A DNA stretch of 64,000 nucleotides, taken from Klebsiella grimontii (GTDB lineage Bacteria > Pseudomonadota > Gammaproteobacteria > Enterobacterales > Enterobacteriaceae). The position numbers and the translations under genes were made by a program. How positions within the stretch are numbered: the first letter of the stretch is position 1; each line of letters opens with the position of its first letter. The stretch spans positions 186,001-250,000 of the forward strand of contig NZ_FZTC01000019.1 of assembly GCF_900200035.1 (NCBI RefSeq), given 5' to 3'. Shown here piece by piece: positions 1 to 64,000 of the stretch. The notes beneath the pieces are model-generated. The model saw only the letters and a list, made by a program, of their open reading frames with translations, was not told the DNA's origin and ran no database searches.

Positions 1-156
1 AAAGTTACTCGCAAAACGAACCAAACGGAACATATGTATATATGTTAACTCTTTTGTAAATTTTTTGAAAAGACTTAACAGGATTTGAGTTAACAAATAG
101 CAAGAATTGCGTGATGCCGGGTGGACAAAACGCAATTAACTCTCCACATTGCGATA

Positions 157-175
157 AATAATGATTACTATTCGC
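157..175. promoter_or_regulatory. Fur-box-like operator upstream of yncE
   Basis: AATAATGATTACTATTCGC matches the 19-bp Fur consensus at 13 of 19 positions by eye. It lies about 90 bases upstream of yncE. Iron/Fur control of yncE is reported for E. coli, which makes the match meaningful. In E. coli the divergent neighbour is yncD, a TonB-dependent receptor, which here would lie off the left edge. The AT-rich stretch at 1-110 shows no gene. Confidence 0.55.
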
Positions 176-262
176 ATTACAAAGAGTAGCGCAAAGCCAT
201 GATTTTGCGCCACGGAAGCACTGTCGAGCAGGCACATATTCGTTTTATCAAAGGGAGTCGTC

Positions 263-1324
263 ATGTCATTACGTCATCTGTCCGCGCCGCGTCTGCGCCG
301 TTCACTGTTGTTAACTTCATTACTGCTGGCGGGGAGCTTCAGCGCCCACGCGGCGGAAGAAATGCTGCGTAAAGCCGTTGGCAAGGGCGCGTACGAAATG
401 GCCTATAGCCAGCAGGAGAATGCGCTGTGGGTGGCGACTTCGCAAAGCCGTTCGCTGGATAAGGGCGGTATTGTTTACCGCCTCGATCCGACGACGCTGG
501 AAGTGACGCAGATTATTCATAACGATCTGAAACCGTTCGGCGCAACGATCAACAACGCTACCCAGACCCTGTGGTTTGGCAATACCACCGACAGCAGCGT
601 AACGGCAATTGATGCCAAAACCGGGAAGGTGAAAGGGCGTCTGGTGCTCGATCCCCGCCAGCGCAGCGAAACCGTGCGCCCGCTGGCCCCGCGCGAACTG
701 GCGGTTAACGAGAAAACCAATACTGTCTACATCACCGGTCTGGGTAAAGAGAGCGTGATCTGGGTGGTGGACGGCGACAAGCTGACGCTGAAAGACACTA
801 TTGCCAATACCGGCGCGATGGCGACGGGCCTGGCGGTGGACGCGGAAGCGAACCGTATCTACACCACTAACGCCGACGGCGAACTGGTGACCATCGACAG
901 CGCCAGCAATAAAATCCTGACGCGTAAGAAACTGCAGGATGACGGCAAAGAGCACTTCTACCTCAACCTGAGCCTCGATACCGCCGGTCACCGGGCCTTT
1001 ATCACCGACGGCAAACAGCCGGAAGTGCTGGTGGTCGATATTCGCGATGGTAAAGTGCTGGAGAAAATCGCCGCGCCGGAATCCCTGGCCGTGCTGTTTA
1101 ACCCGACCCGCAATGAAGCCTACGTAACTCACCGTAAAGCCGGCGAAGTGAGCGTGATCGATGGTAAGACCTACAAAGTGGTCAAGACCTTCAAAACCCC
1201 GACTCACCCGAACAGCCTGACCTTATCCGCCGATGGCAAAACGCTGTACGTCAGCGTGAAGCAGGAATCGACACGCCAGAAAGAGGCCACCCAGCCGGAT
1301 GACGTTATCCGCATCGCGCTGTGA
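263..1324 (+). CDS. yncE: YncE, periplasmic beta-propeller protein
   Basis: 353 residues, the same length as E. coli YncE, and near-colinear with it (for example MLRKAVGKGAYEMAYSQQEN after the signal peptide). Residues 1-30 form a Sec signal peptide ending SAHA-A, so the mature protein is periplasmic. The remainder is a seven-bladed propeller of the YVTN type, visible as repeats such as TLWFGN, RIYTTNADGEL and KTLYVSVK. The start follows a clear AAGGGAG ribosome site. The family binds single-stranded DNA in vitro and is iron-regulated in E. coli, but its physiological role is unsettled. A Fur-like box lies upstream and a hairpin follows the stop. Confidence 0.95.
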   Translation: MSLRHLSAPRLRRSLLLTSLLLAGSFSAHAAEEMLRKAVGKGAYEMAYSQQENALWVATSQSRSLDKGGIVYRLDPTTLEVTQIIHNDLKPFGATINNATQTLWFGNTTDSSVTAIDAKTGKVKGRLVLDPRQRSETVRPLAPRELAVNEKTNTVYITGLGKESVIWVVDGDKLTLKDTIANTGAMATGLAVDAEANRIYTTNADGELVTIDSASNKILTRKKLQDDGKEHFYLNLSLDTAGHRAFITDGKQPEVLVVDIRDGKVLEKIAAPESLAVLFNPTRNEAYVTHRKAGEVSVIDGKTYKVVKTFKTPTHPNSLTLSADGKTLYVSVKQESTRQKEATQPDDVIRIAL

Positions 1325-1332
1325 TCCTGACG

Positions 1333-1350
1333 GGAGGGGGTAACCCCTCC
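1333..1350 (+). terminator. Hairpin after yncE
   Basis: A GGAGGGG / CCCCTCC stem with a four-base loop lies 8 bases after the yncE stop. The T-tract is weak, so this is a probable but not canonical intrinsic terminator. Confidence 0.5.
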
Positions 1351-1495
1351 TGAAAGTCTGTCTGCCGGGCGGCGGCTGACGCCTTCAGCGATATCACCCT
1401 CTGTTACAAACACTTATTAGCCTGATAAATACAATGGCTATAAACTGACGTCTTTCCTGCGCAAGCGGGACGGTGGCATTAATCCTGGAGAAAAG

Positions 1496-1717
1496 ATGAA
1501 AAAATCATTTATGGTCGTTTGCGCCGGCGCGATGCTGGCCCTTCTGGCAGGCTGTAGCTCAAACTATGTGATGACGACGAAAAGCGGGCAGACTATCGTG
1601 ACGCAGGGCAAGCCGCAGCTGGATAAAGATACCGGCATGACCAGCTATACCGATGAGTCAGGCAATAAGCGCCAGATTAACAGCAGCGACGTCGCTCAGC
1701 TGGTGGAAGATAATTAA
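1496..1717 (+). CDS. Small YgdI/YgdR-type (DUF903) lipoprotein
   Basis: 73 residues. It has a lipoprotein signal peptide with the lipobox LLAGC, so Cys19 would be lipidated after cleavage. The mature part contains the YVMTTKSGQTIVTQGKP and GNKRQINSSDVAQLVE segments characteristic of the YgdI/YgdR family, a small SH3-like fold of unknown function. A GGAG ribosome site precedes the ATG. It is a monocistronic gene between yncE and ansP. The residue after Cys is Ser, which by the +2 rule favours outer-membrane sorting. Confidence 0.9.
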   Translation: MKKSFMVVCAGAMLALLAGCSSNYVMTTKSGQTIVTQGKPQLDKDTGMTSYTDESGNKRQINSSDVAQLVEDN

Positions 1718-1726
1718 GTTGTGCCG

Positions 1727-1756
1727 TTGCGGTTTGCCCGGTGGGGCAAACCGCAA
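1727..1756. terminator. Long perfect hairpin between lipoprotein gene and ansP
   Basis: TTGCGGTTTGCCC pairs perfectly with GGGCAAACCGCAA across a 4-base loop, between two convergent genes. Neither side has a strong T-tract. It probably serves as a bidirectional terminator or mRNA 3'-end stabiliser. Confidence 0.6.
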
Positions 1757-1766
1757 AAGGAACGAG

Positions 1767-3224
1767 TTACGGTTTTTCAATATTCGGCGCGGTGCTGTGA
1801 ATATCATGTACGCGCTTACGTACGCCAAACCAGCCGGCGACCAGCAGCACGGCGATCAGCGGAATCGAACCGATGGTATAGGTCCCATTCGGGTAATCGA
1901 AAGCCATTAATACCAGCACGCTCAGCAGGAATAGCAGGGTCAGCCAGGAAGTAAAAGGCGCTCCCGGCATCTTGAAGCTGACGTCTGCGGCCTTGCCTTC
2001 TTTGATCGCCTTGCGCAGGCGCATCTGGCACACCACAATAAAGCCCCACGAAGCGATAATCCCCAGCGACGCGACGTTGAGGACAATCTCAAACACCTGT
2101 GAAGGCACCAGATAGTTGAGGAATACCCCAACGACGTAGACGCCAAGCGTCGCCAGAATCCCGGCGTAAGGCACGTGATGACGGCTCATTTTCGACATAA
2201 ACTTCGGCGCGGAACCGCCCATCGACATGGAGCGCAGAATACGCCCGGTGCAGTAGAGACCAGAGTTGAGGCTGGAGAGCGCGGCGGTTAACACCACAAT
2301 ATTCATCACGCTGCCGATATACGGCACGCCCAGCTTCGAGAAGAAGGTGACGAACGGGCTCTGCCCGGCCTGATAGGCATTCCACGGCAGCAGCAGCACC
2401 AGCAGCAGCACCGAACCCACATAGAACAGACCGATACGCCAGATAACGCTGTTAATCGCGCGCGGCACCATGGTCTGCGGGTCTTTACATTCGCCAGCGG
2501 CGGTGCCCACCAGTTCGATAGAGGCGAAGGCGAACACCACCCCCTGAACCAGCACCAGTGCTGGCAGCAGGCCGTGCGGGAACAGGCCGCCGTTATCGGT
2601 AATCAGGTGGAAGCCGGTGGCATTGCCATCAAGCGGCTTGCCGCTGCCGAGAAAAATGGTTCCGACCACCAGAAATGCCACGATCGCCAGCACTTTCACC
2701 AGCGCGAACCAGAACTCCATCTCGGCGAACCATTTCACGCCGATCATGTTCATGGTGCCGACAATCGCCAGCGCGCCGAGGGCGAATACCCACTGCGGGA
2801 CGTCGCCGAACGCGCCCCAGTAGTGCATATACAGCGCGACGGCGGTGATATCGACGATCCCGGTCATCGCCCAGTTGACAAAGTACATCCAGCCCGCCAC
2901 GTAAGCCGCTTTTTCACCGAGGAACTCGCGGGCGTAGGAGACGAAGCTGCCGCTCGAAGGACGATGAAGCACCAGCTCGCCCAGCGCGCGTAGGATAAAA
3001 AACGAAAAGAGGCCGCAGACCAGATAAACCAGCGCCAGAGCCGGCCCGGCCATCTGCAGGCGCGCGCCCGCGCCGAGAAACAAGCCGGTACCGATGGCGC
3101 CGCCGATGGCAATCATCTGTACCTGACGGTTGCCCATCGCCTTGTGGTAGCCGGACTCCTGCGAATTCAGCCAGTGGCGTTTGGCAGCGTGCTGCTCCGC
3201 CACGCTAGAGTGTTTTGTATTCAT
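1767..3224 (-). CDS. ansP: L-asparagine permease AnsP
   Basis: Amino acid/polyamine/organocation (APC) family permease with about 12 membrane segments, importing L-asparagine across the inner membrane. The N-terminal signature QMIAIGGAIGTGLFLGAGA (TM1) is typical of the amino-acid permease subfamily, and the sequence tracks E. coli AnsP throughout. I place the start at the ATG at 3224 (MNTKHSS), because this makes the N-terminus the same length as E. coli AnsP. An in-frame ATG at 3254 would add 10 residues but has no ribosome site. The C-terminus is about 14 residues shorter than in E. coli. Confidence 0.93.
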   Translation of the reverse strand: MNTKHSSVAEQHAAKRHWLNSQESGYHKAMGNRQVQMIAIGGAIGTGLFLGAGARLQMAGPALALVYLVCGLFSFFILRALGELVLHRPSSGSFVSYAREFLGEKAAYVAGWMYFVNWAMTGIVDITAVALYMHYWGAFGDVPQWVFALGALAIVGTMNMIGVKWFAEMEFWFALVKVLAIVAFLVVGTIFLGSGKPLDGNATGFHLITDNGGLFPHGLLPALVLVQGVVFAFASIELVGTAAGECKDPQTMVPRAINSVIWRIGLFYVGSVLLLVLLLPWNAYQAGQSPFVTFFSKLGVPYIGSVMNIVVLTAALSSLNSGLYCTGRILRSMSMGGSAPKFMSKMSRHHVPYAGILATLGVYVVGVFLNYLVPSQVFEIVLNVASLGIIASWGFIVVCQMRLRKAIKEGKAADVSFKMPGAPFTSWLTLLFLLSVLVLMAFDYPNGTYTIGSIPLIAVLLVAGWFGVRKRVHDIHSTAPNIEKP

Positions 3225-3491
3225 TGATGTCGCTATTTTCCTGTCAATGTCCATGAGTGGTTCGTGCTGCTGGCTCTCTCATCATTCTGAGGAATGAGAT
3301 AAGCGAGCATGGCGGAGAATCCTACACGTATCGGAAAATGGACGCACGTAAAAGATTTGCGGACCGCACTTGCTTAAATATCAATGAGATCGCCGCGTTC
3401 TGTGGGGGGATAGTCACCTGGAAATTTCGCTGATCGATTTTGCCCAACGTGCGCTATTATTTTCAGCCCGCGTTTTGCCCGAGAGACCACG

Positions 3492-4031
3492 ATGAAAATC
3501 AACGTAGTAGGGACCAGCGGCGTCGGCAAATCTACCCTCGCGCGTCGGCTGGCTCAGGAACTGTCGCTGCCTTATATCGAAATGGATGTGCTCTACTGGC
3601 TGCCCGAATGGCAAGGGACGCCGGACGATGAGTTTTACGCCAAACTTGCCGCCGCGCTCGCCGCGCCCGGCTGGGTGCTGGACGGTAACTATAACCGCAG
3701 CCGCCCGCTAAAATGGCGCGACGTGGATCTGGTGGTGTGGGTGGACTACAGCTTCTGGCGCACGATGCGTCAGGCGGTCTGGCGCGCGGCTTCACGCGCC
3801 AGCCGTCGCCAGGAACTGTGGCCCGGCACCGGCAACTGCGAAACCTTCCGCCGCTCCTTCTTTAGCCGGGACTCCATTATTCTCTGGACGCTAAAAACCT
3901 GGCGCAATAATCGCCGCCGCTATCTGGCGGATATGCAGGATCCGCAGTATCGACATATTCGCTTTGTGCGCTTACGCAACCAGCAGCAGACCGAGGCGCT
4001 GGTGCGCGAGCTTCGGCAGAATCTCCGATAA
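3492..4031 (+). CDS. P-loop nucleotide kinase-like protein (adenylate kinase/FlaR-type)
   Basis: 179 residues. Walker A GTSGVGKST is at residues 7-15, followed by the LARRLAQELSLPYIEMDVLYW segment typical of small nucleotide/shikimate-kinase-like P-loop proteins, often labelled adenylate kinase or 'DNA topology modulation protein FlaR'. A Walker-B-like strand VDLVVWVDY and a basic stretch NRRRY follow. The phosphate acceptor cannot be told from sequence. It stands alone between ansP and the sulfur-salvage operon and has its own upstream region. The ATG follows a GAGA element in GAGAGACCACG. Hypothetical function; fold assignment is secure. Confidence 0.8.
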   Translation: MKINVVGTSGVGKSTLARRLAQELSLPYIEMDVLYWLPEWQGTPDDEFYAKLAAALAAPGWVLDGNYNRSRPLKWRDVDLVVWVDYSFWRTMRQAVWRAASRASRRQELWPGTGNCETFRRSFFSRDSIILWTLKTWRNNRRRYLADMQDPQYRHIRFVRLRNQQQTEALVRELRQNLR

Positions 4032-4035
4032 TCCC

Positions 4036-4130
4036 CCGGCTCGCGCTGCGCTTAGCCGGACTACAAACTACAGGCCCGCAGACTGCTGAGGATGCGTAGC
4101 CCGGACAGATGCGCAGCATCGCCTCCGGGG
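4036..4130. repeat. REP/BIME-like palindrome pair
   Basis: Two palindromic units occur: CCGGCTCGCGCTGCGCTTAG with its partner CCGG (4036-4059), and CCCGGACAGATGCGCAGCAT followed by CGCCTCCGGGG (4100-4130). The second unit recurs nearly identically, on either strand, near 13.26, 16.93 and 24.08 kb. These are intergenic repetitive extragenic palindromes, not insertion sequences. Confidence 0.8.
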
Positions 4131-4245
4131 ACATTTACCTCACCGCATATCTAATTTCCGGCAGAGCAAATGTAAATAAATTGTTTCTCACTGACCGCGG
4201 CCGCTTCTAATAATGCAGACATGTTAATTCACATGAGCCTGCGAA

Positions 4246-5247
4246 ATGTCTTATCGAATCAGTATCCTGGATAAAAGCCCGCTGGCGGCCGGAGAAACGG
4301 CCGCCCAGGCGCTGGCGCGTACATTAACGCTGGCGCAACAGGCGGAAGCCTGGGGCTATCACCGTTTCTGGATAGCCGAACACCACAATACCGAGCAGCT
4401 TGCCAGCCCGTCGCCGGAACTGGCGATCGCCTGGATCCTCGGCCAGACCCGCCGGATTCGCGTCGGTTCCGGCGGCGTCATGCTCCAGCACTACAGCCCG
4501 TACAAAGTGGCGGAAAACTTCAATATGCTGGCCTCCCTCGCGCCGGGCCGCGTGGATCTGGGCGTGGGCAAAGCTCCAGGTGGCCTGCCGCTCTCTACCC
4601 GCGCGCTGCAGCAGGGGCTTAATCCCCAGCAAAAAGGGAGTTTTGCCGACCAGCTGGCGCAGCTCGATAACTGGCTGTCGCTGACCGAAACCGATGGGGA
4701 AGAGAGCGTCCGCGCAACCCCGATTCCGCCGCGTCGCGCAGACGGCTTTCTCCTCGGCGCCAGCCTGGAAAGCGCGCAGCTGGCGGCGCAGTTGGACTGG
4801 AACTTTGTCTTCGCCGCCCATCTCAACGGCGATAAGCATCTGCTGCGCGAGGTGCTCACCCGCTGGCGCGAACTGAGCCGTCGCGACGCGATTATTGCCG
4901 TCCAGGCCGTGGTGGCCGACGATTCTGCCACCGCAGCCGATCTGGCAAACGCCGTGGAAGTCTGGGGCGTTGAGCTGGAAAACGGCCAGCGGGTGACCGT
5001 CGGCAGCGAAGCGCAGGCGGCCGCCTTTGCCCGCCAGGCGGGTAGCATGCCGACGCGCATCGCCCGTCGGGAATCGGCGGTGCTGTTCGGCACCCCCGAG
5101 CAGGTGAAAGCGCAGCTGGATGCCTTGCAGTCGGCGTGGAACATCGACGAATTTATTATCGACACGCCCATTAGCGACGGCGCGGCGCGCCTTAACTCCC
5201 TGCGTCTGTTGGCCCAGGCGCATCTGAGCGCGGAGGTCCAGCCATGA
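4246..5247 (+). CDS. LLM-class flavin monooxygenase, YtmO/CmoO-like
   Basis: 333-residue TIM-barrel flavin-dependent monooxygenase of the bacterial luciferase family, MsnO8/YtmO subgroup. It begins MSYRISILDKSPLAAGE, includes the WIAEHHNTEQLASPSPELAI strand, and contains the VGSGGVML and LGVGKAPGG flavin-site segments. In Bacillus the YtmO homologue works in the N-acetyl-S-alkyl-cysteine salvage pathway. This is the first gene of an eight-gene operon, overlapping the next by ATGA. The ribosome site is weak. It needs reduced FMN from a separate reductase; none is in this operon, although the split-barrel protein YddH lies 20 kb away. Substrate assignment is inferred from gene content. Confidence 0.85.
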   Translation: MSYRISILDKSPLAAGETAAQALARTLTLAQQAEAWGYHRFWIAEHHNTEQLASPSPELAIAWILGQTRRIRVGSGGVMLQHYSPYKVAENFNMLASLAPGRVDLGVGKAPGGLPLSTRALQQGLNPQQKGSFADQLAQLDNWLSLTETDGEESVRATPIPPRRADGFLLGASLESAQLAAQLDWNFVFAAHLNGDKHLLREVLTRWRELSRRDAIIAVQAVVADDSATAADLANAVEVWGVELENGQRVTVGSEAQAAAFARQAGSMPTRIARRESAVLFGTPEQVKAQLDALQSAWNIDEFIIDTPISDGAARLNSLRLLAQAHLSAEVQP

Positions 5248-6365
5248 GCCTTGCCGAACAGTTAATTCGCTGGCGGCGCGAACTGCACCAGTACCCGGAA
5301 CTTTCGCTGCAGGAGGTTGATACCACCGCGCGTATTCGCGACTGGCTGCAGAGCGGCGGCATCAGCCTGCTGCCTTATGAACTGAAAACCGGCGCGGTGG
5401 CCGAAGTGGGCAGCGGCGATAAGGTGATAGCCCTGCGCGCCGATATCGACGCGCTACCTATCGAAGAGGCGGCCAGCGTGCCGTTTCGTTCGCTGAATGC
5501 CGGCGTGATGCACGCCTGCGGGCATGATATTCATACCAGCGTGATCCTTGGCGCGGCCTTACTGCTGAAACAACGCGAAGCGCAGCTGGCGGGACGCGTC
5601 CGCATTCTGTTCCAGCCGGCGGAAGAGAGCTTCGGCGGCGCGAAAACCCTGATTCGCGCCGGGGTACTGGAGGGGGTTTCCGCCATTTTCGGTATGCATA
5701 ATGAACCGGGCCTGTCTGTAGGCGAGTTCGCCACCCGCGGCGGCGCGTTTTACGCCAACGTCGATCGCTTTGTCTTCAAAGTGACCGGTAAAGGCGCGCA
5801 TGCCGCCCGGCCTCATGAAGGGAAGGACGCCATTCTGCTGGCTAGCCAACTGGTGACCCTGCTGCAAAGCGTCGCCAGCCGCGAAGTGAATACCCTCGAT
5901 TCCGTGGTGCTTAGCGTGACGCGGATTCAGGGTGGCAATACGTGGAATGTCCTGCCGGAAAGCGTCGAGCTGGAAGGTACGCTGCGCACCCATAGCAGCG
6001 AAGTCCAGCAGCGGGTGAAGGCGCGGGTGAGCGAGATTGCCGCCGGCTTCGCCAGCGCCTTCGGCGCGCAGATCGATGTCTTCTGGTACGCCGGGCCGAC
6101 CGCGCTGGTCAATGATGAGCGCTGGGCGGCATTCGCCAGCGACGTGGCCGATAAGTCCGGCTACCGCACGCATCATGCGGACCTCCATCTCGGCGGCGAA
6201 GATTTTGCCGTTTATCTCCAGCATATACCCGGCGCTTTCGTCAGCATCGGTAGCGCCAGCGAATTTGGTCTTCACCATCCGGCGTTTAACCCGGATGAGC
6301 GGTTGATCGCGCCGGCGGCGCACTATTTTGCCGATCTGGCAGAGCAGGCATTAAAAGAACTTTAA
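5244..6365 (+). CDS. M20-family amidohydrolase/N-deacetylase (YtnL/HipO-like)
   Basis: 373-residue zinc-type peptidase M20D family member (hippurate hydrolase/N-acyl-amino-acid amidohydrolase). The metal and catalytic motifs are clear: ALRADIDALPIEE, MHACGHDIHTS, QPAEES, GMHNEPG and the C-terminal HHPAFNPDE. The inserted dimerisation domain covers roughly residues 180-290. Start overlaps the upstream monooxygenase stop (ATGA), implying translational coupling. In the matching Bacillus operon the M20 enzyme removes the N-acetyl group from cysteine derivatives after oxidation, regenerating the free amino acid. That is the proposed role here. Confidence 0.87.
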   Translation: MSLAEQLIRWRRELHQYPELSLQEVDTTARIRDWLQSGGISLLPYELKTGAVAEVGSGDKVIALRADIDALPIEEAASVPFRSLNAGVMHACGHDIHTSVILGAALLLKQREAQLAGRVRILFQPAEESFGGAKTLIRAGVLEGVSAIFGMHNEPGLSVGEFATRGGAFYANVDRFVFKVTGKGAHAARPHEGKDAILLASQLVTLLQSVASREVNTLDSVVLSVTRIQGGNTWNVLPESVELEGTLRTHSSEVQQRVKARVSEIAAGFASAFGAQIDVFWYAGPTALVNDERWAAFASDVADKSGYRTHHADLHLGGEDFAVYLQHIPGAFVSIGSASEFGLHHPAFNPDERLIAPAAHYFADLAEQALKEL

Positions 6366-6395
6366 TTATTCAGGGTCATAGACTAAGGATTAACG

Positions 6396-7712
6396 ATGTC
6401 TGAACAACGGCAGCTGCGTATTGGCACTATATTACATGGCGCATCGGGAAATATGTCGGCATGGCGCCATCCGGCCGCGCTGGCCGACGCCAGTATTAAC
6501 TTTGAGTTCGTTAAGCAGACGGCGCTAAAAGCGGAAGAGGGCAAGCTCGATTTTATTTTTGTCGCCGACGGCTTATATATTAATGAAAAATCGATCCCGC
6601 ATTTTTTAAATCGTTTTGAACCGCTGACGGTATTATCCACCCTGGCGGCGGTAACCACGCGTTTAGGCCTGGTTGGTACCCTGTCGACCTCCTACAGCGA
6701 ACCCTTTACCACCGCCCGCCAGTTCGCCAGCCTCGATCATCTGAGCGGCGGGCGCGCGGGCTGGAACGTGGTCACCTCGCCGCTGGAGGGCTCGGCGAAA
6801 AACTTCTCCCGCGCCCAGCATCCCGATCATGCTCTGCGCTACCGCATTGCCGATGAATATCTGCGGGTTGTCAAAGGCCTGTGGGACTCCTGGGAGCAGG
6901 ATGCGTTTATTCGGAATAAAGAGAGCGGCCAGTTCTTTGATAAAAATAAGCTGCACACGCTTAATCATCACGGCGATTTCTTTAAAGTAGCCGGTCCGCT
7001 AAATATTGCCCGCACGCCGCAGGGGCGACCGATTATCTTTCAGGCGGGCGCATCCGATGACGGCAAAAAATTAGCCGCCAGCCACGCCGACGCTATTTTT
7101 ACCCATCAGGAATCGCTGGCGGAGGCGCAGGCCTTTTATCGGGACGTCAAAAGCCAGCTCGAAGCGCACGGCCGCCGGGAGAGCGAACTACACATATTCC
7201 AGGGCGTCAGCGTCATCGTTGGCGATAGCGCCGACGATGTGGAGCAGCAATACCAGACCACCGCCGCGCTGGTATCGATTGACGACGCGCTGAATTACCT
7301 CGGCCGCTATTTTGAGCATCACGATTTCGCCCAATATCCGCTGGACGAGGCGTTTCCGGATATCGGCGACCTCGGGCAGAACAGCTTTCGCAGCACCACC
7401 GACGAGATAAAACGCAACGCCCGCGAACGCGGCCTGACGCTGCGCCAGGTGGCGCTGGAGGCGGCCAGCCCGCGACCGCGTTTCTCTGGCACCGCCGAAG
7501 AGGTGGCGGATGGTTTACAGCAGTGGTTCGAACAGCGCGCGGCGGACGGTTTTATTATCCAGGGCGGCACGCCGGACACCTTCCCGCGCTTTGTGGATCA
7601 GGTCGTACCCATTCTTCAGCAGCGCGGATTATTCCGCCGGGAATATCCCGGCACCACGCTGCGCGAAAGCTTAGGGCTGGCAGAGCCCGTTAATCAATTC
7701 CAAAAACAATAA
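6396..7712 (+). CDS. NtaA/SnaA/DszA-type flavin monooxygenase (YtnJ/CmoJ-like)
   Basis: 438 residues, the usual length for the nitrilotriacetate monooxygenase/dibenzothiophene-sulfone monooxygenase (NtaA/SnaA/DszA) group of luciferase-like enzymes. Visible landmarks are [17 protein letters not shown] near the N-terminus, [20 protein letters not shown] (flavin/substrate loop), [18 protein letters not shown] and the C-terminal [21 protein letters not shown]. It uses FMNH2 supplied in trans to oxygenate C-S or C-N compounds. It is the second monooxygenase of the operon, paralleling the YtmO plus YtnJ pair of Bacillus. Ribosome site TAAGGA is well placed. Confidence 0.87.
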
Positions 7713-7727
7713 TAGAGAACACCCGCT

Positions 7728-8669
7728 ATGCAGAAAACGCAGAAAAAATCGCTACTCCTGGCGCTTGCGCTGGCCGTTAGCGCCTCATCCTGGGCGCAGA
7801 ACGTCACGATCAACGGCACCGGCGTGAGCCTCGAAGCTAACAAAACGCCGATTCATACGGCGAAAAACCCGCAGGCTATCGCGCAGTTGCCCAAAGGTCT
7901 TCACCTGGCGGTGCCGGGCAAACTGACCGTCGCGGTCGCCGCGCTGAACTCGCCGCCGCTGACCGTGTTTTCTGACGATAACAAAACCCTGCTCGGCAGC
8001 GAAGTGGATATCGCCCGCCTGGTGGCCGACAGCCTTGGGCTTGAGCTGAACGTGGTACCGACATCATGGGAAGACTGGCCGCTCGGCGTCGCCTCCGGCA
8101 AATATGATGCGGCGGTCAGCAATATCACCGTAACCAAAGAGCGCAAAGAGAAGTTTGACTTCGCCACCTACCGCAAAGATTCGCTGGGTTTCTACGTCAA
8201 GAGCGGCAGCCCGCTGAGCAAAATTGAAAAAGCGGAGGATATCGCCGGGCTGCGGATAATCGTCGGCTCCGGTACCAATCAGGAAGCGATCCTGCTGGCG
8301 TGGAACGCCGAGAACCTTAAGAAGGGGCTGAAGCCGTTTACCCCGGTTTATACCAAAGATGACGCCGCCCAAACCCTGGCGCTGCAGTCCGGGCGCGCCG
8401 ACGCCTTCTTCGGCCCCAACGTGATCGGCGCGTGGAAAGCGGCGCTGACCGGCAAAACCAAGCTGGTGGGCAGCGTTGACGGCGGCTGGCCGAAGGCGGC
8501 GCATATCGCCGTGACGGTGAAAAAAGGCAGCGGTCTGGTTGAACCGGTACAGACGGCGCTGAACGGCGCTATCCGCAGCGGCGATTACGCGAAGGTGCTG
8601 AACCGCTGGGGCGAAGGCGTGGAGAGCATCCCGCAATCGGAAATCAACCCGGCCGGACTCGGCGACTAA
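7728..8669 (+). CDS. Amino-acid ABC transporter substrate-binding protein 1 (TcyJ/K-like)
   Basis: 313 residues. The Sec signal peptide ends near SSWAQ-N, then a family 3 solute-binding protein follows, with LTVAVAALNSPPLTVF, WEDWPLGVASGKYDAAVSNI and [13 protein letters not shown]. It captures an amino-acid-like ligand in the periplasm for the permease and ATPase two genes downstream. It is clearly paralogous to the last gene of the operon, with long shared blocks. In Bacillus, TcyJ and TcyK are likewise paired binding proteins for cystine and related compounds. The ligand here is inferred. Confidence 0.87.
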   Translation: MQKTQKKSLLLALALAVSASSWAQNVTINGTGVSLEANKTPIHTAKNPQAIAQLPKGLHLAVPGKLTVAVAALNSPPLTVFSDDNKTLLGSEVDIARLVADSLGLELNVVPTSWEDWPLGVASGKYDAAVSNITVTKERKEKFDFATYRKDSLGFYVKSGSPLSKIEKAEDIAGLRIIVGSGTNQEAILLAWNAENLKKGLKPFTPVYTKDDAAQTLALQSGRADAFFGPNVIGAWKAALTGKTKLVGSVDGGWPKAAHIAVTVKKGSGLVEPVQTALNGAIRSGDYAKVLNRWGEGVESIPQSEINPAGLGD

Positions 8670-8680
8670 CAGGAGGCATG

Positions 8681-9190
8681 ATGAGCGATATTTTCCGCGA
8701 TGTCTCTCCGGAAACCCCGGAGCTGCAGCCGATTATTGAGGGCCTGTTCGGCGAGTACGCCGCGCGCTACGGCGACTACTTTTCCCGCGATGCCGAAATC
8801 GAGCTGACTGAATGGTATCTGGCGCCGCAGGGGCTGTTTATCGTGCTGGAGCGCGAGGGCGAAATTATCGCCACCGGCGCGTACAAACCGAAAGACGCCC
8901 ATACGGCGGAAATCAAACGTATCTGGACCCATCGCCGTCTGCGCCAGCAGGGGCTGGCGGCGAAAGTGGTGCAGGAGCTGGAGCGTCGGGCGCTGCTTGC
9001 CGGCTACAGCCATATCTATCTGACCACCGGTTTTCGGCAGCCGGAAGCGGTGCGGCTCTACCTGAGCCAGGGCTACGAGGCGCAGTTTGACCTCAGCCGC
9101 GATCCGGAAGAGTACAGTCTGCCGCCGTTTGATGGCCGACTGCGCTTCACCAAAGCGCTGGCGGTCAGCGCGCTAAGCCAGAGCGCTTAA
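8681..9190 (+). CDS. GNAT N-acetyltransferase (YtmI-like)
   Basis: 169-residue GNAT-fold acetyltransferase using acetyl-CoA. The motif A region IKRIWTHRRLRQQGLAAKVV contains the R/QxxGxA pyrophosphate-binding loop, and YLSQGYEAQFDL is the usual C-terminal motif B strand. Two ATGs are adjacent (8678, 8681). The AGGAGG ribosome site at 8671-8676 is too close to the first, so I use the second. Placed between a binding protein and the permease, it fits the Bacillus arrangement in which YtmI acetylates imported S-alkyl-cysteine before oxidation. Confidence 0.83.
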   Translation: MSDIFRDVSPETPELQPIIEGLFGEYAARYGDYFSRDAEIELTEWYLAPQGLFIVLEREGEIIATGAYKPKDAHTAEIKRIWTHRRLRQQGLAAKVVQELERRALLAGYSHIYLTTGFRQPEAVRLYLSQGYEAQFDLSRDPEEYSLPPFDGRLRFTKALAVSALSQSA

Positions 9191-9199
9191 GGAGCCCCT

Positions 9200-10126
9200 A
9201 TGCATACCCCGGAAACGATTAAGGTTGTCCCCGCGCGCTATCCGCTGCGGGCGGTAGGCGCGGCGCTGGCGCTGCTGGCGCTGGCGGTGGTGATTCAATC
9301 CGTCGCCTTTAACCCGCGCTGGGAGTGGGGCGTTTTTGCCCGCTGGTTCTTTGACCCGGTGATCCTCGAGGGCCTCGGGCAGACGCTGCTGCTGACCCTG
9401 CTGGCGACGGCGCTGAGCGTTATTCTCGGCGGCCTGCTGGCGCTGGCCCGCCTCTCCAGCTCATGGCTGCTGAGCAGCCTGGCCTGGGGCTATATCTGGC
9501 TGTTCCGCTCGCTGCCGCTGATCGTGGTGCTGATTATTCTCTACAACTTCTCTTATCTCTACGACAGGTTATCGATCGGTATCCCGTTCACCGGCATTAG
9601 CTGGGCCAGCTTTGAGACCATCAACGTGCTGGGACAGTTTTCCACTGCCGTTGTCGGGCTGACCCTCGTGCAAAGCGCCTACACCGCCGAAATTATCCGC
9701 GGCGGCTTCCTTGGCGTCGATCACGGTCAGTATGAAGCGGCGGCGGCGCTGGGGCTTCCGGCCAGCCGTCGCACGCTGCGCATTATCCTGCCGCAGGCGC
9801 TGCGCACCATTTTACCGGCGGGCTTTAACGAAATTATCAGCCTCGCCAAGGGGACGGCGATGGTTTACGTGCTGGCGATGCCGGAGCTGTTTTACACCAT
9901 CCAGATGATCTACAACCGCACCCAGGAAGTCATTCCGCTGCTGATGGTCGGCGCCGCCTGGTATCTGGTGATCACCAGCGTGCTGTCGCTGATTCAGTAT
10001 CTGGTCGAGCGCGGCCTGGCCCGCAGCGAACGCCGCTCGGCGGTCAATACCGCCCGCAGCAGCCGTCGCGCTGAACCCGTTCGCCGCCCACAACCGCAGG
10101 AGCCTGTCCATGTCCAACTCTCGTAA
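9200..10126 (+). CDS. Amino-acid ABC transporter permease (HisM/TcyL-like)
   Basis: 308 residues with about five or six membrane segments and the binding-protein-dependent permease signature [20 protein letters not shown] (EAA loop), which contacts the ATPase. The His/Glu/Gln/Arg/opine subfamily is indicated by [20 protein letters not shown] and [10 protein letters not shown]. It is the only permease in the operon, so it would act as a homodimer. An arginine-rich hydrophilic tail follows the last membrane segment (about residues 270-308), longer than usual. The 3' end overlaps the ATPase gene by 17 bases. Confidence 0.88.
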
Positions 10127-10889
10127 CGGTCATATTTCCATTACCGGCGTCAGCAAATACTTTGGCCGCCATAAAGCGCTGGATGACGTGTCGCTGGAAA
10201 TCGAACCCGGCACGGTAACGGTGATCCTCGGGCCGTCCGGCTCGGGAAAATCGACGCTGCTGCGGGCGATTAACCACCTGGAGCGCGTCGATGAAGGCTT
10301 TATCCAGATCGATGGCGACTATATCGGCTATCGCCGCAAAGGCGACAAGCTGTACGAACTGAAAGAGAAAGAGATCCTCCGCCAGCGGGTCAACGTCGGC
10401 TACGTATTTCAGAACTTCAATCTGTTCCCGCATCTGACGGTGCTGGAAAACCTGATTGAGGCGCCCATCGCCCACAAACAGGCGACCCGCAAAGAGGCTA
10501 TCGCGCGGGCGTATGACCTGCTGGACGTGGTCGGACTGCGCAACAAAGCCGATGCCTGGTCGCGACACCTGTCCGGCGGGCAGCAGCAGCGCATCGCCAT
10601 TGCCCGGGCGCTGGCGCTGAACCCGCGGGTGATTTTGTTTGATGAACCGACCTCCGCGCTTGACCCTGAGCTGGTGGGGGAAGTGCTGGATGTGATTAAA
10701 AAGCTGGCGCGCTCCGGCACTACCCTGGTGGTGGTGACTCATGAAATCGGCTTTGCGAAAGAGGTGGCGGATCGGGTGGTGTTTATGGTCGACGGCAAAA
10801 TTGTCGAGCAGGGCGGCAGCGACGCCGTGCTGAACCACCCGCAGCACCCGCGGACGCGGCAGTTCTTATCGAGGGTATTAGCGGCATGA
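10110..10889 (+). CDS. Amino-acid ABC transporter ATP-binding protein (TcyN/GlnQ-like)
   Basis: 259 residues. Walker [10 protein letters not shown] is at residues 41-49, followed by the signature LSGGQQQR, Walker [15 protein letters not shown] and H-loop VVVTHE. A small insertion, [19 protein letters not shown], lies between the N-terminal strand and the Q-loop. This is typical of polar-amino-acid transporter ATPases of this subgroup. It energises uptake by the upstream permease. Its stop overlaps the start of the second binding protein. Confidence 0.9.
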
Positions 10890-11779
10890 GAAACGGACTT
10901 TTAGCCCTGACGTTATTATCTTTATCCGCGGCATCGCAGGCGGCTATCGACCTGCGCGCCAACGAGCAGCCGCTGCCGGTGACCCGCGATGAGCAGGCGA
11001 TCGCGAAGATCCCGGCAAATTACGCCTTCGTCGAGCCGGGCACCTTAACGGTGGCGATTTCGGCGCTCAACTCGCCGCCGCTGGCGCTGTTGGCCAGCGA
11101 TAACCGCACGCGTATCGGCAGCGACCCGGATATCGCCAGGCTGCTGGCCGGCAGCCTCGGGCTAAAGCTGAAGCTGGTGCCCACCGCCTGGGAGGACTGG
11201 CCGCTGGGGATGACTTCCGGTCGCTACGACGTGGCGCTGGTCAATATTGCGGTGACCGAGCAGCGGAAAGAGAAGTTTGATTTTGCGACCTATCGCGTCG
11301 ATTCGCTGGCCTTTTCCGTGAAATCGACCAGCGATATCGCCAGCGTCAGCGGACCGGCGGATCTCGCGGGCAAAAAGGTGATCGTCGGGTCCGGGACCAA
11401 TCAGGAGCGGATTTTGCTCGGCTGGAACGCCGAAAATGAAGCCGCCGGGCGTCAACCGGCGCTGCCGGTCTACCTGACCGATGACGCTTCGGGCAATCTC
11501 TATATTCAGTCCGGGCGCGCGGATGTGTTCTTTGGGCCGCAGTCGGTGGCGGCCTATAAAGCGGCGCTCAGCGGCAAAACCAAAGTCGTCGGCCTGGGGC
11601 CGAAAAAAGCGTACGTTGCCACGACGACCAAAAAGGGCAACGGCCTGGTGGTGGCGCTGCAAGCGGCGCTAAATGGCGCGATTGCTCGCGGGGAATACCA
11701 GAAGGTGCTGGCGCGCTGGGGCGAGCAGGGCGAAGAGGTGACGCAATCGACGGTGAATCCGCCGGGGATAACCTACTAA
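10886..11779 (+). CDS. Amino-acid ABC transporter substrate-binding protein 2
   Basis: 297 residues. The signal peptide ends SQA-A, followed by a family 3 solute-binding domain. It shares long blocks with the other binding protein of this operon, such as [20 protein letters not shown] and [15 protein letters not shown], so the pair arose by duplication. Two receptors feeding one permease would broaden the ligand range. Start overlaps the ATPase stop (ATGA). The stop codon abuts a strong hairpin whose T-tract faces the opposite strand. Confidence 0.87.
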
Positions 11780-11783
11780 AAAA

Positions 11784-11818
11784 CCGCTGTTTCGCAGGAG
11801 TGTGATGCGAAACAGCGG
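11784..11818 (-). terminator. Intrinsic terminator of the sugar-acid transporter gene
   Basis: CCGCTGTTTCGCA pairs perfectly with TGCGAAACAGCGG (13-bp stem, 9-base loop), and on the minus strand it is followed by six Us. It is canonical for the minus-strand MFS gene ending at 11845. It probably also stops the converging sulfur-salvage operon, though without a T-tract in that direction. Confidence 0.85.
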
Positions 11819-11844
11819 GGGCGAATCCTCGCCAGGGTGTTAAA

Positions 11845-13155
11845 TCAGGCGGCGCGCGGGGTCAGCGTCAAACGATCCAGCGGCCCGACGATAAACAGAT
11901 AGGAGAACAACCCCAGTACGCCCATGGAGCCGACGTACAGGATGGCGTAATCAAACGAGTGGGTGTTGGCGATGATCACGCCGATGACCAGCGGCGTGAT
12001 GATGCTCGCCAGGTTGCCGCACATGTTGAACACGCCGCCGGCAATACCGAGCATCTCCTTCGGTGAGGTGTCGCTCAGCACGCACCAGCCGAGGTTACCG
12101 AACCCTTTAGCAAAGAAGGCCACGCTCATGGCGGCGATCACCACCACTTCCGAGGTGGTGTAGTTGGCGACAACAATCACGCAGGAGAGCAGCATGCCGC
12201 AGATCACCGGCAGCTTGCGGGCGGTCGTCAGGCTGTAGCCGCGTTTCAACAGCCAGTCCGAGAATACGCCGCCCAGCAGGCCGCCGATAAATCCGGCAAT
12301 GGCTGGGATACTGGCGACAAAGCCGACTTTCAGGATCGACATACCTTTGGCCTGATAGAGATAGGTGGGAAACCAGGTCAGGAAGAACCAGGTAATGGAC
12401 GTTACGCAGAACTGGCCAATATATACCCCGATCATCATACGATTGACGCAGACGCTTTTGATTTGCGCGAGGGTTAATTTCTGCTGCGTTTTTTTCGTGC
12501 CTAACTCCGGCTCGCCGCCGCCTTCACGAATATAGTCGAGCTCCTGCTGGTTAATTTTTGGATGATGAGAGGGATCTCTTACTTTTACCAGCCAGAATAT
12601 CCCCAGCACCACGCCGATAGCGCCAATATAATAAAATACGTAGTGCCAGCTTAAATTATGCAGAATAATGGTCATCAGCGGCGTAATAATCCCCAAAGAG
12701 ATATACTGCGCGGCCTGATAGACCGAGGTGACGAATCCGCGCTCTTTATTGGGAAACCATTGCACGCTCAGACGGCTGTTGGCGGGGAAGGCTGGGGCTT
12801 CAATCGCCCCCATCATCAGGCGCAGAATAACCAGCGCTACCAGCGGGCTGGCGAACATATAGATGGTGCCCTGGAACATGGTGACGATCGACCAGCCAAT
12901 TAGCGCGCAGCCGTAGACCAGCCGCGAACCATATTTATCCAACAGCCAGCCGCCGGGTATTTGCATAATGACGTAGGAGATACCAAAAACGGAAAAGGCC
13001 AGCCCCATCGCCTCGGGATCAAAACCTAACTCTTTGCTCATAATAGGCGCGACGACGGACAGCGTTGCCCGGTCGGCATAATTAAATACGGTAGCCAGAA
13101 ATAAAAACAGTAATATACCGTAACGCACGTTGCTGCGTTTTAATTGCTGTTGCAT
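11845..13155 (-). CDS. MFS sugar-acid transporter (GudP/GarP/ExuT-like, anion:cation symporter)
   Basis: 436 residues and 12 predicted membrane segments of the anion:cation symporter family. TM1 reads LFLATVFNYADRATLSVVAP, typical of glucarate/galactarate/galactonate transporters, and the loop 2-3 motif is GGWLLDKYGSR. The ATG at 13155 is preceded by AAGGAG. An upstream in-frame start (13200) has no such site. It lies directly downstream of the talarate/galactarate dehydratase with a REP block between them. The likely cargo is therefore L-talarate or galactarate. It ends at a strong terminator. Confidence 0.87.
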   Translation of the reverse strand: MQQQLKRSNVRYGILLFLFLATVFNYADRATLSVVAPIMSKELGFDPEAMGLAFSVFGISYVIMQIPGGWLLDKYGSRLVYGCALIGWSIVTMFQGTIYMFASPLVALVILRLMMGAIEAPAFPANSRLSVQWFPNKERGFVTSVYQAAQYISLGIITPLMTIILHNLSWHYVFYYIGAIGVVLGIFWLVKVRDPSHHPKINQQELDYIREGGGEPELGTKKTQQKLTLAQIKSVCVNRMMIGVYIGQFCVTSITWFFLTWFPTYLYQAKGMSILKVGFVASIPAIAGFIGGLLGGVFSDWLLKRGYSLTTARKLPVICGMLLSCVIVVANYTTSEVVVIAAMSVAFFAKGFGNLGWCVLSDTSPKEMLGIAGGVFNMCGNLASIITPLVIGVIIANTHSFDYAILYVGSMGVLGLFSYLFIVGPLDRLTLTPRAA

Positions 13156-13212
13156 TTTAATCAACTCCTTTGCAGGGTTGTGTATTGTGGGTACAGGCAA
13201 TAAGAGGTATTT

Positions 13213-13380
13213 CCCCGGGAGGGCTACGGGTTTTCAGTCGCCTGCGGACCGGTAGCCCGAACAAATGCGCAGCATCGCCTCCGGGAAAACGCTGTATTCT
13301 CCCGGGGGCGGCGCTTAATACGCCTTGGCCGGGCGACTGGGCCTGTAGCCCGGATAAGGCGTTTACGCCGCCATCCGGGG
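13213..13380. repeat. REP/BIME-like cluster between dehydratase and transporter genes
   Basis: At least three palindromic units lie in tandem: one around 13253-13284 (TAGCCCGAACAAATGCGCAG then CATCGCCTCCGGG), a CCCGGGGGCGGCGC unit near 13300, and an E. coli-style unit CCCGGATAAGGCG...CGCCATCCGGGG at 13349-13380. They sit in the transcribed gap between two genes of one operon, where they may protect the upstream message. Confidence 0.8.
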
Positions 13381-13387
13381 AATTCTG

Positions 13388-14584
13388 TTAAGGACGTTTA
13401 CCAAACTCGCAGCTTTGCTGGGTCCAGCGGCGGGCCTGTTCGCTCAGGGTGAAGCCCAGACCGTGGCGTTCGGAAACCCACATCCGCCCGTCGCGCAGCT
13501 CCAGCTGTTCGTTAAACAACGGGTTCAGCCACTCGAAATGCTCCAGCCACGGCTCGAGCGGGTAGGCGGCGGCGAGATGCAGGTGCACCTCCATCGCAAA
13601 GTGCGGGGCCAGCTTGCGACCGTGCTTCGCCGCCAGATCCATAATTTTCAGGAACGGGGAGATCCCGCCGACGCGCGGGGCGTCCGGCTGGACAAAGTCG
13701 CTGGCGTTGCCGAGGATCAGCTGCTCGTGTTCGCGGAAGCTGGTCAGCATCTCGCCGGTGGCAATCGGTGTATCCAGCGCGGCGGCGAGCTGCGCGTGGC
13801 CTTCAACGTCGTAAGCGTCAAGGGGTTCTTCAATCCAGATCAGGTTGAACGGCTCCATTTTGCGCCCCATGCGGATAGCGGTTTCGCGATCCCACTGCTG
13901 ATTGGCGTCGACCATTAACGGGAAGTCATCGCCCAACACCTCGCGCACCGCCGTCAGACGACGAATATCCTCAGCGGTATTCGGCTGACCGACTTTCAGC
14001 TTAATCCCGCCAATGCCGTTTTCGCGGGAGATAGCCACGTTTTTCAATACCTGATCCAGCGGGGTATGCAGGAAGCCGCCGGAGGTGTTGTAGCACTGGA
14101 CGGAATCACGATGCGAGCCGAGTAGCTTCGCCAGCGGGAGTCCGGCGCGTTTGGCTTTCATATCCCACAGCGCAATATCGAGAGGGGAGATGGCCTGTAC
14201 CGCCATACCGCTGCGGCCTACGGAAGCCCCGGCCCACAGCAGTTTGGTGTAGATCTTGTCGATATCGTTCGGGTCTTCGCCGAGCAGATTATCGGCGATC
14301 TCTTTGGCGTGGGCGTAAATGCCCTGGCCGCCCGCGCGCTTGGAATAGCTAAAGCCGACGCCTTCAAAACCGTCCCGGGAGCGGATTTCGGCGATGATAA
14401 TCGCCACTTCGGTCAGCGGCTTTTGTCGACCGGTCAGAACTTTTGCATCGCTGACGGGGGTCGCCAGCGGCAGAAAAGCCAGCGACAGTTTGACGTGTTC
14501 AATACGGTCACCGGTCTCAGCGGCGGTTTTGACGCCGGAAGCTTTGGCGTAGGTCACGGACTCGGAATTAGCACTCGAGGTCAT
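13388..14584 (-). CDS. L-talarate/galactarate dehydratase (enolase superfamily)
   Basis: 398 residues and nearly identical in sequence and length to the characterised Salmonella L-talarate/galactarate dehydratase (mandelate racemase subgroup). The KxK acid/base pair lies in GGIKLKVGQP (about 195-197), the metal ligands in MVDANQQWD, WIEEPLD and TGEML, and the catalytic His in KLAPHFAMEVH (about 328). It dehydrates the aldaric acids to 5-keto-4-deoxy-glucarate, which feeds central metabolism through genes located elsewhere. The ATG has an AAGGAA ribosome site. It is divergent from a LacI-family regulator and followed by the matching transporter. Confidence 0.93.
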   Translation of the reverse strand: MTSSANSESVTYAKASGVKTAAETGDRIEHVKLSLAFLPLATPVSDAKVLTGRQKPLTEVAIIIAEIRSRDGFEGVGFSYSKRAGGQGIYAHAKEIADNLLGEDPNDIDKIYTKLLWAGASVGRSGMAVQAISPLDIALWDMKAKRAGLPLAKLLGSHRDSVQCYNTSGGFLHTPLDQVLKNVAISRENGIGGIKLKVGQPNTAEDIRRLTAVREVLGDDFPLMVDANQQWDRETAIRMGRKMEPFNLIWIEEPLDAYDVEGHAQLAAALDTPIATGEMLTSFREHEQLILGNASDFVQPDAPRVGGISPFLKIMDLAAKHGRKLAPHFAMEVHLHLAAAYPLEPWLEHFEWLNPLFNEQLELRDGRMWVSERHGLGFTLSEQARRWTQQSCEFGKRP

Positions 14585-14605
14585 AGTCAGTTCCTTTTTA
14601 GTGAT

Positions 14606-14777
14606 AAAATGTTTGCGCTAACATTTTTAATCCTGGAATTGTCTTTACGCTACGACAGTGATTTTAATTTGTACAAACGATCACAATTAGCGGTTATAAC
14701 GAGTGAAATTATGCAGCGCAGGTCACGATCCAAAAAGGTTTGTGAAAAGTCACAAAGCATAATGATAGCGATAACAT
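14606..14777. promoter_or_regulatory. Divergent control region with LacI/GntR-type operators
   Basis: Within the 304-bp gap, AAAATGTT-TGCGCT-AACATTTT (14606-14627) is a near-perfect 22-bp palindrome with a GCGC centre, just upstream of the dehydratase start. ATGATAGCGATAACAT (14762-14777) is a second, GntR-like palindrome about 153 bp away. A CRP-like site TGTAC-AAACGA-TCACA lies at 14670-14685. A perfect repeat TTTGTGA-AAAG-TCACAAA lies at 14739-14756. Spaced operators suggest looping repression by the adjacent regulator plus catabolite control; both are inferences. Confidence 0.6.
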
Positions 14778-14888
14778 TTTGTTTTTCAGGTCGTTGATTC
14801 TCTTAGAGATGTCCCGGAGGGCGCTGGCAATTGCGCGGGCCATCATCAATAATGCCCACAGGAAACGACTCAACACAGGGGCTTAGTC

Positions 14889-15893
14889 GTGAAAAGCAGA
14901 AAACCGACGCGCGCGCCGACGCTGGATGACGTTGCCCGCAGCGCCGGGTTGTCATCGATGACGGTCAGTCGGGCGCTGAATACGCCGCAGCTGGTACGGC
15001 CAAAAACGGTCGAGAAAGTGATGCAGGCGGTGCAGGCGACGGGCTACATCCCCAACGCGCTGGCCGGCGGCCTGGCCTCCAGGCGCAGCAAGCTGGTGGC
15101 CGTGGTGGTGCCGCAAATTAACAACAATATGTTTGTCGATACCATCCAGGCGCTGAGCGATACCCTGGCGGCGCGCGGCTACCATATGCTGCTGTGCGTG
15201 GCGGGCTACAGCCGACAGACCGAAGCCGAGCTGGTCGCAACCTTACTCTCCCGGCGTCCGGATGGCGTCGTGTTGACCGGCATTCAGCACGCCCCGGCGT
15301 TGAAGAAGACGATTCTCAACGCCGCTACGCCGGTGGTGGAGATCTGGGATCTCACCCCGACGCCGCTGGATATGCTGGTCGGTTTTTCGCATGAAAAAGT
15401 CGGTGAAACCATTGGCGAATATCTGCTGGAAAAAGGCTACCGTCGCCCGGGCCTGCTGTGGGCCGGCGACGCGCGCGCGACGTTGCGAAAGCAGGGGCTC
15501 TGCGCACGGCTGGCCAAAAACGGCATTGACGATGCGCCGCAGGTCGAAGTGCCGCTTCCGGCATCACTGGCGCTGGGGCGTCGCGGCCTGGCCGAGCTGC
15601 TCGCTGGCGGCGAATTTGACGTTATCGTCTGCAGCTCCGATACCCTTGCCCAGGGGGCGATTATGGAAGCCGAAAGCCGGGGTCTGCGCGTGCCGCAGGA
15701 TCTGGCGGTGATCGGTTTTGGCGATCTGGACTTCGCCGCCAGCAACCGTCCGGCGATCACCACCGTCAGCGTCGACCGTCACGCCATCGGCGAGCAGGCG
15801 GCCACGCTGCTCGCCGACCGCATCGAAGGCGGCGGTGAAGGGGACGTGATTATTGATATCGGCTTTCACCTGGTGGCGCGGGAGTCGGCGTAG
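14889..15893 (+). CDS. LacI-family transcriptional regulator (GntR/IdnR-like) of the talarate genes
   Basis: 334 residues. The N-terminal helix-turn-helix TLDDVARSAGLSSMTVSRAL is followed by the hinge helix NALAGGLASRRSKLVAVVVP and a periplasmic-binding-protein-like sensor domain (about 60-330). It resembles GntR/IdnR of gluconate metabolism in the DNA-binding half, matching the ATG.TA.CG.TA.CAT operator style found upstream. It is divergent from the dehydratase and so most likely represses that operon until an aldarate or derivative binds. GTG codes at 14889 after AGGGGCTTA. Confidence 0.85.
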   Translation: MKSRKPTRAPTLDDVARSAGLSSMTVSRALNTPQLVRPKTVEKVMQAVQATGYIPNALAGGLASRRSKLVAVVVPQINNNMFVDTIQALSDTLAARGYHMLLCVAGYSRQTEAELVATLLSRRPDGVVLTGIQHAPALKKTILNAATPVVEIWDLTPTPLDMLVGFSHEKVGETIGEYLLEKGYRRPGLLWAGDARATLRKQGLCARLAKNGIDDAPQVEVPLPASLALGRRGLAELLAGGEFDVIVCSSDTLAQGAIMEAESRGLRVPQDLAVIGFGDLDFAASNRPAITTVSVDRHAIGEQAATLLADRIEGGGEGDVIIDIGFHLVARESA

Positions 15894-15993
15894 GGCGTTC
15901 TATAGCGGCATCGCGCGATCGAATCTATACTGCAACATGGCTAAACCTGCCGCCGCCGCGCTCCTGTGCGGCGAATTCACGAGGGCGCAGAAC

Positions 15994-16611
15994 ATGATCA
16001 CCGTCTATGGCGTACCCGGCTGGGGGTCGACAATTAGCGAACTGATGCTGACGCTGGCCGATATCCCGTACTATTTTGTCAACGTTGAGGGCTTTGACCA
16101 GCCGGGCCCGCAGCGCGACCGCCTCAAACAGATAAACCCGCTGTGTCAGGTGCCGACCCTGACGCTTGCAGACGGCAGCGTGATGACCGAAACCGCCGCT
16201 ATCGCCCTGATGATTCTCGACAGGCGGCCGGATCTGGCCCCGGCGCCGGGCTCGCCGCAGCGGCATGCCTTTCAGCGTCTGCTGATCTGGCTGGTGGCGA
16301 ACGTTTATCCCACCTTTACCTTTGCGGATTACCCCGAACGCTGGGCCGCCGATGCGCCAGAGCAGCTGCGGGAAAGCTGCATCCGCTATCGTAAATCGCT
16401 CTATTTGTGGCTGGAGCAGCAGCTCGCCGCCGCGCCGTATGCGCTGGGCGCGGGGATAACCCTGCTCGACTGCTATATCGCGGCGATGTGCGCCTGGGGC
16501 CCGCGCCGGGAGTGGTTTGCGGCCCATACGCCAAAATTCGTCGCCGTGGCGGATGCGGTGTATCGCCATCCCAAACTCCAATCCGTGCTGCGTCGCAACG
16601 AGCTGATTTAA
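15994..16611 (+). CDS. yncG: YncG, glutathione S-transferase-like protein
   Basis: 205 residues, the same length as E. coli YncG and closely colinear (YGVPGWGSTISELMLTLADI). The thioredoxin-like GST N-domain contains VPTLTLADGSVMTETAAI, the glutathione gamma-glutamyl contact region, and an all-helical C-domain follows. Substrate is unknown. The open frame extends upstream to 15853, but the ATG at 15994 has GAGG 9 bases ahead and matches the E. coli start. It marks the conserved backbone between the talarate insert and pptA. Confidence 0.9.
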   Translation: MITVYGVPGWGSTISELMLTLADIPYYFVNVEGFDQPGPQRDRLKQINPLCQVPTLTLADGSVMTETAAIALMILDRRPDLAPAPGSPQRHAFQRLLIWLVANVYPTFTFADYPERWAADAPEQLRESCIRYRKSLYLWLEQQLAAAPYALGAGITLLDCYIAAMCAWGPRREWFAAHTPKFVAVADAVYRHPKLQSVLRRNELI

Positions 16612-16679
16612 AGCACAAAATGAGAACTGAACGTCGCCTGCTATGATAGCTTTATTGTCTTGACAATAAGGAGCCTGCT

Positions 16680-16907
16680 ATGCCGCACGTTGATATTAAA
16701 TGTTTTCCCCGCGAGCTGAATGATGAACAAAAAACGGCGCTGGCCGCCGATATTACCGAGGTGTTGATTCGCCATCTGAACAGCAAAGAGAGTTCGGTGA
16801 GCGTGGCCCTGCAGCAGGTAGAACCGAGCGACTGGCAGCAGGTCTGGGATAGCGAAATCGCCCCGCAGATGGAGCAGTTGATTAAGAAGCCGGGTTACAG
16901 CATGTAA
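16680..16907 (+). CDS. pptA: PptA, 4-oxalocrotonate-tautomerase family enzyme
   Basis: 75 residues starting [20 protein letters not shown]. After removal of Met1, Pro at the new N-terminus is the catalytic general base of this superfamily. It is colinear with E. coli PptA (YdcE), two residues shorter at the C-terminus. It catalyses keto-enol tautomerisation of phenylpyruvate-type compounds in vitro; the cellular substrate is unknown. AAGGAG ribosome site. A REP block follows, then the toxin-antitoxin insert. Confidence 0.92.
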
Positions 16908-16910
16908 TCC

Positions 16911-17010
16911 GGGCCCCCGGAGGCGATGCTGCGCATCTGTCCGGGCTACGCGCCCCCTGCGGTCTGCGATCCGGTAGCCCGGGCAAGGCGCTCTGCGCCG
17001 CCCCCGGGAG
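16911..17010. repeat. REP/BIME-like palindrome pair after pptA
   Basis: CCCCCGGAGGCGATGCTGCG continuing CATCTGTCCGGGCTACGCG, then GTAGCCCGGGCAAGGCGCTC continuing TGCGCCGCCCCCGGG. The same two-unit arrangement recurs almost base for base at 24070-24164, identifying one composite element. Confidence 0.82.
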
Positions 17011-17068
17011 CGTGGGCACTGAAGCCAGGTCATGAGCGATACGTCTTGTCCTGGGCCAACGCGTCACA

Positions 17069-17120
17069 ATGTACCGGGTACATAAAATCCTTTGATTACT
17101 GTACACAGTACATGTATATT
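17069..17120 (+). promoter_or_regulatory. Promoter with two operators for the toxin-antitoxin pair
   Basis: -35 TTGATT (17092-17097), a 17-bp spacer and -10 TATATT (17115-17120) form a good sigma-70 promoter. ATGTACC-G-GGTACAT (17069-17083) is a perfect palindrome just upstream, and TGTAC-ACA-GTACA (17100-17112) is a second one inside the spacer. Their centres are 30 bp apart, about three helical turns. Binding of the downstream HTH antitoxin here would occlude polymerase, as in HigBA-type autoregulation. Confidence 0.7.
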
Positions 17121-17153
17121 GTCTGGTAAGTCGTAAGGACATCAGGGAATGAG

Positions 17154-17471
17154 ATGTTTACTTTTATTGAACTACAAGGCTTCAGTAAACGACGCCAGGT
17201 GCTGTTACCGGATGATGAATTTCGGGCCTTTCAGGAAATCCTGATCAATGATCCTGAGGCAGGTGACACCATTTCGGGAACCGGAGGTTTTCGTAAAATC
17301 CGCTGGAGTCGTCCCGGAACGGGCAAGCGCGGCGGCGTGCGGGTGATTTACTATAATGTAACGATAAAGGGAAGAATTTACCTGGCGCTCATCTATCCTA
17401 AAAATGAACAGGATGAATTAAGCCAGGAGCAGAAAAAGATGTTAAGGCAGGTTGCTGAGTTATTAAACTAG
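17154..17471 (+). CDS. RelE/HigB-family toxin
   Basis: 105 residues of the RelE/ParE toxin superfamily. The core is DDEFRAFQEILINDPEAGD...GTGGFRKIRWSRPGTGKRGGVRVIYY, with the conserved RVIYY strand and basic residues expected of a ribosome-dependent mRNA interferase. It is the first gene of a toxin-first pair, as in HigBA and NadS-type modules, and is driven by a promoter bearing two palindromes. AGGGAA precedes the ATG. The DNA around 17.05-18.4 kb is visibly AT-richer than its surroundings, consistent with acquisition between pptA and yddH. Confidence 0.83.
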   Translation: MFTFIELQGFSKRRQVLLPDDEFRAFQEILINDPEAGDTISGTGGFRKIRWSRPGTGKRGGVRVIYYNVTIKGRIYLALIYPKNEQDELSQEQKKMLRQVAELLN

Positions 17472-17546
17472 CCAATAAACATAAAGTGAGGCTGAGCTAT
17501 TAATGATTGAAACATCGATAGCGCCAGAGAGCCAACTGAGGTGTAT

Positions 17547-17843
17547 ATGAAAGACGAATTGTTTGCCGATCTGCTGGCTAGTGCAGAAGAGATGGTCAGG
17601 ATTGAGAAGGGTGAACAAACGCCGAAGGTGCACCACGTTCATACCTTCAGCGAAGTTGATGTGAAAGCGATACGCGAAGCCACAGGTTTAAAACAGCAGG
17701 ACTTCGCCGCCGCCGTTGGCGTTAGCTATGAGCTAGTTAAAAGCTGGGAAACGAAACGACGTCATCCAACCGGTGCATCCAGAAAGCTGCTTTTATTGCT
17801 TCAGGGCAATCCATTGATTATCAATTTGTTGAAGGTTATTTGA
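17547..17843 (+). CDS. HTH (XRE/NadS-type) antitoxin
   Basis: 98 residues. The C-terminal half is a Cro/C1-type helix-turn-helix (VKAIREATGLKQQDFAAAVGVSYELVKSWETKRRHP), and the N-terminal 40 residues would bind and neutralise the toxin. It is predicted to repress its own promoter through the palindromes at 17069-17112. The gap from the toxin is 75 bases and holds a possible 15-codon reading frame (17503-17550) whose TGA overlaps this ATG. A GTG at 17541 is an alternative start without a better ribosome site. Confidence 0.82.
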   Translation: MKDELFADLLASAEEMVRIEKGEQTPKVHHVHTFSEVDVKAIREATGLKQQDFAAAVGVSYELVKSWETKRRHPTGASRKLLLLLQGNPLIINLLKVI

Positions 17844-17922
17844 ATCGTTACGCTTCGCAACGAAAATGGCAGGATCTGCACCCTTTCGTAACCGAGGACA
17901 TTTAAAAAGGAGAGTATTATGT

Positions 17923-18369
17923 ATGGAAGCCAATGATTCTATTTTGAAAGAAATCGAGAAATACAGCACTCATATTGATAGGTTTAGAGCGCGAGCAAAC
18001 ACTCATGGTATCTGGTTGTTTATTGCTACCCTTGGATGCTGGGGGGTAACTGAGCCCAGTATTCGGATATTGGCATTCGTTATGCTTTTCTTTATTTTTT
18101 TGTTTCTTCTACACGGTAGCTTTCCAGGTGAAAAGCGAACGTTTAAAAAGATTCACGATGATATAAAAAATAAAATACTTAATAATTTAACACCAGAACA
18201 ACAGCAAGAAAGGTTTGACGATCTTCTCATCGTTGAGAAAAAACGAAAGTCACTTGTTGGAATTATAAAAACAACCTTTATCTTTTTAGCCTGTTATGGT
18301 TTTTATTTTATTAGTTTATTTTACTTCATACAGAACTGGCATAGCGATAAAGTTACAGCGTGTATTTAA
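17923..18369 (+). CDS. Orphan small membrane protein
   Basis: 148 residues, not recognised. AAGGAGA precedes the ATG at 17923; the frame is open from 17866 but lacks a site there. Layout: a charged N-terminal helix (residues 1-27), two adjacent membrane segments around GIWLFIATLGCWGV and ILAFVMLFFIFLFLL, a cytoplasmic-looking Lys/Glu-rich helix with NLTPEQQQERFDDLLIVEKK, and a third segment TFIFLACYGFYFISLFYFI. Codon use is AT-rich, unlike the flanking operons. It lies immediately after the toxin-antitoxin pair, so it may be cargo of the same insert. No function proposed. Confidence 0.65.
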   Translation: MEANDSILKEIEKYSTHIDRFRARANTHGIWLFIATLGCWGVTEPSIRILAFVMLFFIFLFLLHGSFPGEKRTFKKIHDDIKNKILNNLTPEQQQERFDDLLIVEKKRKSLVGIIKTTFIFLACYGFYFISLFYFIQNWHSDKVTACI

Positions 18370-18409
18370 ATAAACCCCTCCAGGCGTTTTCCCCGGACGG
18401 GCAACTTTA

Positions 18410-21440
<3,031 letters not shown>

Positions 21441-21466
21441 AAAAATAAACTCGCTTATCGTTGTTG

Positions 21467-23038
21467 TTAAAGTCCGTACTGGCGAATAAACCAGGCCGGG
21501 GTGCAGCTCCACGCATGGCAGTAACTGTTGATCAGTTTGCTGCCATAAGGGGAAAAGTCAGGATGCGCCGGGTCGAAGATTTCCCAGAAAGTATCGGCGC
21601 CGTAGTCGACCATGGCGCCCCAGTAGGCCTTGATCTGCGCAATCGCTTCATCCCGCAGCCCGCACTGCAACAGGGCGGCGATATAGTGGTGACGCAGGTA
21701 CGGCGTGTTCATGGCGATGGCGGGGGGATTTTTCTCCAGGTTGCGCATGATCTCCCGTCTCTGCTGCGGCGTGCCGACTTCCGCCAGCACCAGCCAGATT
21801 TGCGATGCCCATGAGACCTGGCGCAGCGGGCCGCTAATGTAGAAGCCTTGCCGCTCGTCCCAGAACGAATCAAGCGCCGCCGCTTTAAGCTGCTGTAAAC
21901 GGGTGCGATAGCGGGCGGCTAATTCAGGCTCAAAGCGTTCCGCCAGCCAGACCGCGCGCTGCAGGCAGTAAATCAGCACGCCCTGCGCCGCCGCCTGTTT
22001 ATTCAGCGACGCTTGCCAGTCGATAAACACCCACCAGTCGTCGCTATCGCGCACAATACCGGAGGGGCCGCAGCGGCTTAGCGCCAGCTCTACCTGACGG
22101 CGCGCCGTGGGCCACAGCTCGCGGGCCGTTTCAACGTCCTCGGCGCTTTGCCAATGGTTATAAAGAACGTCGACAAAAAACAATGAATAATCAAACAGAA
22201 AGGTATCGTCCGCAACGACATCCGGCTGGACGAACACGTTGGCCGACACCATCCCATCCTCGCGAGTATGCCCGGCGAAAAGGTACAGGCAGCGGCGCAC
22301 CAGATCGTGGCGGGCGAAGGTGACATCGTTCACCAGCGCCTGCAGACGTAAATCGCCGAGCCACAGGCGGCGGTCGCGTTTGGGCCCATCTTCAAACACC
22401 TCCTGCATGCAGTTTTGTAGGGTCAGAACGGCGATGCTATCGATGGCCTGGAGCTGCGGGTCGGAGGTGGTCGCCGCCGGGCATGCGCCGCTGGCTGAGG
22501 TAACGGCATTAACCTGGATCTGGTCAAACTGCAGACGAAACTTGCGCGAAACGGCTTTGACCTCCACCTTCAGGTAGCGGAAACAGTAGCGACGCGGGAG
22601 GTCAACTTCGGCGGGCAGGACATCGAGCCACAGATCCTGCTGCTGCAGCCAACTGCTGCTGAGCCAGCCCTGATAATCGCTGAACGGTTCGCACACTTCG
22701 CTCAGCGTTTCGCCGAAGGTGAACTGCAGATGGGCCGGAGCGTCCGGCGGGCTCCCGGCGCTCCGGCAGAGAAAATGCAGGTAGCCAACGTAGTGGCTGC
22801 CAAAATCAATAATGACGCTATCGCCGCTGGTCAGCTCGCGCTGGTAAAACGCGGCCAGGGTGCTCACCGGCTCGGCGCGCCAGCCAAAGAGCGCCGCGGC
22901 GTCGGCGCGGGCTTCCACCACCGCGCTCGGCAGATGCGCCTGACGGCGCAGCGCGGGCCGGAGCGCCTCGGCGATGCGTAGAAAATGCGGGTGGCGAGTC
23001 ATCGTGACCTGAGAATTATGCTGAATTGCCTGTGACAT
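21467..23038 (-). CDS. GH78 alpha-L-rhamnosidase-like glycosidase, cytoplasmic
   Basis: 523 residues with no signal peptide. The (alpha/alpha)6-barrel hallmark is FEDGPKRDRRLWLGDLRLQA, which matches the acidic catalytic segment of GH78 rhamnosidases. DDWWVFIDWQ and DYGADTFWEIFDP provide further barrel acids. A short N-terminal beta-domain (about residues 60-180) replaces the several sandwich domains of large rhamnosidases, so this is a compact form. AGAGGA precedes the ATG at 23038. Being cytoplasmic, it should hydrolyse glycosides taken up whole by the downstream symporter. Exact sugar specificity is inferred from the fold and the RhaS-like regulator. Confidence 0.78.
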   Translation of the reverse strand: MSQAIQHNSQVTMTRHPHFLRIAEALRPALRRQAHLPSAVVEARADAAALFGWRAEPVSTLAAFYQRELTSGDSVIIDFGSHYVGYLHFLCRSAGSPPDAPAHLQFTFGETLSEVCEPFSDYQGWLSSSWLQQQDLWLDVLPAEVDLPRRYCFRYLKVEVKAVSRKFRLQFDQIQVNAVTSASGACPAATTSDPQLQAIDSIAVLTLQNCMQEVFEDGPKRDRRLWLGDLRLQALVNDVTFARHDLVRRCLYLFAGHTREDGMVSANVFVQPDVVADDTFLFDYSLFFVDVLYNHWQSAEDVETARELWPTARRQVELALSRCGPSGIVRDSDDWWVFIDWQASLNKQAAAQGVLIYCLQRAVWLAERFEPELAARYRTRLQQLKAAALDSFWDERQGFYISGPLRQVSWASQIWLVLAEVGTPQQRREIMRNLEKNPPAIAMNTPYLRHHYIAALLQCGLRDEAIAQIKAYWGAMVDYGADTFWEIFDPAHPDFSPYGSKLINSYCHAWSCTPAWFIRQYGL

Positions 23039-23099
23039 ACTGCGTCCTCTGTGTTTAATTGTCCGCAGCATAAGACGCCGCCGCCCGCGGCAACCACTC

Positions 23100-23133
23100 T
23101 GGCAATGCCAATGCATTTGACAAAATGGCACTG
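23100..23133. promoter_or_regulatory. Possible AraC-type operator
   Basis: TGGCAATG at 23100 and TGGCACTG at 23126 are near-identical direct repeats 26 bp apart in the 203-bp divergent gap between the GH78 operon and its regulator. AraC-family activators bind such repeats. Suggestive only. Confidence 0.3.
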
Positions 23134-23241
23134 ATAATGGGGTGGGCGGGTCGGCGATCACAATTCCACAAATCTGACTCGTGGCCGCCGGTGAAATGCA
23201 TTATCTTGCCCGTGCACCGTATGTCGTTTTGGACTTAATCG

Positions 23242-24063
23242 ATGATGTTAACCGTTGAGTATTATTTCACCCATCCGCAGGATAAGTTGGGGATGTACGC
23301 CAGTGACCCGGAAGATAATAGCCATGAACACAGTCACGAATTTGCTGAACTGGTGATCGTTGAGCAAGGACACGGTTTACACGTTATTAATGGCCGGCCA
23401 TTATATATTCAACAGGGGGACGTTTTTTACGTTCAGCCGGGCGATGTACATTATTATGATGAGCTGGGAACGCTGAAGTTAATTAACGTATTGATTAACC
23501 CACTGGTTGAGTTCCATTATTTACAGCAGCTCGATACGTTATTGCAGACCTTCTCCGCGCGGAAGGCCGCCTGTTACGGCTGGCTGGCTCCGGACACCCG
23601 CCATACCTGCAAGGAGCTGGTTGACAAAATCTTTTCACGCGAGCTGCGGCAGGCAGGAAATATCGCCCTGAGAGAAGCCGCGTTTTTCCAGCTGGTAACG
23701 ACGATTCTGCATGCGGAAACTGAAGCCGAATACAGTAATACCAAATATAAGCTGCATAAGCTGCTGACCTGGCTACAGGAGCACTGTTTTGAAGAACATA
23801 ACTGGCAGCAGCTGGCGGATAAATTTCATCTGACTACGCGGACCGCTTTTCGTCATATTAAAGAGGCGACGGGACTGACCCCGGATAATTATTTAAAGCG
23901 GCTGAGATTAGTTTCGGCGCGCGTAAAATTACGCGAAACCGATATGACGATCACCGAAGTGGCTTATTTATGCGGTTTTGCCAACAGCAATCACTTTACC
24001 ACCTTATATAAAAAGGTCTTTGGCCTGACCCCCAGCGAAGACCGGCGTCGTTTGCAGCGGTAG
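23242..24063 (+). CDS. AraC-family activator, RhaS/RhaR-like
   Basis: 273 residues. The N-terminal cupin contains HEHSHEFAELVIVEQGHGLHVINGRPLYIQQGDVFYV, closely patterned on RhaS/RhaR. The C-terminal double helix-turn-helix includes NWQQLADKFHLTTRTAFRHIKEATGLTP and MTITEVAYLCGFANSNHFTTLYKKVF. By family it senses a sugar, plausibly L-rhamnose, and activates the divergent glycosidase-symporter-porin operon. A second ATG at 23245 is equally possible. A REP block follows the stop. Confidence 0.88.
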   Translation: MMLTVEYYFTHPQDKLGMYASDPEDNSHEHSHEFAELVIVEQGHGLHVINGRPLYIQQGDVFYVQPGDVHYYDELGTLKLINVLINPLVEFHYLQQLDTLLQTFSARKAACYGWLAPDTRHTCKELVDKIFSRELRQAGNIALREAAFFQLVTTILHAETEAEYSNTKYKLHKLLTWLQEHCFEEHNWQQLADKFHLTTRTAFRHIKEATGLTPDNYLKRLRLVSARVKLRETDMTITEVAYLCGFANSNHFTTLYKKVFGLTPSEDRRRLQR

Positions 24064-24069
24064 TTCTCT

Positions 24070-24164
24070 CCCCGGAGGCGATGCTGCGCATCTGTCCGGG
24101 CTACGCGCCCTCAGCGGTCTGCGAACCTGTCGCCCGGGCAAGGCGCTCTGCGCCGCCCCCGGGA
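24070..24164. repeat. REP/BIME-like palindrome pair
   Basis: Near-duplicate of the element at 16911-17010: CCCCGGAGGCGATGCTGCGC continuing ATCTGTCCGGGCTACGCG, then CGCCCGGGCAAGGCGCTCTG continuing CGCCGCCCCCGGG. It lies between convergent genes. Confidence 0.82.
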
Positions 24165-24208
24165 TGAAGCGAGCAGGCCGCTAACCGCGCCTGCGTCAAT
24201 GAGGGAGC

Positions 24209-24790
24209 CTACTCTTCCGGGGTATTGGCGCGGACGTGGCGACCGCTGGCGACAAAGTTGCCGGTGCCGAGATGATGCAGGGTATTAATTTTATCGTCGT
24301 CGAACTGCCAGCGGCCGGTGACGAAGGCGCGCTCATCGGCGGCGGCGGAAACCACTTCGCCAAACAGCGTATCGTACTGCTCCTGAGCCGCCGTTGCCGG
24401 CAGCAGTCGGCACTCCATCCACGCCAGACACTTTTCTTCAATCAGCGGCAATCCCAGCTCCGGGCCTTGCACCACCGGAATACCATAAGCGTTAAATTTA
24501 TCCTCATCGCGCCCGCTGATGCTGCCGACCGCGTAGGTCCAGCTGGCGGCTTCGACGCCGGGGACGACGATGCCGAAGGTGCCGTTGCGCTCGATAATTT
24601 CCCGTGTCCAGGCGCTTTTATCCACCACGATGGCCAGCCGCGGCGGGGCGAACTCCACCGGCATCGACCACGCGGCGGCCATAACGTTGCGGCGTTGAGA
24701 CGGGGCGTCATAGCTGGTTATCAGAATGGTCGGGCCATGGTTGAGCAGGCGACTGGCGTACTGGAGTTCCACGTGGCGAAAACGGCTCAT
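24209..24790 (-). CDS. yddH: YddH, flavin reductase-like FMN-binding protein
   Basis: 193 residues, colinear with E. coli YddH. It is a split-barrel FMN-binding domain of the flavin reductase (DIM6/NTAB) type, with RRNVMAAAWSMPVEFAPPRL, a GTFGIVVPG strand and KFNAYGIPVVQGPELGLPLI. The ATG at 24790 follows AAGGAACGCAT; the frame stays open to 25063 but that is chance. Such proteins reduce free flavin for two-component monooxygenases, so it is a candidate electron partner for the monooxygenases elsewhere in the window, though it is not linked to either operon. Confidence 0.9.
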   Translation of the reverse strand: MSRFRHVELQYASRLLNHGPTILITSYDAPSQRRNVMAAAWSMPVEFAPPRLAIVVDKSAWTREIIERNGTFGIVVPGVEAASWTYAVGSISGRDEDKFNAYGIPVVQGPELGLPLIEEKCLAWMECRLLPATAAQEQYDTLFGEVVSAAADERAFVTGRWQFDDDKINTLHHLGTGNFVASGRHVRANTPEE

Positions 24791-24912
24791 ATGCGTTCCT
24801 TGGTAAATGGGTCTGATGCCAGACAACACGTTAATCCGCAATGAAAATGTAATCAATACGTCATCAAGGCTCCCTATAGTCGGCGTCACTAAGTCCCAAA
24901 GAGGATAACAAG

Positions 24913-25005
24913 ATGTTAGCTCCCCTGAATTTATCTCAGGTGAGCGCGCGCCGGCGGATGTTGACCGCGGGCAGAGCCTCGCTTTCCCATCGGGGAGGGC
25001 GATAA
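24913..25005 (+). CDS. Possible 30-residue leader peptide overlapping an ABC ATPase start
   Basis: ATG at 24913 is preceded by AGAGGA at good spacing. The 30-codon frame is arginine-rich in its second half (SARRRM, GRASLSHRGGR) and its TAA overlaps the next gene's ATG as TAATG. That arrangement implies translational coupling to the ABC transporter, so it may be a regulatory upstream ORF. No known leader family is recognised. Confidence 0.4.
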   Translation: MLAPLNLSQVSARRRMLTAGRASLSHRGGR

Positions 25006-25706
25006 TGCGCGCGCTGACCAGCATTAAACTCGACGGCGTTTCTTTCGCCTTCGGCGCCCACACCGTGCTTAATCAGATCGATCTGCATATCGATGCGGGC
25101 AGCACTGTTGCGCTGCTGGGGCCTTCGGGCTGCGGTAAAAGCACGCTGCTGCGCCTGCTCGCTGGATTAACCGTACCCGCCAGCGGCAGCATTCACTTTG
25201 GCGATCGCCTGGTGGCGAAAGCCGGCTGGGGGATGCCGCCGGAGCAGCGCGATCTCGGCATGGTCTTCCAGGATTACGCCCTGTGGCCGCATATGACGGC
25301 GGCGCAGAACGTGGCTTTTCCGCTGCGCATGCGCGGCGTCGGGCGTCAGCAACGTCAGCATAGGGTCGAGGAGGCGCTGGCGCTGGTCGGCCTCAGCGGC
25401 TTCGCCGACCGCAAACCGTCAGGGCTTTCCGGCGGCCAACAGCAGCGCATCGCGCTGGCCCGCGCCATCGTCGCCGAACCGCGCGTGCTGCTGTTCGACG
25501 AGCCGCTCTCCAATCTCGACAGCGAGCTGCGCGAGTCGCTGTGCATCGAAATGAGCCGCCTGCTGCGCCAGCTGGGCATCACCGCCGTCTACGTCACCCA
25601 CGACCGTCGCGAAGCCGAACTGCTGGCCGACAAGATTGTGCATTTATCCGCGGGCTGCGTTGCCGCCGTCCGCGCCGTTTCTTCATCCTCAGGGGAACCC
25701 GCATGA
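25005..25706 (+). CDS. ABC transporter ATP-binding protein (Fe3+/FbpC-like), short form
   Basis: 233 residues. Walker A GPSGCGKST is at residues 39-47, with Q-loop MVFQDYALWPHMTAAQNVAF, signature LSGGQQQR, Walker B VLLFDEPLSNLDSE and H-loop VYVTHDRREA. It belongs to the FbpC/PotA/CysA group by these motifs but ends soon after the ATPase core, without the C-terminal TOBE domain of typical 350-residue members. It is translationally coupled both upstream (TAATG) and downstream (ATGA with the binding protein). Ligand uncertain: iron(III), phosphonate or another anion. Confidence 0.86.
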   Translation: MRALTSIKLDGVSFAFGAHTVLNQIDLHIDAGSTVALLGPSGCGKSTLLRLLAGLTVPASGSIHFGDRLVAKAGWGMPPEQRDLGMVFQDYALWPHMTAAQNVAFPLRMRGVGRQQRQHRVEEALALVGLSGFADRKPSGLSGGQQQRIALARAIVAEPRVLLFDEPLSNLDSELRESLCIEMSRLLRQLGITAVYVTHDRREAELLADKIVHLSAGCVAAVRAVSSSSGEPA

Positions 25707-26671
25707 AAGCCGTTATGACCGTTAAGAAAGGAGCCGTGCTCGCGATGATGTTGTCCGCCACAATGATTTCCAGCGCCCACGCGCTCACCGTTTATACCGC
25801 CGGTCCGGGCTCGCTGGCGAAAAGCCTCGCCAGCGGGTATGAGCAGAAAACCGGCGTTAAGGTGAATATTTTCCAGGCCACCACCGGCAAGGTGATGGCG
25901 CGTCTTGAGGCCGAACAGGCTAACCCGCAGGCGGATGTGCTGATCTCCGCTTCGTGGGATACGGCGGAGGATCTCCATCATCGCGGCTGGCTGCTGCCGT
26001 ACCAGAGCGCCAACGCCGATAAGGTTCCGGCCAACCTGAAATCCGCCGATTACGTTGCCCAGGGTATTTCGGCGCTGGGGATTGTGTGGAACAGCAAAAG
26101 CGGCACCCCGGAGCCGAAAGAGTGGCGCGACCTGACCGAAGCGGCGTTCAAAAACAAAGTGACGACGCCGGACCCGGCGCTTTCCGGCGCATCGCTGGAT
26201 TTGCTGATCGGGTTACAGAATGGCATGGGCGATAAAGCATGGGCGCTGTTTGACGATTTAAAAAACAACGGCATGGTGGTTAGCGGGCCGAACGCCCAGG
26301 CGGTGACGCCGGTGATGCAGGGGGCGAAAGCGGCGGTGTTCGGCGCGGTCGATTATGTGTCATACGGCAATATCGATCAGGGCGAATCGCTGAAGGTGAT
26401 TTTCCCGGCCAGCGGCACGGTGATTGCTCCGCGGCCGATGATGATCCTCAAAACCAGCCAGCATGCTGACGATGCAAAAGCCTTCGTGGATTATGTGCTG
26501 TCGCCGGAAGGCCAGGTCCGGGTCGCCGATGCCTGGCTGATGCCCGCCCGCAGCGATGTTCCGGCGAAGCGCCCGCTGCTCAACGAGCTAAAAATTCTGC
26601 CAACCGTCAGCGATGGCAAGAGCGACCGCAGCGCGGTGCTTTCCCGCTTTAATACGCTTTTCGCCCAGTAA
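25703..26671 (+). CDS. ABC transporter substrate-binding protein (Fe3+/AfuA-like)
   Basis: 322 residues. Signal peptide ends SAHA-L. The mature start LTVYTAGPGSLAKSLASGYEQKTGVKV and ADVLISASWDTAEDL place it in the ferric-iron/2-aminoethylphosphonate-type binding protein group. I do not see the adjacent Tyr-Tyr iron ligand pair of FbpA clearly (DYVSYGN is the nearest), so iron is only one possibility. The ATG at 25703 follows AGGGGA and overlaps the ATPase stop. It is separated from its permease by a REP block, as malE is from malF. Confidence 0.86.
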   Translation: MKAVMTVKKGAVLAMMLSATMISSAHALTVYTAGPGSLAKSLASGYEQKTGVKVNIFQATTGKVMARLEAEQANPQADVLISASWDTAEDLHHRGWLLPYQSANADKVPANLKSADYVAQGISALGIVWNSKSGTPEPKEWRDLTEAAFKNKVTTPDPALSGASLDLLIGLQNGMGDKAWALFDDLKNNGMVVSGPNAQAVTPVMQGAKAAVFGAVDYVSYGNIDQGESLKVIFPASGTVIAPRPMMILKTSQHADDAKAFVDYVLSPEGQVRVADAWLMPARSDVPAKRPLLNELKILPTVSDGKSDRSAVLSRFNTLFAQ

Positions 26672-26712
26672 ACCGATTTTGCCCGGGGCTGCGAAAATTT
26701 GCTCCGGCACAT

Positions 26713-26803
26713 TCCCCGGAGGCGGCGCTGGCGCGCCTGTCCGGGCTACCGGACCGCAGATGGCTGTGACCCTGTAGCCCGGCTAAGCGCAGCGCGAGCC
26801 GGG
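26713..26803. repeat. REP/BIME-like palindrome pair inside an ABC operon
   Basis: CCCCGGAGGCGGCGCTGGCG continuing CGCCTGTCCGGG, then TAGCCCGGCTAAGCGCAGCG continuing CGAGCCGGG. It lies between the binding-protein and permease genes of one operon. Such a position can stabilise the upstream mRNA and raise binding-protein yield. Confidence 0.8.
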
Positions 26804-26827
26804 AAAGATCGTATTCAGGAAAATACC

Positions 26828-28483
26828 GTGAAACAGAAACTGATTTCCGCTGGCACGCTGGCGGTGCTGCTGGTGCTGGTGGCGTTGCCGCTGCTCTTTA
26901 TTGTTCTGCAGGCAATTTTCCCCCGGTTTAGCGCCGGATCGCTGGAAGGCGCGTTTAGCGGCGTGGCGGCGCTGATTGCCGACCCGCAGCTGCCAATGAT
27001 GCTCGGCGGTACCCTGTGGGTGGCCTGCGGCGTGGCGCTGATGAGCGTGCTGATCGGCCTGCCGCTGGGCGTGTTGCGCGGGTTGTTTAATGTGCCGTTG
27101 CCGCGGCTGTGGGATGTGCTGTTTCTGATCCCGTTTCTTACGCCGCCCTATATCGCTGCGCTGGCGTGGACGCTGTTGCTGCAAAGCAACGGCTATCTGC
27201 AACAGCTAACCGGCTGGGATCTCAACGATCTGCTGTTTAGCCGCAGCGGGATCGTGCTGGTGATGACGCTCAATATTTTCCCGGTGGTCTATTTTGCCGT
27301 TTCGCGCAGCCTGCTGGCGAGCGGTCAGCGGCTGGCGATCGTCGCTCGGGTGCACGGGGCCAGCGCCTGGCGGGCGTTCTGGCACATTACGCTGCCGATG
27401 CTTTCGCCGGCCCTGGCGGCGGGGATGCTGCTTGCGTTCACCCTGGCGATAGAAGAGTACGGCGTTCCGGCGGCCCTCGGGCCGCGCGCGGGTCTGCTGA
27501 TGCTCACCGTGGGAATTGAGAAAAAGCTCGCCGACTGGCCTATCGATCTCCCCGGCGCGTCGCTGCTGTCGCTGCTGCTGATGGCGGTGGCGCTGCTGGC
27601 CTGGTGGCTGCAAAAACGGCTGACAGGCGATAAAGAGGTCACCAGCGTCACCGGCAAACCGGGAGAGAATAGCGGGGCGGAGTTGGGCTGGCTGGCGCTT
27701 CCTGCGACGTTGTTAATGGCGAGCGTCGGGGGCGTGGCCGTGATGCTGCCGGGAGCATCGATGGTGCTGACCAGCCTGATGAGTACCCTGTCGGGCGGTA
27801 TTCATGGCGATAACTTTACCCTCCGCCATTTCACGGCGCTGTTTGCCCAGCAGGGCGACGCGCTGTCGGCGCTGGGCACCAGCCTTTCGCTGGCGCTGGC
27901 TTCGGCGCTGATTGTCGGCGTCATTGGCCTGCTGGCGGCATGGCTGGTGCTGGTGCAGAAAATGAAGGGCAGCGCGATCGTCGATGCGCTGTCATTGATG
28001 CCGGCGGCTTTGCCGGGCGTGGTGGTCGGCGTCGGGCTGATTCTGTTGTGGAACCAGCCGTTCTGGCCGGTGTCGCCTTACAACACCGGGTTTATGCTGC
28101 TGCTGTCCTACTGCTGTCTGCTGCTGCCGTGGCCGGTGCGCTACGTTGGCAGCGCGCTGCGCCAGCTTGGTCATAACCTTGAGCCCGCCGCGCGGGTGCA
28201 CGGCGCCACGCCCCTGCAGGCGCTGCGCCTGATCGTCCTGCCGCTGGTCTTTCCGGCGCTGCTGGCGGCGATGCTGATGGTGTTTGCCATCGCCTCACGC
28301 GAGCTGGTGACCTCGCTGCTGCTGGCCCCCGCCGGGACGCAAACCGTGGCGGTGTTTATCTGGCGTCAGTTTGAGCAGGGATCCCCAGGACAAGGCATGG
28401 CGATGGCCTCGCTGACGTTGTTTACCGGTCTGGGGCTGATGCTCAGCGCGCTGGCGTTGATGCAGCGGGGCGCGCGCGAATAA
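26828..28483 (+). CDS. ABC transporter permease, fused double-domain (FbpB-like)
   Basis: 551 residues with two tandem permease domains, each with an EAA loop: ARVHGASAWRAFWHITLPML (first half) and ARVHGATPLQALRLIVLPLV (second half), and roughly 12 membrane segments. This internal duplication is usual for ferric-iron-type (FbpB/SfuB) permeases. Translation appears to start at GTG 26828 after AGGAAAATACC, since the open frame further upstream runs through the REP element. It pairs with the upstream binding protein and ATPase. Confidence 0.88.
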   Translation: MKQKLISAGTLAVLLVLVALPLLFIVLQAIFPRFSAGSLEGAFSGVAALIADPQLPMMLGGTLWVACGVALMSVLIGLPLGVLRGLFNVPLPRLWDVLFLIPFLTPPYIAALAWTLLLQSNGYLQQLTGWDLNDLLFSRSGIVLVMTLNIFPVVYFAVSRSLLASGQRLAIVARVHGASAWRAFWHITLPMLSPALAAGMLLAFTLAIEEYGVPAALGPRAGLLMLTVGIEKKLADWPIDLPGASLLSLLLMAVALLAWWLQKRLTGDKEVTSVTGKPGENSGAELGWLALPATLLMASVGGVAVMLPGASMVLTSLMSTLSGGIHGDNFTLRHFTALFAQQGDALSALGTSLSLALASALIVGVIGLLAAWLVLVQKMKGSAIVDALSLMPAALPGVVVGVGLILLWNQPFWPVSPYNTGFMLLLSYCCLLLPWPVRYVGSALRQLGHNLEPAARVHGATPLQALRLIVLPLVFPALLAAMLMVFAIASRELVTSLLLAPAGTQTVAVFIWRQFEQGSPGQGMAMASLTLFTGLGLMLSALALMQRGARE

Positions 28484-28559
28484 CGCCGATCGCACAAAAT
28501 ACGCCATCAGGCGACAAAAAAAGGCTATAAATGTCGGACACCGATTGCTGGAGGCATTG

Positions 28560-29405
28560 ATGAGTCCCTTTTTAAGCGCCTATTTTTCTCGCCTGGGCTG
28601 GGTGGGCACCCCGGATGTATCTCTGAACACCCTGCGCGAACTGCATATCCATCATAATGGCGCCATCCCCTTTGAGAATCTCGATGTGCTGCTGCCCAGA
28701 GAGATTCATCTCGACGATCGTACCTTTGAGGATAAGCTGATTCATGGTCGCCGCGGCGGCTACTGCTTTGAGCAAAACGGCCTGCTCGAGAGGGCGCTGC
28801 GCGAGATCGGTTTTAACGTGCGCAGCCTTCTGGGCCGCGTGGTGCTGGCCAATCCGCCGCATATGCCGCCGCGAACCCACCGGCTGCTGCTGGTGGACGT
28901 GGAGGGTGAACGCTGGATTGCCGACGTCGGCTTCGGCGGCCAGACCCTCACCGCGCCGATTAAGCTGCTGGCGGATATTGAACAAGCCACGCCGCACGGC
29001 GAGTATCGTCTGATTTACGAAGGGGATGAGTGGGCGCTGCAGTTTAGCCATCACGGCCACTGGCAGTCGATGTACCATTTTGATTTAGGTCGCCAGTACG
29101 CTGCTGACTATGTGATGGGCAACTTCTGGTCGGCGCACTGGCCGCAGTCGCACTTCCGCCACCATCTGCTGATGTGCCGCCATTTACCGGACGGCGGCAA
29201 GATGACGCTGACCAATTTCCACTTTACCCATTGGGATAAAAACCATGTGGTCGAAAAGCTGGATTTAGCGGATGTTCCGGCGCTGTATGAAGCGCTGAAA
29301 ACGCGTTTTGGTCTCGGCGTCGATGATGCCAAATACGGCTTCAGCGAAGCGGAGCTGGCGGCGGTGATGGCGGCGTTTGATACCCATCCAGAGGCCGGAA
29401 AATAA
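28560..29405 (+). CDS. nhoA: Arylamine N-acetyltransferase NhoA
   Basis: 281 residues, as in E. coli and Salmonella. The catalytic triad is intact: Cys69 in RGGYCFEQN, His107 in PPRTHRLLL and Asp122 in WIADVGFGG. It transfers acetyl from acetyl-CoA to aromatic amines, hydrazines and N-hydroxyarylamines. GGAGG lies 6 bases ahead of the ATG at 28560. Position next to the nar operon matches E. coli. Confidence 0.96.
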   Translation: MSPFLSAYFSRLGWVGTPDVSLNTLRELHIHHNGAIPFENLDVLLPREIHLDDRTFEDKLIHGRRGGYCFEQNGLLERALREIGFNVRSLLGRVVLANPPHMPPRTHRLLLVDVEGERWIADVGFGGQTLTAPIKLLADIEQATPHGEYRLIYEGDEWALQFSHHGHWQSMYHFDLGRQYAADYVMGNFWSAHWPQSHFRHHLLMCRHLPDGGKMTLTNFHFTHWDKNHVVEKLDLADVPALYEALKTRFGLGVDDAKYGFSEAELAAVMAAFDTHPEAGK

Positions 29406-29441
29406 ACATCGTACAGAACCATTGGCTGTCAAACGTGGATG

Positions 29442-29519
29442 TTACCCGGCTTGCGCGATGCTTAGCCGGGCTACAGGCTCCTGTGGCCCGGGTTAGGCGT
29501 TGACGCCGTCACCCGGGAT
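29442..29519. repeat. REP/BIME-like palindrome pair between nhoA and narV
   Basis: ACCCGGCTTGCGCGATGCTT continuing AGCCGGG, then GGCCCGGGTTAGGCGTTGAC continuing GCCGTCACCCGGG, between convergent genes. Same family as the other blocks but with different internal loops. Confidence 0.75.
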
Positions 29520-29534
29520 GATTGCCGATTTTGC

Positions 29535-30215
29535 TCAGCGTCTTGAACGCACCACCTGGTAGCGGCGGGTGAAATATTCAAACGGCGCGCTCCAGACGTG
29601 AACCAGGCGGGTGAACGGGAACAGCAGGAAAATCGTCATCCCCAGCACCAGATGCACGCGGAAGACAAAGGCGACGCCGCTGAGCATTTCAGACGAGCCG
29701 CCGCGGAAAGTCACGATGCCCTGCGCCCAGCCAACCAGCTTCATCATTTCACTGCCGTCAGGATACTGCGCCGAGAAAGGAATCGTGCTCAGCCCGAGCA
29801 GACACTGAATCAGCAGAATGCTCATGATGATAATGTCCGGCATCGTCGAGGTGGCGCGCACGCGCTGGTTGGTCAGACGGCGCCAGAGCAACCCCGCGCC
29901 GCCAATCAGCGTCAGAACGCCGCACACGCCGCCGAGCACCATCGCCATCTGCTGCTTGACCGCAATCGGCAAAAACCAGGCATACATCCAGTGCGGCGTT
30001 AGCATGCCGAACAGATGGCCAAAGAAAATGCCGAGTATGCCGATATGGAACAGATTCGACCAGATTACCATCCCGCGTTTATCCAGCATCTGGCTGGAGG
30101 AGGCGCGCCAGGTGTACTGACCGTAGTCGTAGCGCAGCCAGCTGCCGAGGAAAAAGACCGTCGCGCAGATGTAGGGGTAGATGTCGTAAAAAAAGACGTT
30201 CAGGTACTGTATCAT
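29535..30215 (-). CDS. narV: Nitrate reductase 2 gamma subunit NarV (cytochrome b)
   Basis: 226 residues, the same as E. coli NarV. Five membrane helices; the four heme-b ligands expected for the NarI family are His57, His67, His188 and His206. It oxidises quinol on the periplasmic side and passes electrons to the NarY iron-sulfur subunit. Last gene of narUZYWV, with a 4-base ATGA overlap with narW. Confidence 0.96.
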
Positions 30216-30907
30216 TTCGGGCCTCCCGCGCTGACGTCGACGTACTGCGGCGCCACGTCCTGGCTAAAGCGTCGTTGATATTGCTGTAACGGTGAGCTGT
30301 CACAGGCCGTAGCGTTGTCTTCGATAAATTTCACCTGTTCTTCTTCCCAGACCGCATCCAGCGCCTGCCGGGTGTCATCCCGTGTTTCTTGCTTGACCTG
30401 CTTCGTGACACTGTCACTTGAAAGAGGGCTTCCGGCAAGGTTCAGCAGGGCGTCAAACAGCAGGTACCACGGCGTATCGCGCTGCTTGAGCCGCCCGCCC
30501 AGCAGGGCCAGAATCGGCGCGACGTTTTGCAGCCCTTCGCGGGCTTCGGCTTCCGGCAATATGCTGAGGTATTCCAGATACAGCGGCAGATGGTCGGGAA
30601 GTTCGCGGCAGTCGAGCACCAGGCCCGCTTTTTCATACTGGGCGAGCAGATCGACCATCGCCTGGCCGCGATCGCGAGACTCGGCGTGAACGTGTTCAAA
30701 CAGCAGCAGCGACGTGGCGCGGCCCCGGTCGAACACTTCGCACCATTCGGCCTGCTTGTCCAGCAGCGGGGCATTCAGCATCGCCGCGGCGAAGTCGTCG
30801 AGCAGGGGGGCGTCGCGACGCACCATGCTCAGCACCTCCTCCTTGCACTGCCAAAGAAACTCATCCGGGTACTCCATCAGCAGGCCGATCGCTTTGAGGA
30901 TTTGCAT
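30212..30907 (-). CDS. narW: Nitrate reductase 2 assembly chaperone NarW
   Basis: 231 residues, NarJ/NarW (TorD-like) all-helical chaperone, as long as E. coli Nar[18 protein letters not shown] near the N-terminus and [20 protein letters not shown] are family hallmarks. It holds apo-NarZ during molybdenum cofactor and iron-sulfur insertion and is not part of the final complex. It overlaps both neighbours. Confidence 0.95.
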
Positions 30908-32451
30908 TATTCCCCCTCCGCTTTATCGCGTACTTCGGTGATGTTGATGGCATCGATACGGCTACTGTTGAACAGGTTGAATTTGCTGTCGGAGCCGTGG
31001 CAGCCGTCGCCAAAGGTAAAGCCGCAGCCGTTGCGCTCGGGGAAAGCGTCGCGCGCCATTTCGCGGTGGCTGGTCGGGATCACGAAGCGGTCCTCGTAGT
31101 TGGCGATCGCCAGATAGCGGTACATCTCCTCGACCTGCTCAACGCTTAAGCCCACCTCCTCGATGGCGCGGGTATCGGTGACGCCTTCCACCGTTTGCGA
31201 GCGCATGTAATGACGCATCGCCATCATGCGCTTCAGCGCGCGCAGCACCGGGCCGGTATCGCCCGCGCTGAGCATATTGGCGAGATACTGCACCGGAATA
31301 CGCAGGCTTTCGATGGCCGGAAGCACGCCGTCGCTTTTCGGCAGACCGCCGGCGTCGGCGTAGGACTGAATCGGCGACAGCGGCGGCACGTACCAGACCA
31401 TTGGCAGGGTGCGATATTCCGGATGCAGCGGCAGGGCCAGCTTCCAGTCCATCGCCATTTTGTACACCGGCGAGCGCTGGGCGGCATCAATCACGTTGTG
31501 CGGAATCCCCTGTTTCAGCGCTTCTTCAATCACCGCCGGGTCGTGGGGGTCGAGGAACACCTCGCACTGCCGCTCGTAGAGATCGATCTCGCGCTCGGTG
31601 CTGGCGGCTTCTTCAATACGGTCGGCGTCGTACAACAGCACCCCGAGATAGCGAATACGTCCGACGCAGGTTTCCGAGCAGACGGTGGGCTGTCCGGACT
31701 CGATACGCGGGTAGCAGAAGATGCACTTCTCCGATTTGCCGCTCTTCCAGTTGAAGTAGATTTTTTTGTACGGGCAGCCGCTGATGCACAGACGCCAGCC
31801 GCGGCATTTGTCCTGGTCGATCAGCACGATGCCGTCTTCTTCACGCTTGTAGATGGCGCCGCTCGGGCAGGTGGCGACGCAGCTCGGATTCAGGCAGTGC
31901 TCGCACAGGCGCGGCAGATACATCATGAAGGTGTTTTCAAACTGGCCGTACATCTCCTTCTGAATCTTGTCGAAGTTACGGTCGCGGGCGCGCTTTTCAA
32001 ACTCGCCGCCGAGCAGCTCTTCCCAGTTGGGCCCCCAAATGATTTTATCCATCCGTTTACCGTCGATAAGCGAGCGCGGACGGGCGGTAGGCAGATGTTT
32101 GCCCTCCGGCGCGTTGTGTAGATGCTGGTAATCAAAGGTAAACGGCTCATAGTAGTCGTCAATCTGCGGTATCACCGGATTGGCGAAGATCTTGGTGATG
32201 ACGCCCATTTTGCCGCCCAGACGTGGGCGTATTTTGCCATTAACGTCGCGCACCCAGCCGCCTTCCCATACCTCCTGGTCTTCCCAGTTTTTCGGATAAC
32301 CGATGCCCGGTTTGGTTTCGACGTTGTTAAACCAGGCGTATTCCATCCCTTCGCGTCCGGTCCAGACGTTTTTACAGGTGACGGAACAGGTGTGGCAGCC
32401 GATGCATTTATCAAGATTGAGAACCATGCCGACCTGTGAGCGTATTTTCAT
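30907..32451 (-). CDS. narY: Nitrate reductase 2 beta subunit NarY
   Basis: 514 residues, as in E. coli. Four iron-sulfur motifs: CIGCHTCSVTC, CEHCLNPSCVATCP, CRGWRLCISGCP (the Trp in place of a Cys makes this the [3Fe-4S] site typical of NarH/NarY) and CIFCYPRIESGQPTVCSETC. It carries electrons from NarV hemes to NarZ. Overlaps narZ by ATGA. Confidence 0.97.
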   Translation of the reverse strand: MKIRSQVGMVLNLDKCIGCHTCSVTCKNVWTGREGMEYAWFNNVETKPGIGYPKNWEDQEVWEGGWVRDVNGKIRPRLGGKMGVITKIFANPVIPQIDDYYEPFTFDYQHLHNAPEGKHLPTARPRSLIDGKRMDKIIWGPNWEELLGGEFEKRARDRNFDKIQKEMYGQFENTFMMYLPRLCEHCLNPSCVATCPSGAIYKREEDGIVLIDQDKCRGWRLCISGCPYKKIYFNWKSGKSEKCIFCYPRIESGQPTVCSETCVGRIRYLGVLLYDADRIEEAASTEREIDLYERQCEVFLDPHDPAVIEEALKQGIPHNVIDAAQRSPVYKMAMDWKLALPLHPEYRTLPMVWYVPPLSPIQSYADAGGLPKSDGVLPAIESLRIPVQYLANMLSAGDTGPVLRALKRMMAMRHYMRSQTVEGVTDTRAIEEVGLSVEQVEEMYRYLAIANYEDRFVIPTSHREMARDAFPERNGCGFTFGDGCHGSDSKFNLFNSSRIDAINITEVRDKAEGE

Positions 32452-35400
32452 TTTTTCGCCTCCTGTACCCCATCGCGACCTCCGTCATCCAGCCAGTCAA
32501 TATTTTTCATTTTGCGGATCATGATGAACTCATCGCGGTTGGAGCCGACGGTGCCGTAATAGTTGAAACCGTAAGCCAACTGGGCGTAGCCGCCGATCAT
32601 ATGGGTTGGTTTCGGGCACACGCGGGTCACCGAGTTATGGATCCCGCCGCGCCGGCCGGTGACTTCCGAGCCCGGAATATTCATCAGGCGTTCCTGGGCG
32701 TGGTACATCATGGTCATGCCCGGCGGTACGCGCTGGCTGACCACCGCGCGGGCGGTGAGCGCGCCGTTGGCGTTGAAGGCCTCGATCCAGTCGTTATCTT
32801 CGATACCCAGCTCGCGGGCGTCGGTTTCGCTGATCCACACGATCGGCCCGCCGCGCGACAGGGTCAGCATCAGCAGGTTTTCGCTGTAGGTGGAGTGGAT
32901 GCCCCATTTCTGGTGCGGCGTCAGGAAGTTGAGCGCTTTTTCCGGGAAGCCATTGGGCGGGATCGCTTTCATCTGGCTGACGCTGCGGGTGTCAATCGGC
33001 GGTCGATAAACCACCAGGCTTTCGCCAAAGGCGCGCATCCAGGGATGATCCTGATACAGCTGCTGGCGGCCGGAAAGGGTGCGCCAGGGAATCAGCTCGT
33101 GGACGTTGGTATAGCCGGCGTTGTAGGAAACATGCTCGCTCTCGAGGCCGGACCAGGTCGGGCTGGAGATGATTTTGCGCGGCTGGGCCTGAATATCGCG
33201 GAAGCGGATTTTTTCATCCTCTTTATTGCACGCCAGGTGCGTGTGCTCGCGGCCGGTAAATTCGCCGAGGGCCTGCCAGGCTTTTACCGCCACCTGGCCG
33301 TTGGTTTCGGGGGCCAGGGCGAGGATCACTTCCGAGGCGTCGATGGCGCTGTCGATGCGCGGGCGGCCTTTCGCCGGGCCGTCCAGCTTGACGTAGTTCA
33401 GCTTGCCGAGGAAATCGACTTCGCTCTGGGTGTTCCACGTAATGCCTTTGCCGCCGTTGCCCAGCTTGTCGAGCAGCGGGCCAAGGGAGGTGAAGCGCTC
33501 GTAAGTCGCCGGGTAATCACGCTCAACCACGGCGATCGACGGCGCGGTTTTACCCGGCGTCAGCTCGCATTCGCCTTTCCGCCAGTCCAGCACCTCGAAG
33601 GGCTGCGACAGCTCCGCCGGGGAGTCGTGCTGCAGCGGCACCAGCACCACGTCGGTCTCTTTATCGAGGTGGCCGACGCAGACCTCGGAGAAGGTTTTGG
33701 CGATATCTTTGTAGATTTCCCAGTCGCTGCGTGATTCCCAGGCCGGATCTACCGCGGCCGACAGCGGGTGGATAAACGGATGCATATCCGAGGTGTTCAT
33801 ATCGTCTTTTTCATACCAGGTGGCGGTCGGCAGAACGATATCGGAGAACAGGCAGGTGCTGGACATGCGGAAATCGAGGGTCACCAGCAGGTCGAGCTTG
33901 CCTTCGATGGCCGCGGTCTGCCACTCCACCTCTTCGGGCTTCACGTTATCGCTGGCGCCCAGCTCATCGCCCTGAATACCGCTGTCGGTACCCAGTAGAT
34001 ATTTGAGCATATACTCGTGGCCCTTGCCGGAAGAGCCCAGCAGATTAGAGCGCCAGATAAACAGATTACGCGGATGGTTTTTGCCGTTATCCGGCTGTTC
34101 GCAGGCGAAGCGGATCTCGCCGGACTTCAACGCCCGGGCGGTGTAGTCGGCAGGGGAAAGACCCGCAGCGGCGGCCTGTTCCTTGATAGTCAGCGGGTTG
34201 ACGCCCAGCTGCGGCGCGGAGGGCAGCCAGCCCATGCGTTCGGCACGGACGTTAAAGTCGATAAGGCTGCCGCTGAATTGGCTGGCGTCGGCCAGCGGCG
34301 ACAGCAGCTCCTGGGCAGTCAGCTTCTCATAGCGCCACTGGCTGGCGTGATTGTAGAAAAAAGAGGTGCTGTTCATCTGGCGCGGCGGGCGGTTCCAGTC
34401 AAGGGCGAACGCCAGCGGCAGCCAGCCGGTTTGCGGGCGCAGCTTCTCCTGACCGACATAGTGCGACCAGCCGCCGCCGCTCTGGCCGACGCAGCCGCAG
34501 AACACCAGCATATTGATCATCCCCCGGTAGTTCATATCCATGTGGTACCAGTGGTTGACGCCGGCGCCGAGGATAATCATCGACCGCCCGTGGGTTTTGT
34601 GCGCGGTATCGGCAAATTCACGGGCGATCTGCTCGATGTGCTGGCGCGGGACGCCGGTTATCTGTTCGGCCCACGCCGGGGTATAAGCTTTCATCTCGCC
34701 GAAGTCCTGCGCGGCGTTGGGATCGTCTAAACCGCGATCGAGCCCGTAGTTGGCGAGGATCAGATCATAGACGCTGACCACCAGGCCGGTTTCGCCGTTG
34801 GCCAGCGGCAGCTGTTTAACCGGCAGCTGATGCAGGGTTACCGGCTCCTGCTTAACGCTGCGAAAGTGCGGGTTTTCGTTGCCGCCGAAGTAGGGGAAAC
34901 CCACCGTTACCACGTCATCACGGCTATCCAGCAGCGACAGCGAGAGTTCAATCGCTTGCCCGGCGGCCTGCTGTTCGAGGTTCCATTTGCCTTTCTCTCC
35001 CCAGCGGAAGCCAATTGAGCCGTTAGGGGCAACCAGATTGCCTGTGCTGCTGTAAGCGACGGTTTTCCACTCCGGGTTGTTGCTTTCGCCCAGTCCGTCA
35101 ACCAGATCGGCGGCGCGCAACATACGGCCGGGAACGTAGAAACCCTCCTCGCGGCGTTCAAGCATCACCAGCATCGGCATATCGGTGTAGGTGCGGCAGT
35201 AGTTGAGAAAATAATCGCTGGGGTTATCGAGGTGAAAGGTTTTAAGGATCACCTGGCCCATCGCCATGGCCAGCGCGCTGTCGGTACCCTGTTTCGGCGC
35301 CAGCCACTGGTCGCTGAGCTTGGCGACTTCCGAAAAGTCCGGGGTAATCGCGATGGTTTTGGTGCCCTTGTAGCGCACTTCGGTAAAAAAGTGGGCGTCC

Positions 35401-36188
35401 GGCGTCCGGGTCTGCGGGACGTTGGAGCCCCAGGCGATGATATAGCTGGAGTTGTACCAGTCGGCGGATTCGGGAACGTCGGTCTGTTCGCCCCAGGTCA
35501 TCGGCGAGGCGGGGGGAAGGTCGCAGTACCAGTCGTAGAAGCTCAGGCAGGTGCCGCCGAGCAGCGACAGATAGCGGGTACCGGCGGCGTAAGAGACCAT
35601 CGACATCGCCGGGATCGGCGAAAAGCCCGCCACCCGGTCCGGGCCGTAGTTTTTGATGGTCCAGACGTTGGCGGCGGCGATCAGCTGGTTCAGCTCCTTC
35701 CAGCTTGAACGGATAAACCCGCCTTTGCCGCGAACCTGTTTGTAGCTAAGGGTTTTTACCGGGTCGCGCATGATGCTGTCCCACGCCTCTACCGGATCCG
35801 GATGCTGGGCCAATGCTTCGCGCCACAGCGCAATCAGCCGCTTACGCGCCAGCGGATACTTCAGGCGGTTGGCGCTATACAGGTACCAGGAGTAGCTTGC
35901 GCCGCGGGGGCAGCCGCGGGGCTCGTGGTTCGGCAGGTCAGGGCGGGTGCGGGGATAGTCGGTTTGCTGGGTTTCCCAGGTCACCAGCCCGTTTTTGACG
36001 TAAATTTTCCAGCTACAGGAGCCCGTACAGTTCACGCCGTGCGTTGAGCGGACGATTTTGTCGAACTGCCAGCGCTGACGGTAGCTGTCCTCCCAGTCGC
36101 GGTTGGTGTTGTACACCTGGCCGTGACCGTTGGCAAAGCTCTCGCCTCTCTGCTTAAAGTAGCGAAAGCGATCCAGTAGTTTACTCAT
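32448..36188 (-). CDS. narZ: Nitrate reductase 2 alpha subunit NarZ (Mo-bisMGD)
   Basis: 1246 residues, matching E. coli NarZ. The N-terminal segment HGVNCTGSCSWKIYVKNG carries the His/Cys ligands of the FS0 cluster, followed by the molybdopterin oxidoreductase domains and C-terminal dinucleotide-binding domain. The N-terminal RYFKQR resembles the vestigial Tat motif of NarG. It reduces nitrate to nitrite at the cytoplasmic face. I call it narZ rather than narG from the operon (narU upstream, nhoA and smvA flanking). In E. coli this isoenzyme is stationary-phase (RpoS) controlled. Confidence 0.95.
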   Translation of the reverse strand: MSKLLDRFRYFKQRGESFANGHGQVYNTNRDWEDSYRQRWQFDKIVRSTHGVNCTGSCSWKIYVKNGLVTWETQQTDYPRTRPDLPNHEPRGCPRGASYSWYLYSANRLKYPLARKRLIALWREALAQHPDPVEAWDSIMRDPVKTLSYKQVRGKGGFIRSSWKELNQLIAAANVWTIKNYGPDRVAGFSPIPAMSMVSYAAGTRYLSLLGGTCLSFYDWYCDLPPASPMTWGEQTDVPESADWYNSSYIIAWGSNVPQTRTPDAHFFTEVRYKGTKTIAITPDFSEVAKLSDQWLAPKQGTDSALAMAMGQVILKTFHLDNPSDYFLNYCRTYTDMPMLVMLERREEGFYVPGRMLRAADLVDGLGESNNPEWKTVAYSSTGNLVAPNGSIGFRWGEKGKWNLEQQAAGQAIELSLSLLDSRDDVVTVGFPYFGGNENPHFRSVKQEPVTLHQLPVKQLPLANGETGLVVSVYDLILANYGLDRGLDDPNAAQDFGEMKAYTPAWAEQITGVPRQHIEQIAREFADTAHKTHGRSMIILGAGVNHWYHMDMNYRGMINMLVFCGCVGQSGGGWSHYVGQEKLRPQTGWLPLAFALDWNRPPRQMNSTSFFYNHASQWRYEKLTAQELLSPLADASQFSGSLIDFNVRAERMGWLPSAPQLGVNPLTIKEQAAAAGLSPADYTARALKSGEIRFACEQPDNGKNHPRNLFIWRSNLLGSSGKGHEYMLKYLLGTDSGIQGDELGASDNVKPEEVEWQTAAIEGKLDLLVTLDFRMSSTCLFSDIVLPTATWYEKDDMNTSDMHPFIHPLSAAVDPAWESRSDWEIYKDIAKTFSEVCVGHLDKETDVVLVPLQHDSPAELSQPFEVLDWRKGECELTPGKTAPSIAVVERDYPATYERFTSLGPLLDKLGNGGKGITWNTQSEVDFLGKLNYVKLDGPAKGRPRIDSAIDASEVILALAPETNGQVAVKAWQALGEFTGREHTHLACNKEDEKIRFRDIQAQPRKIISSPTWSGLESEHVSYNAGYTNVHELIPWRTLSGRQQLYQDHPWMRAFGESLVVYRPPIDTRSVSQMKAIPPNGFPEKALNFLTPHQKWGIHSTYSENLLMLTLSRGGPIVWISETDARELGIEDNDWIEAFNANGALTARAVVSQRVPPGMTMMYHAQERLMNIPGSEVTGRRGGIHNSVTRVCPKPTHMIGGYAQLAYGFNYYGTVGSNRDEFIMIRKMKNIDWLDDGGRDGVQEAKK

Positions 36189-36242
36189 GACATTTCTCCT
36201 GCTTCGATAATGTCCGGCCTGACAAGACCTTACGATCCCGTT

Positions 36243-36272
36243 TGCCGGATAAGGCGTCAGCCGCCATCCGCT
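36243..36272. repeat. Single REP unit between narU and narZ
   Basis: TGCCGGATAAGGCGTCAGCC continuing GCCATCCGC, closely resembling the classical E. coli REP consensus, within the narU-narZ transcript. It may separate transporter and enzyme mRNA stability. Confidence 0.75.
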
Positions 36273-36285
36273 AAAAAAGATGTCG

Positions 36286-37674
36286 TTATTTTTTTGCCGG
36301 TTTGCGCCGGCCGTAGACCAGCCAGGTCACCAGCACGCAGACCACGTAGAACACAAAGAAGACCTTCATCGCCCCGACCGGAGAGCCGGTCATCGCCAGC
36401 GAGGTACCGAAGGCTTTCGGGATAAAGAAGCCGCCAATCGCGCCGATGGCGGAGATAAAGCCGAGCGCCGCCGCGGTATCGGTCACCGCTTCGTGCTGGG
36501 CCTGCTCGTCGCTGCCGCCGCGTTTCTTCACGCTGTCGATGGTGATTTGGCGGAAGATCACGGCGATCATCTGGAAGGTGGAACCGCTGCCGAGACCGGC
36601 GGTCAGAAACAGGCCCATAAACACGACGTAAAAGGCGAGAAAGCTACCTGAGCCGGAGCCGGGTAGGGTAAGAAACAGCAAGCCGGTAAACAGCGCCATC
36701 AGCACAAAATTGACCAGCGTTACCCGCACGCCGCCGAGGCGGTCGGAGATTATGCCGCCAAACGATCGCGCCAGCGCGCCGATAAACGGCCCGAAGAAGG
36801 CCAGCTTAAGGATGTTAACGTCGGGAAACTGGGTTTTCGCCAGCATGGCAAAACCCGCGGAAAAACCAATAAACGAGCCGAAGGTGGCCAGATAGAGCAG
36901 GCTCAGCAGCCACATATGCGGGCGTTTTAGCACCGGGAGCTGATCGCGAATGGATGCCTTCGAGCTGGCGATATCGTTCATGCCTACCCATGCGGCGATG
37001 GTGGCTATCACCAGCAGCGGTACCCAGACGAGGGCGGCGTTGCTTAGCGCGAGGATTGAACCATCTTCCTGAGGCACGCCGTGTACGCCAAGAAAGGCGA
37101 AAATGGGCACAAAAATCGCCGCCGGGGCGATCATCTGCATCACGCTGACGCCGAGATTACCGAGGCCGCCGTTGATGCCCAGGGCGCTGCCCTGTTTCGC
37201 TTTAGGAAAGAAAAAACTGATATTTCCCATGCTGGACGCAAAGTTCGCCCCGGCAAAACCGCAGAGTAAAGCAATCGTAATAAATACCCAAAAAGGAGTA
37301 GCGGTGTTCTGTATAGCTATGCCCAGCCAGATGCAGGGCGCGACCAGAATAATCGTGCTTAATACCGTCCAGTAGCGCCCGCCAAATATAGGTACCATAA
37401 AGGAGTAGGGCACGCGTAATATTGCACCAGAGAGCGAAGGCAGGGCGGTTAATAAAAAGAGCTGATCGGTGGTAAAATTAAATCCAACCTTATTGAGATT
37501 GACGGCGACGGCGCTAAATAGCATCCAGACGCAAAAAGCGAGTAGCAGACAAGCTACGGAAATGCAAAGATTTCTGCGGGCTATTTTCTTTCCCTTATTC
37601 TCCCAAAACGCCGCGTTTTCTGGTTTCCACTCTTTTAAAAGATAATGATTCTTTTTCTCATTTTTGCTCTGCAT
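36286..37674 (-). CDS. narU: Nitrate/nitrite transporter NarU
   Basis: 462 residues from the ATG at 37674, the same length as E. coli NarU; GAGGG lies ahead of it, and the open frame from 37704 has no site. MFS, 12 membrane segments of the NarK/NarU type, with the nitrate signature regions GFAGANFASSMGNISFFFPK and FLTAGLGSGSTFQMIAVIFR. It imports nitrate and exports nitrite for NarZYV. No FNR-like TTGAT-N4-ATCAA box is visible upstream, in line with RpoS-type rather than FNR control. Confidence 0.95.
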   Translation of the reverse strand: MQSKNEKKNHYLLKEWKPENAAFWENKGKKIARRNLCISVACLLLAFCVWMLFSAVAVNLNKVGFNFTTDQLFLLTALPSLSGAILRVPYSFMVPIFGGRYWTVLSTIILVAPCIWLGIAIQNTATPFWVFITIALLCGFAGANFASSMGNISFFFPKAKQGSALGINGGLGNLGVSVMQMIAPAAIFVPIFAFLGVHGVPQEDGSILALSNAALVWVPLLVIATIAAWVGMNDIASSKASIRDQLPVLKRPHMWLLSLLYLATFGSFIGFSAGFAMLAKTQFPDVNILKLAFFGPFIGALARSFGGIISDRLGGVRVTLVNFVLMALFTGLLFLTLPGSGSGSFLAFYVVFMGLFLTAGLGSGSTFQMIAVIFRQITIDSVKKRGGSDEQAQHEAVTDTAAALGFISAIGAIGGFFIPKAFGTSLAMTGSPVGAMKVFFVFYVVCVLVTWLVYGRRKPAKK

Positions 37675-37790
37675 ATTGCCCTCGAATGAACAGTCGTCAG
37701 TCAAAAAGAATAAACTTGTAAAACAGCAAATTAATAAAAGGAATAAAACCAGGGGATGGGTGATGTATCTGTTGTAATGAATGAAGAATA

Positions 37791-37820
37791 GATAAGAAAA
37801 ACGCGTCTAAAAGAGACGCG
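37791..37820 (-). terminator. Intrinsic terminator of smvR
   Basis: CGCGTCT / AGACGCG stem (37802-37820) with an AAAAG loop; on the minus strand it is followed by UUUUUCUU. It lies 44 bases beyond the smvR stop and insulates the narU promoter. Confidence 0.85.
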
Positions 37821-37863
37821 CGAATAATAGGTGGGGATTATTTGTTACAAAGTGTAACTCGAA

Positions 37864-38439
37864 TTAAAATAATTCCAGCGAAATATAATGATTGATATGT
37901 TGGTTAAAGGCGGCATCATCAATTTCCTTCATTCCCAGGGCGTAAATACCATCCAGACCGCAGACGAGGGCAATCAGCCGCCAGGCGATACTTTCCGCGG
38001 GATCATTTGGCCTGAACTCACCCGCTTCGGTCCCGCGCTGGATTATCTTCAGCGTCTCTTCATGCCACATGCTCATCGTCAGCAGATACGCGCCTTTAAT
38101 GTCAGCGTCGCTATCGGCCAGCAGCTGCGCTTCGCGCCATAAACGAATGTAGGGCTCAAGCCTGCCGTCATCGCTGCCCACCATGGAAAACAGGCGTTCG
38201 CGCCATGTGGCATCGTCGGCGACCAGCGGCATATCCATCATTTCGCGGATCAGGCGCACGAAGGTATGGGCCTTTAACTCGCCCGCGGAGGTGAAATGGT
38301 GGTGCAGCTGGCCGGCGGAAACGCCGGCTTCGGCGGCGATATTGCGAACGGTCATGGCGCTAAACCCGCCCTGAAGCGCCACGCGCATGGCCGCCTGTAC
38401 AATAACTTCCCGACGCGCATCGCGATTTAAGTAGCTCAT
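37864..38439 (-). CDS. smvR: TetR-family repressor SmvR
   Basis: 191 residues. N-terminal helix-turn-helix NIAAEAGVSAGQLHHHFTSAGEL and a helical ligand domain. Divergent from smvA, the arrangement described for SmvR/SmvA in Klebsiella, where loss of SmvR raises efflux and chlorhexidine tolerance. No truncation or stop is seen, so the repressor looks intact. Confidence 0.92.
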   Translation of the reverse strand: MSYLNRDARREVIVQAAMRVALQGGFSAMTVRNIAAEAGVSAGQLHHHFTSAGELKAHTFVRLIREMMDMPLVADDATWRERLFSMVGSDDGRLEPYIRLWREAQLLADSDADIKGAYLLTMSMWHEETLKIIQRGTEAGEFRPNDPAESIAWRLIALVCGLDGIYALGMKEIDDAAFNQHINHYISLELF

Positions 38440-38480
38440 AACGTTTGTGACCCCGGTTTTTTTGCCGATAGTAACAAAAA

Positions 38481-38533
38481 GTTGGACACTCGTTCAACAT
38501 TCCGGCAGGATCGCTTTCCTGGACGGCTGTCCA
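38481..38533. promoter_or_regulatory. smvR/smvA intergenic operators
   Basis: TGGAC-GGCT-GTCCA (38520-38533) is a perfect inverted repeat 25 bases upstream of smvA. A related half-matched element, GTTGGACACTCGTTCAAC (38481-38498), sits nearer smvR. Both share TGGAC and are the likely SmvR sites controlling both genes. Confidence 0.6.
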
Positions 38534-38558
38534 ATATTTAACTTTGAGGAAAGGTAGT

Positions 38559-40049
38559 ATGTCTCGGCAATGGTTGACGCTGATGGCGATTTTGCTGGTT
38601 TATATTCCGGTGGCGATTGACGCCACCGTTCTCCACGTGGCCGCGCCCACGCTAAGCGTAGCGCTGGGCACCAGCGGCAACGAGCTACTGTGGATTATTG
38701 ATATTTATTCGCTGGTCATGGCAGGCATGGTGCTGCCTATGGGCGCACTGGGCGATAAAATCGGCTTTAAACGGCTGCTCCTGCTTGGCAGCGGTATTTT
38801 TGGCTCGGCGTCGCTGGCGGCGGCGTTTTCCCCAACCGCGGAGACGCTGATTGCCTCCCGCGCGCTGCTGGCGGTGGGGGCGGCGATGATCGTCCCGGCG
38901 ACCCTTGCCGGTATCCGCAGCACCTTTTCGCAAGCGCAACAGCGCAATATGGCGCTGGGTCTATGGGCGGCAGTCGGTTCCGGCGGCGCGGCGTTTGGCC
39001 CGCTGATTGGCGGCATGCTGCTGGAGCACTTTTACTGGGGGTCGGTATTCCTGATCAACGTGCCGATCGTGCTGTTGGTGATGGCGATTAACGCCAAAGT
39101 GGTGCCGCGCCAGCCCGCGCGGCGCGAGCAGCCGCTCAATTTCTTCCAGGCGCTGATCCTCATCGCCGCCATCCTGATGCTGGTGTTTAGCGCCAAGACG
39201 GCGCTCAAAGGGCAAATGGCGCTGTGGTTAACCGGGCTGGTGGCGGTATCGGGCGCCGCGATGCTGTTCTGGTTCGTGCGCAAACAGCTCTCGGCAACGC
39301 GGCCGATGGTCGATATGCGTCTGTTTACCCATCGCATTATTTTAAGCGGGGTGATGATGGCGATGACCGCGCTGATTACGCTGGTGGGGTTTGAGCTGCT
39401 GATGGCGCAGGAGCTGCAGTTTGTGCATAGCAAAACGCCTTTTGAAGCCGGGCTGTTTATGCTGCCGGTGATGGTGGCGAGCGGTTTCAGCGGACCGATC
39501 GCCGGCATGCTGGTGTCGCGTCTGGGGCTGCGCGAGGTCGCCACCGGCGGAATGCTGCTGAGCGCGTTGAGCTTCCTCGGCCTGTCGATGACCGATTTCA
39601 GCACGCAGCAGTGGCAGGCATGGGGGCTGATGACGCTGCTGGGCTTCAGCGTCGCCAGCGCGCTGCTGGCCTCCAGCTCGGCGATCATGGCCGCTGCGCC
39701 GAAGGAGAAAGCGGCAGCGGCGGGGGCCATCGAGACCATGGCCTATGAACTGGGCGCGGGCCTGGGCATCGCTCTGTTTGGCCTGATCCTGACCCGCAGC
39801 TACACCTCGTCAATCGTCCTGCCGCAGGGGATCGAGGGCGCGGCGGCGGAGCAGGCGTCCTCCTCCATCAGCGAGGCGATTAAGCTGGCGCAGTCGCTGC
39901 CCGCCATTCCGGCGCAAAGCCTGCTTGAGGCGGCGAAGGCGGCGTTTATTCACTCGCACAGTACCGTGCTGGCGACGGCTGGCGTCCTGCTTCTGCTGCT
40001 GGCGGCGGGGATCTGGCGAAGCCTGGCAAAAGCGCCTGAACTCAATTAA
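38559..40049 (+). CDS. smvA: MFS efflux pump SmvA (cationic biocides, methyl viologen)
   Basis: 496 residues and 14 predicted membrane segments (DHA2/QacA type). Highly similar to Salmonella SmvA (VYIPVAIDATVLHVAAPTLS; DIYSLVMAGMVLPMGALGD). Motif C, typical of antiporters, is visible in GSGGAAFGPLIGG. It exports quaternary amines, chlorhexidine and viologens with proton exchange. GAGGAAAGG precedes the ATG at 38559. Placement beside narU is as in Salmonella. Confidence 0.95.
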   Translation: MSRQWLTLMAILLVYIPVAIDATVLHVAAPTLSVALGTSGNELLWIIDIYSLVMAGMVLPMGALGDKIGFKRLLLLGSGIFGSASLAAAFSPTAETLIASRALLAVGAAMIVPATLAGIRSTFSQAQQRNMALGLWAAVGSGGAAFGPLIGGMLLEHFYWGSVFLINVPIVLLVMAINAKVVPRQPARREQPLNFFQALILIAAILMLVFSAKTALKGQMALWLTGLVAVSGAAMLFWFVRKQLSATRPMVDMRLFTHRIILSGVMMAMTALITLVGFELLMAQELQFVHSKTPFEAGLFMLPVMVASGFSGPIAGMLVSRLGLREVATGGMLLSALSFLGLSMTDFSTQQWQAWGLMTLLGFSVASALLASSSAIMAAAPKEKAAAAGAIETMAYELGAGLGIALFGLILTRSYTSSIVLPQGIEGAAAEQASSSISEAIKLAQSLPAIPAQSLLEAAKAAFIHSHSTVLATAGVLLLLLAAGIWRSLAKAPELN

Positions 40050-40053
40050 TCCT

Positions 40054-40851
40054 TTATAGCTGAAGAGAAAGCGCCATCGCCGCCCGCCGTAACGGGGCCA
40101 GGGCTTTCTCTTTCAACGCCGCGGCGTTGGTGCTGCCTGCGGGAACGCCAACGTTAAGCGCCGCTACCACCTGGCCGCTGCGGGAAAGCAGCGGTACCGC
40201 CAGCGAACACAATCCCACCTCAATTTGCCGATCGGCGAGCGCGTAGCCTTGCATGCGCACTCTGGCAATCTCTTCGCGTAATCCCGGTATATCGCAGAGG
40301 GTATGCGGGGTATAGCGGATTAAATTTGCCCGTGACAGTGTCACCTCTAGCTGCTCTTCTGGCAATGCGCTCAGCAGGACTCGTCCCATGGAAGTCGCCC
40401 ATGCCGGCAGGCGGCTGCCGCGGCCGATATCCACGCTGAGCAAATTATTCACCGCCGTGCGGGCGATATACAGAACGTTATCGCCGTCCAGCGTGGCGGC
40501 GGAACAGGACTCTCCCAGGTTTTTACCCAGCGTATCCAGCGCGCTCTGCGCGACTTTAGCCAGCGGCGTTCCGGCCAGATAAGCGTGGCCCACCGCCAGT
40601 ACGCGAGGCAGCAGTTCATAGCTGCGGCCATCCGGACTGTGCACCATCCCCAGCGCGGCAAGGGTATACAGACAGCGGCGCACTGCCGCGCGTGAGATCT
40701 GCGTTTTCTGGCTAAGCTGGGAGATGGTCAGGCGCTGCCGCTGGGGGCTAAACGCGTTCAGCACCTCCAGACCGCGCGCCAGGGATAACATAAAGTTAGG
40801 GTCGTGTTCAGCCTGGCGGGCGCTGAGTGTGCCAGGTTGTTTTTCGCTCAT
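40054..40851 (-). CDS. IclR-family regulator of the cat/ben genes (PcaR/PcaU-type)
   Basis: 265 residues. The winged helix-turn-helix includes RLTISQLSQKTQISRAAVRRCLYTLAALGM, and the IclR effector domain includes YIARTAVNNLLSVDIGRGSRLPAWATSMGRVLL. It belongs to the beta-ketoadipate-pathway branch of IclR regulators. Divergent from catB, with a perfect long palindrome in between. Most likely it activates catBCA (and perhaps ben) in response to an aromatic or pathway intermediate. Confidence 0.87.
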   Translation of the reverse strand: MSEKQPGTLSARQAEHDPNFMLSLARGLEVLNAFSPQRQRLTISQLSQKTQISRAAVRRCLYTLAALGMVHSPDGRSYELLPRVLAVGHAYLAGTPLAKVAQSALDTLGKNLGESCSAATLDGDNVLYIARTAVNNLLSVDIGRGSRLPAWATSMGRVLLSALPEEQLEVTLSRANLIRYTPHTLCDIPGLREEIARVRMQGYALADRQIEVGLCSLAVPLLSRSGQVVAALNVGVPAGSTNAAALKEKALAPLRRAAMALSLQL

Positions 40852-40980
40852 ATAACCCCCTCGATTGTTGAAGATATAGGCTCACGGAGCATCACTATAT
40901 CGCGGGTAAAAAACGCGGGGATTCCTGGTGCTGGTTTTACCACGCCGATCACATTATTAACCTCAACTTAACAACTGCGT

Positions 40981-41041
40981 CGATAATCGCACAACATTTC
41001 GATTATCGCCGTTGACCCTCTCCATTGCGCAGTCCTATTGT
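40981..41041 (+). promoter_or_regulatory. catB promoter with IclR-type operator
   Basis: CGATAATCG-N10-CGATTATCG (40981-41008) is a perfect inverted repeat with 9-bp arms. Its left part, CGATAATCGCAC, resembles sites bound by PcaR/PcaU-type regulators. Directly downstream are TTGACC (41012-41017), an 18-bp spacer and TATTGT (41036-41041). An operator abutting the -35 suits an activator. Confidence 0.7.
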
Positions 41042-41112
41042 CATCAGCATCGTTACCCCACGTTATGAACCGGGGTAGGAAAAGTTATGTATTTCATCAC
41101 CAGGAAAAAAAG

Positions 41113-42231
41113 ATGACCGCGACCATTGAACGTATTGAAAGCTGGTTGGTAGATATCCCGACCATTCGGCCGCATAAACTCTCCATGACCACGATGGGCT
41201 GTCAGACGCTGGCGATAATCCGGGTTACCCGCTCGGATGGCATTTGCGGGATTGGCGAAGCGACCACCATCGGCGGACTCAGCTACGGCGTGGAGAGCCC
41301 GGAAGCCATCGTATCGGCGATAAACCACTACCTGACGCCGTTGCTGAAAGGTCAGGCGGCCGATAATTTAAATGCCCTGACCAGCCGTATGGACGGCGCG
41401 GTTAAAGGCAATACCTTCGCCAAATCGGCGATTGAAACCGCGTTGCTGGATGCGCAGGGTAAAGCGCTCGGTCTGCCGGTTTCGGCGCTGCTTGGCGGGG
41501 CGCTGACGACCTCGCTGCCGGTTCTCTGGACGCTGGCCAGCGGCGACACCGAGAAAGATATTGCCGAGGGCGAAAAGCTTCTTGCGGAGCGCCGCCATCA
41601 GGCGTTTAAGCTGAAAATCGGCGCCCGGGCGCTGGAGACCGACCTGCGCCACACGCGCGCGATTGTTGAAGCGCTGGGCGACCGGGCCAGCATCCGCGTC
41701 GACGTGAATCAGGCGTGGGACGCCACCGTAGCGGCAAAAGGCTGCCGCGAGCTGGCGGCGATGGGCGTGGATTTGATTGAACAGCCGGTCGGCGCTCAGG
41801 ATAACGCTGCGCTGGTGCGCCTCAGTCATCATATCGACACGGCCATTCTGGCCGATGAAGCGGTGGCGACCCACTACGATGGATATCGCCTGGCGCAGCA
41901 GGGGTTTAGCGGCGCCTATGCGCTGAAGATTGCCAAAGCGGGGGGGCCCAATAGCGTACTGGCGCTGGCGAAAGTTGCGCAAGCAGCGGGAATTGGGCTT
42001 TACGGCGGCACGATGCTTGAGGGAACCGTTGGCACCCTGGCCTCTCTGCACGCCTGGTCTACGCTCCCCCTGCAGTGGGGCAGCGAGATGTTTGGCCCGC
42101 TGTTGCTGAAGGACGATATTGTCAGCGTCCCGCTCACCTTTGCCGAGGGCGAGGTGACGCTGCCGCAAACGCCGGGTCTTGGCGTTGAACTGGATGAAGA
42201 CAAGCTGCGCTTCTATAGCCGCAAAGGATAA
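41113..42231 (+). CDS. catB: Muconate cycloisomerase CatB
   Basis: 372-residue enolase-superfamily enzyme. The catalytic KxK lies in AFKLKIGA, metal ligands in RVDVNQAWD, LIEQPVG and ADEAVA, and the last lobe Lys in YALKIAKAGG. It converts cis,cis-muconate to muconolactone. The ATG at 41113 with AGGAAA is preferred; the frame is open from 41038. First gene of catBCA. Confidence 0.95.
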   Translation: MTATIERIESWLVDIPTIRPHKLSMTTMGCQTLAIIRVTRSDGICGIGEATTIGGLSYGVESPEAIVSAINHYLTPLLKGQAADNLNALTSRMDGAVKGNTFAKSAIETALLDAQGKALGLPVSALLGGALTTSLPVLWTLASGDTEKDIAEGEKLLAERRHQAFKLKIGARALETDLRHTRAIVEALGDRASIRVDVNQAWDATVAAKGCRELAAMGVDLIEQPVGAQDNAALVRLSHHIDTAILADEAVATHYDGYRLAQQGFSGAYALKIAKAGGPNSVLALAKVAQAAGIGLYGGTMLEGTVGTLASLHAWSTLPLQWGSEMFGPLLLKDDIVSVPLTFAEGEVTLPQTPGLGVELDEDKLRFYSRKG

Positions 42232-42243
42232 GCGAGGATTAGT

Positions 42244-42534
42244 ATGCTATTTAAAGTCGATATGACCGTGAATATTCCGCTGGGATTTCCTGCTGACGAA
42301 ATAGAGGAAATTAAGCTGCGAGAAAAAAATTATTCACAGCAGCTGCAGCGTGAAGGTAAGTGGCGGCATATTTGGCGCGTCGCCGGTCTTTACGCCAATG
42401 TCAGTATTTTTGATGTGAAAGATGCTGAAGAATTGCATCAAATCTTAATGGCTTTACCACTATATCCCTTTATGCAAATTCGCGTGGAGGCGCTCTGTCG
42501 TCATCCCTCCTCGATTCGCGAAGACGACCGTTAA
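42244..42534 (+). CDS. catC: Muconolactone delta-isomerase CatC
   Basis: 96 residues. MLFKVDMTVNIPLGFPADEI, the WRHIWRVAGLYANVSIFDV segment and LPLYPFMQIRVEAL are family signatures. It isomerises muconolactone to the beta-ketoadipate enol-lactone. The pcaD/pcaIJF-type genes for the last steps are not in this window. Codons are somewhat AT-richer than in catB. Confidence 0.95.
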   Translation: MLFKVDMTVNIPLGFPADEIEEIKLREKNYSQQLQREGKWRHIWRVAGLYANVSIFDVKDAEELHQILMALPLYPFMQIRVEALCRHPSSIREDDR

Positions 42535-42604
42535 TAAATAATAATCACTAACCTCGCGCCGAAGAAATTCGGCGAATATCCTACAATGATAAGTGAGACT
42601 AATT

Positions 42605-43531
42605 ATGAGTAATGCATTCGTACAACCAGATGCTGTGCAAAATTTATTGCGCGAAAGCGCGGGCTTAAATATTAGCGGCGGCGACGAACGTTTTAAAACG
42701 ATTATTCACCGCCTGCTGGAAAACATCTGTACGCTGATTGATGACTATAACATCACTGAAGAAGAGTTCTGGCATGCGGTGAATTATCTGCATGAATTAG
42801 GCGGGCGCCAGGAAGCGGCGCTGCTGGCGGCAGGCCTCGGACTGGAACACTTTCTCGACCTGCGCCAGGACGCTATCGACGCCGCGGAGCAGCGGGAAAC
42901 CGGCACCCCTCGCACCATTGAAGGCCCGCTGTACGTGGCGAACGCGCCGCTGGCCGACGGACATACCCGTATGGATGATGGTAAAGATGCGGGGGAAGTG
43001 ATGTGGCTTTACGGCCAGGTCAACGACACTCAGGGCCGCCCGGTTGCCAACGCTATCGTTGATATCTGGCACGCCAACACCCTTGGGAACTACTCTTTCT
43101 TTGATAAAAGCCAGAGTGAATACAACCTGCGTCGCCGTATCCGTACCGGCGCCGATGGCCGCTACAGCGTGCGCAGCATAATGCCTTCCGGCTACGGCTG
43201 CCCGCCGGATGGACCGACGCAAAAGCTGCTTAACCAACTGGGGCGCCACGGTAATCGTCCGGCGCATATCCACTTCTTCGTCTCTGCGCCAGGTTATAAA
43301 CATTTGACCAGCCAGATTAATCCCAACGGTGACAAATATCTATGGGATGATTTCGCGTTCGCTACCCGCGATGGCCTGATTGCCGACCCGGTAAAAGTAA
43401 GCGACCGCGAGCTTATTCAGCAGCGCGAACTGGATGGGGAACATACTGAAGTACGCTTTGATTTTACCCTGTGTAAAGCGCTTAACGCCGATGAAGAACA
43501 GCGCGGTACGCGCCTGCGCGCACAGGAATAA
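42605..43531 (+). CDS. catA: Catechol 1,2-dioxygenase CatA
   Basis: 308-residue intradiol dioxygenase. Iron ligands are in the PLYVANAP Tyr region, RTGADGRYSVRSIMPSGYGCP (second Tyr) and RPAHIHFFVSAPGYKHLTSQI (two His). The N-terminal helical dimerisation domain is present. It opens catechol to cis,cis-muconate using non-heme Fe(III). A rho-independent-looking hairpin separates it from benA. Confidence 0.95.
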   Translation: MSNAFVQPDAVQNLLRESAGLNISGGDERFKTIIHRLLENICTLIDDYNITEEEFWHAVNYLHELGGRQEAALLAAGLGLEHFLDLRQDAIDAAEQRETGTPRTIEGPLYVANAPLADGHTRMDDGKDAGEVMWLYGQVNDTQGRPVANAIVDIWHANTLGNYSFFDKSQSEYNLRRRIRTGADGRYSVRSIMPSGYGCPPDGPTQKLLNQLGRHGNRPAHIHFFVSAPGYKHLTSQINPNGDKYLWDDFAFATRDGLIADPVKVSDRELIQQRELDGEHTEVRFDFTLCKALNADEEQRGTRLRAQE

Positions 43532-43551
43532 AACGCTGCGTTAATGCTATA

Positions 43552-43574
43552 CTCCGGCCATATCGCGGCCGGAG
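43552..43574 (+). terminator. Hairpin between catA and benA
   Basis: CTCCGGCC / GGCCGGAG perfect 8-bp stem with a 7-base loop, 20 bases after catA, followed by AATAAAA rather than a T-tract. It may be a partial terminator or processing site that gives separate cat and ben expression levels. Confidence 0.5.
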
Positions 43575-43636
43575 AATAAAACGAAATTACGAGTTCTCTT
43601 TTTTCTATTCCTGAATTATGCAGGAGGGGCCGACTC

Positions 43637-45019
43637 ATGCAAAAAACGTTCGCCAGATTAAAAGATAAAATCAGCAATGCATTAATTGTTGATCGTGAAA
43701 AACATATTTATCGCTGCCATCGCTCAATATTTACCGACCCGCAGTTATTTGATTTTGAAATGAAGCATATCTTCGAAGGCAACTGGCTGTTCCTTGCCCA
43801 TGAGAGCCAGATTGCGCAGCCAGGAGATTATTACACTCTGACCCTTGGGCGCCAGCCGGTGATAATAACCCGCGATAAAAAGAATGAGCTACATGCGCTA
43901 ATTAACAGCTGCGCCCATCGCGGAGCGATGTTATGTCGGCGCAAAACCGGTAATAAAAATTCATTGACCTGCCCGTTTCACGGCTGGACGTTCAGCAATA
44001 ACGGCAAGCTATTAAAAGCCAAAGATGAAAGCACCGGTGGTTACCCGGACAGCTTCAAACAGGAAGGCTCGCATGATTTAACAAAGCTGCCAAAGTTTCA
44101 ATCGTATCGCGGGTTTCTGTTCGGTAGCCTGAATGCTGATGTGCAGCCGTTGGAGGAGTACCTCGGCGAAACCCGCAAAATTATCGATCTGATCGTCGAT
44201 CAGGCGCCGCAAGGGCTGGAGGTACTTAAAGGTTCGTCGAGCTATGTTTACGAAGGCAACTGGAAGCTGGGGGCGGAAAACGGCGCTGACGGCTATCACG
44301 TCAGCGTGGTGCACTGGAACTACGCTTCCACCATGTCGCGCCGCAACTACGAAGCGGAAGGAACGCACGCGGTAGACGCAAACGGCTGGTCGAAAAGCGT
44401 CGGCGGCGGATACGGCTTTGAGAATGGGCATATGCTGCTCTGGACCCGGGCGCTTAATCCGGAAGTGCGCCCGGTCTATGAACATCGCGAACGTCTGCAG
44501 GCTGAGTTCGGCGAGTCTCGCGCCGATCGGATGGTCAACGAAACGCGCAACCTGTGCCTCTATCCGAACGTCTACCTGATGGATCAGTTTTCGACGCAGA
44601 TCCGCGTGATCCGCCCCATTGCGGTGGATAAAACCGAAGTCACCATCTGGTGCTTCGCCCCGAAAGGTGAATCTGACCAGGCGCGAGCGCTGCGTATCCG
44701 CCAGTATGAGGATTTCTTCAACGTTAGCGGCATGGGGACGCCTGACGATCTGGAAGAGTTCAGCGCCTGTCAGCGCGGTTATCTCGGCGAGAATCTGGCA
44801 TGGAGCGACCTCAGCCGCGGGGCGCTGCACTGGGTCGACGGCCCTGACGACCACGCCTTGCAGGCGGGCTTTAGCCCGCAGCTAAGCGGAGTGAAATCGG
44901 AAGATGAAGCGCTGTATATCGCCCATCATCATCACTGGCAAAACGTGATGCTGGCGGCGCTGGAAACAGAGCGGCAGCGCTACGACCAGTCGATCACTCA
45001 ACGCGTGGAGGTGGCCTGA
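43637..45019 (+). CDS. benA: Benzoate 1,2-dioxygenase large subunit BenA
   Basis: 460-residue ring-hydroxylating dioxygenase alpha subunit. The Rieske motif is CAHRGAMLC...CPFHGW, and the mononuclear iron site is in [14 protein letters not shown] plus a downstream Asp. It adds both oxygen atoms to benzoate, giving the cis-diol carboxylate. AGGAGG ribosome site. It overlaps benB by one base (TGATG). Confidence 0.95.
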
Positions 45020-45504
45020 TGCTGACTCTCGAACAGGTTCGCCAGTTTCTTTATTACGAAGCCCGTCTGCTGGACGATCGCCAGTGGGATGAATGGCTGA
45101 ACTGCTACAGCCCGCAGGTGGTGTACTGGATGCCCGCCTGGGGCGATGACGACCAGCTTACCCGCGATCCGCAGCGCGAAATTTCGCTGATTTACTACCC
45201 GAACCGCGATGGCCTCGAAGACCGGGTATACCGCATCAAAACGGAACGCTCCGGGGCCAGCACGCCGGAACCGCGAACCACCCACATGATCGGCAACGTT
45301 GAGCGGCTTGGCGAAACCGAACAGGGGATGGAGGTGCGCTACAACTGGGTCACCTACTGTCATCGCTATCAGCAGACGGATACCTGGTTTGGCTCTACCT
45401 GCTGCACGCTGATTGAAAGTGCCGGCAAACCGCAGATTATCCGTAAAACCGTGCGGCTGAATAACGATTACATCCGTCAGGTGATTGACGTTTACCACAT
45501 TTAA
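45019..45504 (+). CDS. benB: Benzoate 1,2-dioxygenase small subunit BenB
   Basis: 161 residues, NTF2-like beta subunit. YYEARLLDDRQWDEWLNCYS and YNWVTYCHRYQQTDTWFGS are characteristic of BenB/XylY. Structural partner of BenA in an alpha3-beta3 oxygenase. Confidence 0.95.
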   Translation: MLTLEQVRQFLYYEARLLDDRQWDEWLNCYSPQVVYWMPAWGDDDQLTRDPQREISLIYYPNRDGLEDRVYRIKTERSGASTPEPRTTHMIGNVERLGETEQGMEVRYNWVTYCHRYQQTDTWFGSTCCTLIESAGKPQIIRKTVRLNNDYIRQVIDVYHI

Positions 45505-45513
45505 GAGGCGTTT

Positions 45514-46530
45514 ATGACCTTTAATATTGCTCTCAATTTTGAAGACGGCATCACCCGCTTTATTCAATGCCATGCCGGGGAAAAAGTGCTGGATGCCGCC
45601 TATCGTCAGCAGGTGAATCTGCCGATGGATTGCTCGGACGGCGTCTGCGGCACCTGCAAGTGCCGCTGCGTCAGCGGCGAATATGGTTTGGGTGACGATT
45701 TTCTTGAAGAGGCGCTCAGCGAGGACGAAGCCGCAGAGCGTCAGGTGCTGACCTGTCAGATGGTGCCAACCAGCGATTGCGTCATTGATGTTCCGGCCGC
45801 GGCGGCCCAGTGCAAAACCGCGCTGGCAAGCCTGGGCGCAGCGGTAAAACAGGTAAATCTACTGTCGGACACCGCCATTGAGCTGGTCGTTGTGCTGGAT
45901 GAACCGCTGGATTTTCTGCCGGGCCAGTACATCAATATTGAGGTGCCAGGAACGCCGCAGGCGCGCGCCTATTCGTTTAGCTCTCTACCGGGCTCGCGTG
46001 AGGGGAGCTTTCTGATCCGTAACGTGCCCGGCGGCTTGATGAGTCAGTGGCTGACGCAGCGGGCCAGCCCCGGCGATCGTCTGACGCTAAGCGGTCCGAT
46101 GGGCAGCTTTTATCTGCGCGGCGGCGAGCGTCCACTGTTGCTGCTCGCGGGGGGCACCGGCTTAGCGCCGCTGCTCTCGATGCTGCAAACGCTGGTTATG
46201 CAGCGCAGCACCCGGCCCGTCACCTTGCTCTATGGCGTGACCCGCGACTGCGACCTGGTGAAAACTGATGCGCTCGAAGCATTTACCGGCCAGCTTCCGG
46301 CCTATCGCTGGCTGCCGGTGGTTGCCGACGCGCAAAGCGGATGCCCGCAGCGCGGTTTTGTGACCGAACATCTCGATGACGCGATACTCAACGATGGCGA
46401 TGTGGATATCTATCTGTGCGGGCCGCCGCCGATGGTCAATGCGGTAGCCACGGCGCTGCGCGAGAGAGGCGTTTCGCCGGCGGGTTTCTGGTATGAAAAA
46501 TTTATCGCCAGCCAGAGCGCGGCGGCATAA
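45514..46530 (+). CDS. benC: Benzoate 1,2-dioxygenase reductase BenC
   Basis: 338 residues. N-terminal plant-type [2Fe-2S] ferredoxin (CSDGVCGTCKCRC and a later Cys in LTCQM), then an FAD domain with ARAYSFSSLPG, then an NAD domain with LLLLAGGTGLAPLLSML. It moves electrons from NADH to BenAB. Confidence 0.96.
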   Translation: MTFNIALNFEDGITRFIQCHAGEKVLDAAYRQQVNLPMDCSDGVCGTCKCRCVSGEYGLGDDFLEEALSEDEAAERQVLTCQMVPTSDCVIDVPAAAAQCKTALASLGAAVKQVNLLSDTAIELVVVLDEPLDFLPGQYINIEVPGTPQARAYSFSSLPGSREGSFLIRNVPGGLMSQWLTQRASPGDRLTLSGPMGSFYLRGGERPLLLLAGGTGLAPLLSMLQTLVMQRSTRPVTLLYGVTRDCDLVKTDALEAFTGQLPAYRWLPVVADAQSGCPQRGFVTEHLDDAILNDGDVDIYLCGPPPMVNAVATALRERGVSPAGFWYEKFIASQSAAA

Positions 46531-46539
46531 GGAGCAACG

Positions 46540-47313
46540 ATGCGATTTAGCAATAAAGTCGTGGCCATTACCGGCGCCGCGCAGGGGATAGGCCGACAGA
46601 CGGCTGAGCAGGCGGCGCGTGAGGGCGCCCGGCTGCTGTTGATTGACCGTTCTCGTTATGTTCACGAACTGGCGGCGGCGCTGAACGACTCCGGCAGCGA
46701 AGCGCTGGCGCTGGAGGCCGATCTTGAGCAATGGGAAAGCACCGAGCGGGCGTTTGCCGAAGGGGTGGCTCATTTTGGTCGCCTTGACGTGCTGATTAAC
46801 AACGTCGGCGGCACCATCTGGGCGCGGCCGTTTGCCGAATATCAGCCGCAGCAGATTGAGAAGGAGATTCGCCGCTCGCTGTTCCCGACCCTGTGGGGCT
46901 GTCGGGCTGCGCTACCGTGGATGCTCAGGCAGGGAAAGGGAAGCATCGTCAATATTTCGTCCGTGGCGACGGCGGGAGTGAACCGGGTACCTTATTCCGC
47001 AGCGAAAGGCGGCGTTAACGCGCTGACCCGTTCGCTGGCCCTGGAATATAGCGCAAACGGGATCCGTATTAATGCCGTGGCGCCGGGGGGAACCGAGGCG
47101 CCTGCGCGCCTGACGCCGCGTAATGAAGAGCAGCCGACGGCGCAAGAGCAGAAGTGGTATCAGCAGGTGGTGGATCAGACGGTGGCGAGCAGCCTGATGC
47201 ATCGCTACGGTACGCTGGCGGAACAGGCCAATGCCATCCTGTTTCTCGCCAGCGATGAGGCCAGCTATATTACCGGCGTGACGTTGCCCGTCGCCGGGGG
47301 CGACCTCGGTTAG
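46540..47313 (+). CDS. benD: Benzoate cis-diol dehydrogenase BenD
   Basis: 257-residue short-chain dehydrogenase. Cofactor motif TGAAQGIG, NNVGG strand and catalytic Tyr/Lys in PYSAAKGG. It oxidises and decarboxylates the cis-diol carboxylate to catechol, the substrate of CatA. The stop overlaps the convergent yddG stop by 4 bases, with no terminator between. Confidence 0.95.
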   Translation: MRFSNKVVAITGAAQGIGRQTAEQAAREGARLLLIDRSRYVHELAAALNDSGSEALALEADLEQWESTERAFAEGVAHFGRLDVLINNVGGTIWARPFAEYQPQQIEKEIRRSLFPTLWGCRAALPWMLRQGKGSIVNISSVATAGVNRVPYSAAKGGVNALTRSLALEYSANGIRINAVAPGGTEAPARLTPRNEEQPTAQEQKWYQQVVDQTVASSLMHRYGTLAEQANAILFLASDEASYITGVTLPVAGGDLG

Positions 47314-48188
47314 CGCCGGGTCGCCTGCCAGCAGAGCAGGGAGCCGATACATACCATCCCGGCGCCCTGCCAGAACGACCACGACAGCGCGGCGCTGAGC
47401 AGTACCGCCGCCAGCGCCGATGAGAGCACCGGGGTAAAGTAAGAGGCGGCGGCCAGCAGGCTGACGTTGCCGTGCAGGATCCCGACGTTCCACGCCGCGT
47501 AGCCAAACCCCAGGGCGACGGACAGCGCGATCAGCTTGATCGTCACCGGCCAGCTAAAGACCATCGGCGGCTGCTCGCTGAACAGGAATTTTAGCCACAG
47601 GGTCAGGGCGGTGAGCAGAACAAACAGGGTAATTCCGTTTTTGCCTTTGGCGTATTTCGCGGTGACCGTGCAGTAGGCCGCCCAGATAAACGCGCCGATA
47701 AACGCCAAAATATAGCTCAGCGGGCTGGAGACCACGTTGCTGATAATTTCGTCTATATTCAGACCATGCTCACCGCCTAATACCCAGGTGACGCCAAATA
47801 TAGCGAGGAATAAACCGGGGATAACCAGCCAGCTGCTTTTTTGGCCGTTAAACAGAATGGCGAATAAAATCGTCAGGCTGGGCCACAGATAATTGACCAT
47901 CCCCACTTCAATAGCCTGCTGGCGGGTACCAGCTAAGCCAACCGACAGCGCCAGGCAAATTTCATAGCTGACGAACAACAGGCTCCCCGCCAGTAAATAG
48001 GGGCGGGGGATCTGGCGTATTTGTGGGAAGCCGACGGTAAAGATCAGCAACATGCCGCTCAGGCTGTAGAGCATCGCCGCGCCGCCCACCGGGCCAAGGC
48101 CTTCGCTGACGCCACGAATCAGCCCGACCATGGTGCTCCAGAGTACGATAGCGGCCAATCCAATGAGCGTGGCTCTCTTTTTCTCCAT
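47310..48188 (-). CDS. yddG: Aromatic amino acid exporter YddG
   Basis: 292 residues, DMT superfamily (EamA-like), ten membrane helices, colinear with E. coli YddG (LWSTMVGLIRGVSEGLGPVG). It exports Phe, Tyr and Trp; in Salmonella the homologue is also linked to methyl viologen resistance along with SmvA. Position next to fdnG is as in E. coli. Confidence 0.95.
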   Translation of the reverse strand: MEKKRATLIGLAAIVLWSTMVGLIRGVSEGLGPVGGAAMLYSLSGMLLIFTVGFPQIRQIPRPYLLAGSLLFVSYEICLALSVGLAGTRQQAIEVGMVNYLWPSLTILFAILFNGQKSSWLVIPGLFLAIFGVTWVLGGEHGLNIDEIISNVVSSPLSYILAFIGAFIWAAYCTVTAKYAKGKNGITLFVLLTALTLWLKFLFSEQPPMVFSWPVTIKLIALSVALGFGYAAWNVGILHGNVSLLAAASYFTPVLSSALAAVLLSAALSWSFWQGAGMVCIGSLLCWQATRR

Positions 48189-48272
48189 ATTTAACCTGAT
48201 GTTGGTTCAAACGCAGTCGGGTTTTATAACACTTTTTACGCCCACCGGGGGGATATTTTCCGCCATGCTTAA

Positions 48273-48346
48273 TACTATCGGAGTAATAAAAATTGGCGCC
48301 GCTGACTATTAAGGGGGCGTCAGTTTTCGACATTGATTTGACGCAA
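48273..48346 (+). promoter_or_regulatory. fdnG promoter region: FNR-like and possible NarL elements
   Basis: TTGAT-TTGA-CGCAA (48333-48346) matches the FNR consensus at 8 of 10 positions. TACTATCGGAGTA (48273-48285) lies about 60 bp upstream, about where the E. coli fdnG NarL site sits relative to its FNR site, but it does not match the full 7-2-7 heptamer pattern. Anaerobic, nitrate-induced expression is known for E. coli fdnGHI. Confidence 0.5.
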
Positions 48347-48414
48347 ATAAAACAGGGGTATTGCTGTTAGTTTTGCCCTCCGCGATGAATAAACATCCCG
48401 CATGGAGGGGAACA

Positions 48415-51400
48415 ATGGACGTCAGCCGCAGAAAGTTTTTTAAAATCTGCGCAGGCGGTATGGCCGGAACAACAGCCGCTGCTTTGGGGTTTGCGCCCAA
48501 AATGGCTCTGGCTCAGGCGCGTAATTACAAGCTGCTGCGCGCTAAAGAGATCCGCAACACCTGCACATACTGCTCCGTAGGCTGCGGGCTATTAATGTAT
48601 AGCCTGGGCGACGGCGCGAAGAACGCGAAAGAAGCGCTTTATCACATCGAGGGGGACCCGGATCATCCGGTAAGCCGCGGCGCGCTGTGCCCGAAAGGGG
48701 CCGGGCTGCTGGACTACGTCCACAGCGATAACCGCCTGCGCTACCCGCAATACCGCGCGCCGGGTGCGGATAAATGGCAGCGCATCTCCTGGGATGAGGC
48801 GTTTGAGCGTATCGCCAGGCTGATGAAAGCCGACCGCGACGCCAACTTTATGGAGAAAAACGAGCAGGGCGTCACGGTAAACCGCTGGCTTACCACCGGG
48901 ATGCTGTGCGCCTCGGCGGCCAGCAACGAGACCGGCATGCTGACGCAGAAGTTTGTGCGTTCCCTCGGTATGCTGGCGGTAGACAACCAGGCGCGCGTCT
49001 GACACGGACCAACGGTAGCAAGTCTTGCTCCAACATTTGGTCGCGGTGCGATGACCAACCACTGGGTGGATATCAAAAACGCCAACGTCGTGGTAGTGAT
49101 GGGCGGTAACGCCGCCGAAGCCCATCCGGTGGGATTCCGCTGGGCGATGGAAGCGAAAAACAACAACGATGCGACGTTGATTGTCGTCGATCCGCGCTTT
49201 ACGCGTACGGCGTCGGTGGCCGATATCTATGCGCCGATTCGTTCCGGCACCGACATTACCTTTCTGTCGGGCGTACTGCTGTACCTGATCGAAAACAACA
49301 AAATCAACGCCGAGTACGTGAAGCACTACACCAACGCCAGCCTGCTGGTGCGCGACGATTTTGCCTTCGAAGACGGCCTGTTCAGCGGCTACGATGCTGA
49401 AAAGCGTCAGTACGATAAATCGTCGTGGAACTATCAGTTCGACGAAAACGGCTACGCCCTGCGCGATGAAACCCTGCAGCATCCGCGCTGCGTATGGAAT
49501 CTGCTCCGGCAGCACGTTTCTCGCTATACGCCGGAGGTGGTGGAGAATATCTGCGGCACGCCGAAGGCCGATTTCCTCAAGGTGTGCGCAGTGCTGGCCT
49601 CAACCAGCGCGGCGGACCGGACCACCACCTTCCTTTACGCGCTGGGCTGGACGCAGCACACCGTCGGGGCGCAGAACATCCGCACCATGGCGATGATCCA
49701 GCTGCTGCTCGGTAATATGGGGATGGCGGGCGGCGGCGTGAATGCGCTGCGCGGGCACTCCAACATTCAGGGGCTTACCGATTTAGGGCTGCTGTCGACC
49801 AGCCTGCCGGGCTACCTGACGCTGCCGTCGGAACAACAGACCGATCTGCAAAGCTATCTGACGGCGAATACGCCGAAAGCGCTGCTGGCGGACCAGGTGA
49901 ACTACTGGAGCAACTATCCGAAATTCTTCGTCAGCCTGATGAAATCGTTCTACGGCGATGCGGCGCAAAAAGAGAACGACTGGGGCTTTAACTGGCTGCC
50001 GAAGTGGGACCAGGCTTACGACGTCATCAAGTACTTCAATATGATGGATAACGGCAAGGTGACGGGATATCTCTGCCAGGGCTTCAATCCGGTGGCTTCG
50101 TTCCCGGACAAAAACAAGGTGGTCCGCAGCCTGAGCAAGCTGAAGTACATGGTGGTGATCGACCCGCTGGTGACGGAAACGTCGACCTTCTGGCAAAACC
50201 ACGGCGAGTCGAACGATGTCGAACCGGCGGCGATTCAGACCGAAGTCTTCCGCCTGCCGTCTACCTGCTTCGCCGAAGAGGATGGTTCGATCGCCAACTC
50301 CGGGCGCTGGCTGCAGTGGCACTGGAAAGGTCAGGACGCGCCGGGGGAAGCGCGCAACGACGGCGAAATCCTTGCCGGGATTTACCACCGTCTGCGCGAG
50401 ATGTATCGCACCGAGGGCGGCAAAGGCGCCGAGCCGCTGCTGAAGATGGGCTGGCGCTATAAGCAGCCGGATCATCCGCAATCGGAAGAGGTGGCCAAAG
50501 AGAACAACGGCTACGCGCTGGACGATCTCTACGACGCAAACGGCGCGCTGCTGGCGAAGAAGGGCCAGTTGCTGAACAGCTTTGCGCTGCTGCGCGATGA
50601 CGGCACCACCGCTTCATCCTGTTGGATCTATACCGGCAGTTGGACCGAGCAGGGCAACCAGATGGCCAACCGCGATAACGCCGATCCGTCAGGTCTTGGC
50701 AATACGCTCGGCTGGGCGTGGGCGTGGCCGCTCAACCGGCGGGTGCTGTATAACCGCGCGTCGGCGGATATCAACGGCAAGCCGTGGGATGCGAAGCGGA
50801 TGCTGATCCGCTGGAACGGCAGCAAGTGGGTCGGCAACGATATTGCGGACTTTAATAACGCCCCGCCGGGCAGCAAAACCGGGCCGTTTATTATGCAGCA
50901 AGAGGGGATGGGACGACTGTTTGCGCTGAATAAGCTGGCGGAAGGCCCGTTCCCGGAACACTACGAGCCGATGGAAACGCCCCTTGGCACCAACCCGCTG
51001 CACCCGAACGTGGTCTCCAGCCCGGTGGTGCGACTGTACGAAGAGGATGCCCTGCGCTTAGGCAAGAAGGAGCAATTCCCCTACGTCGGTACCACCTATC
51101 GTCTGACCGAGCATTTCCACACCTGGACCAAGCATGCGCTGCTCAACGCCATCGCGCAGCCGGAGCAGTTTGTTGAAATCAGCGAAGGCCTGGCGCGAGC
51201 GAAGGGGATTGCCAACGGCGATCGGGTCACGGTCAGCAGCAAGCGCGGCTTTATTCGCGCGGTGGCGGTGGTGACGCGTCGTCTGCACACGCTCAACGTT
51301 AACGGTCAGCAGGTGGAAACCGTCGGTATCCCGCTGCACTGGGGTTTTGAAGGGGTAGCCCGCAAAGGTTACATCGCCAACACCCTGACGCCGAACGTCG

Positions 51401-51462
51401 GGGATTCCAACTCGCAAACGCCGGAGTATAAGGCGTTTCTGGTCAACATCGAGAAAGCGTAA
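48415..51462 (+). CDS. fdnG: Formate dehydrogenase-N alpha subunit FdnG (selenoprotein)
   Basis: 1015 residues including selenocysteine at codon 196, encoded by the in-frame TGA at 49000-49002 (VDNQARV-Sec-HGPTV). Simple gene callers split it there. Twin-arginine signal [12 protein letters not shown], so it is exported folded. The [4Fe-4S] site is in [13 protein letters not shown]...GALCPKGAG, followed by molybdopterin-bisMGD domains. It oxidises formate in the periplasm and, with FdnHI, passes electrons to menaquinone for nitrate reduction. GGAGGGG precedes the ATG at 48415. Confidence 0.97.
49000..49046 (+). promoter_or_regulatory. Bacterial SECIS element in fdnG
   Basis: Starting at the UGA, a GG-U-AGCA / UGCU-CC hairpin with an AGUCU loop forms. 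The bulged U falls at position 17 counted from the UGA, as in the fdhF element recognised by SelB. Seen directly in sequence. Confidence 0.85.
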
Positions 51463-51473
51463 GGAGCGAATCA

Positions 51474-52358
51474 ATGGCGATGGAAACCCAGGACATCATT
51501 AAACGCTCCGCCACCAACCCGATAACTCCCGCGCCGCGCGCGCGGGATTTTAAGGCGGAAGTGGCAAAGCTGATTGATGTCTCCTCCTGCGTGGGCTGTA
51601 AAGCCTGCCAGGTGGCCTGTTCCGAGTGGAACGATATTCGCGATGACGTGGGGCACTGCGTCGGCGTGTACGACAATCCCGCCGATCTGAGCGCCAAATC
51701 CTGGACGGTGATGCGTTTTAGCGAAACCGAACAGAACGGCAAGCTGGAGTGGCTGATACGCAAAGACGGCTGTATGCACTGCGAGGACCCGGGCTGCCTG
51801 AAAGCGTGCCCGTCCGCCGGGGCGATTATTCAGTACGCCAACGGCATCGTCGATTTTCAGCAGGAGAACTGCATCGGCTGCGGCTACTGCATCGCCGGGT
51901 GCCCCTTTAACGTCCCGCGCCTCAATAAAGAGGATAACCGGGTTTATAAGTGCACCCTGTGCGTTGACCGGGTCAGCGTCGGCCAGGAGCCGGCCTGCGT
52001 GAAAACCTGCCCAACCGGCGCGATTCATTTCGGCAGCAAGCAAGAGATGCTCGAGGTGGCCAACGAGCGGGCGGAAAAACTGAAGAAGCGCGGCTATTCC
52101 CATGCCGGGGTGTATAACCCGCCGGGCGTCGGCGGCACGCACGTGATGTACGTGCTGCATCATGCCGACCAACCGGAGCTATACCATAACCTGGCGAAAG
52201 AACCGCAGATCGATACCGCGATCAACCTGTGGAAAGGGGCGCTGAAGCCGCTCTCGGCGGTCGGGTTTATCGCCACCTTTGCCGGGCTGATTTATCACTA
52301 CATTGGGATTGGGCCGAACAAAGAAGCGGATGACGATGAGGAGGAGCGCAATGAGTAA
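51474..52358 (+). CDS. fdnH: Formate dehydrogenase-N beta subunit FdnH
   Basis: 294 residues. Four [4Fe-4S] sites: [37 protein letters not shown] and CTLCVDRV...CVKTCP. One C-terminal membrane helix (about 257-277, [19 protein letters not shown]) anchors it. It conducts electrons from FdnG to FdnI. Overlaps fdnI by 8 bases. Confidence 0.97.
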
Positions 52359-53007
52359 ATCGAAAATGATTGTGCGCACGAAGTTTATTGACCGCGCCTG
52401 TCACTGGACGGTCGTCATCAGCTTCTTCCTGGTGGCGCTCTCGGGGATCTCATTTTTCTTCCCGACGCTGCAGTGGCTGACCGAAACCTTCGGTACGCCG
52501 CAGATGGGGCGTATTCTGCATCCGTTCTTCGGCGTGCTGATTTTCGTGGCCCTGATGTTTATGTTTGTACGCTTTGTCCACCACAATATTCCTGACAGGC
52601 AGGATATTCCCTGGCTCAAGGGGATTATTGAGGTGCTGAAAGGCAACGAGCATAAAGTGGCGCGGGTAGGGAAATATAACGCCGGGCAGAAAATGATGTT
52701 CTGGACCATTATGAGCATGATTTTTGTGCTGCTGGTGACCGGGGTGATCATCTGGCGACCCTGGTTTGCCCACTATTTTCCGATTCAGGTGATTCGCTAT
52801 AGCCTGCTGATTCACGCGACCTCGGCGATTATTCTTATTCACGCGATTCTTATTCATATGTATATGGCGTTCTGGGTTAAAGGATCGATTAAGGGAATGG
52901 TTGAGGGGAAGGTGAGTCGCCGCTGGGCGAAGAAGCATCATCCGCGCTGGTATCGCGAGGTGGAGCGTCAGGAAGCGAAGAAAGAGAGCTGCGAAGGGCT
53001 TAAATAA
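52351..53007 (+). CDS. fdnI: Formate dehydrogenase-N gamma subunit FdnI (cytochrome b556)
   Basis: 218 residues with four membrane helices; heme ligand histidines lie in [20 protein letters not shown] and the [18 protein letters not shown] helix. It reduces menaquinone. The ATG at 52351 follows GAGGAG; the frame open from 52303 lies inside fdnH. Confidence 0.96.
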
Positions 53008-53021
53008 GTTCTGCGTCGTAA

Positions 53022-53049
53022 ACCCGCTCCGGTTAAACCCGGAGCGGGT
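53022..53049 (+). terminator. Hairpin after fdnI
   Basis: ACCCGCTCCG / CGGAGCGGGT perfect 10-bp stem with an 8-base loop, 14 bases after the fdnI stop and touching the stop of the convergent toxin gene. No T-tract on either strand, so it is a terminator of lower certainty. Confidence 0.6.
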
Positions 53050-53372
53050 CAGGTATTGGTGATAAGGGCGTCAATGGCGGAAATCACTTCGCCTCTGGCG
53101 CTTTTTAAGCTACCGATAAAATCTTCGCGCTTGATCAGCTTATTGTTAAGGTTCGTCATCATCGGCGAACAAAGCATAAACGTTTCAAATTCAATATTGA
53201 CCTCAGGAACTAAAGGATGCTGCCATAGTGGCAGATGAGCATTACGCATCAGGGGAATAATTACCCTGGTGGGTAGGTCTGCATAAAAATCATTTTGCAC
53301 AATCATAAAATAGGGTAGAGAGTTCTTCGTTTGCGAAGAAGGGTTCCGATAAACGTCGAATTGCTTAAGCAT
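53049..53372 (-). CDS. CcdB-family toxin
   Basis: 107 residues. Pattern of CcdB: FDVYRNPSSQTKNSLPYFMIVQNDF, the central RVIIPLMRNAHLP strand, an FETFMLCSPMMTNL segment and the C-terminal LKSARGEVISAIDALI helix. The family poisons DNA gyrase. I cannot confirm the C-terminal residues required for gyrase binding (it ends DALITNT rather than the canonical WGI), so activity may differ. ATG overlaps the antitoxin stop by one base (TGATG). Confidence 0.75.
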   Translation of the reverse strand: MLKQFDVYRNPSSQTKNSLPYFMIVQNDFYADLPTRVIIPLMRNAHLPLWQHPLVPEVNIEFETFMLCSPMMTNLNNKLIKREDFIGSLKSARGEVISAIDALITNT

Positions 53373-53560
53373 CAGAGCACCCTGAAGTATTCATCATCGG
53401 TGATAGACCCATGCTCGTCGACGAATTCATTCATTAACCGGAACAATTCGTTACGGGGATGCATTGACTGACTTTTAGCTGTGGGTATCGAGGATAAATG
53501 GCACTTTTTACTCGTTGATGCCGCCGACTGGAAGCTATCTTCCGCTGTGTATTCTTTCAT
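53372..53560 (-). CDS. CcdA-like antitoxin, divergent N-terminus
   Basis: 62 residues. The C-terminal third, RNELFRLMNEFVDEHGSITDDEYF, resembles the toxin-binding tail of CcdA. The N-terminal 35 residues are Ser/Lys/Thr-rich (AEDSFQSAASTSKKC) and do not show an evident ribbon-helix-helix DNA-binding domain. GGAGG and AGGAT elements precede the ATG. Coupled translation with the toxin. Confidence 0.65.
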   Translation of the reverse strand: MKEYTAEDSFQSAASTSKKCHLSSIPTAKSQSMHPRNELFRLMNEFVDEHGSITDDEYFRVL

Positions 53561-53589
53561 TATCCTGCCTCCGTGTGGTTAATGTCGCC

Positions 53590-53617
53590 ATTATCAGTCT
53601 ACTACTTTAAAAAACAA
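53590..53617 (-). promoter_or_regulatory. Candidate promoter of the ccd-like pair
   Basis: Minus strand: -35 TTGTTT (53617-53612), a 16-bp spacer and -10 GATAAT (53595-53590), 30 bases upstream of the antitoxin ATG. Confidence 0.4.
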
Positions 53618-53916
53618 TACCGATTGCCCTGGTTAAGTCGCATTTGCGAGACGGGTTCCATTGAAAAGCAACGGCATGAAATGATGAAATTTTAATGGAA
53701 CCGCGGTTGTGAATTGTTATCGCTATGCCGTTGCTGGCTACTGGGCAGCGGCGGGGCGCGAAATGGCTTTATTCGTTTTTCCCAATCTGCGAATAAGCTT
53801 ATGAAATAACCGCGCCGTTATATGGATAAAAATGTCACCCGGCGTTTTTATCTGGTTTGCCGCTGGATAATGCACAATAATGCCGTCGGTTTATTTTATA
53901 ACAAGTGATTAGTTGT
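53618..53916. other. AT-rich intergenic stretch before araJ
   Basis: Most of the 356-bp gap between the ccd-like pair and araJ. I see no ORF with a ribosome site, no convincing hairpin and no recognised repeat. Confidence 0.4.
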
Positions 53917-55068
53917 ATGAAAAAGACTATTTTTTCGTTAGCGCTTGGCACCTTTGGTCTCGGGATGGCGGAATTTGGCATTATGGGCGTATTACCTGAA
54001 ATCGCTCATGATGTCGGGATATCGATTCCCGCCGCAGGCAATATGATCTCATATTACGCGTTTGGCGTGGTGATCGGCGCGCCGGTGATGGCGCTGTTCT
54101 CCAGCCGCTTTTCGTTAAAGTCGGTTATGCTGTTTCTCGTGGCGCTGTGCGTTATCGGCAATGCCATCTTCACTTTATCTTCCAGCTATTCGATGCTGGC
54201 GCTGGGCCGTCTGATCTCCGGCTTCCCGCACGGCGCATTCTTTGGCGTGGGGGCGATTATCCTGTCAAAAATCGCCCCGCCAGGAAAGGTGACGGCGGCG
54301 GTGGCGGGGATGATCGCCGGGATGACGGTCGCCAATTTGCTGGGGGTGCCCGCCGGGACCTGGCTCGGCCATCAGTTTAGCTGGCGCTATACTTTTCTGG
54401 CGATTGCGGTATTTGACATCGCGGTGCTGGTCTCCATCGCCTGGTGGGTGCCCACGCTGTTTGATAAATCCACGGCGCGCCTGCGCTCGCAGTTTCATTT
54501 TTTAAAATCGCCCGCGCCGTGGTTAATTTTTGCCGCCACGATGTTCGGCAATGCCGGCGTATTCGCGTGGTTCAGCTATATTAAGCCGTTTATGATTAAC
54601 GTCTCCGGTTTCGGTGAGAGCGCCATGATATTCATTATGATGCTGGTGGGCCTCGGAATGGTTCTCGGAAATCTCTTTAGTGGTAAAGTTTCTGTTCGCT
54701 ACAGCCCGCTGCGTATTGCCGCCGTTACCGATGGCGTTATTGTGGTGACCTTATTATTGATTTTTCTGCTGGCTGAGCATAAAGCCGCCTCATTAACCCT
54801 GGCGTTTATTTGCTGCGCGGCGCTGTTCGCCCTGTCGGCGCCGCTGCAAATTCTGCTGCTGCAAAACGCCAAAGGCGGCGAGATGCTGGGCGCGGCGGGC
54901 GGCCAGATCGCCTTTAATCTCGGTAGCGCCATCGGCGCGCTGTTTGGCGGAATGATGATTACGGCCGATTTTGGCTGGCGTTCCGTTACCTTACCGGCCG
55001 CGCTGCTCTCGTTTCTTGCCCTCAGTTCGCTGCTGATTTATGCCCGCTATCAGCAGCGTCTGGCCTGA
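53917..55068 (+). CDS. araJ: MFS transporter AraJ
   Basis: 383 residues, colinear with E. coli AraJ (SLALGTFGLGMAEFGIMGVL; SGFPHGAFFGVGAIILSK; LLLQNAKGGEMLGAAGGQIA). 12 membrane segments, DHA1 drug/sugar efflux type. In E. coli it is arabinose-induced with no clear phenotype. I use ATG 53917 by alignment; a GTG at 53905 is in frame. The ribosome site is poor either way. The end is 5 bases from the convergent next gene. Confidence 0.92.
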   Translation: MKKTIFSLALGTFGLGMAEFGIMGVLPEIAHDVGISIPAAGNMISYYAFGVVIGAPVMALFSSRFSLKSVMLFLVALCVIGNAIFTLSSSYSMLALGRLISGFPHGAFFGVGAIILSKIAPPGKVTAAVAGMIAGMTVANLLGVPAGTWLGHQFSWRYTFLAIAVFDIAVLVSIAWWVPTLFDKSTARLRSQFHFLKSPAPWLIFAATMFGNAGVFAWFSYIKPFMINVSGFGESAMIFIMMLVGLGMVLGNLFSGKVSVRYSPLRIAAVTDGVIVVTLLLIFLLAEHKAASLTLAFICCAALFALSAPLQILLLQNAKGGEMLGAAGGQIAFNLGSAIGALFGGMMITADFGWRSVTLPAALLSFLALSSLLIYARYQQRLA

Positions 55069-55073
55069 TTCAT

Positions 55074-56165
55074 TTACTCCTGCCAGGGTTCGCCGAGGGT
55101 TAACATTAAACGGTTGGCCCAGGCGAAGAACGCTGCCGATTGCAGTAAATCCAGCTGAGCGAGCGTATCCAGGCCCTGCTGTTCGACCGCGGCAAGGTGG
55201 CCGGCGGCCAGGGCGGGCGGGGTAACGGAAATCGCGGCGGCGAAATCGATTTGCGCCTGCCAGCCCGGCGTCTGCCCGTCGCTCAGGTTCTCTCCGGGCG
55301 TCACCGCCAGCAGCGTCTCTACCGCCGTTTCATCCTTCGCCAGCTGCGCGGCCTTACGCGCATGCACCGATGCGCAATAAATACAGCCGTTAACTTTGCT
55401 CGCTACCGTCGCCGCCAGCTCGCGTTCGGCGCGGGGCAGGCCGCCGGGAGTATAAAAAATGCCTTTGTCGGTTAACGTACGCTGCTCCAGTATCGGCTGG
55501 TTACGCGCCAGCAGGCGGAAATAGGGGGAATCGCTGTGGCCGAACTTCGTCAGCAGCGCCTGCTCATCGGGGGAGAATTCCGCCAGCGGTTTAGCCGCCA
55601 GCCAGGGCTCCCAGTGCAGTTCGTCGCGGGTAAAGCGCACCGGCGCGCGCTTACCGCTGAGGGTTTGCGGCGAGGTATGCCAGAGTCCGGCCGCGACCGG
55701 GGTTTGTGCGACAGTAATGCTTTTGCCGTTAAGCAGGCGCAGCCCGGTGACCAGCCGACTCTGGAAGCTGACAAAGGCGATAAGCTGGGCGAGGGTGACA
55801 ATGCCGCGCAGGGTCCATCCGGCGCGGATTAAGGCCTCCAGCGGCGATGGCGTAGCCTCCACAGGCGTAAAGGTTAACAGTCGGGCAAAGGCCAGCGCCG
55901 GGGCCAGCCGCGGGGATGTGGGGTCGGCAATACCAAAACCGGCATAGTGGGCCGCCAGCGCATCGCTGTCATGCAGCTTAGCCACCCTGGCGGCAACGGC
56001 AAAACGCTCATCGAGCGGAAAGTCGTTATCCTGCTGACCAAACAGCGTTTCATAGCTTCCCTGCGCGTGGCGGGTGGCCGCCTCGCGCACGGCGCGCGCC
56101 GCGGCTAAAGCGGAATCGGGGGCGATCTCTGCCAGTTCGGCCAATATATCCTGACTTAGCGTCAT
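55074..56165 (-). CDS. Two-domain CMD/AhpD-type alkylhydroperoxidase-like protein
   Basis: 363 residues. The N-terminal half (1-150) is a carboxymuconolactone-decarboxylase-like helical domain without a Cys pair. The C-terminal half (about 180-350) has the AhpD-type redox motif NGCIYCASVHARKAAQL. The two halves resemble two families often encoded by neighbouring genes (CMD Avi_7170-like and alkylhydroperoxidase Avi_7169-like), here fused. Last gene of the operon beginning at 62187, directly after a luciferase-like monooxygenase. It probably handles a peroxide or reactive product of that enzyme. Confidence 0.75.
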   Translation of the reverse strand: MTLSQDILAELAEIAPDSALAAARAVREAATRHAQGSYETLFGQQDNDFPLDERFAVAARVAKLHDSDALAAHYAGFGIADPTSPRLAPALAFARLLTFTPVEATPSPLEALIRAGWTLRGIVTLAQLIAFVSFQSRLVTGLRLLNGKSITVAQTPVAAGLWHTSPQTLSGKRAPVRFTRDELHWEPWLAAKPLAEFSPDEQALLTKFGHSDSPYFRLLARNQPILEQRTLTDKGIFYTPGGLPRAERELAATVASKVNGCIYCASVHARKAAQLAKDETAVETLLAVTPGENLSDGQTPGWQAQIDFAAAISVTPPALAAGHLAAVEQQGLDTLAQLDLLQSAAFFAWANRLMLTLGEPWQE

Positions 56166-56174
56166 GGTGACTCC

Positions 56175-57164
56175 TTATCGTAACTGAGGGGCAATGTGCT
56201 GAGCGATCAGCTCAAGGGAACGCAGCGTGTCCCGGTGCGATGGTTCAACGGAGTGCACCTGAAACGAAATATCGGTCACCCGCCGCAGCACGCTATCGCG
56301 CGCCAGCGAGGCGGCGACGTGCGCGGGGTCGCCGACGTGAGCGTCAAGCTGCGGTAGAAATTCGGTGACAGTGTCACCAATAATTTCATAGCCGGCGGCG
56401 CGATGCTGGGCTGCCTGTCTGCGTAAACCGGGTTCGGCGACCTGTAGCGCGTACTCCTGGCTGTCGGCGACGAAGGCGGTACGCGAGGCAAGGATCCTTG
56501 CCTCGACGCCCGCGGGCAGCGCGGCGAGATAGGCGTCGATAATCGGATTCTGAATCGCGTCGAGCGGCAGCGTCGGTTGCCCGGCCGGACGCGGCTGAGT
56601 GCGCGAGAGCATCAATCCGTGTCCGGCCTGCGCGGCGCGGACCGCGCCGTCGACGGAAAATGTGGCAATCCAGATACGTTCCGCCAGCTGCGGCGCCTGA
56701 GGGTAAAGATGATTATCCGGATGGGCGAGCGAATCCCCGCGCCAGGCGCTTTGAATCAGATGCAGATGCTCGGCGAATATCGCGCTGCGCTGGTCAATCG
56801 TCAGGCCGAAGGGTAAAAACGAGGTGGGGGTGCCGCCGGAGCCGAAGCCTACCTCCAGCCGTCCATCGGCGAGCAGATCCAGCACCGCCGCATCCTCCGC
56901 CACCCGTAGCGGGTTTTCCATCGGCAGGGTGATAATGGCGGTTCCCAGACGAATGCGTTCGGTGTGCGCTGCCGCATGGGCGAGAAAAACCAGCGGCGAC
57001 GGCAGGCCGCCTTCGTGCTCATGAAAATGGTGCTGCGCAATCCACGCGCTGTCGAACCCCAGGCGTTCGGCGTGGCGAATTTGCTCGGTGGCCAGCCGAT
57101 AGCGCTCTTTGGGCGTGGCGTGGTCCAGCAGGCGGGTGAAAAAGCCCAGTCGTTTACGCGTCAT
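56175..57164 (-). CDS. Luciferase-like FMN-dependent monooxygenase (KPN_01858-type)
   Basis: 329 residues, LLM TIM barrel: RLGFDSAWIAQHHFHEHEGGLPSPLVF, RIRLGTAIITLPMENPLRVAEDAAVLDLL and GRLEVGFGSGG. It belongs to a family named after a Klebsiella pneumoniae locus and usually found with peptide-type ABC transporters. It needs FMNH2 from a reductase. Overlaps the upstream ATPase gene by 4 bases. Substrate unknown; likely oxidises what the transporter imports. Confidence 0.85.
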   Translation of the reverse strand: MTRKRLGFFTRLLDHATPKERYRLATEQIRHAERLGFDSAWIAQHHFHEHEGGLPSPLVFLAHAAAHTERIRLGTAIITLPMENPLRVAEDAAVLDLLADGRLEVGFGSGGTPTSFLPFGLTIDQRSAIFAEHLHLIQSAWRGDSLAHPDNHLYPQAPQLAERIWIATFSVDGAVRAAQAGHGLMLSRTQPRPAGQPTLPLDAIQNPIIDAYLAALPAGVEARILASRTAFVADSQEYALQVAEPGLRRQAAQHRAAGYEIIGDTVTEFLPQLDAHVGDPAHVAASLARDSVLRRVTDISFQVHSVEPSHRDTLRSLELIAQHIAPQLR

Positions 57165-58765
57165 GCAACCTCCTTGCTCGGGGATGAAAAGTGGGGAATC
57201 GCGGCGATAAGCTCGCGGGTATAGTCATGCTGCGGGGCGCTGAACAGCCGGCTGACGTCGCCGTGTTCAACCACCTGGCCCGCCCGCAGCACCGTCACGC
57301 TGTGGGCGATACGGCGCACCGTCGCCAAATCGTGAGTGATAAACAGATAGCTCAGCCCGAGCTGCTGCTGAAGCTGCTGCAGCAGGGCGAGAATTTGCGC
57401 CTGCACCGTGACGTCCAGCGCTGAGGTCGCTTCATCCAGCACCAGGATCGTTGGCTCAAGGATGAGGGCGCGGGCGATGGCCACCCGCTGCCGCTGGCCG
57501 CCGGATAGCTCGCGGGCGGTTCGCGACAGCAGCTCCGGCGCGAGCGCCACGCGGGCAGCGACCGTTTCCACGCGCTGGCGTCTTGTCTCGGCGTTGAGGC
57601 GGTCAAAGTTTTTTAACGGCTCTTCGATAATCTCAAACAGCGTTTGCCGCGGATCCAGGGACGCAAAGGGGTTCTGGTAGACGAACTGGATTTTACGCCG
57701 CAGCTGGCGGAGCGCCTCGCGGCTGAGATGCCCGGCATCGATACCGTCAATAGCGATATGGCCAACATCGGCCTTTTCGAATCCCAGCAGGATCCGCGCA
57801 AGGGTGGTTTTGCCGGAGCCGGACTCGCCGACCAGCGCGTGGGTGCTGCCCCGTTTCACCTCGAAGCTCACGGCGTCCAGCGCCTGTAAATGCGCGCGGC
57901 CGAGCGAAAAACATTTGCTGATGCCCTCTACGCGGATCGCCGGGGTCGCCAGCACGCGCCCGCTGGCCGGGGCAATGGTCAGCGTCGAACCCTGGAGATC
58001 GCTGAGCAGTTGGCGGGTATAGGCGTGCTGCGGCGTGCGCACCACATCGCCGGTCGCGCCCTGTTCCTGAATTTCACCGTGGCGAAAGACCAGCAGTCGG
58101 TCGGCGCGTTCCGCCGCCAGCGCCAGATCGTGGGTCACGAACAGCACCGCCGTGCCGGACTCCCGGCGCAGCGTATCCAGCAGGTCGAGGATCCGTTTTT
58201 GTACCGTCACGTCGAGGGCGCTGGTGGGCTCATCGGCAATGATTAAGTCGGGTTTCAGGGCGATGGCGATAGCGATCAGCACCCGCTGCTTCATACCGCC
58301 TGAAAGCTGGTGGGGATATTGATCGATGCGCTGTTCCGGGTGGCTCAGCCCAACCTTCGCCAGCAGCGCCAGCACCTGCGCTTTACGCTCTGCGGCGCTG
58401 CTTTGCTGATGCAGGCGCAGGATTTCGCCCACCTGCGCGCCGATAGTTTTTACCGGATTCAGGGAGTTGCCCGGATCCTGAGGCACCAGACTAATCCGCG
58501 CGCCGCGAAGGCCGTCGAGGCGTTTGGCGGACCAGCCGCTGATCTCTTCGCCGTTAATCAAGATGCGCCCGCTGTCACGGCGCGCGTTATCGGCCAGCAG
58601 GCCAATAATCGCCTGCGCGGTGGTGGTTTTACCTGAACCGGATTCGCCGACGAACGCCAGCATTTCGCCGCGTTTTACCGCAAAACTGACGTCGTGCACC
58701 ACTTCGCGCCATTCGCGCTGCGAACGATAGCTGATGCGCAGATTCTCGACGGTCAAAACATTCAT
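57161..58765 (-). CDS. Dual ATP-binding protein of a peptide/nickel-type ABC transporter
   Basis: 534 residues with two complete ATPase domains, the usual fusion of DppD and DppF equivalents. Both have Walker A GESGSGKTT, and signatures LSGGMKQR (first) and LSGGQRQR (second) are visible, each with Walker B and H-loop (LFVTHD; LFITHD). It powers the two permeases encoded just upstream in the operon. Overlaps both neighbours by ATGA. Confidence 0.92.
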   Translation of the reverse strand: MNVLTVENLRISYRSQREWREVVHDVSFAVKRGEMLAFVGESGSGKTTTAQAIIGLLADNARRDSGRILINGEEISGWSAKRLDGLRGARISLVPQDPGNSLNPVKTIGAQVGEILRLHQQSSAAERKAQVLALLAKVGLSHPEQRIDQYPHQLSGGMKQRVLIAIAIALKPDLIIADEPTSALDVTVQKRILDLLDTLRRESGTAVLFVTHDLALAAERADRLLVFRHGEIQEQGATGDVVRTPQHAYTRQLLSDLQGSTLTIAPASGRVLATPAIRVEGISKCFSLGRAHLQALDAVSFEVKRGSTHALVGESGSGKTTLARILLGFEKADVGHIAIDGIDAGHLSREALRQLRRKIQFVYQNPFASLDPRQTLFEIIEEPLKNFDRLNAETRRQRVETVAARVALAPELLSRTARELSGGQRQRVAIARALILEPTILVLDEATSALDVTVQAQILALLQQLQQQLGLSYLFITHDLATVRRIAHSVTVLRAGQVVEHGDVSRLFSAPQHDYTRELIAAIPHFSSPSKEVA

Positions 58766-59613
58766 GGGCGTTCTCCGCTAAATTGACGGCTGATGCGGTT
58801 GGCGGCGAGCACCACCGCGATCACCGCAAGGCCGGGAAGGGTGGTGAGCCACCAGGCGGTGGAGAGATAGTTACGGCCCTCGGCGATCAGCAGCCCCCAC
58901 TCCGGAACCGGCGGCGGCGTGCCGTAGCCGAGAAAACTCAGGGTTGAGAGCGCCAGAATGGCCTGGCCGAACTGGAGGGTGGCAAAAGCCAGTACCGCGG
59001 TGAGCGAATTGGGCAGAATATGCCGCCAGAAAACGGCGAAAAAGGTGCCGCCGCTGCCGTACGCCGCTTCGACGAAGTCGCTGTGGCGCACGCGAACCAC
59101 TTCCGCTCGCGCCAGGCGGGCAAAGCTGGCTATTGCCGCGACGCCGACCGCGACGGCGGCGTTAAGGGTGCCGAAACCGAGCAGGATGATGACCGTCAGC
59201 GACAACAATAAAGAGGGGATCGCCAGCAGCACGTCAACCAGCCGCATGATCGCCGACTCCACGCGTCCCGCCAGCGCACCGGCCAGGGTGCCCAGCGCGG
59301 TACCGATGAACAGGCCGATCGCCACCGCCGCCAGCGCGGCGGAGAGGGAATGTACGGCGCCGTAAACAATGCGGCTCCACAGATCGCGACCCAGCTGGTC
59401 GGTACCCAGCCAGTGGCCGGCCTGCGGCGCCAGCCGCTGGGCGCCGGGAAGGCCCTCCAGCGGGTTATACGCGGTAAACAGCTGCGGGGCGATCGCCATC
59501 AGCGCGGCAACGATCGTTACCGTCCATGCCAGCAGCAGGCCGGGCTGAACGCGTAGCGTACGCCAGTTTACCCTGCGGCGGCGCGCGGCGATTGCGTAAT
59601 CCACCAGGCTCAT
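58762..59613 (-). CDS. Peptide/nickel-type ABC permease (DppC-like)
   Basis: 283 residues, about six membrane helices. Characteristic periplasmic element GHWLGTDQLGRDLWSRIVYGA and EAA-like loop AAYGSGGTFFAVFWRHILPN place it with DppC/OppC. Heterodimer partner of the next gene upstream. Overlaps neighbours by 4 bases. Confidence 0.9.
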   Translation of the reverse strand: MSLVDYAIAARRRRVNWRTLRVQPGLLLAWTVTIVAALMAIAPQLFTAYNPLEGLPGAQRLAPQAGHWLGTDQLGRDLWSRIVYGAVHSLSAALAAVAIGLFIGTALGTLAGALAGRVESAIMRLVDVLLAIPSLLLSLTVIILLGFGTLNAAVAVGVAAIASFARLARAEVVRVRHSDFVEAAYGSGGTFFAVFWRHILPNSLTAVLAFATLQFGQAILALSTLSFLGYGTPPPVPEWGLLIAEGRNYLSTAWWLTTLPGLAVIAVVLAANRISRQFSGERP

Positions 59614-60554
59614 ACGGCACCTCCGATAACGGTTTTCAGGCGCGGGTCGAACAGCGGCATCAGCAGGTCAACCAGCAGGTTAATCAGTACGAAACCGAGG
59701 GCGGAGATCATCACCACCGCCTGCAGTACCGCGATATCCTGATTATTGACGGCCTGCTGCGTCAGCAGTCCCAGACCGCCGCGACCAAACACGGTTTCGG
59801 TAATCAGCGCTCCGGCGATCAGTTCCCCCAGCAGCAGACCGGCAATATTGAGCACCGGCAGCAGGGCGTTGCCGGTAACGTGCCGCCACAGAACGCCGGT
59901 TTCGCTCAGGCCTTTGGCGCGGGCAACGGCGACAAACGGCTGCGCGGCGACCTGATCCAGACTGTGCATCAGGATTTGCGCCAGCGGGGCGGAAATCGGC
60001 ACCGCGACGGCAATAATGGGCAAAATCAAGCCCTCAACCGGTCCCGGGTTGATCACCGGGATCCAGCGCAGCTGAAAGGAGAACAGCTGAATCAGGGCGA
60101 TACCGAGCCAGAACGTTGGCAGCGAGATAAACAGCACCGGCAGCGATTGCAGCGCGTTGCTCAGCCAGCGCAGACCCGGTAGCCGTGAGGCGAGGGCGAG
60201 GGTGAACGCCAGCGCCACCGCCAGCGCAAAAGCGGGCAGCGCCAGGCTTAATGTCTCCGGCAGGTTGCTGGCGATAAGCGCGCTGACCGGCAGCCCGGCC
60301 TGCAGCGAATAGCCAAAATCGCCCCGCAGCATGGCCCATAGCGTGTGGAAATATTGCTTCCACAGCGGGCTATCGGCCCCGTAGGCGAGGCGCATTTCGG
60401 CGATCTGCTCGGGGCTCAGTCCCAGATCCGGGTTCTGAAACTTGATCAGTACCGCATCGCCGGGGAGCACCTGCAATAGCGCGAAGGAGAGAGTAAACGC
60501 CGCCCACAGCACCAGTAGTCCCTGGCCGGAGCGCCGCAGAAGATAGTGGCTCAT
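59610..60554 (-). CDS. Peptide/nickel-type ABC permease (DppB-like)
   Basis: 314 residues starting MSHYLLRRSGQGLLVLWAAF, typical of DppB/OppB, with the EAA loop ARAKGLSETGVLWRHVTGNALLP. The ATG at 60554 has AAGGAG; the frame extends to 60668 without a site and overlaps the binding-protein gene. Forms the pore with the DppC-like protein. Confidence 0.9.
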   Translation of the reverse strand: MSHYLLRRSGQGLLVLWAAFTLSFALLQVLPGDAVLIKFQNPDLGLSPEQIAEMRLAYGADSPLWKQYFHTLWAMLRGDFGYSLQAGLPVSALIASNLPETLSLALPAFALAVALAFTLALASRLPGLRWLSNALQSLPVLFISLPTFWLGIALIQLFSFQLRWIPVINPGPVEGLILPIIAVAVPISAPLAQILMHSLDQVAAQPFVAVARAKGLSETGVLWRHVTGNALLPVLNIAGLLLGELIAGALITETVFGRGGLGLLTQQAVNNQDIAVLQAVVMISALGFVLINLLVDLLMPLFDPRLKTVIGGAV

Positions 60555-60564
60555 CGCAGACTCC

Positions 60565-62187
60565 TTAGTGCTTTTCCAGCCACGCGCCGTAGAACGACGG
60601 GCGGCCAACCGCTTCAAAACTAACGCCCTTAACCCACGGCGCGCCGGCAAAGACCTGCGGTTCTTCAAAAATCGGGATTACGTAGGCGTTATCCAGCAGA
60701 TAGCGCTGGGCGTCGCCGGTCAGCTGGAGGCGTTTTTGCGGTTCGACTTCGGCTGAAATCGCGGTCAGCAGCGCGTTGAGCTTATCGTCGCGGAAGCTTT
60801 GCACTTTGTCGCTGGAGCCGCCTTTTTGCAGCAGCGCGTCGCGGTTAGTGGGGAAGAACATGCTCTTAACCACATCCGGGTCGGCGCGGCCCACTTCCGA
60901 TACGGTGAGCGGCGTTTTTAACGGGTCGAGGCTATCCAGCGTACGGCTACCGGCATCACCGGCTTTGACCGCCAGCGCAACGCCGACCTGACGCCACTGC
61001 TGGGCGATAAGCTGGAGCACCTCTTTGTTTTGCGGCTGGGGCAGGGATTCATAGACGGTTAACGCCAGCCGCTGGCCATCTTTGACCCGTATACCGTCGG
61101 CGGCCGGTTTCCAGCCCGCCTCATCCAGCAGCTGTTTCGCTTTGGCCGGATCGAAAGCCAGCCTGTCGCTGAGGTTAACGTATCCGGCCGCGCTACTGGC
61201 GACGACGGAGGTGGCCTGCGGATAGTTGGCGGAGAACAGGGTTTCGACCACCTGTTTCGCGTCGGTGGCGTGCAGTAGCGCCTGGCGGACGCGCAGGTCG
61301 GCAACCAGCGGGTTATCGGGGCGGAAGCTGAGGCTGTCGTTGACGCCGCGCGTCGGAGCGGCATAGATTTTAAAGCCTGCATCGGTGGCCTGCTTTTCAT
61401 CGTAGGCCTGCACCTGGCGGATAAAATCGGCCTGGCCCGCCAGCAGTGCGCCAATACGCACGCCATCCTCCGGGGTGACGATATAGGTTATGCCGTCGAG
61501 ATTGGCTGGTCCCTGCTGGGCGAGGCTTTTTGGCCCCCATTGATAATCTTTACGCGCGACCAGCGTGAGTTCACGCCCCGGTTTTTCATCTTTAACCGTA
61601 AAAGGCCCGGAACCAATAATATGGCGGGCGTCCCCCAGCTCTTCAAAATTACGCGCCAGGGTGCTGAGGGAAACCAGTCCGGAGCCGATGGTCGCGGTGC
61701 CCTGCAGAAATCCCGGCGAGGGCTTTTTAAAGTAGAATTTTACCGTCAGCGGATCGATGACTTCGCTACGATCGTAATTATTAATCACCTCGGAAACCGG
61801 CAGGCGGCGCGCTTTATTCCCAAGCCCGTAGGTATCAAAGTTTTTGGCAACCGCATTGGCGTCAAGCGGGGTTCCGTCCGAGAAGGTGACGCCAGGGCGA
61901 ATCTTAAAGGTATATTCGGTTTTATCGGCGTTAACGCTCCAGCTTTCGGCAATCCAGGGTTCGACTTGTAGGTTTTCGGGATTTTGCCAGGTCAGCTTAT
62001 CGGTTATTTGATTCAGGATACCGCCGTTGGGATAGAACCCGCCAGCTGGCGGATAAAGATTAGTATGCGGCTGCTGCTCAAGATAAATTAACGTGCCGCC
62101 TTTAACCGGCGTATCGGCGGCCCACGCGGAAAAGGCGCCGCTTAAAAAAAGTGCCGCCAGCGCGGGCAGGCGAAAACGGGTGTGCAT
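60565..62187 (-). CDS. Peptide-type ABC substrate-binding protein (KPN_01854-type)
   Basis: 540 residues. Signal peptide ends SAWA-A; family 5 solute-binding protein with TPVKGGTLIYLEQQPHTNLYP, SWSVNADKTEYTFKIRPGVTFSDGTPLDA and FSANYPQATSVV. It belongs to a family named after a Klebsiella locus and co-occurring with luciferase-like monooxygenases. First gene of the six-gene operon, so the promoter lies in 62188-62394. That region contains a repeated GCATTT (14 bp apart), of unknown meaning. Confidence 0.88.
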   Translation of the reverse strand: MHTRFRLPALAALFLSGAFSAWAADTPVKGGTLIYLEQQPHTNLYPPAGGFYPNGGILNQITDKLTWQNPENLQVEPWIAESWSVNADKTEYTFKIRPGVTFSDGTPLDANAVAKNFDTYGLGNKARRLPVSEVINNYDRSEVIDPLTVKFYFKKPSPGFLQGTATIGSGLVSLSTLARNFEELGDARHIIGSGPFTVKDEKPGRELTLVARKDYQWGPKSLAQQGPANLDGITYIVTPEDGVRIGALLAGQADFIRQVQAYDEKQATDAGFKIYAAPTRGVNDSLSFRPDNPLVADLRVRQALLHATDAKQVVETLFSANYPQATSVVASSAAGYVNLSDRLAFDPAKAKQLLDEAGWKPAADGIRVKDGQRLALTVYESLPQPQNKEVLQLIAQQWRQVGVALAVKAGDAGSRTLDSLDPLKTPLTVSEVGRADPDVVKSMFFPTNRDALLQKGGSSDKVQSFRDDKLNALLTAISAEVEPQKRLQLTGDAQRYLLDNAYVIPIFEEPQVFAGAPWVKGVSFEAVGRPSFYGAWLEKH

Positions 62188-62394
62188 GGTGAATTCCTTT
62201 GTTATCTATTGTTTGGTCATCATCGGGCGCGCGTTTTAACAAAGGAAGTGAGGATTTGCGCTAAGCATTTGCATAAAAAGCATTTATACCCGGTTCGATT
62301 TTTGGGGGCTGGTATTCATATGCGTTTCAGCTGAGACTCAAACTGGATAATTTAATGACTGAGAGATAGTCAGCGTAATAAAGGGATAGCGACG

Positions 62395-62964
62395 ATGCTG
62401 AAGTATTTACTGATGTTGGCGGTGACGGTGCTGGCGGGCTGTACCAGCGCACCCAATTTGCCCTCTACCGATACCATTATTAAGGTTAAACCTATTGAGT
62501 CGGGCATCATTGCCAATTCGAATAAATACAGCTATCGATTCTTCCGTAAAGGGGTGCCGCAGGAGTACCAGCGTTATAATACTTTCTACGAACGCTTCAA
62601 TAAGGTCGCATCCGGCGTACGGGTGAATTTTGTCGTGAAACAGCATGAGGTTGTTGCGGAATATCTGGTGGTGCTTGACAAGCGCAGGCTGGATGCCAGC
62701 CAACAAACTGTATTAACCAACCAATATAAAGCGACGGCGCTGGATAACGAGCATCTTGGCGTGCTGTTTAAAGCGACCGGTTTCTGGTCAACCGTGGATC
62801 CCAATGAGCTGGATGACGCTTATCGGCTTGCCAGCCCGGTGGTGGTGTCAATTAATGACAACACGCAGACCATTAGCACGCTGGGGACGATCGCCCTGAT
62901 TCCGCTGGTACCGCTATTTCCGCTGGTGATGATGTACGGTTGCGCGACGGGGCCGTGCGTGTAA
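62395..62964 (+). CDS. Hypothetical lipoprotein
   Basis: 189 residues, not recognised. Lipobox VLAGC with Cys16 and Thr at +2, favouring the outer membrane. Charged middle portion (FRKGVPQEYQRYNTFYERFN) and a hydrophobic C-terminal stretch TISTLGTIALIPLVPLFPLVMMYG that could be a membrane segment, followed by a Cys-containing tail CATGPCV. The presence of two membrane elements is unusual for a lipoprotein. AGGGATAGCGACG precedes the ATG. Confidence 0.75.
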   Translation: MLKYLLMLAVTVLAGCTSAPNLPSTDTIIKVKPIESGIIANSNKYSYRFFRKGVPQEYQRYNTFYERFNKVASGVRVNFVVKQHEVVAEYLVVLDKRRLDASQQTVLTNQYKATALDNEHLGVLFKATGFWSTVDPNELDDAYRLASPVVVSINDNTQTISTLGTIALIPLVPLFPLVMMYGCATGPCV

Positions 62965-62969
62965 AGGGG

Positions 62970-62999
62970 AAATAAACCTCTCCCGCTGCGGGGAGAGGT
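62970..62999 (-). terminator. Intrinsic terminator of adhP
   Basis: ACCTCTCCC / GGGAGAGGT stem (62976-62999) with a short GC-rich loop; on the minus strand it is followed by UUUAUUU. It also lies just after the convergent lipoprotein gene. Confidence 0.8.
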
Positions 63000-63006
63000 C
63001 CGACGA

Positions 63007-64000
63007 TTAGCGGCGGAAATCAATGACCATACGACCGCGAATCTGCCCCTGTTCCATCTCTTTAAAGATCGCGTTGATATCGCCCAGCGGGCGCAGGGTG
63101 ACTTTCGGTACGACTTTACCTTCTGCGGCGAACTGGAAGGCTTCGGTCAGATCCTGACGGGTGCCTACCAGTGAACCGACCACTTCGATACCGTCGAGGA
63201 CCAGACGCGGAATGTCCAGGCTCATTGCTTCCGGGGGCAAGCCTACCGCCACCACGCGTCCACCGGCGCGAACCGCGTCTACCGCTGAGTTGAACGCCGC
63301 TTTGGCGACGGCGGTGACCACTGCGGCATGCGCGCCGCCGGTTTTCTCGTGAATGATTTTGGCCGCGTCTTCGCTGCGTGAGTTGATGGTCAGGTCCGCG
63401 CCCATTTCCGCGGCCAGCTTCAGCTGTTCATCGTTAACGTCAAGGGCGATCACTTTGGCGTTAAACACGTTTTTGGCGTACTGCAGCGCCAGGTTGCCGA
63501 GGCCGCCGAGGCCATAGATGGCGATCCACTGGCCGGGTTTGATATGGGAGACTTTTACCGCTTTATAGGTCGTCACGCCCGCGCAGGTGATGCTGCTGGC
63601 CGCCGCTGAATCCAGCCCGTCCGGCACTTTGACCGCATAATCGGCCATGACGATGCACTCTTCCGCCATACCGCCATCGACGGTATAGCCGGCGTTTTTC
63701 ACCGAGCGACACAGCGTTTCATTGCCGCTGTTACAATATTCACAATGCCCGCAGCCTTCGAAGAACCATGCGACGCTGGCGCGATCGCCCGGTTTCAGAG
63801 AATGCACGCCGGGGCCGACCTGCTGTACGACGCCCACGCCTTCATGGCCCAGAATGACCCCGGTTTTATCGCCAAAATCGCCGTTCTTAACGTGCAGGTC
63901 GGTGTGGCATACGCCGCAGCAATCCATTTTTAATAGGGCTTCGCCATATTGCAGTGGACGAAGCGTTTTTTCCGTAACATTGACCTGATGATCTTGCGTG
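63007..64000 (-). CDS. adhP: Alcohol dehydrogenase AdhP, 5' end cut by window edge
   Basis: 331 residues visible of an expected 336-337. Reading continues through the right edge ([20 protein letters not shown] before [10 protein letters not shown]), so only about six N-terminal residues are missing. Catalytic zinc ligands lie in CCGVCHTD and GHEGVG, structural zinc in [15 protein letters not shown], and the NAD site in [10 protein letters not shown]. Ethanol/propanol-preferring medium-chain dehydrogenase. Position after fdn matches E. coli. Confidence 0.96.

Follow-up and report, generated by a model that had tools for sequence, protein, structure and literature searches.

A Cys-less CMD domain fused to an AhpD-type domain beside a flavin monooxygenase in Klebsiella grimontii

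PA0269 is an AhpD-like protein with a proton relay formed by Glu36, Cys48, Tyr50, Cys51, and His55. It reduces H2O2 weakly, and this activity depends on its cysteines (PMC3141380, in the part of the paper drawn on here). Sestrin2 is two-fold pseudo-symmetric, and only its N-terminal half is redox active, by means of a single catalytic Cys (PMC4674687, likewise in part). A 2024 sestrin paper sought bacterial proteins that resemble a fused AhpD dimer; the portion used here names E. coli YciW and describes double-AhpD proteins of Comamonas aquatica and Corynebacterium ureicelerivorans in which the N-terminal domain lacks cysteines (PMC11429811). Because these double-AhpD proteins are on record and NCBIfam holds entries for both halves, the architecture of the fusion protein considered below is already known. 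No function for the TIGR04029/TIGR04030 pair or for the fusion was found in open-licence literature listings. The family and locus names have a single mention in open-licence text, that of KPN_01858 in the consulted part of PMC7194016.

Domain make-up, redox site, and predicted fold

The window (the whole 64,000-nucleotide stretch of K. grimontii DNA that was analyzed) encodes the fusion as follows.

55074-56165, minus strand: CMD/AhpD fusion (P0001), 363 aa, ATG start, one frame
55671-56165, minus strand: N-terminal Cys-less CMD domain, residues 1-165 (boundary set in this analysis), TIGR04029
55077-55643, minus strand: C-terminal AhpD-type domain, residues 175-363, TIGR04030
55362-55385, minus strand: CIYCASVH redox motif, residues 261-268

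The plus strand of 55074-56165 is interrupted by stops in frame 1. The N-terminal half belongs to TIGR04029 (CMD_Avi_7170; 163.9 bits against an NCBIfam cut-off of 100.75), and residues 174-360 belong to TIGR04030 (perox_Avi_7169; 303.8 bits against 233.15). Pfam reports a C-terminal CMD domain only (227-288) and is blind to the N-terminal domain, which would therefore be missed if Pfam alone were used. Profile-profile comparison of the N-terminal half with the C-terminal half gave a probability of 95.2 and an E value of 2.8e-8 over 93 columns; by this measure, the two halves are homologous. The two NCBIfam models and the match between the halves led us to reject a single domain throughout the 363 residues, and they bear out the preliminary description of two related helical domains of which only the second has CxxC...H. 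Sequence matches of the C-terminal domain in the PDB were 3c1l, 6k40, 2oyo, and 2prr.

The CIYCASVH motif is invariant in all 81 rows compared (80 genome-scan loci plus the window). In the same rows, the N-terminal part of the fusion contains no Cys in 78, including the window, one Cys in 2, and two in 1. In alignment A1, a subset of 45 of these sequences, E249, C261, Y263, C264, and H268 show no variation. Their E-x11-C-x-Y-C-x3-H spacing is exactly that of the PA0269 relay as given in the cited part of PMC3141380, so that the fusion carries an AhpD-like proton relay. Judged from these residues, the C-terminal half is probably redox active and of the AhpD type.

The scan of genome contigs for relatives of the fusion gave 92 confirmed matches, 80 of which were kept as loci (designated L with a number where needed). 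Both domains lie in one frame at 80/80 kept loci, which rules out a frame artifact or a local joining of genes. It had been asked beforehand whether the gene is split in close relatives; no split was found among the 80 loci, and the fusion is genuine. The L032 fusion is interrupted by the contig end, and that of L075 (Pantoea rodasii; 8001-9079) has an apparent frame break at about residue 318, within the C domain, which could stem from sequencing error or decay. The 80 loci take in Klebsiella, Enterobacter, Pantoea, Erwinia, Serratia, Pectobacterium, Providencia, and one beta-proteobacterial bin. No near relative of the whole 7.1-kb cluster was found in complete E. coli genomes at megablast sensitivity. 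In an order-wide sample, TIGR04029 was matched at an E value of 0.001 in 12 of 148 genomes and above its cut-off in just 2, so the fusion is not a general feature of this order.

Elsewhere in the window, a formate dehydrogenase-N alpha gene (48361-51462, plus strand; TIGR01553) is listed as two ORFs. The gene is whole, because the UGA that stands in frame at 49000-49002 can be read as a selenocysteine codon.

An AlphaFold2 model of the fusion built from the alignment had a mean pLDDT of 94.8 and a pTM of 0.94. When the model was compared with known structures by VIA-align, Sestrin2 (5t0n_A) came first (Z 23.5, 269 aligned positions, rmsd 2.9, 12% identity), in a match that takes in both domains (model residues 4 to 359). 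Single AhpD-type chains came next at Z about 13 (12.7 to 13.4), mostly on the C-terminal half. Foldseek ranked Sestrin2 first as well, as a loose match (E 2.7e-4, TM 0.54, rmsd 9.9). On the predicted model, the fusion shares with sestrins a two-domain pseudo-symmetric AhpD-like fold. It does not share their N-terminal redox Cys with the second Cys replaced; the CxxC of the fusion is complete and C-terminal. Because the halves stand in the opposite order relative to Sestrin2, the fusion is not classed as a sestrin. The Sestrin2 match suggests that the two halves are packed against each other in the manner of an AhpD-like dimer; it gives no information on function.

A constant domain pair and an exchanged monooxygenase

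The fusion gene is the last of six close genes on the same strand, in the order binding protein, permease, permease, double ATPase, FMN-dependent luciferase-like monooxygenase (LLM), and fusion.

60565-62187, minus strand: ABC substrate-binding protein, TIGR04028 (KPN_01854 family), 876.4 bits, cut-off 468.5
59610-60554, minus strand: ABC permease; its ORF as listed extends to 60668, and several profiles start at its residue 39
58762-59613, minus strand: ABC permease (NCBIfam, Pfam)
57161-58765, minus strand: double ABC ATPase, peptide/nickel type (NCBIfam, Pfam)
56175-57164, minus strand: LLM, TIGR04027 (KPN_01858 family), 540.6 bits, cut-off 412.9

The fusion starts 9 bp after the LLM stop; the flavin monooxygenase that had been placed beside it is thus directly adjoining and is a TIGR04027 protein.

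A phylum sample of 398 genomes was used, with up to 8 candidates scored per genome. TIGR04030 was matched at an E value of 1e-20 or better, a threshold that picks out only this AhpD subfamily, in 25 genomes (29 matches including the window's), and 11.5 to 14 kb of DNA around each of the 28 non-window matches was examined. At 28/28 loci, the redox domain is immediately preceded by a CMD domain that lacks CxxC; the two form a one-frame fusion at 11 loci and are neighboring genes at 17. When 8 plasmid loci (L103 to L110; the decayed L111 was excluded) were added to these 28, CxxCxxxH was present in the C domain at 36/36 loci and CxxC in the N domain at 0/36. The pair is therefore constant and the fusion optional. 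Since the partner is Cys-less in split pairs also, loss of the cysteine pair is not tied to fusion. Split pairs occur with an LLM in Allorhizobium ampelinum, Paracoccus denitrificans, and Roseateles and with a FAD enzyme in Sinorhizobium meliloti, Pantoea anthophila, Agrobacterium fabrum, and Caballeronia; the first six of these lineages confirm the earlier statement that similar domains appear elsewhere as separate adjacent genes. The same description had proposed an obligate intramolecular pair. The pair does look obligate in the subfamily (28/28), but it is not necessarily intramolecular, as 17 of the 28 consist of separate genes.

A tree of 65 rows was built, with LLM-type fused contig loci thinned to one in four and L032, L075, and L111 left out. 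The fused rows form two well-separated groups plus the lone L167 on a very long branch, and the tree as a whole carries a long-branch warning. Fusion may have taken place more than once, or a single early event may have been followed by splits; we lean toward at least two fusions. L111, on the Erwinia rhapontici plasmid pERA55, is a decayed copy of the cluster with genes in short broken frames. Near the split pair of L154 there are a second, weakly related CMD-domain gene (L154:4920-5519) and a BAAT-type thioesterase-like gene (L154:7754-9079).

When searched whole, the 80 contig loci had an LLM at 68 and a FAD-type monooxygenase at 12, with no locus having both and none having neither. At the 28 phylum-sample loci, an LLM was found at 14, a FAD type at 10, and both at 0; at 4 of the 28, neither monooxygenase was found within the 11.5 to 14 kb examined. 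The FAD enzyme is an NAD(P)/FAD-dependent monooxygenase-like protein unrelated to LLM; that of Phytobacter matches Pfam Pyr_redox_3 and Lys_Orn_oxgnase. Three of the FAD-type loci, Phytobacter L060, Kosakonia L072, and Brenneria L082, also encode a binding protein of the TIGR04028 family (870.6 to 870.8 bits against a cut-off of 468.5) and have no LLM gene. L060 and L072 fall next to LLM-type rows of the tree (94/93), and L082 falls beside an LLM-type Dickeya row (96/77). The simplest reading is that one flavin monooxygenase took the place of another while importer and CMD/AhpD protein stayed the same. Among the open-licence papers listed, most of them covered by title and abstract opening, no title or abstract opening mentioned a monooxygenase swap around the CMD/AhpD pair.

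As a clue to the substrate, no single enzyme or importer recurs near the pair. The importers found there are of peptide/nickel, MetQ/MetN/MetI-like, NlpA-lipoprotein, and branched-chain and polar amino-acid types, some being annotated merely as extracellular solute-binding protein, and several importer-type neighbors may lie outside the operon of the pair. Individual loci differ in other respects. Between the FAD monooxygenase and the transporter of Brenneria sp. 4F2 (L082:598-2559) lie two genes, one MtaA/CmuA- or HemE-like and one that, by eye, is short-chain-dehydrogenase-like. The LLM match of Serratia rubidaea (L083:6959-7970) is shortened, for which sequencing error or decay may likewise account. 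On the Pantoea agglomerans plasmid (L110:10104-12109), amidohydrolase and VOC-family genes directly follow the fusion and could encode further pathway steps.

Sulfur-related neighbors and a cysK-like promoter element

Five hints point weakly to organosulfur salvage. Near the Allorhizobium cluster there are tauA/taurine-type transport genes and acyl-CoA-dehydrogenase-family genes; acyl-CoA-dehydrogenase-type enzymes include desulfurization enzymes. MetQ-, MetN-, and MetI-like genes lie near the fusion at 8/8 Providencia loci, with MetQ and MetN below their family cut-offs and MetI just above. TauC is a sulfur-starvation protein, and KPN_01858 is the LLM after which TIGR04027 is named. The two were up together in low-iron medium, a change that the authors read as an iron response; since iron was given as Fe2(SO4)3, sulfate differed between the media too (PMC7194016, in the part cited). 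E. coli YciW has a CysB motif and an effect on cysteine tolerance, according to the part of PMC10821248 used here. The fifth hint lies upstream of the cluster.

62244-62257, minus strand: candidate promoter element AAATCCTCACTTCC, one mismatch from the element before cysK in the same genome; suggestive only

The cysK-side element, which we take to be CysB-binding, is situated 65-78 bases upstream of the gene identified as cysK by TIGR01139. Across 15 promoters, the cysK-type element occurs in exact form in 2, those of K. michiganensis L023 and K. oxytoca L093. The window's copy departs from it at one position and the L024 copy at two; in the remaining 11 promoters, the resemblance is poorer. 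The score of the window element was reached in 8/1000 shuffles, a figure that is optimistic because the element was chosen by eye after the cysK promoter and several others had been inspected. The same score ranked first when 60 stretches ahead of ORFs, many of these ORFs unproven, were scored across the window. Genome-wide, the pattern with up to one mismatch gave 3 matches, one inside an ORF, versus 0 in a reversed control; by our own arithmetic, about 2 matches are expected by chance in a genome of this size. A first promoter pattern was dropped (9 matches versus 7 in the reversed control). Divergent from the cluster is a small ORF (62395-62964, plus strand) that is lipoprotein-like by eye, has no NCBIfam or Pfam family above cut-off, and was matched at an E value of 1e-10 at 2/80 contig loci, L023 and L025.

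Possible role and comparison with known systems

Since the fusion is regularly found beside one or the other of two unrelated flavin monooxygenases, we suggest that it is a helper enzyme, possibly in a sulfur-related salvage pathway. Our main reading, to which we assign a probability of about 0.5 from sequence and model, is that of a pseudo-dimeric thiol reductase/peroxidase serving the flavin monooxygenase in a probably organosulfur-using operon. For this system, we infer redox activity, a reduction step, a sulfur substrate, and control by CysB. The fusion, with its predicted sestrin-like fold, would be an AhpD-type dimer in one chain. Its working redox site would lie in the C-terminal half (Glu249, Cys261, Tyr263, Cys264, and His268), and the N-terminal Cys-less twin would stand in for the dimer's second subunit and may have a part in shaping the pocket for the substrate. 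From a likely operon with the fusion gene last, the ABC importer would take up a small amino-acid- or peptide-like compound, which the flavin monooxygenase would oxygenate. The cysteine pair would reduce an oxidized by-product or product of that step, either an oxygenated sulfur species or a (hydro)peroxide arising when flavin hydroperoxide becomes uncoupled, and would itself be re-reduced by a cellular thiol system. The compound would probably be an organosulfur metabolite used under sulfur limitation, and the cluster may be controlled by CysB. The relay residues fit the hydroperoxide disposal that the preliminary description had suggested; reduction of the oxidized product of the monooxygenase is equally possible.

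A broader version of this reading is offered tentatively, and we regard it as doubtful. According to it, the Cys-less/redox AhpD pair would be the invariant core of a modular organosulfur salvage system with interchangeable importer and monooxygenase types. The pair would supply the shared reductive step after S-oxygenation, as a dedicated partner and not a general antioxidant; it would be CysB controlled in Klebsiella and would have been fused in at least two lineages as a bacterial counterpart of the sestrin pseudo-dimer.

The fusion might instead be a general antioxidant that clears H2O2 or alkyl hydroperoxides leaking from the flavin monooxygenase and has no role in the pathway chemistry. 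Both flavoenzyme types can release peroxide, and the complete AhpD proton relay and the occurrence of the fusion with oxygen-using flavoenzymes of two unrelated types are consistent with such a function. A generic peroxidase, however, would hardly need a dedicated Cys-less partner (28/28 loci) or a tie to monooxygenase loci, and AhpD-like PA0269 is merely a weak H2O2 reducer in the cited part of PMC3141380; we consider this explanation rather unlikely. Still less likely is a catalytic step on the carbon skeleton through a Cys adduct (reductive elimination, decarboxylation, or dehalogenation) in place of peroxidase activity, as in Bmp8. The CMD family includes decarboxylases, and the debrominase Bmp8 is a structural relative of the model (6ohi, Z 13.0; 6ohj, Z 12.8), but the remaining AhpD-type chains at the head of the list score in the same range (Z 12.7 to 13.4), and Bmp8 is only 15-16% identical.

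The Cys-less half could also be a sensor or binding domain that recognizes the imported compound and switches the redox half, by analogy with the leucine-binding C-terminal half of Sestrin2. Sestrin2 matches the model best over the whole chain, the title of entry 5dj4 gives it as leucine-bound, several of the nearby importers belong to amino-acid or peptide types, and SESN-C is a leucine-binding domain (PMC11429811, in part). The redox domain is nevertheless N-terminal in Sestrin2 (PMC4674687, in part) and C-terminal in the fusion, at 12% identity, and we find a sensor improbable. For the helper enzyme of our main reading, the constant pair and the swapped monooxygenase offer a route to function, in that the role of the pair should be common to both monooxygenase types. 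The fusion would also offer a convenient bacterial system in which to study two-domain AhpD proteins and the role of their Cys-less half.

Among known systems, PA0269 (as described in the part of its paper used here) has the same five relay residues as the fusion at the same spacing. PA0269 and other single-domain AhpD-like proteins (2o4d, 2prr, 2oyo, and 6k40), a group in which the fusion has sequence matches, have one domain per chain and no in-chain Cys-less partner, whereas the fusion has one. The Allorhizobium ampelinum cluster agrees with the window in gene content and gene order (TIGR04027, TIGR04028, TIGR04029, and TIGR04030), but the members of the Avi_7170 and Avi_7169 families, TIGR04029 and TIGR04030, are two separate genes there and are fused in the window. 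E. coli YciW is homologous to the fusion over 327 residues (21% identity, E 6e-8) and matches TIGR04029 and TIGR04030 weakly, below their cut-offs. It has Ser and Cys opposite C261 and H268 of the fusion, and its gene lies between rnb and fabI. The window genome encodes a separate 394-aa protein that is 54% identical to YciW, versus 21% for the fusion; the fusion is not the YciW orthologue, and, on these alignments, YciW is a distant paralogue. The fusion might nonetheless help explain yciW. Sestrin2 shares with the fusion model the two-domain pseudo-symmetric AhpD-like fold with one redox-active half. It differs in that this half is N-terminal with one catalytic Cys and not C-terminal, in its GATOR2/mTORC1 role, and in sequence (12% identity), as far as the consulted sestrin literature describes it. 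The double-AhpD proteins of PMC11429811, for which the part of that paper drawn on here names no operon or partner, resemble the fusion in having two AhpD-like domains with the N-terminal one Cys-less.
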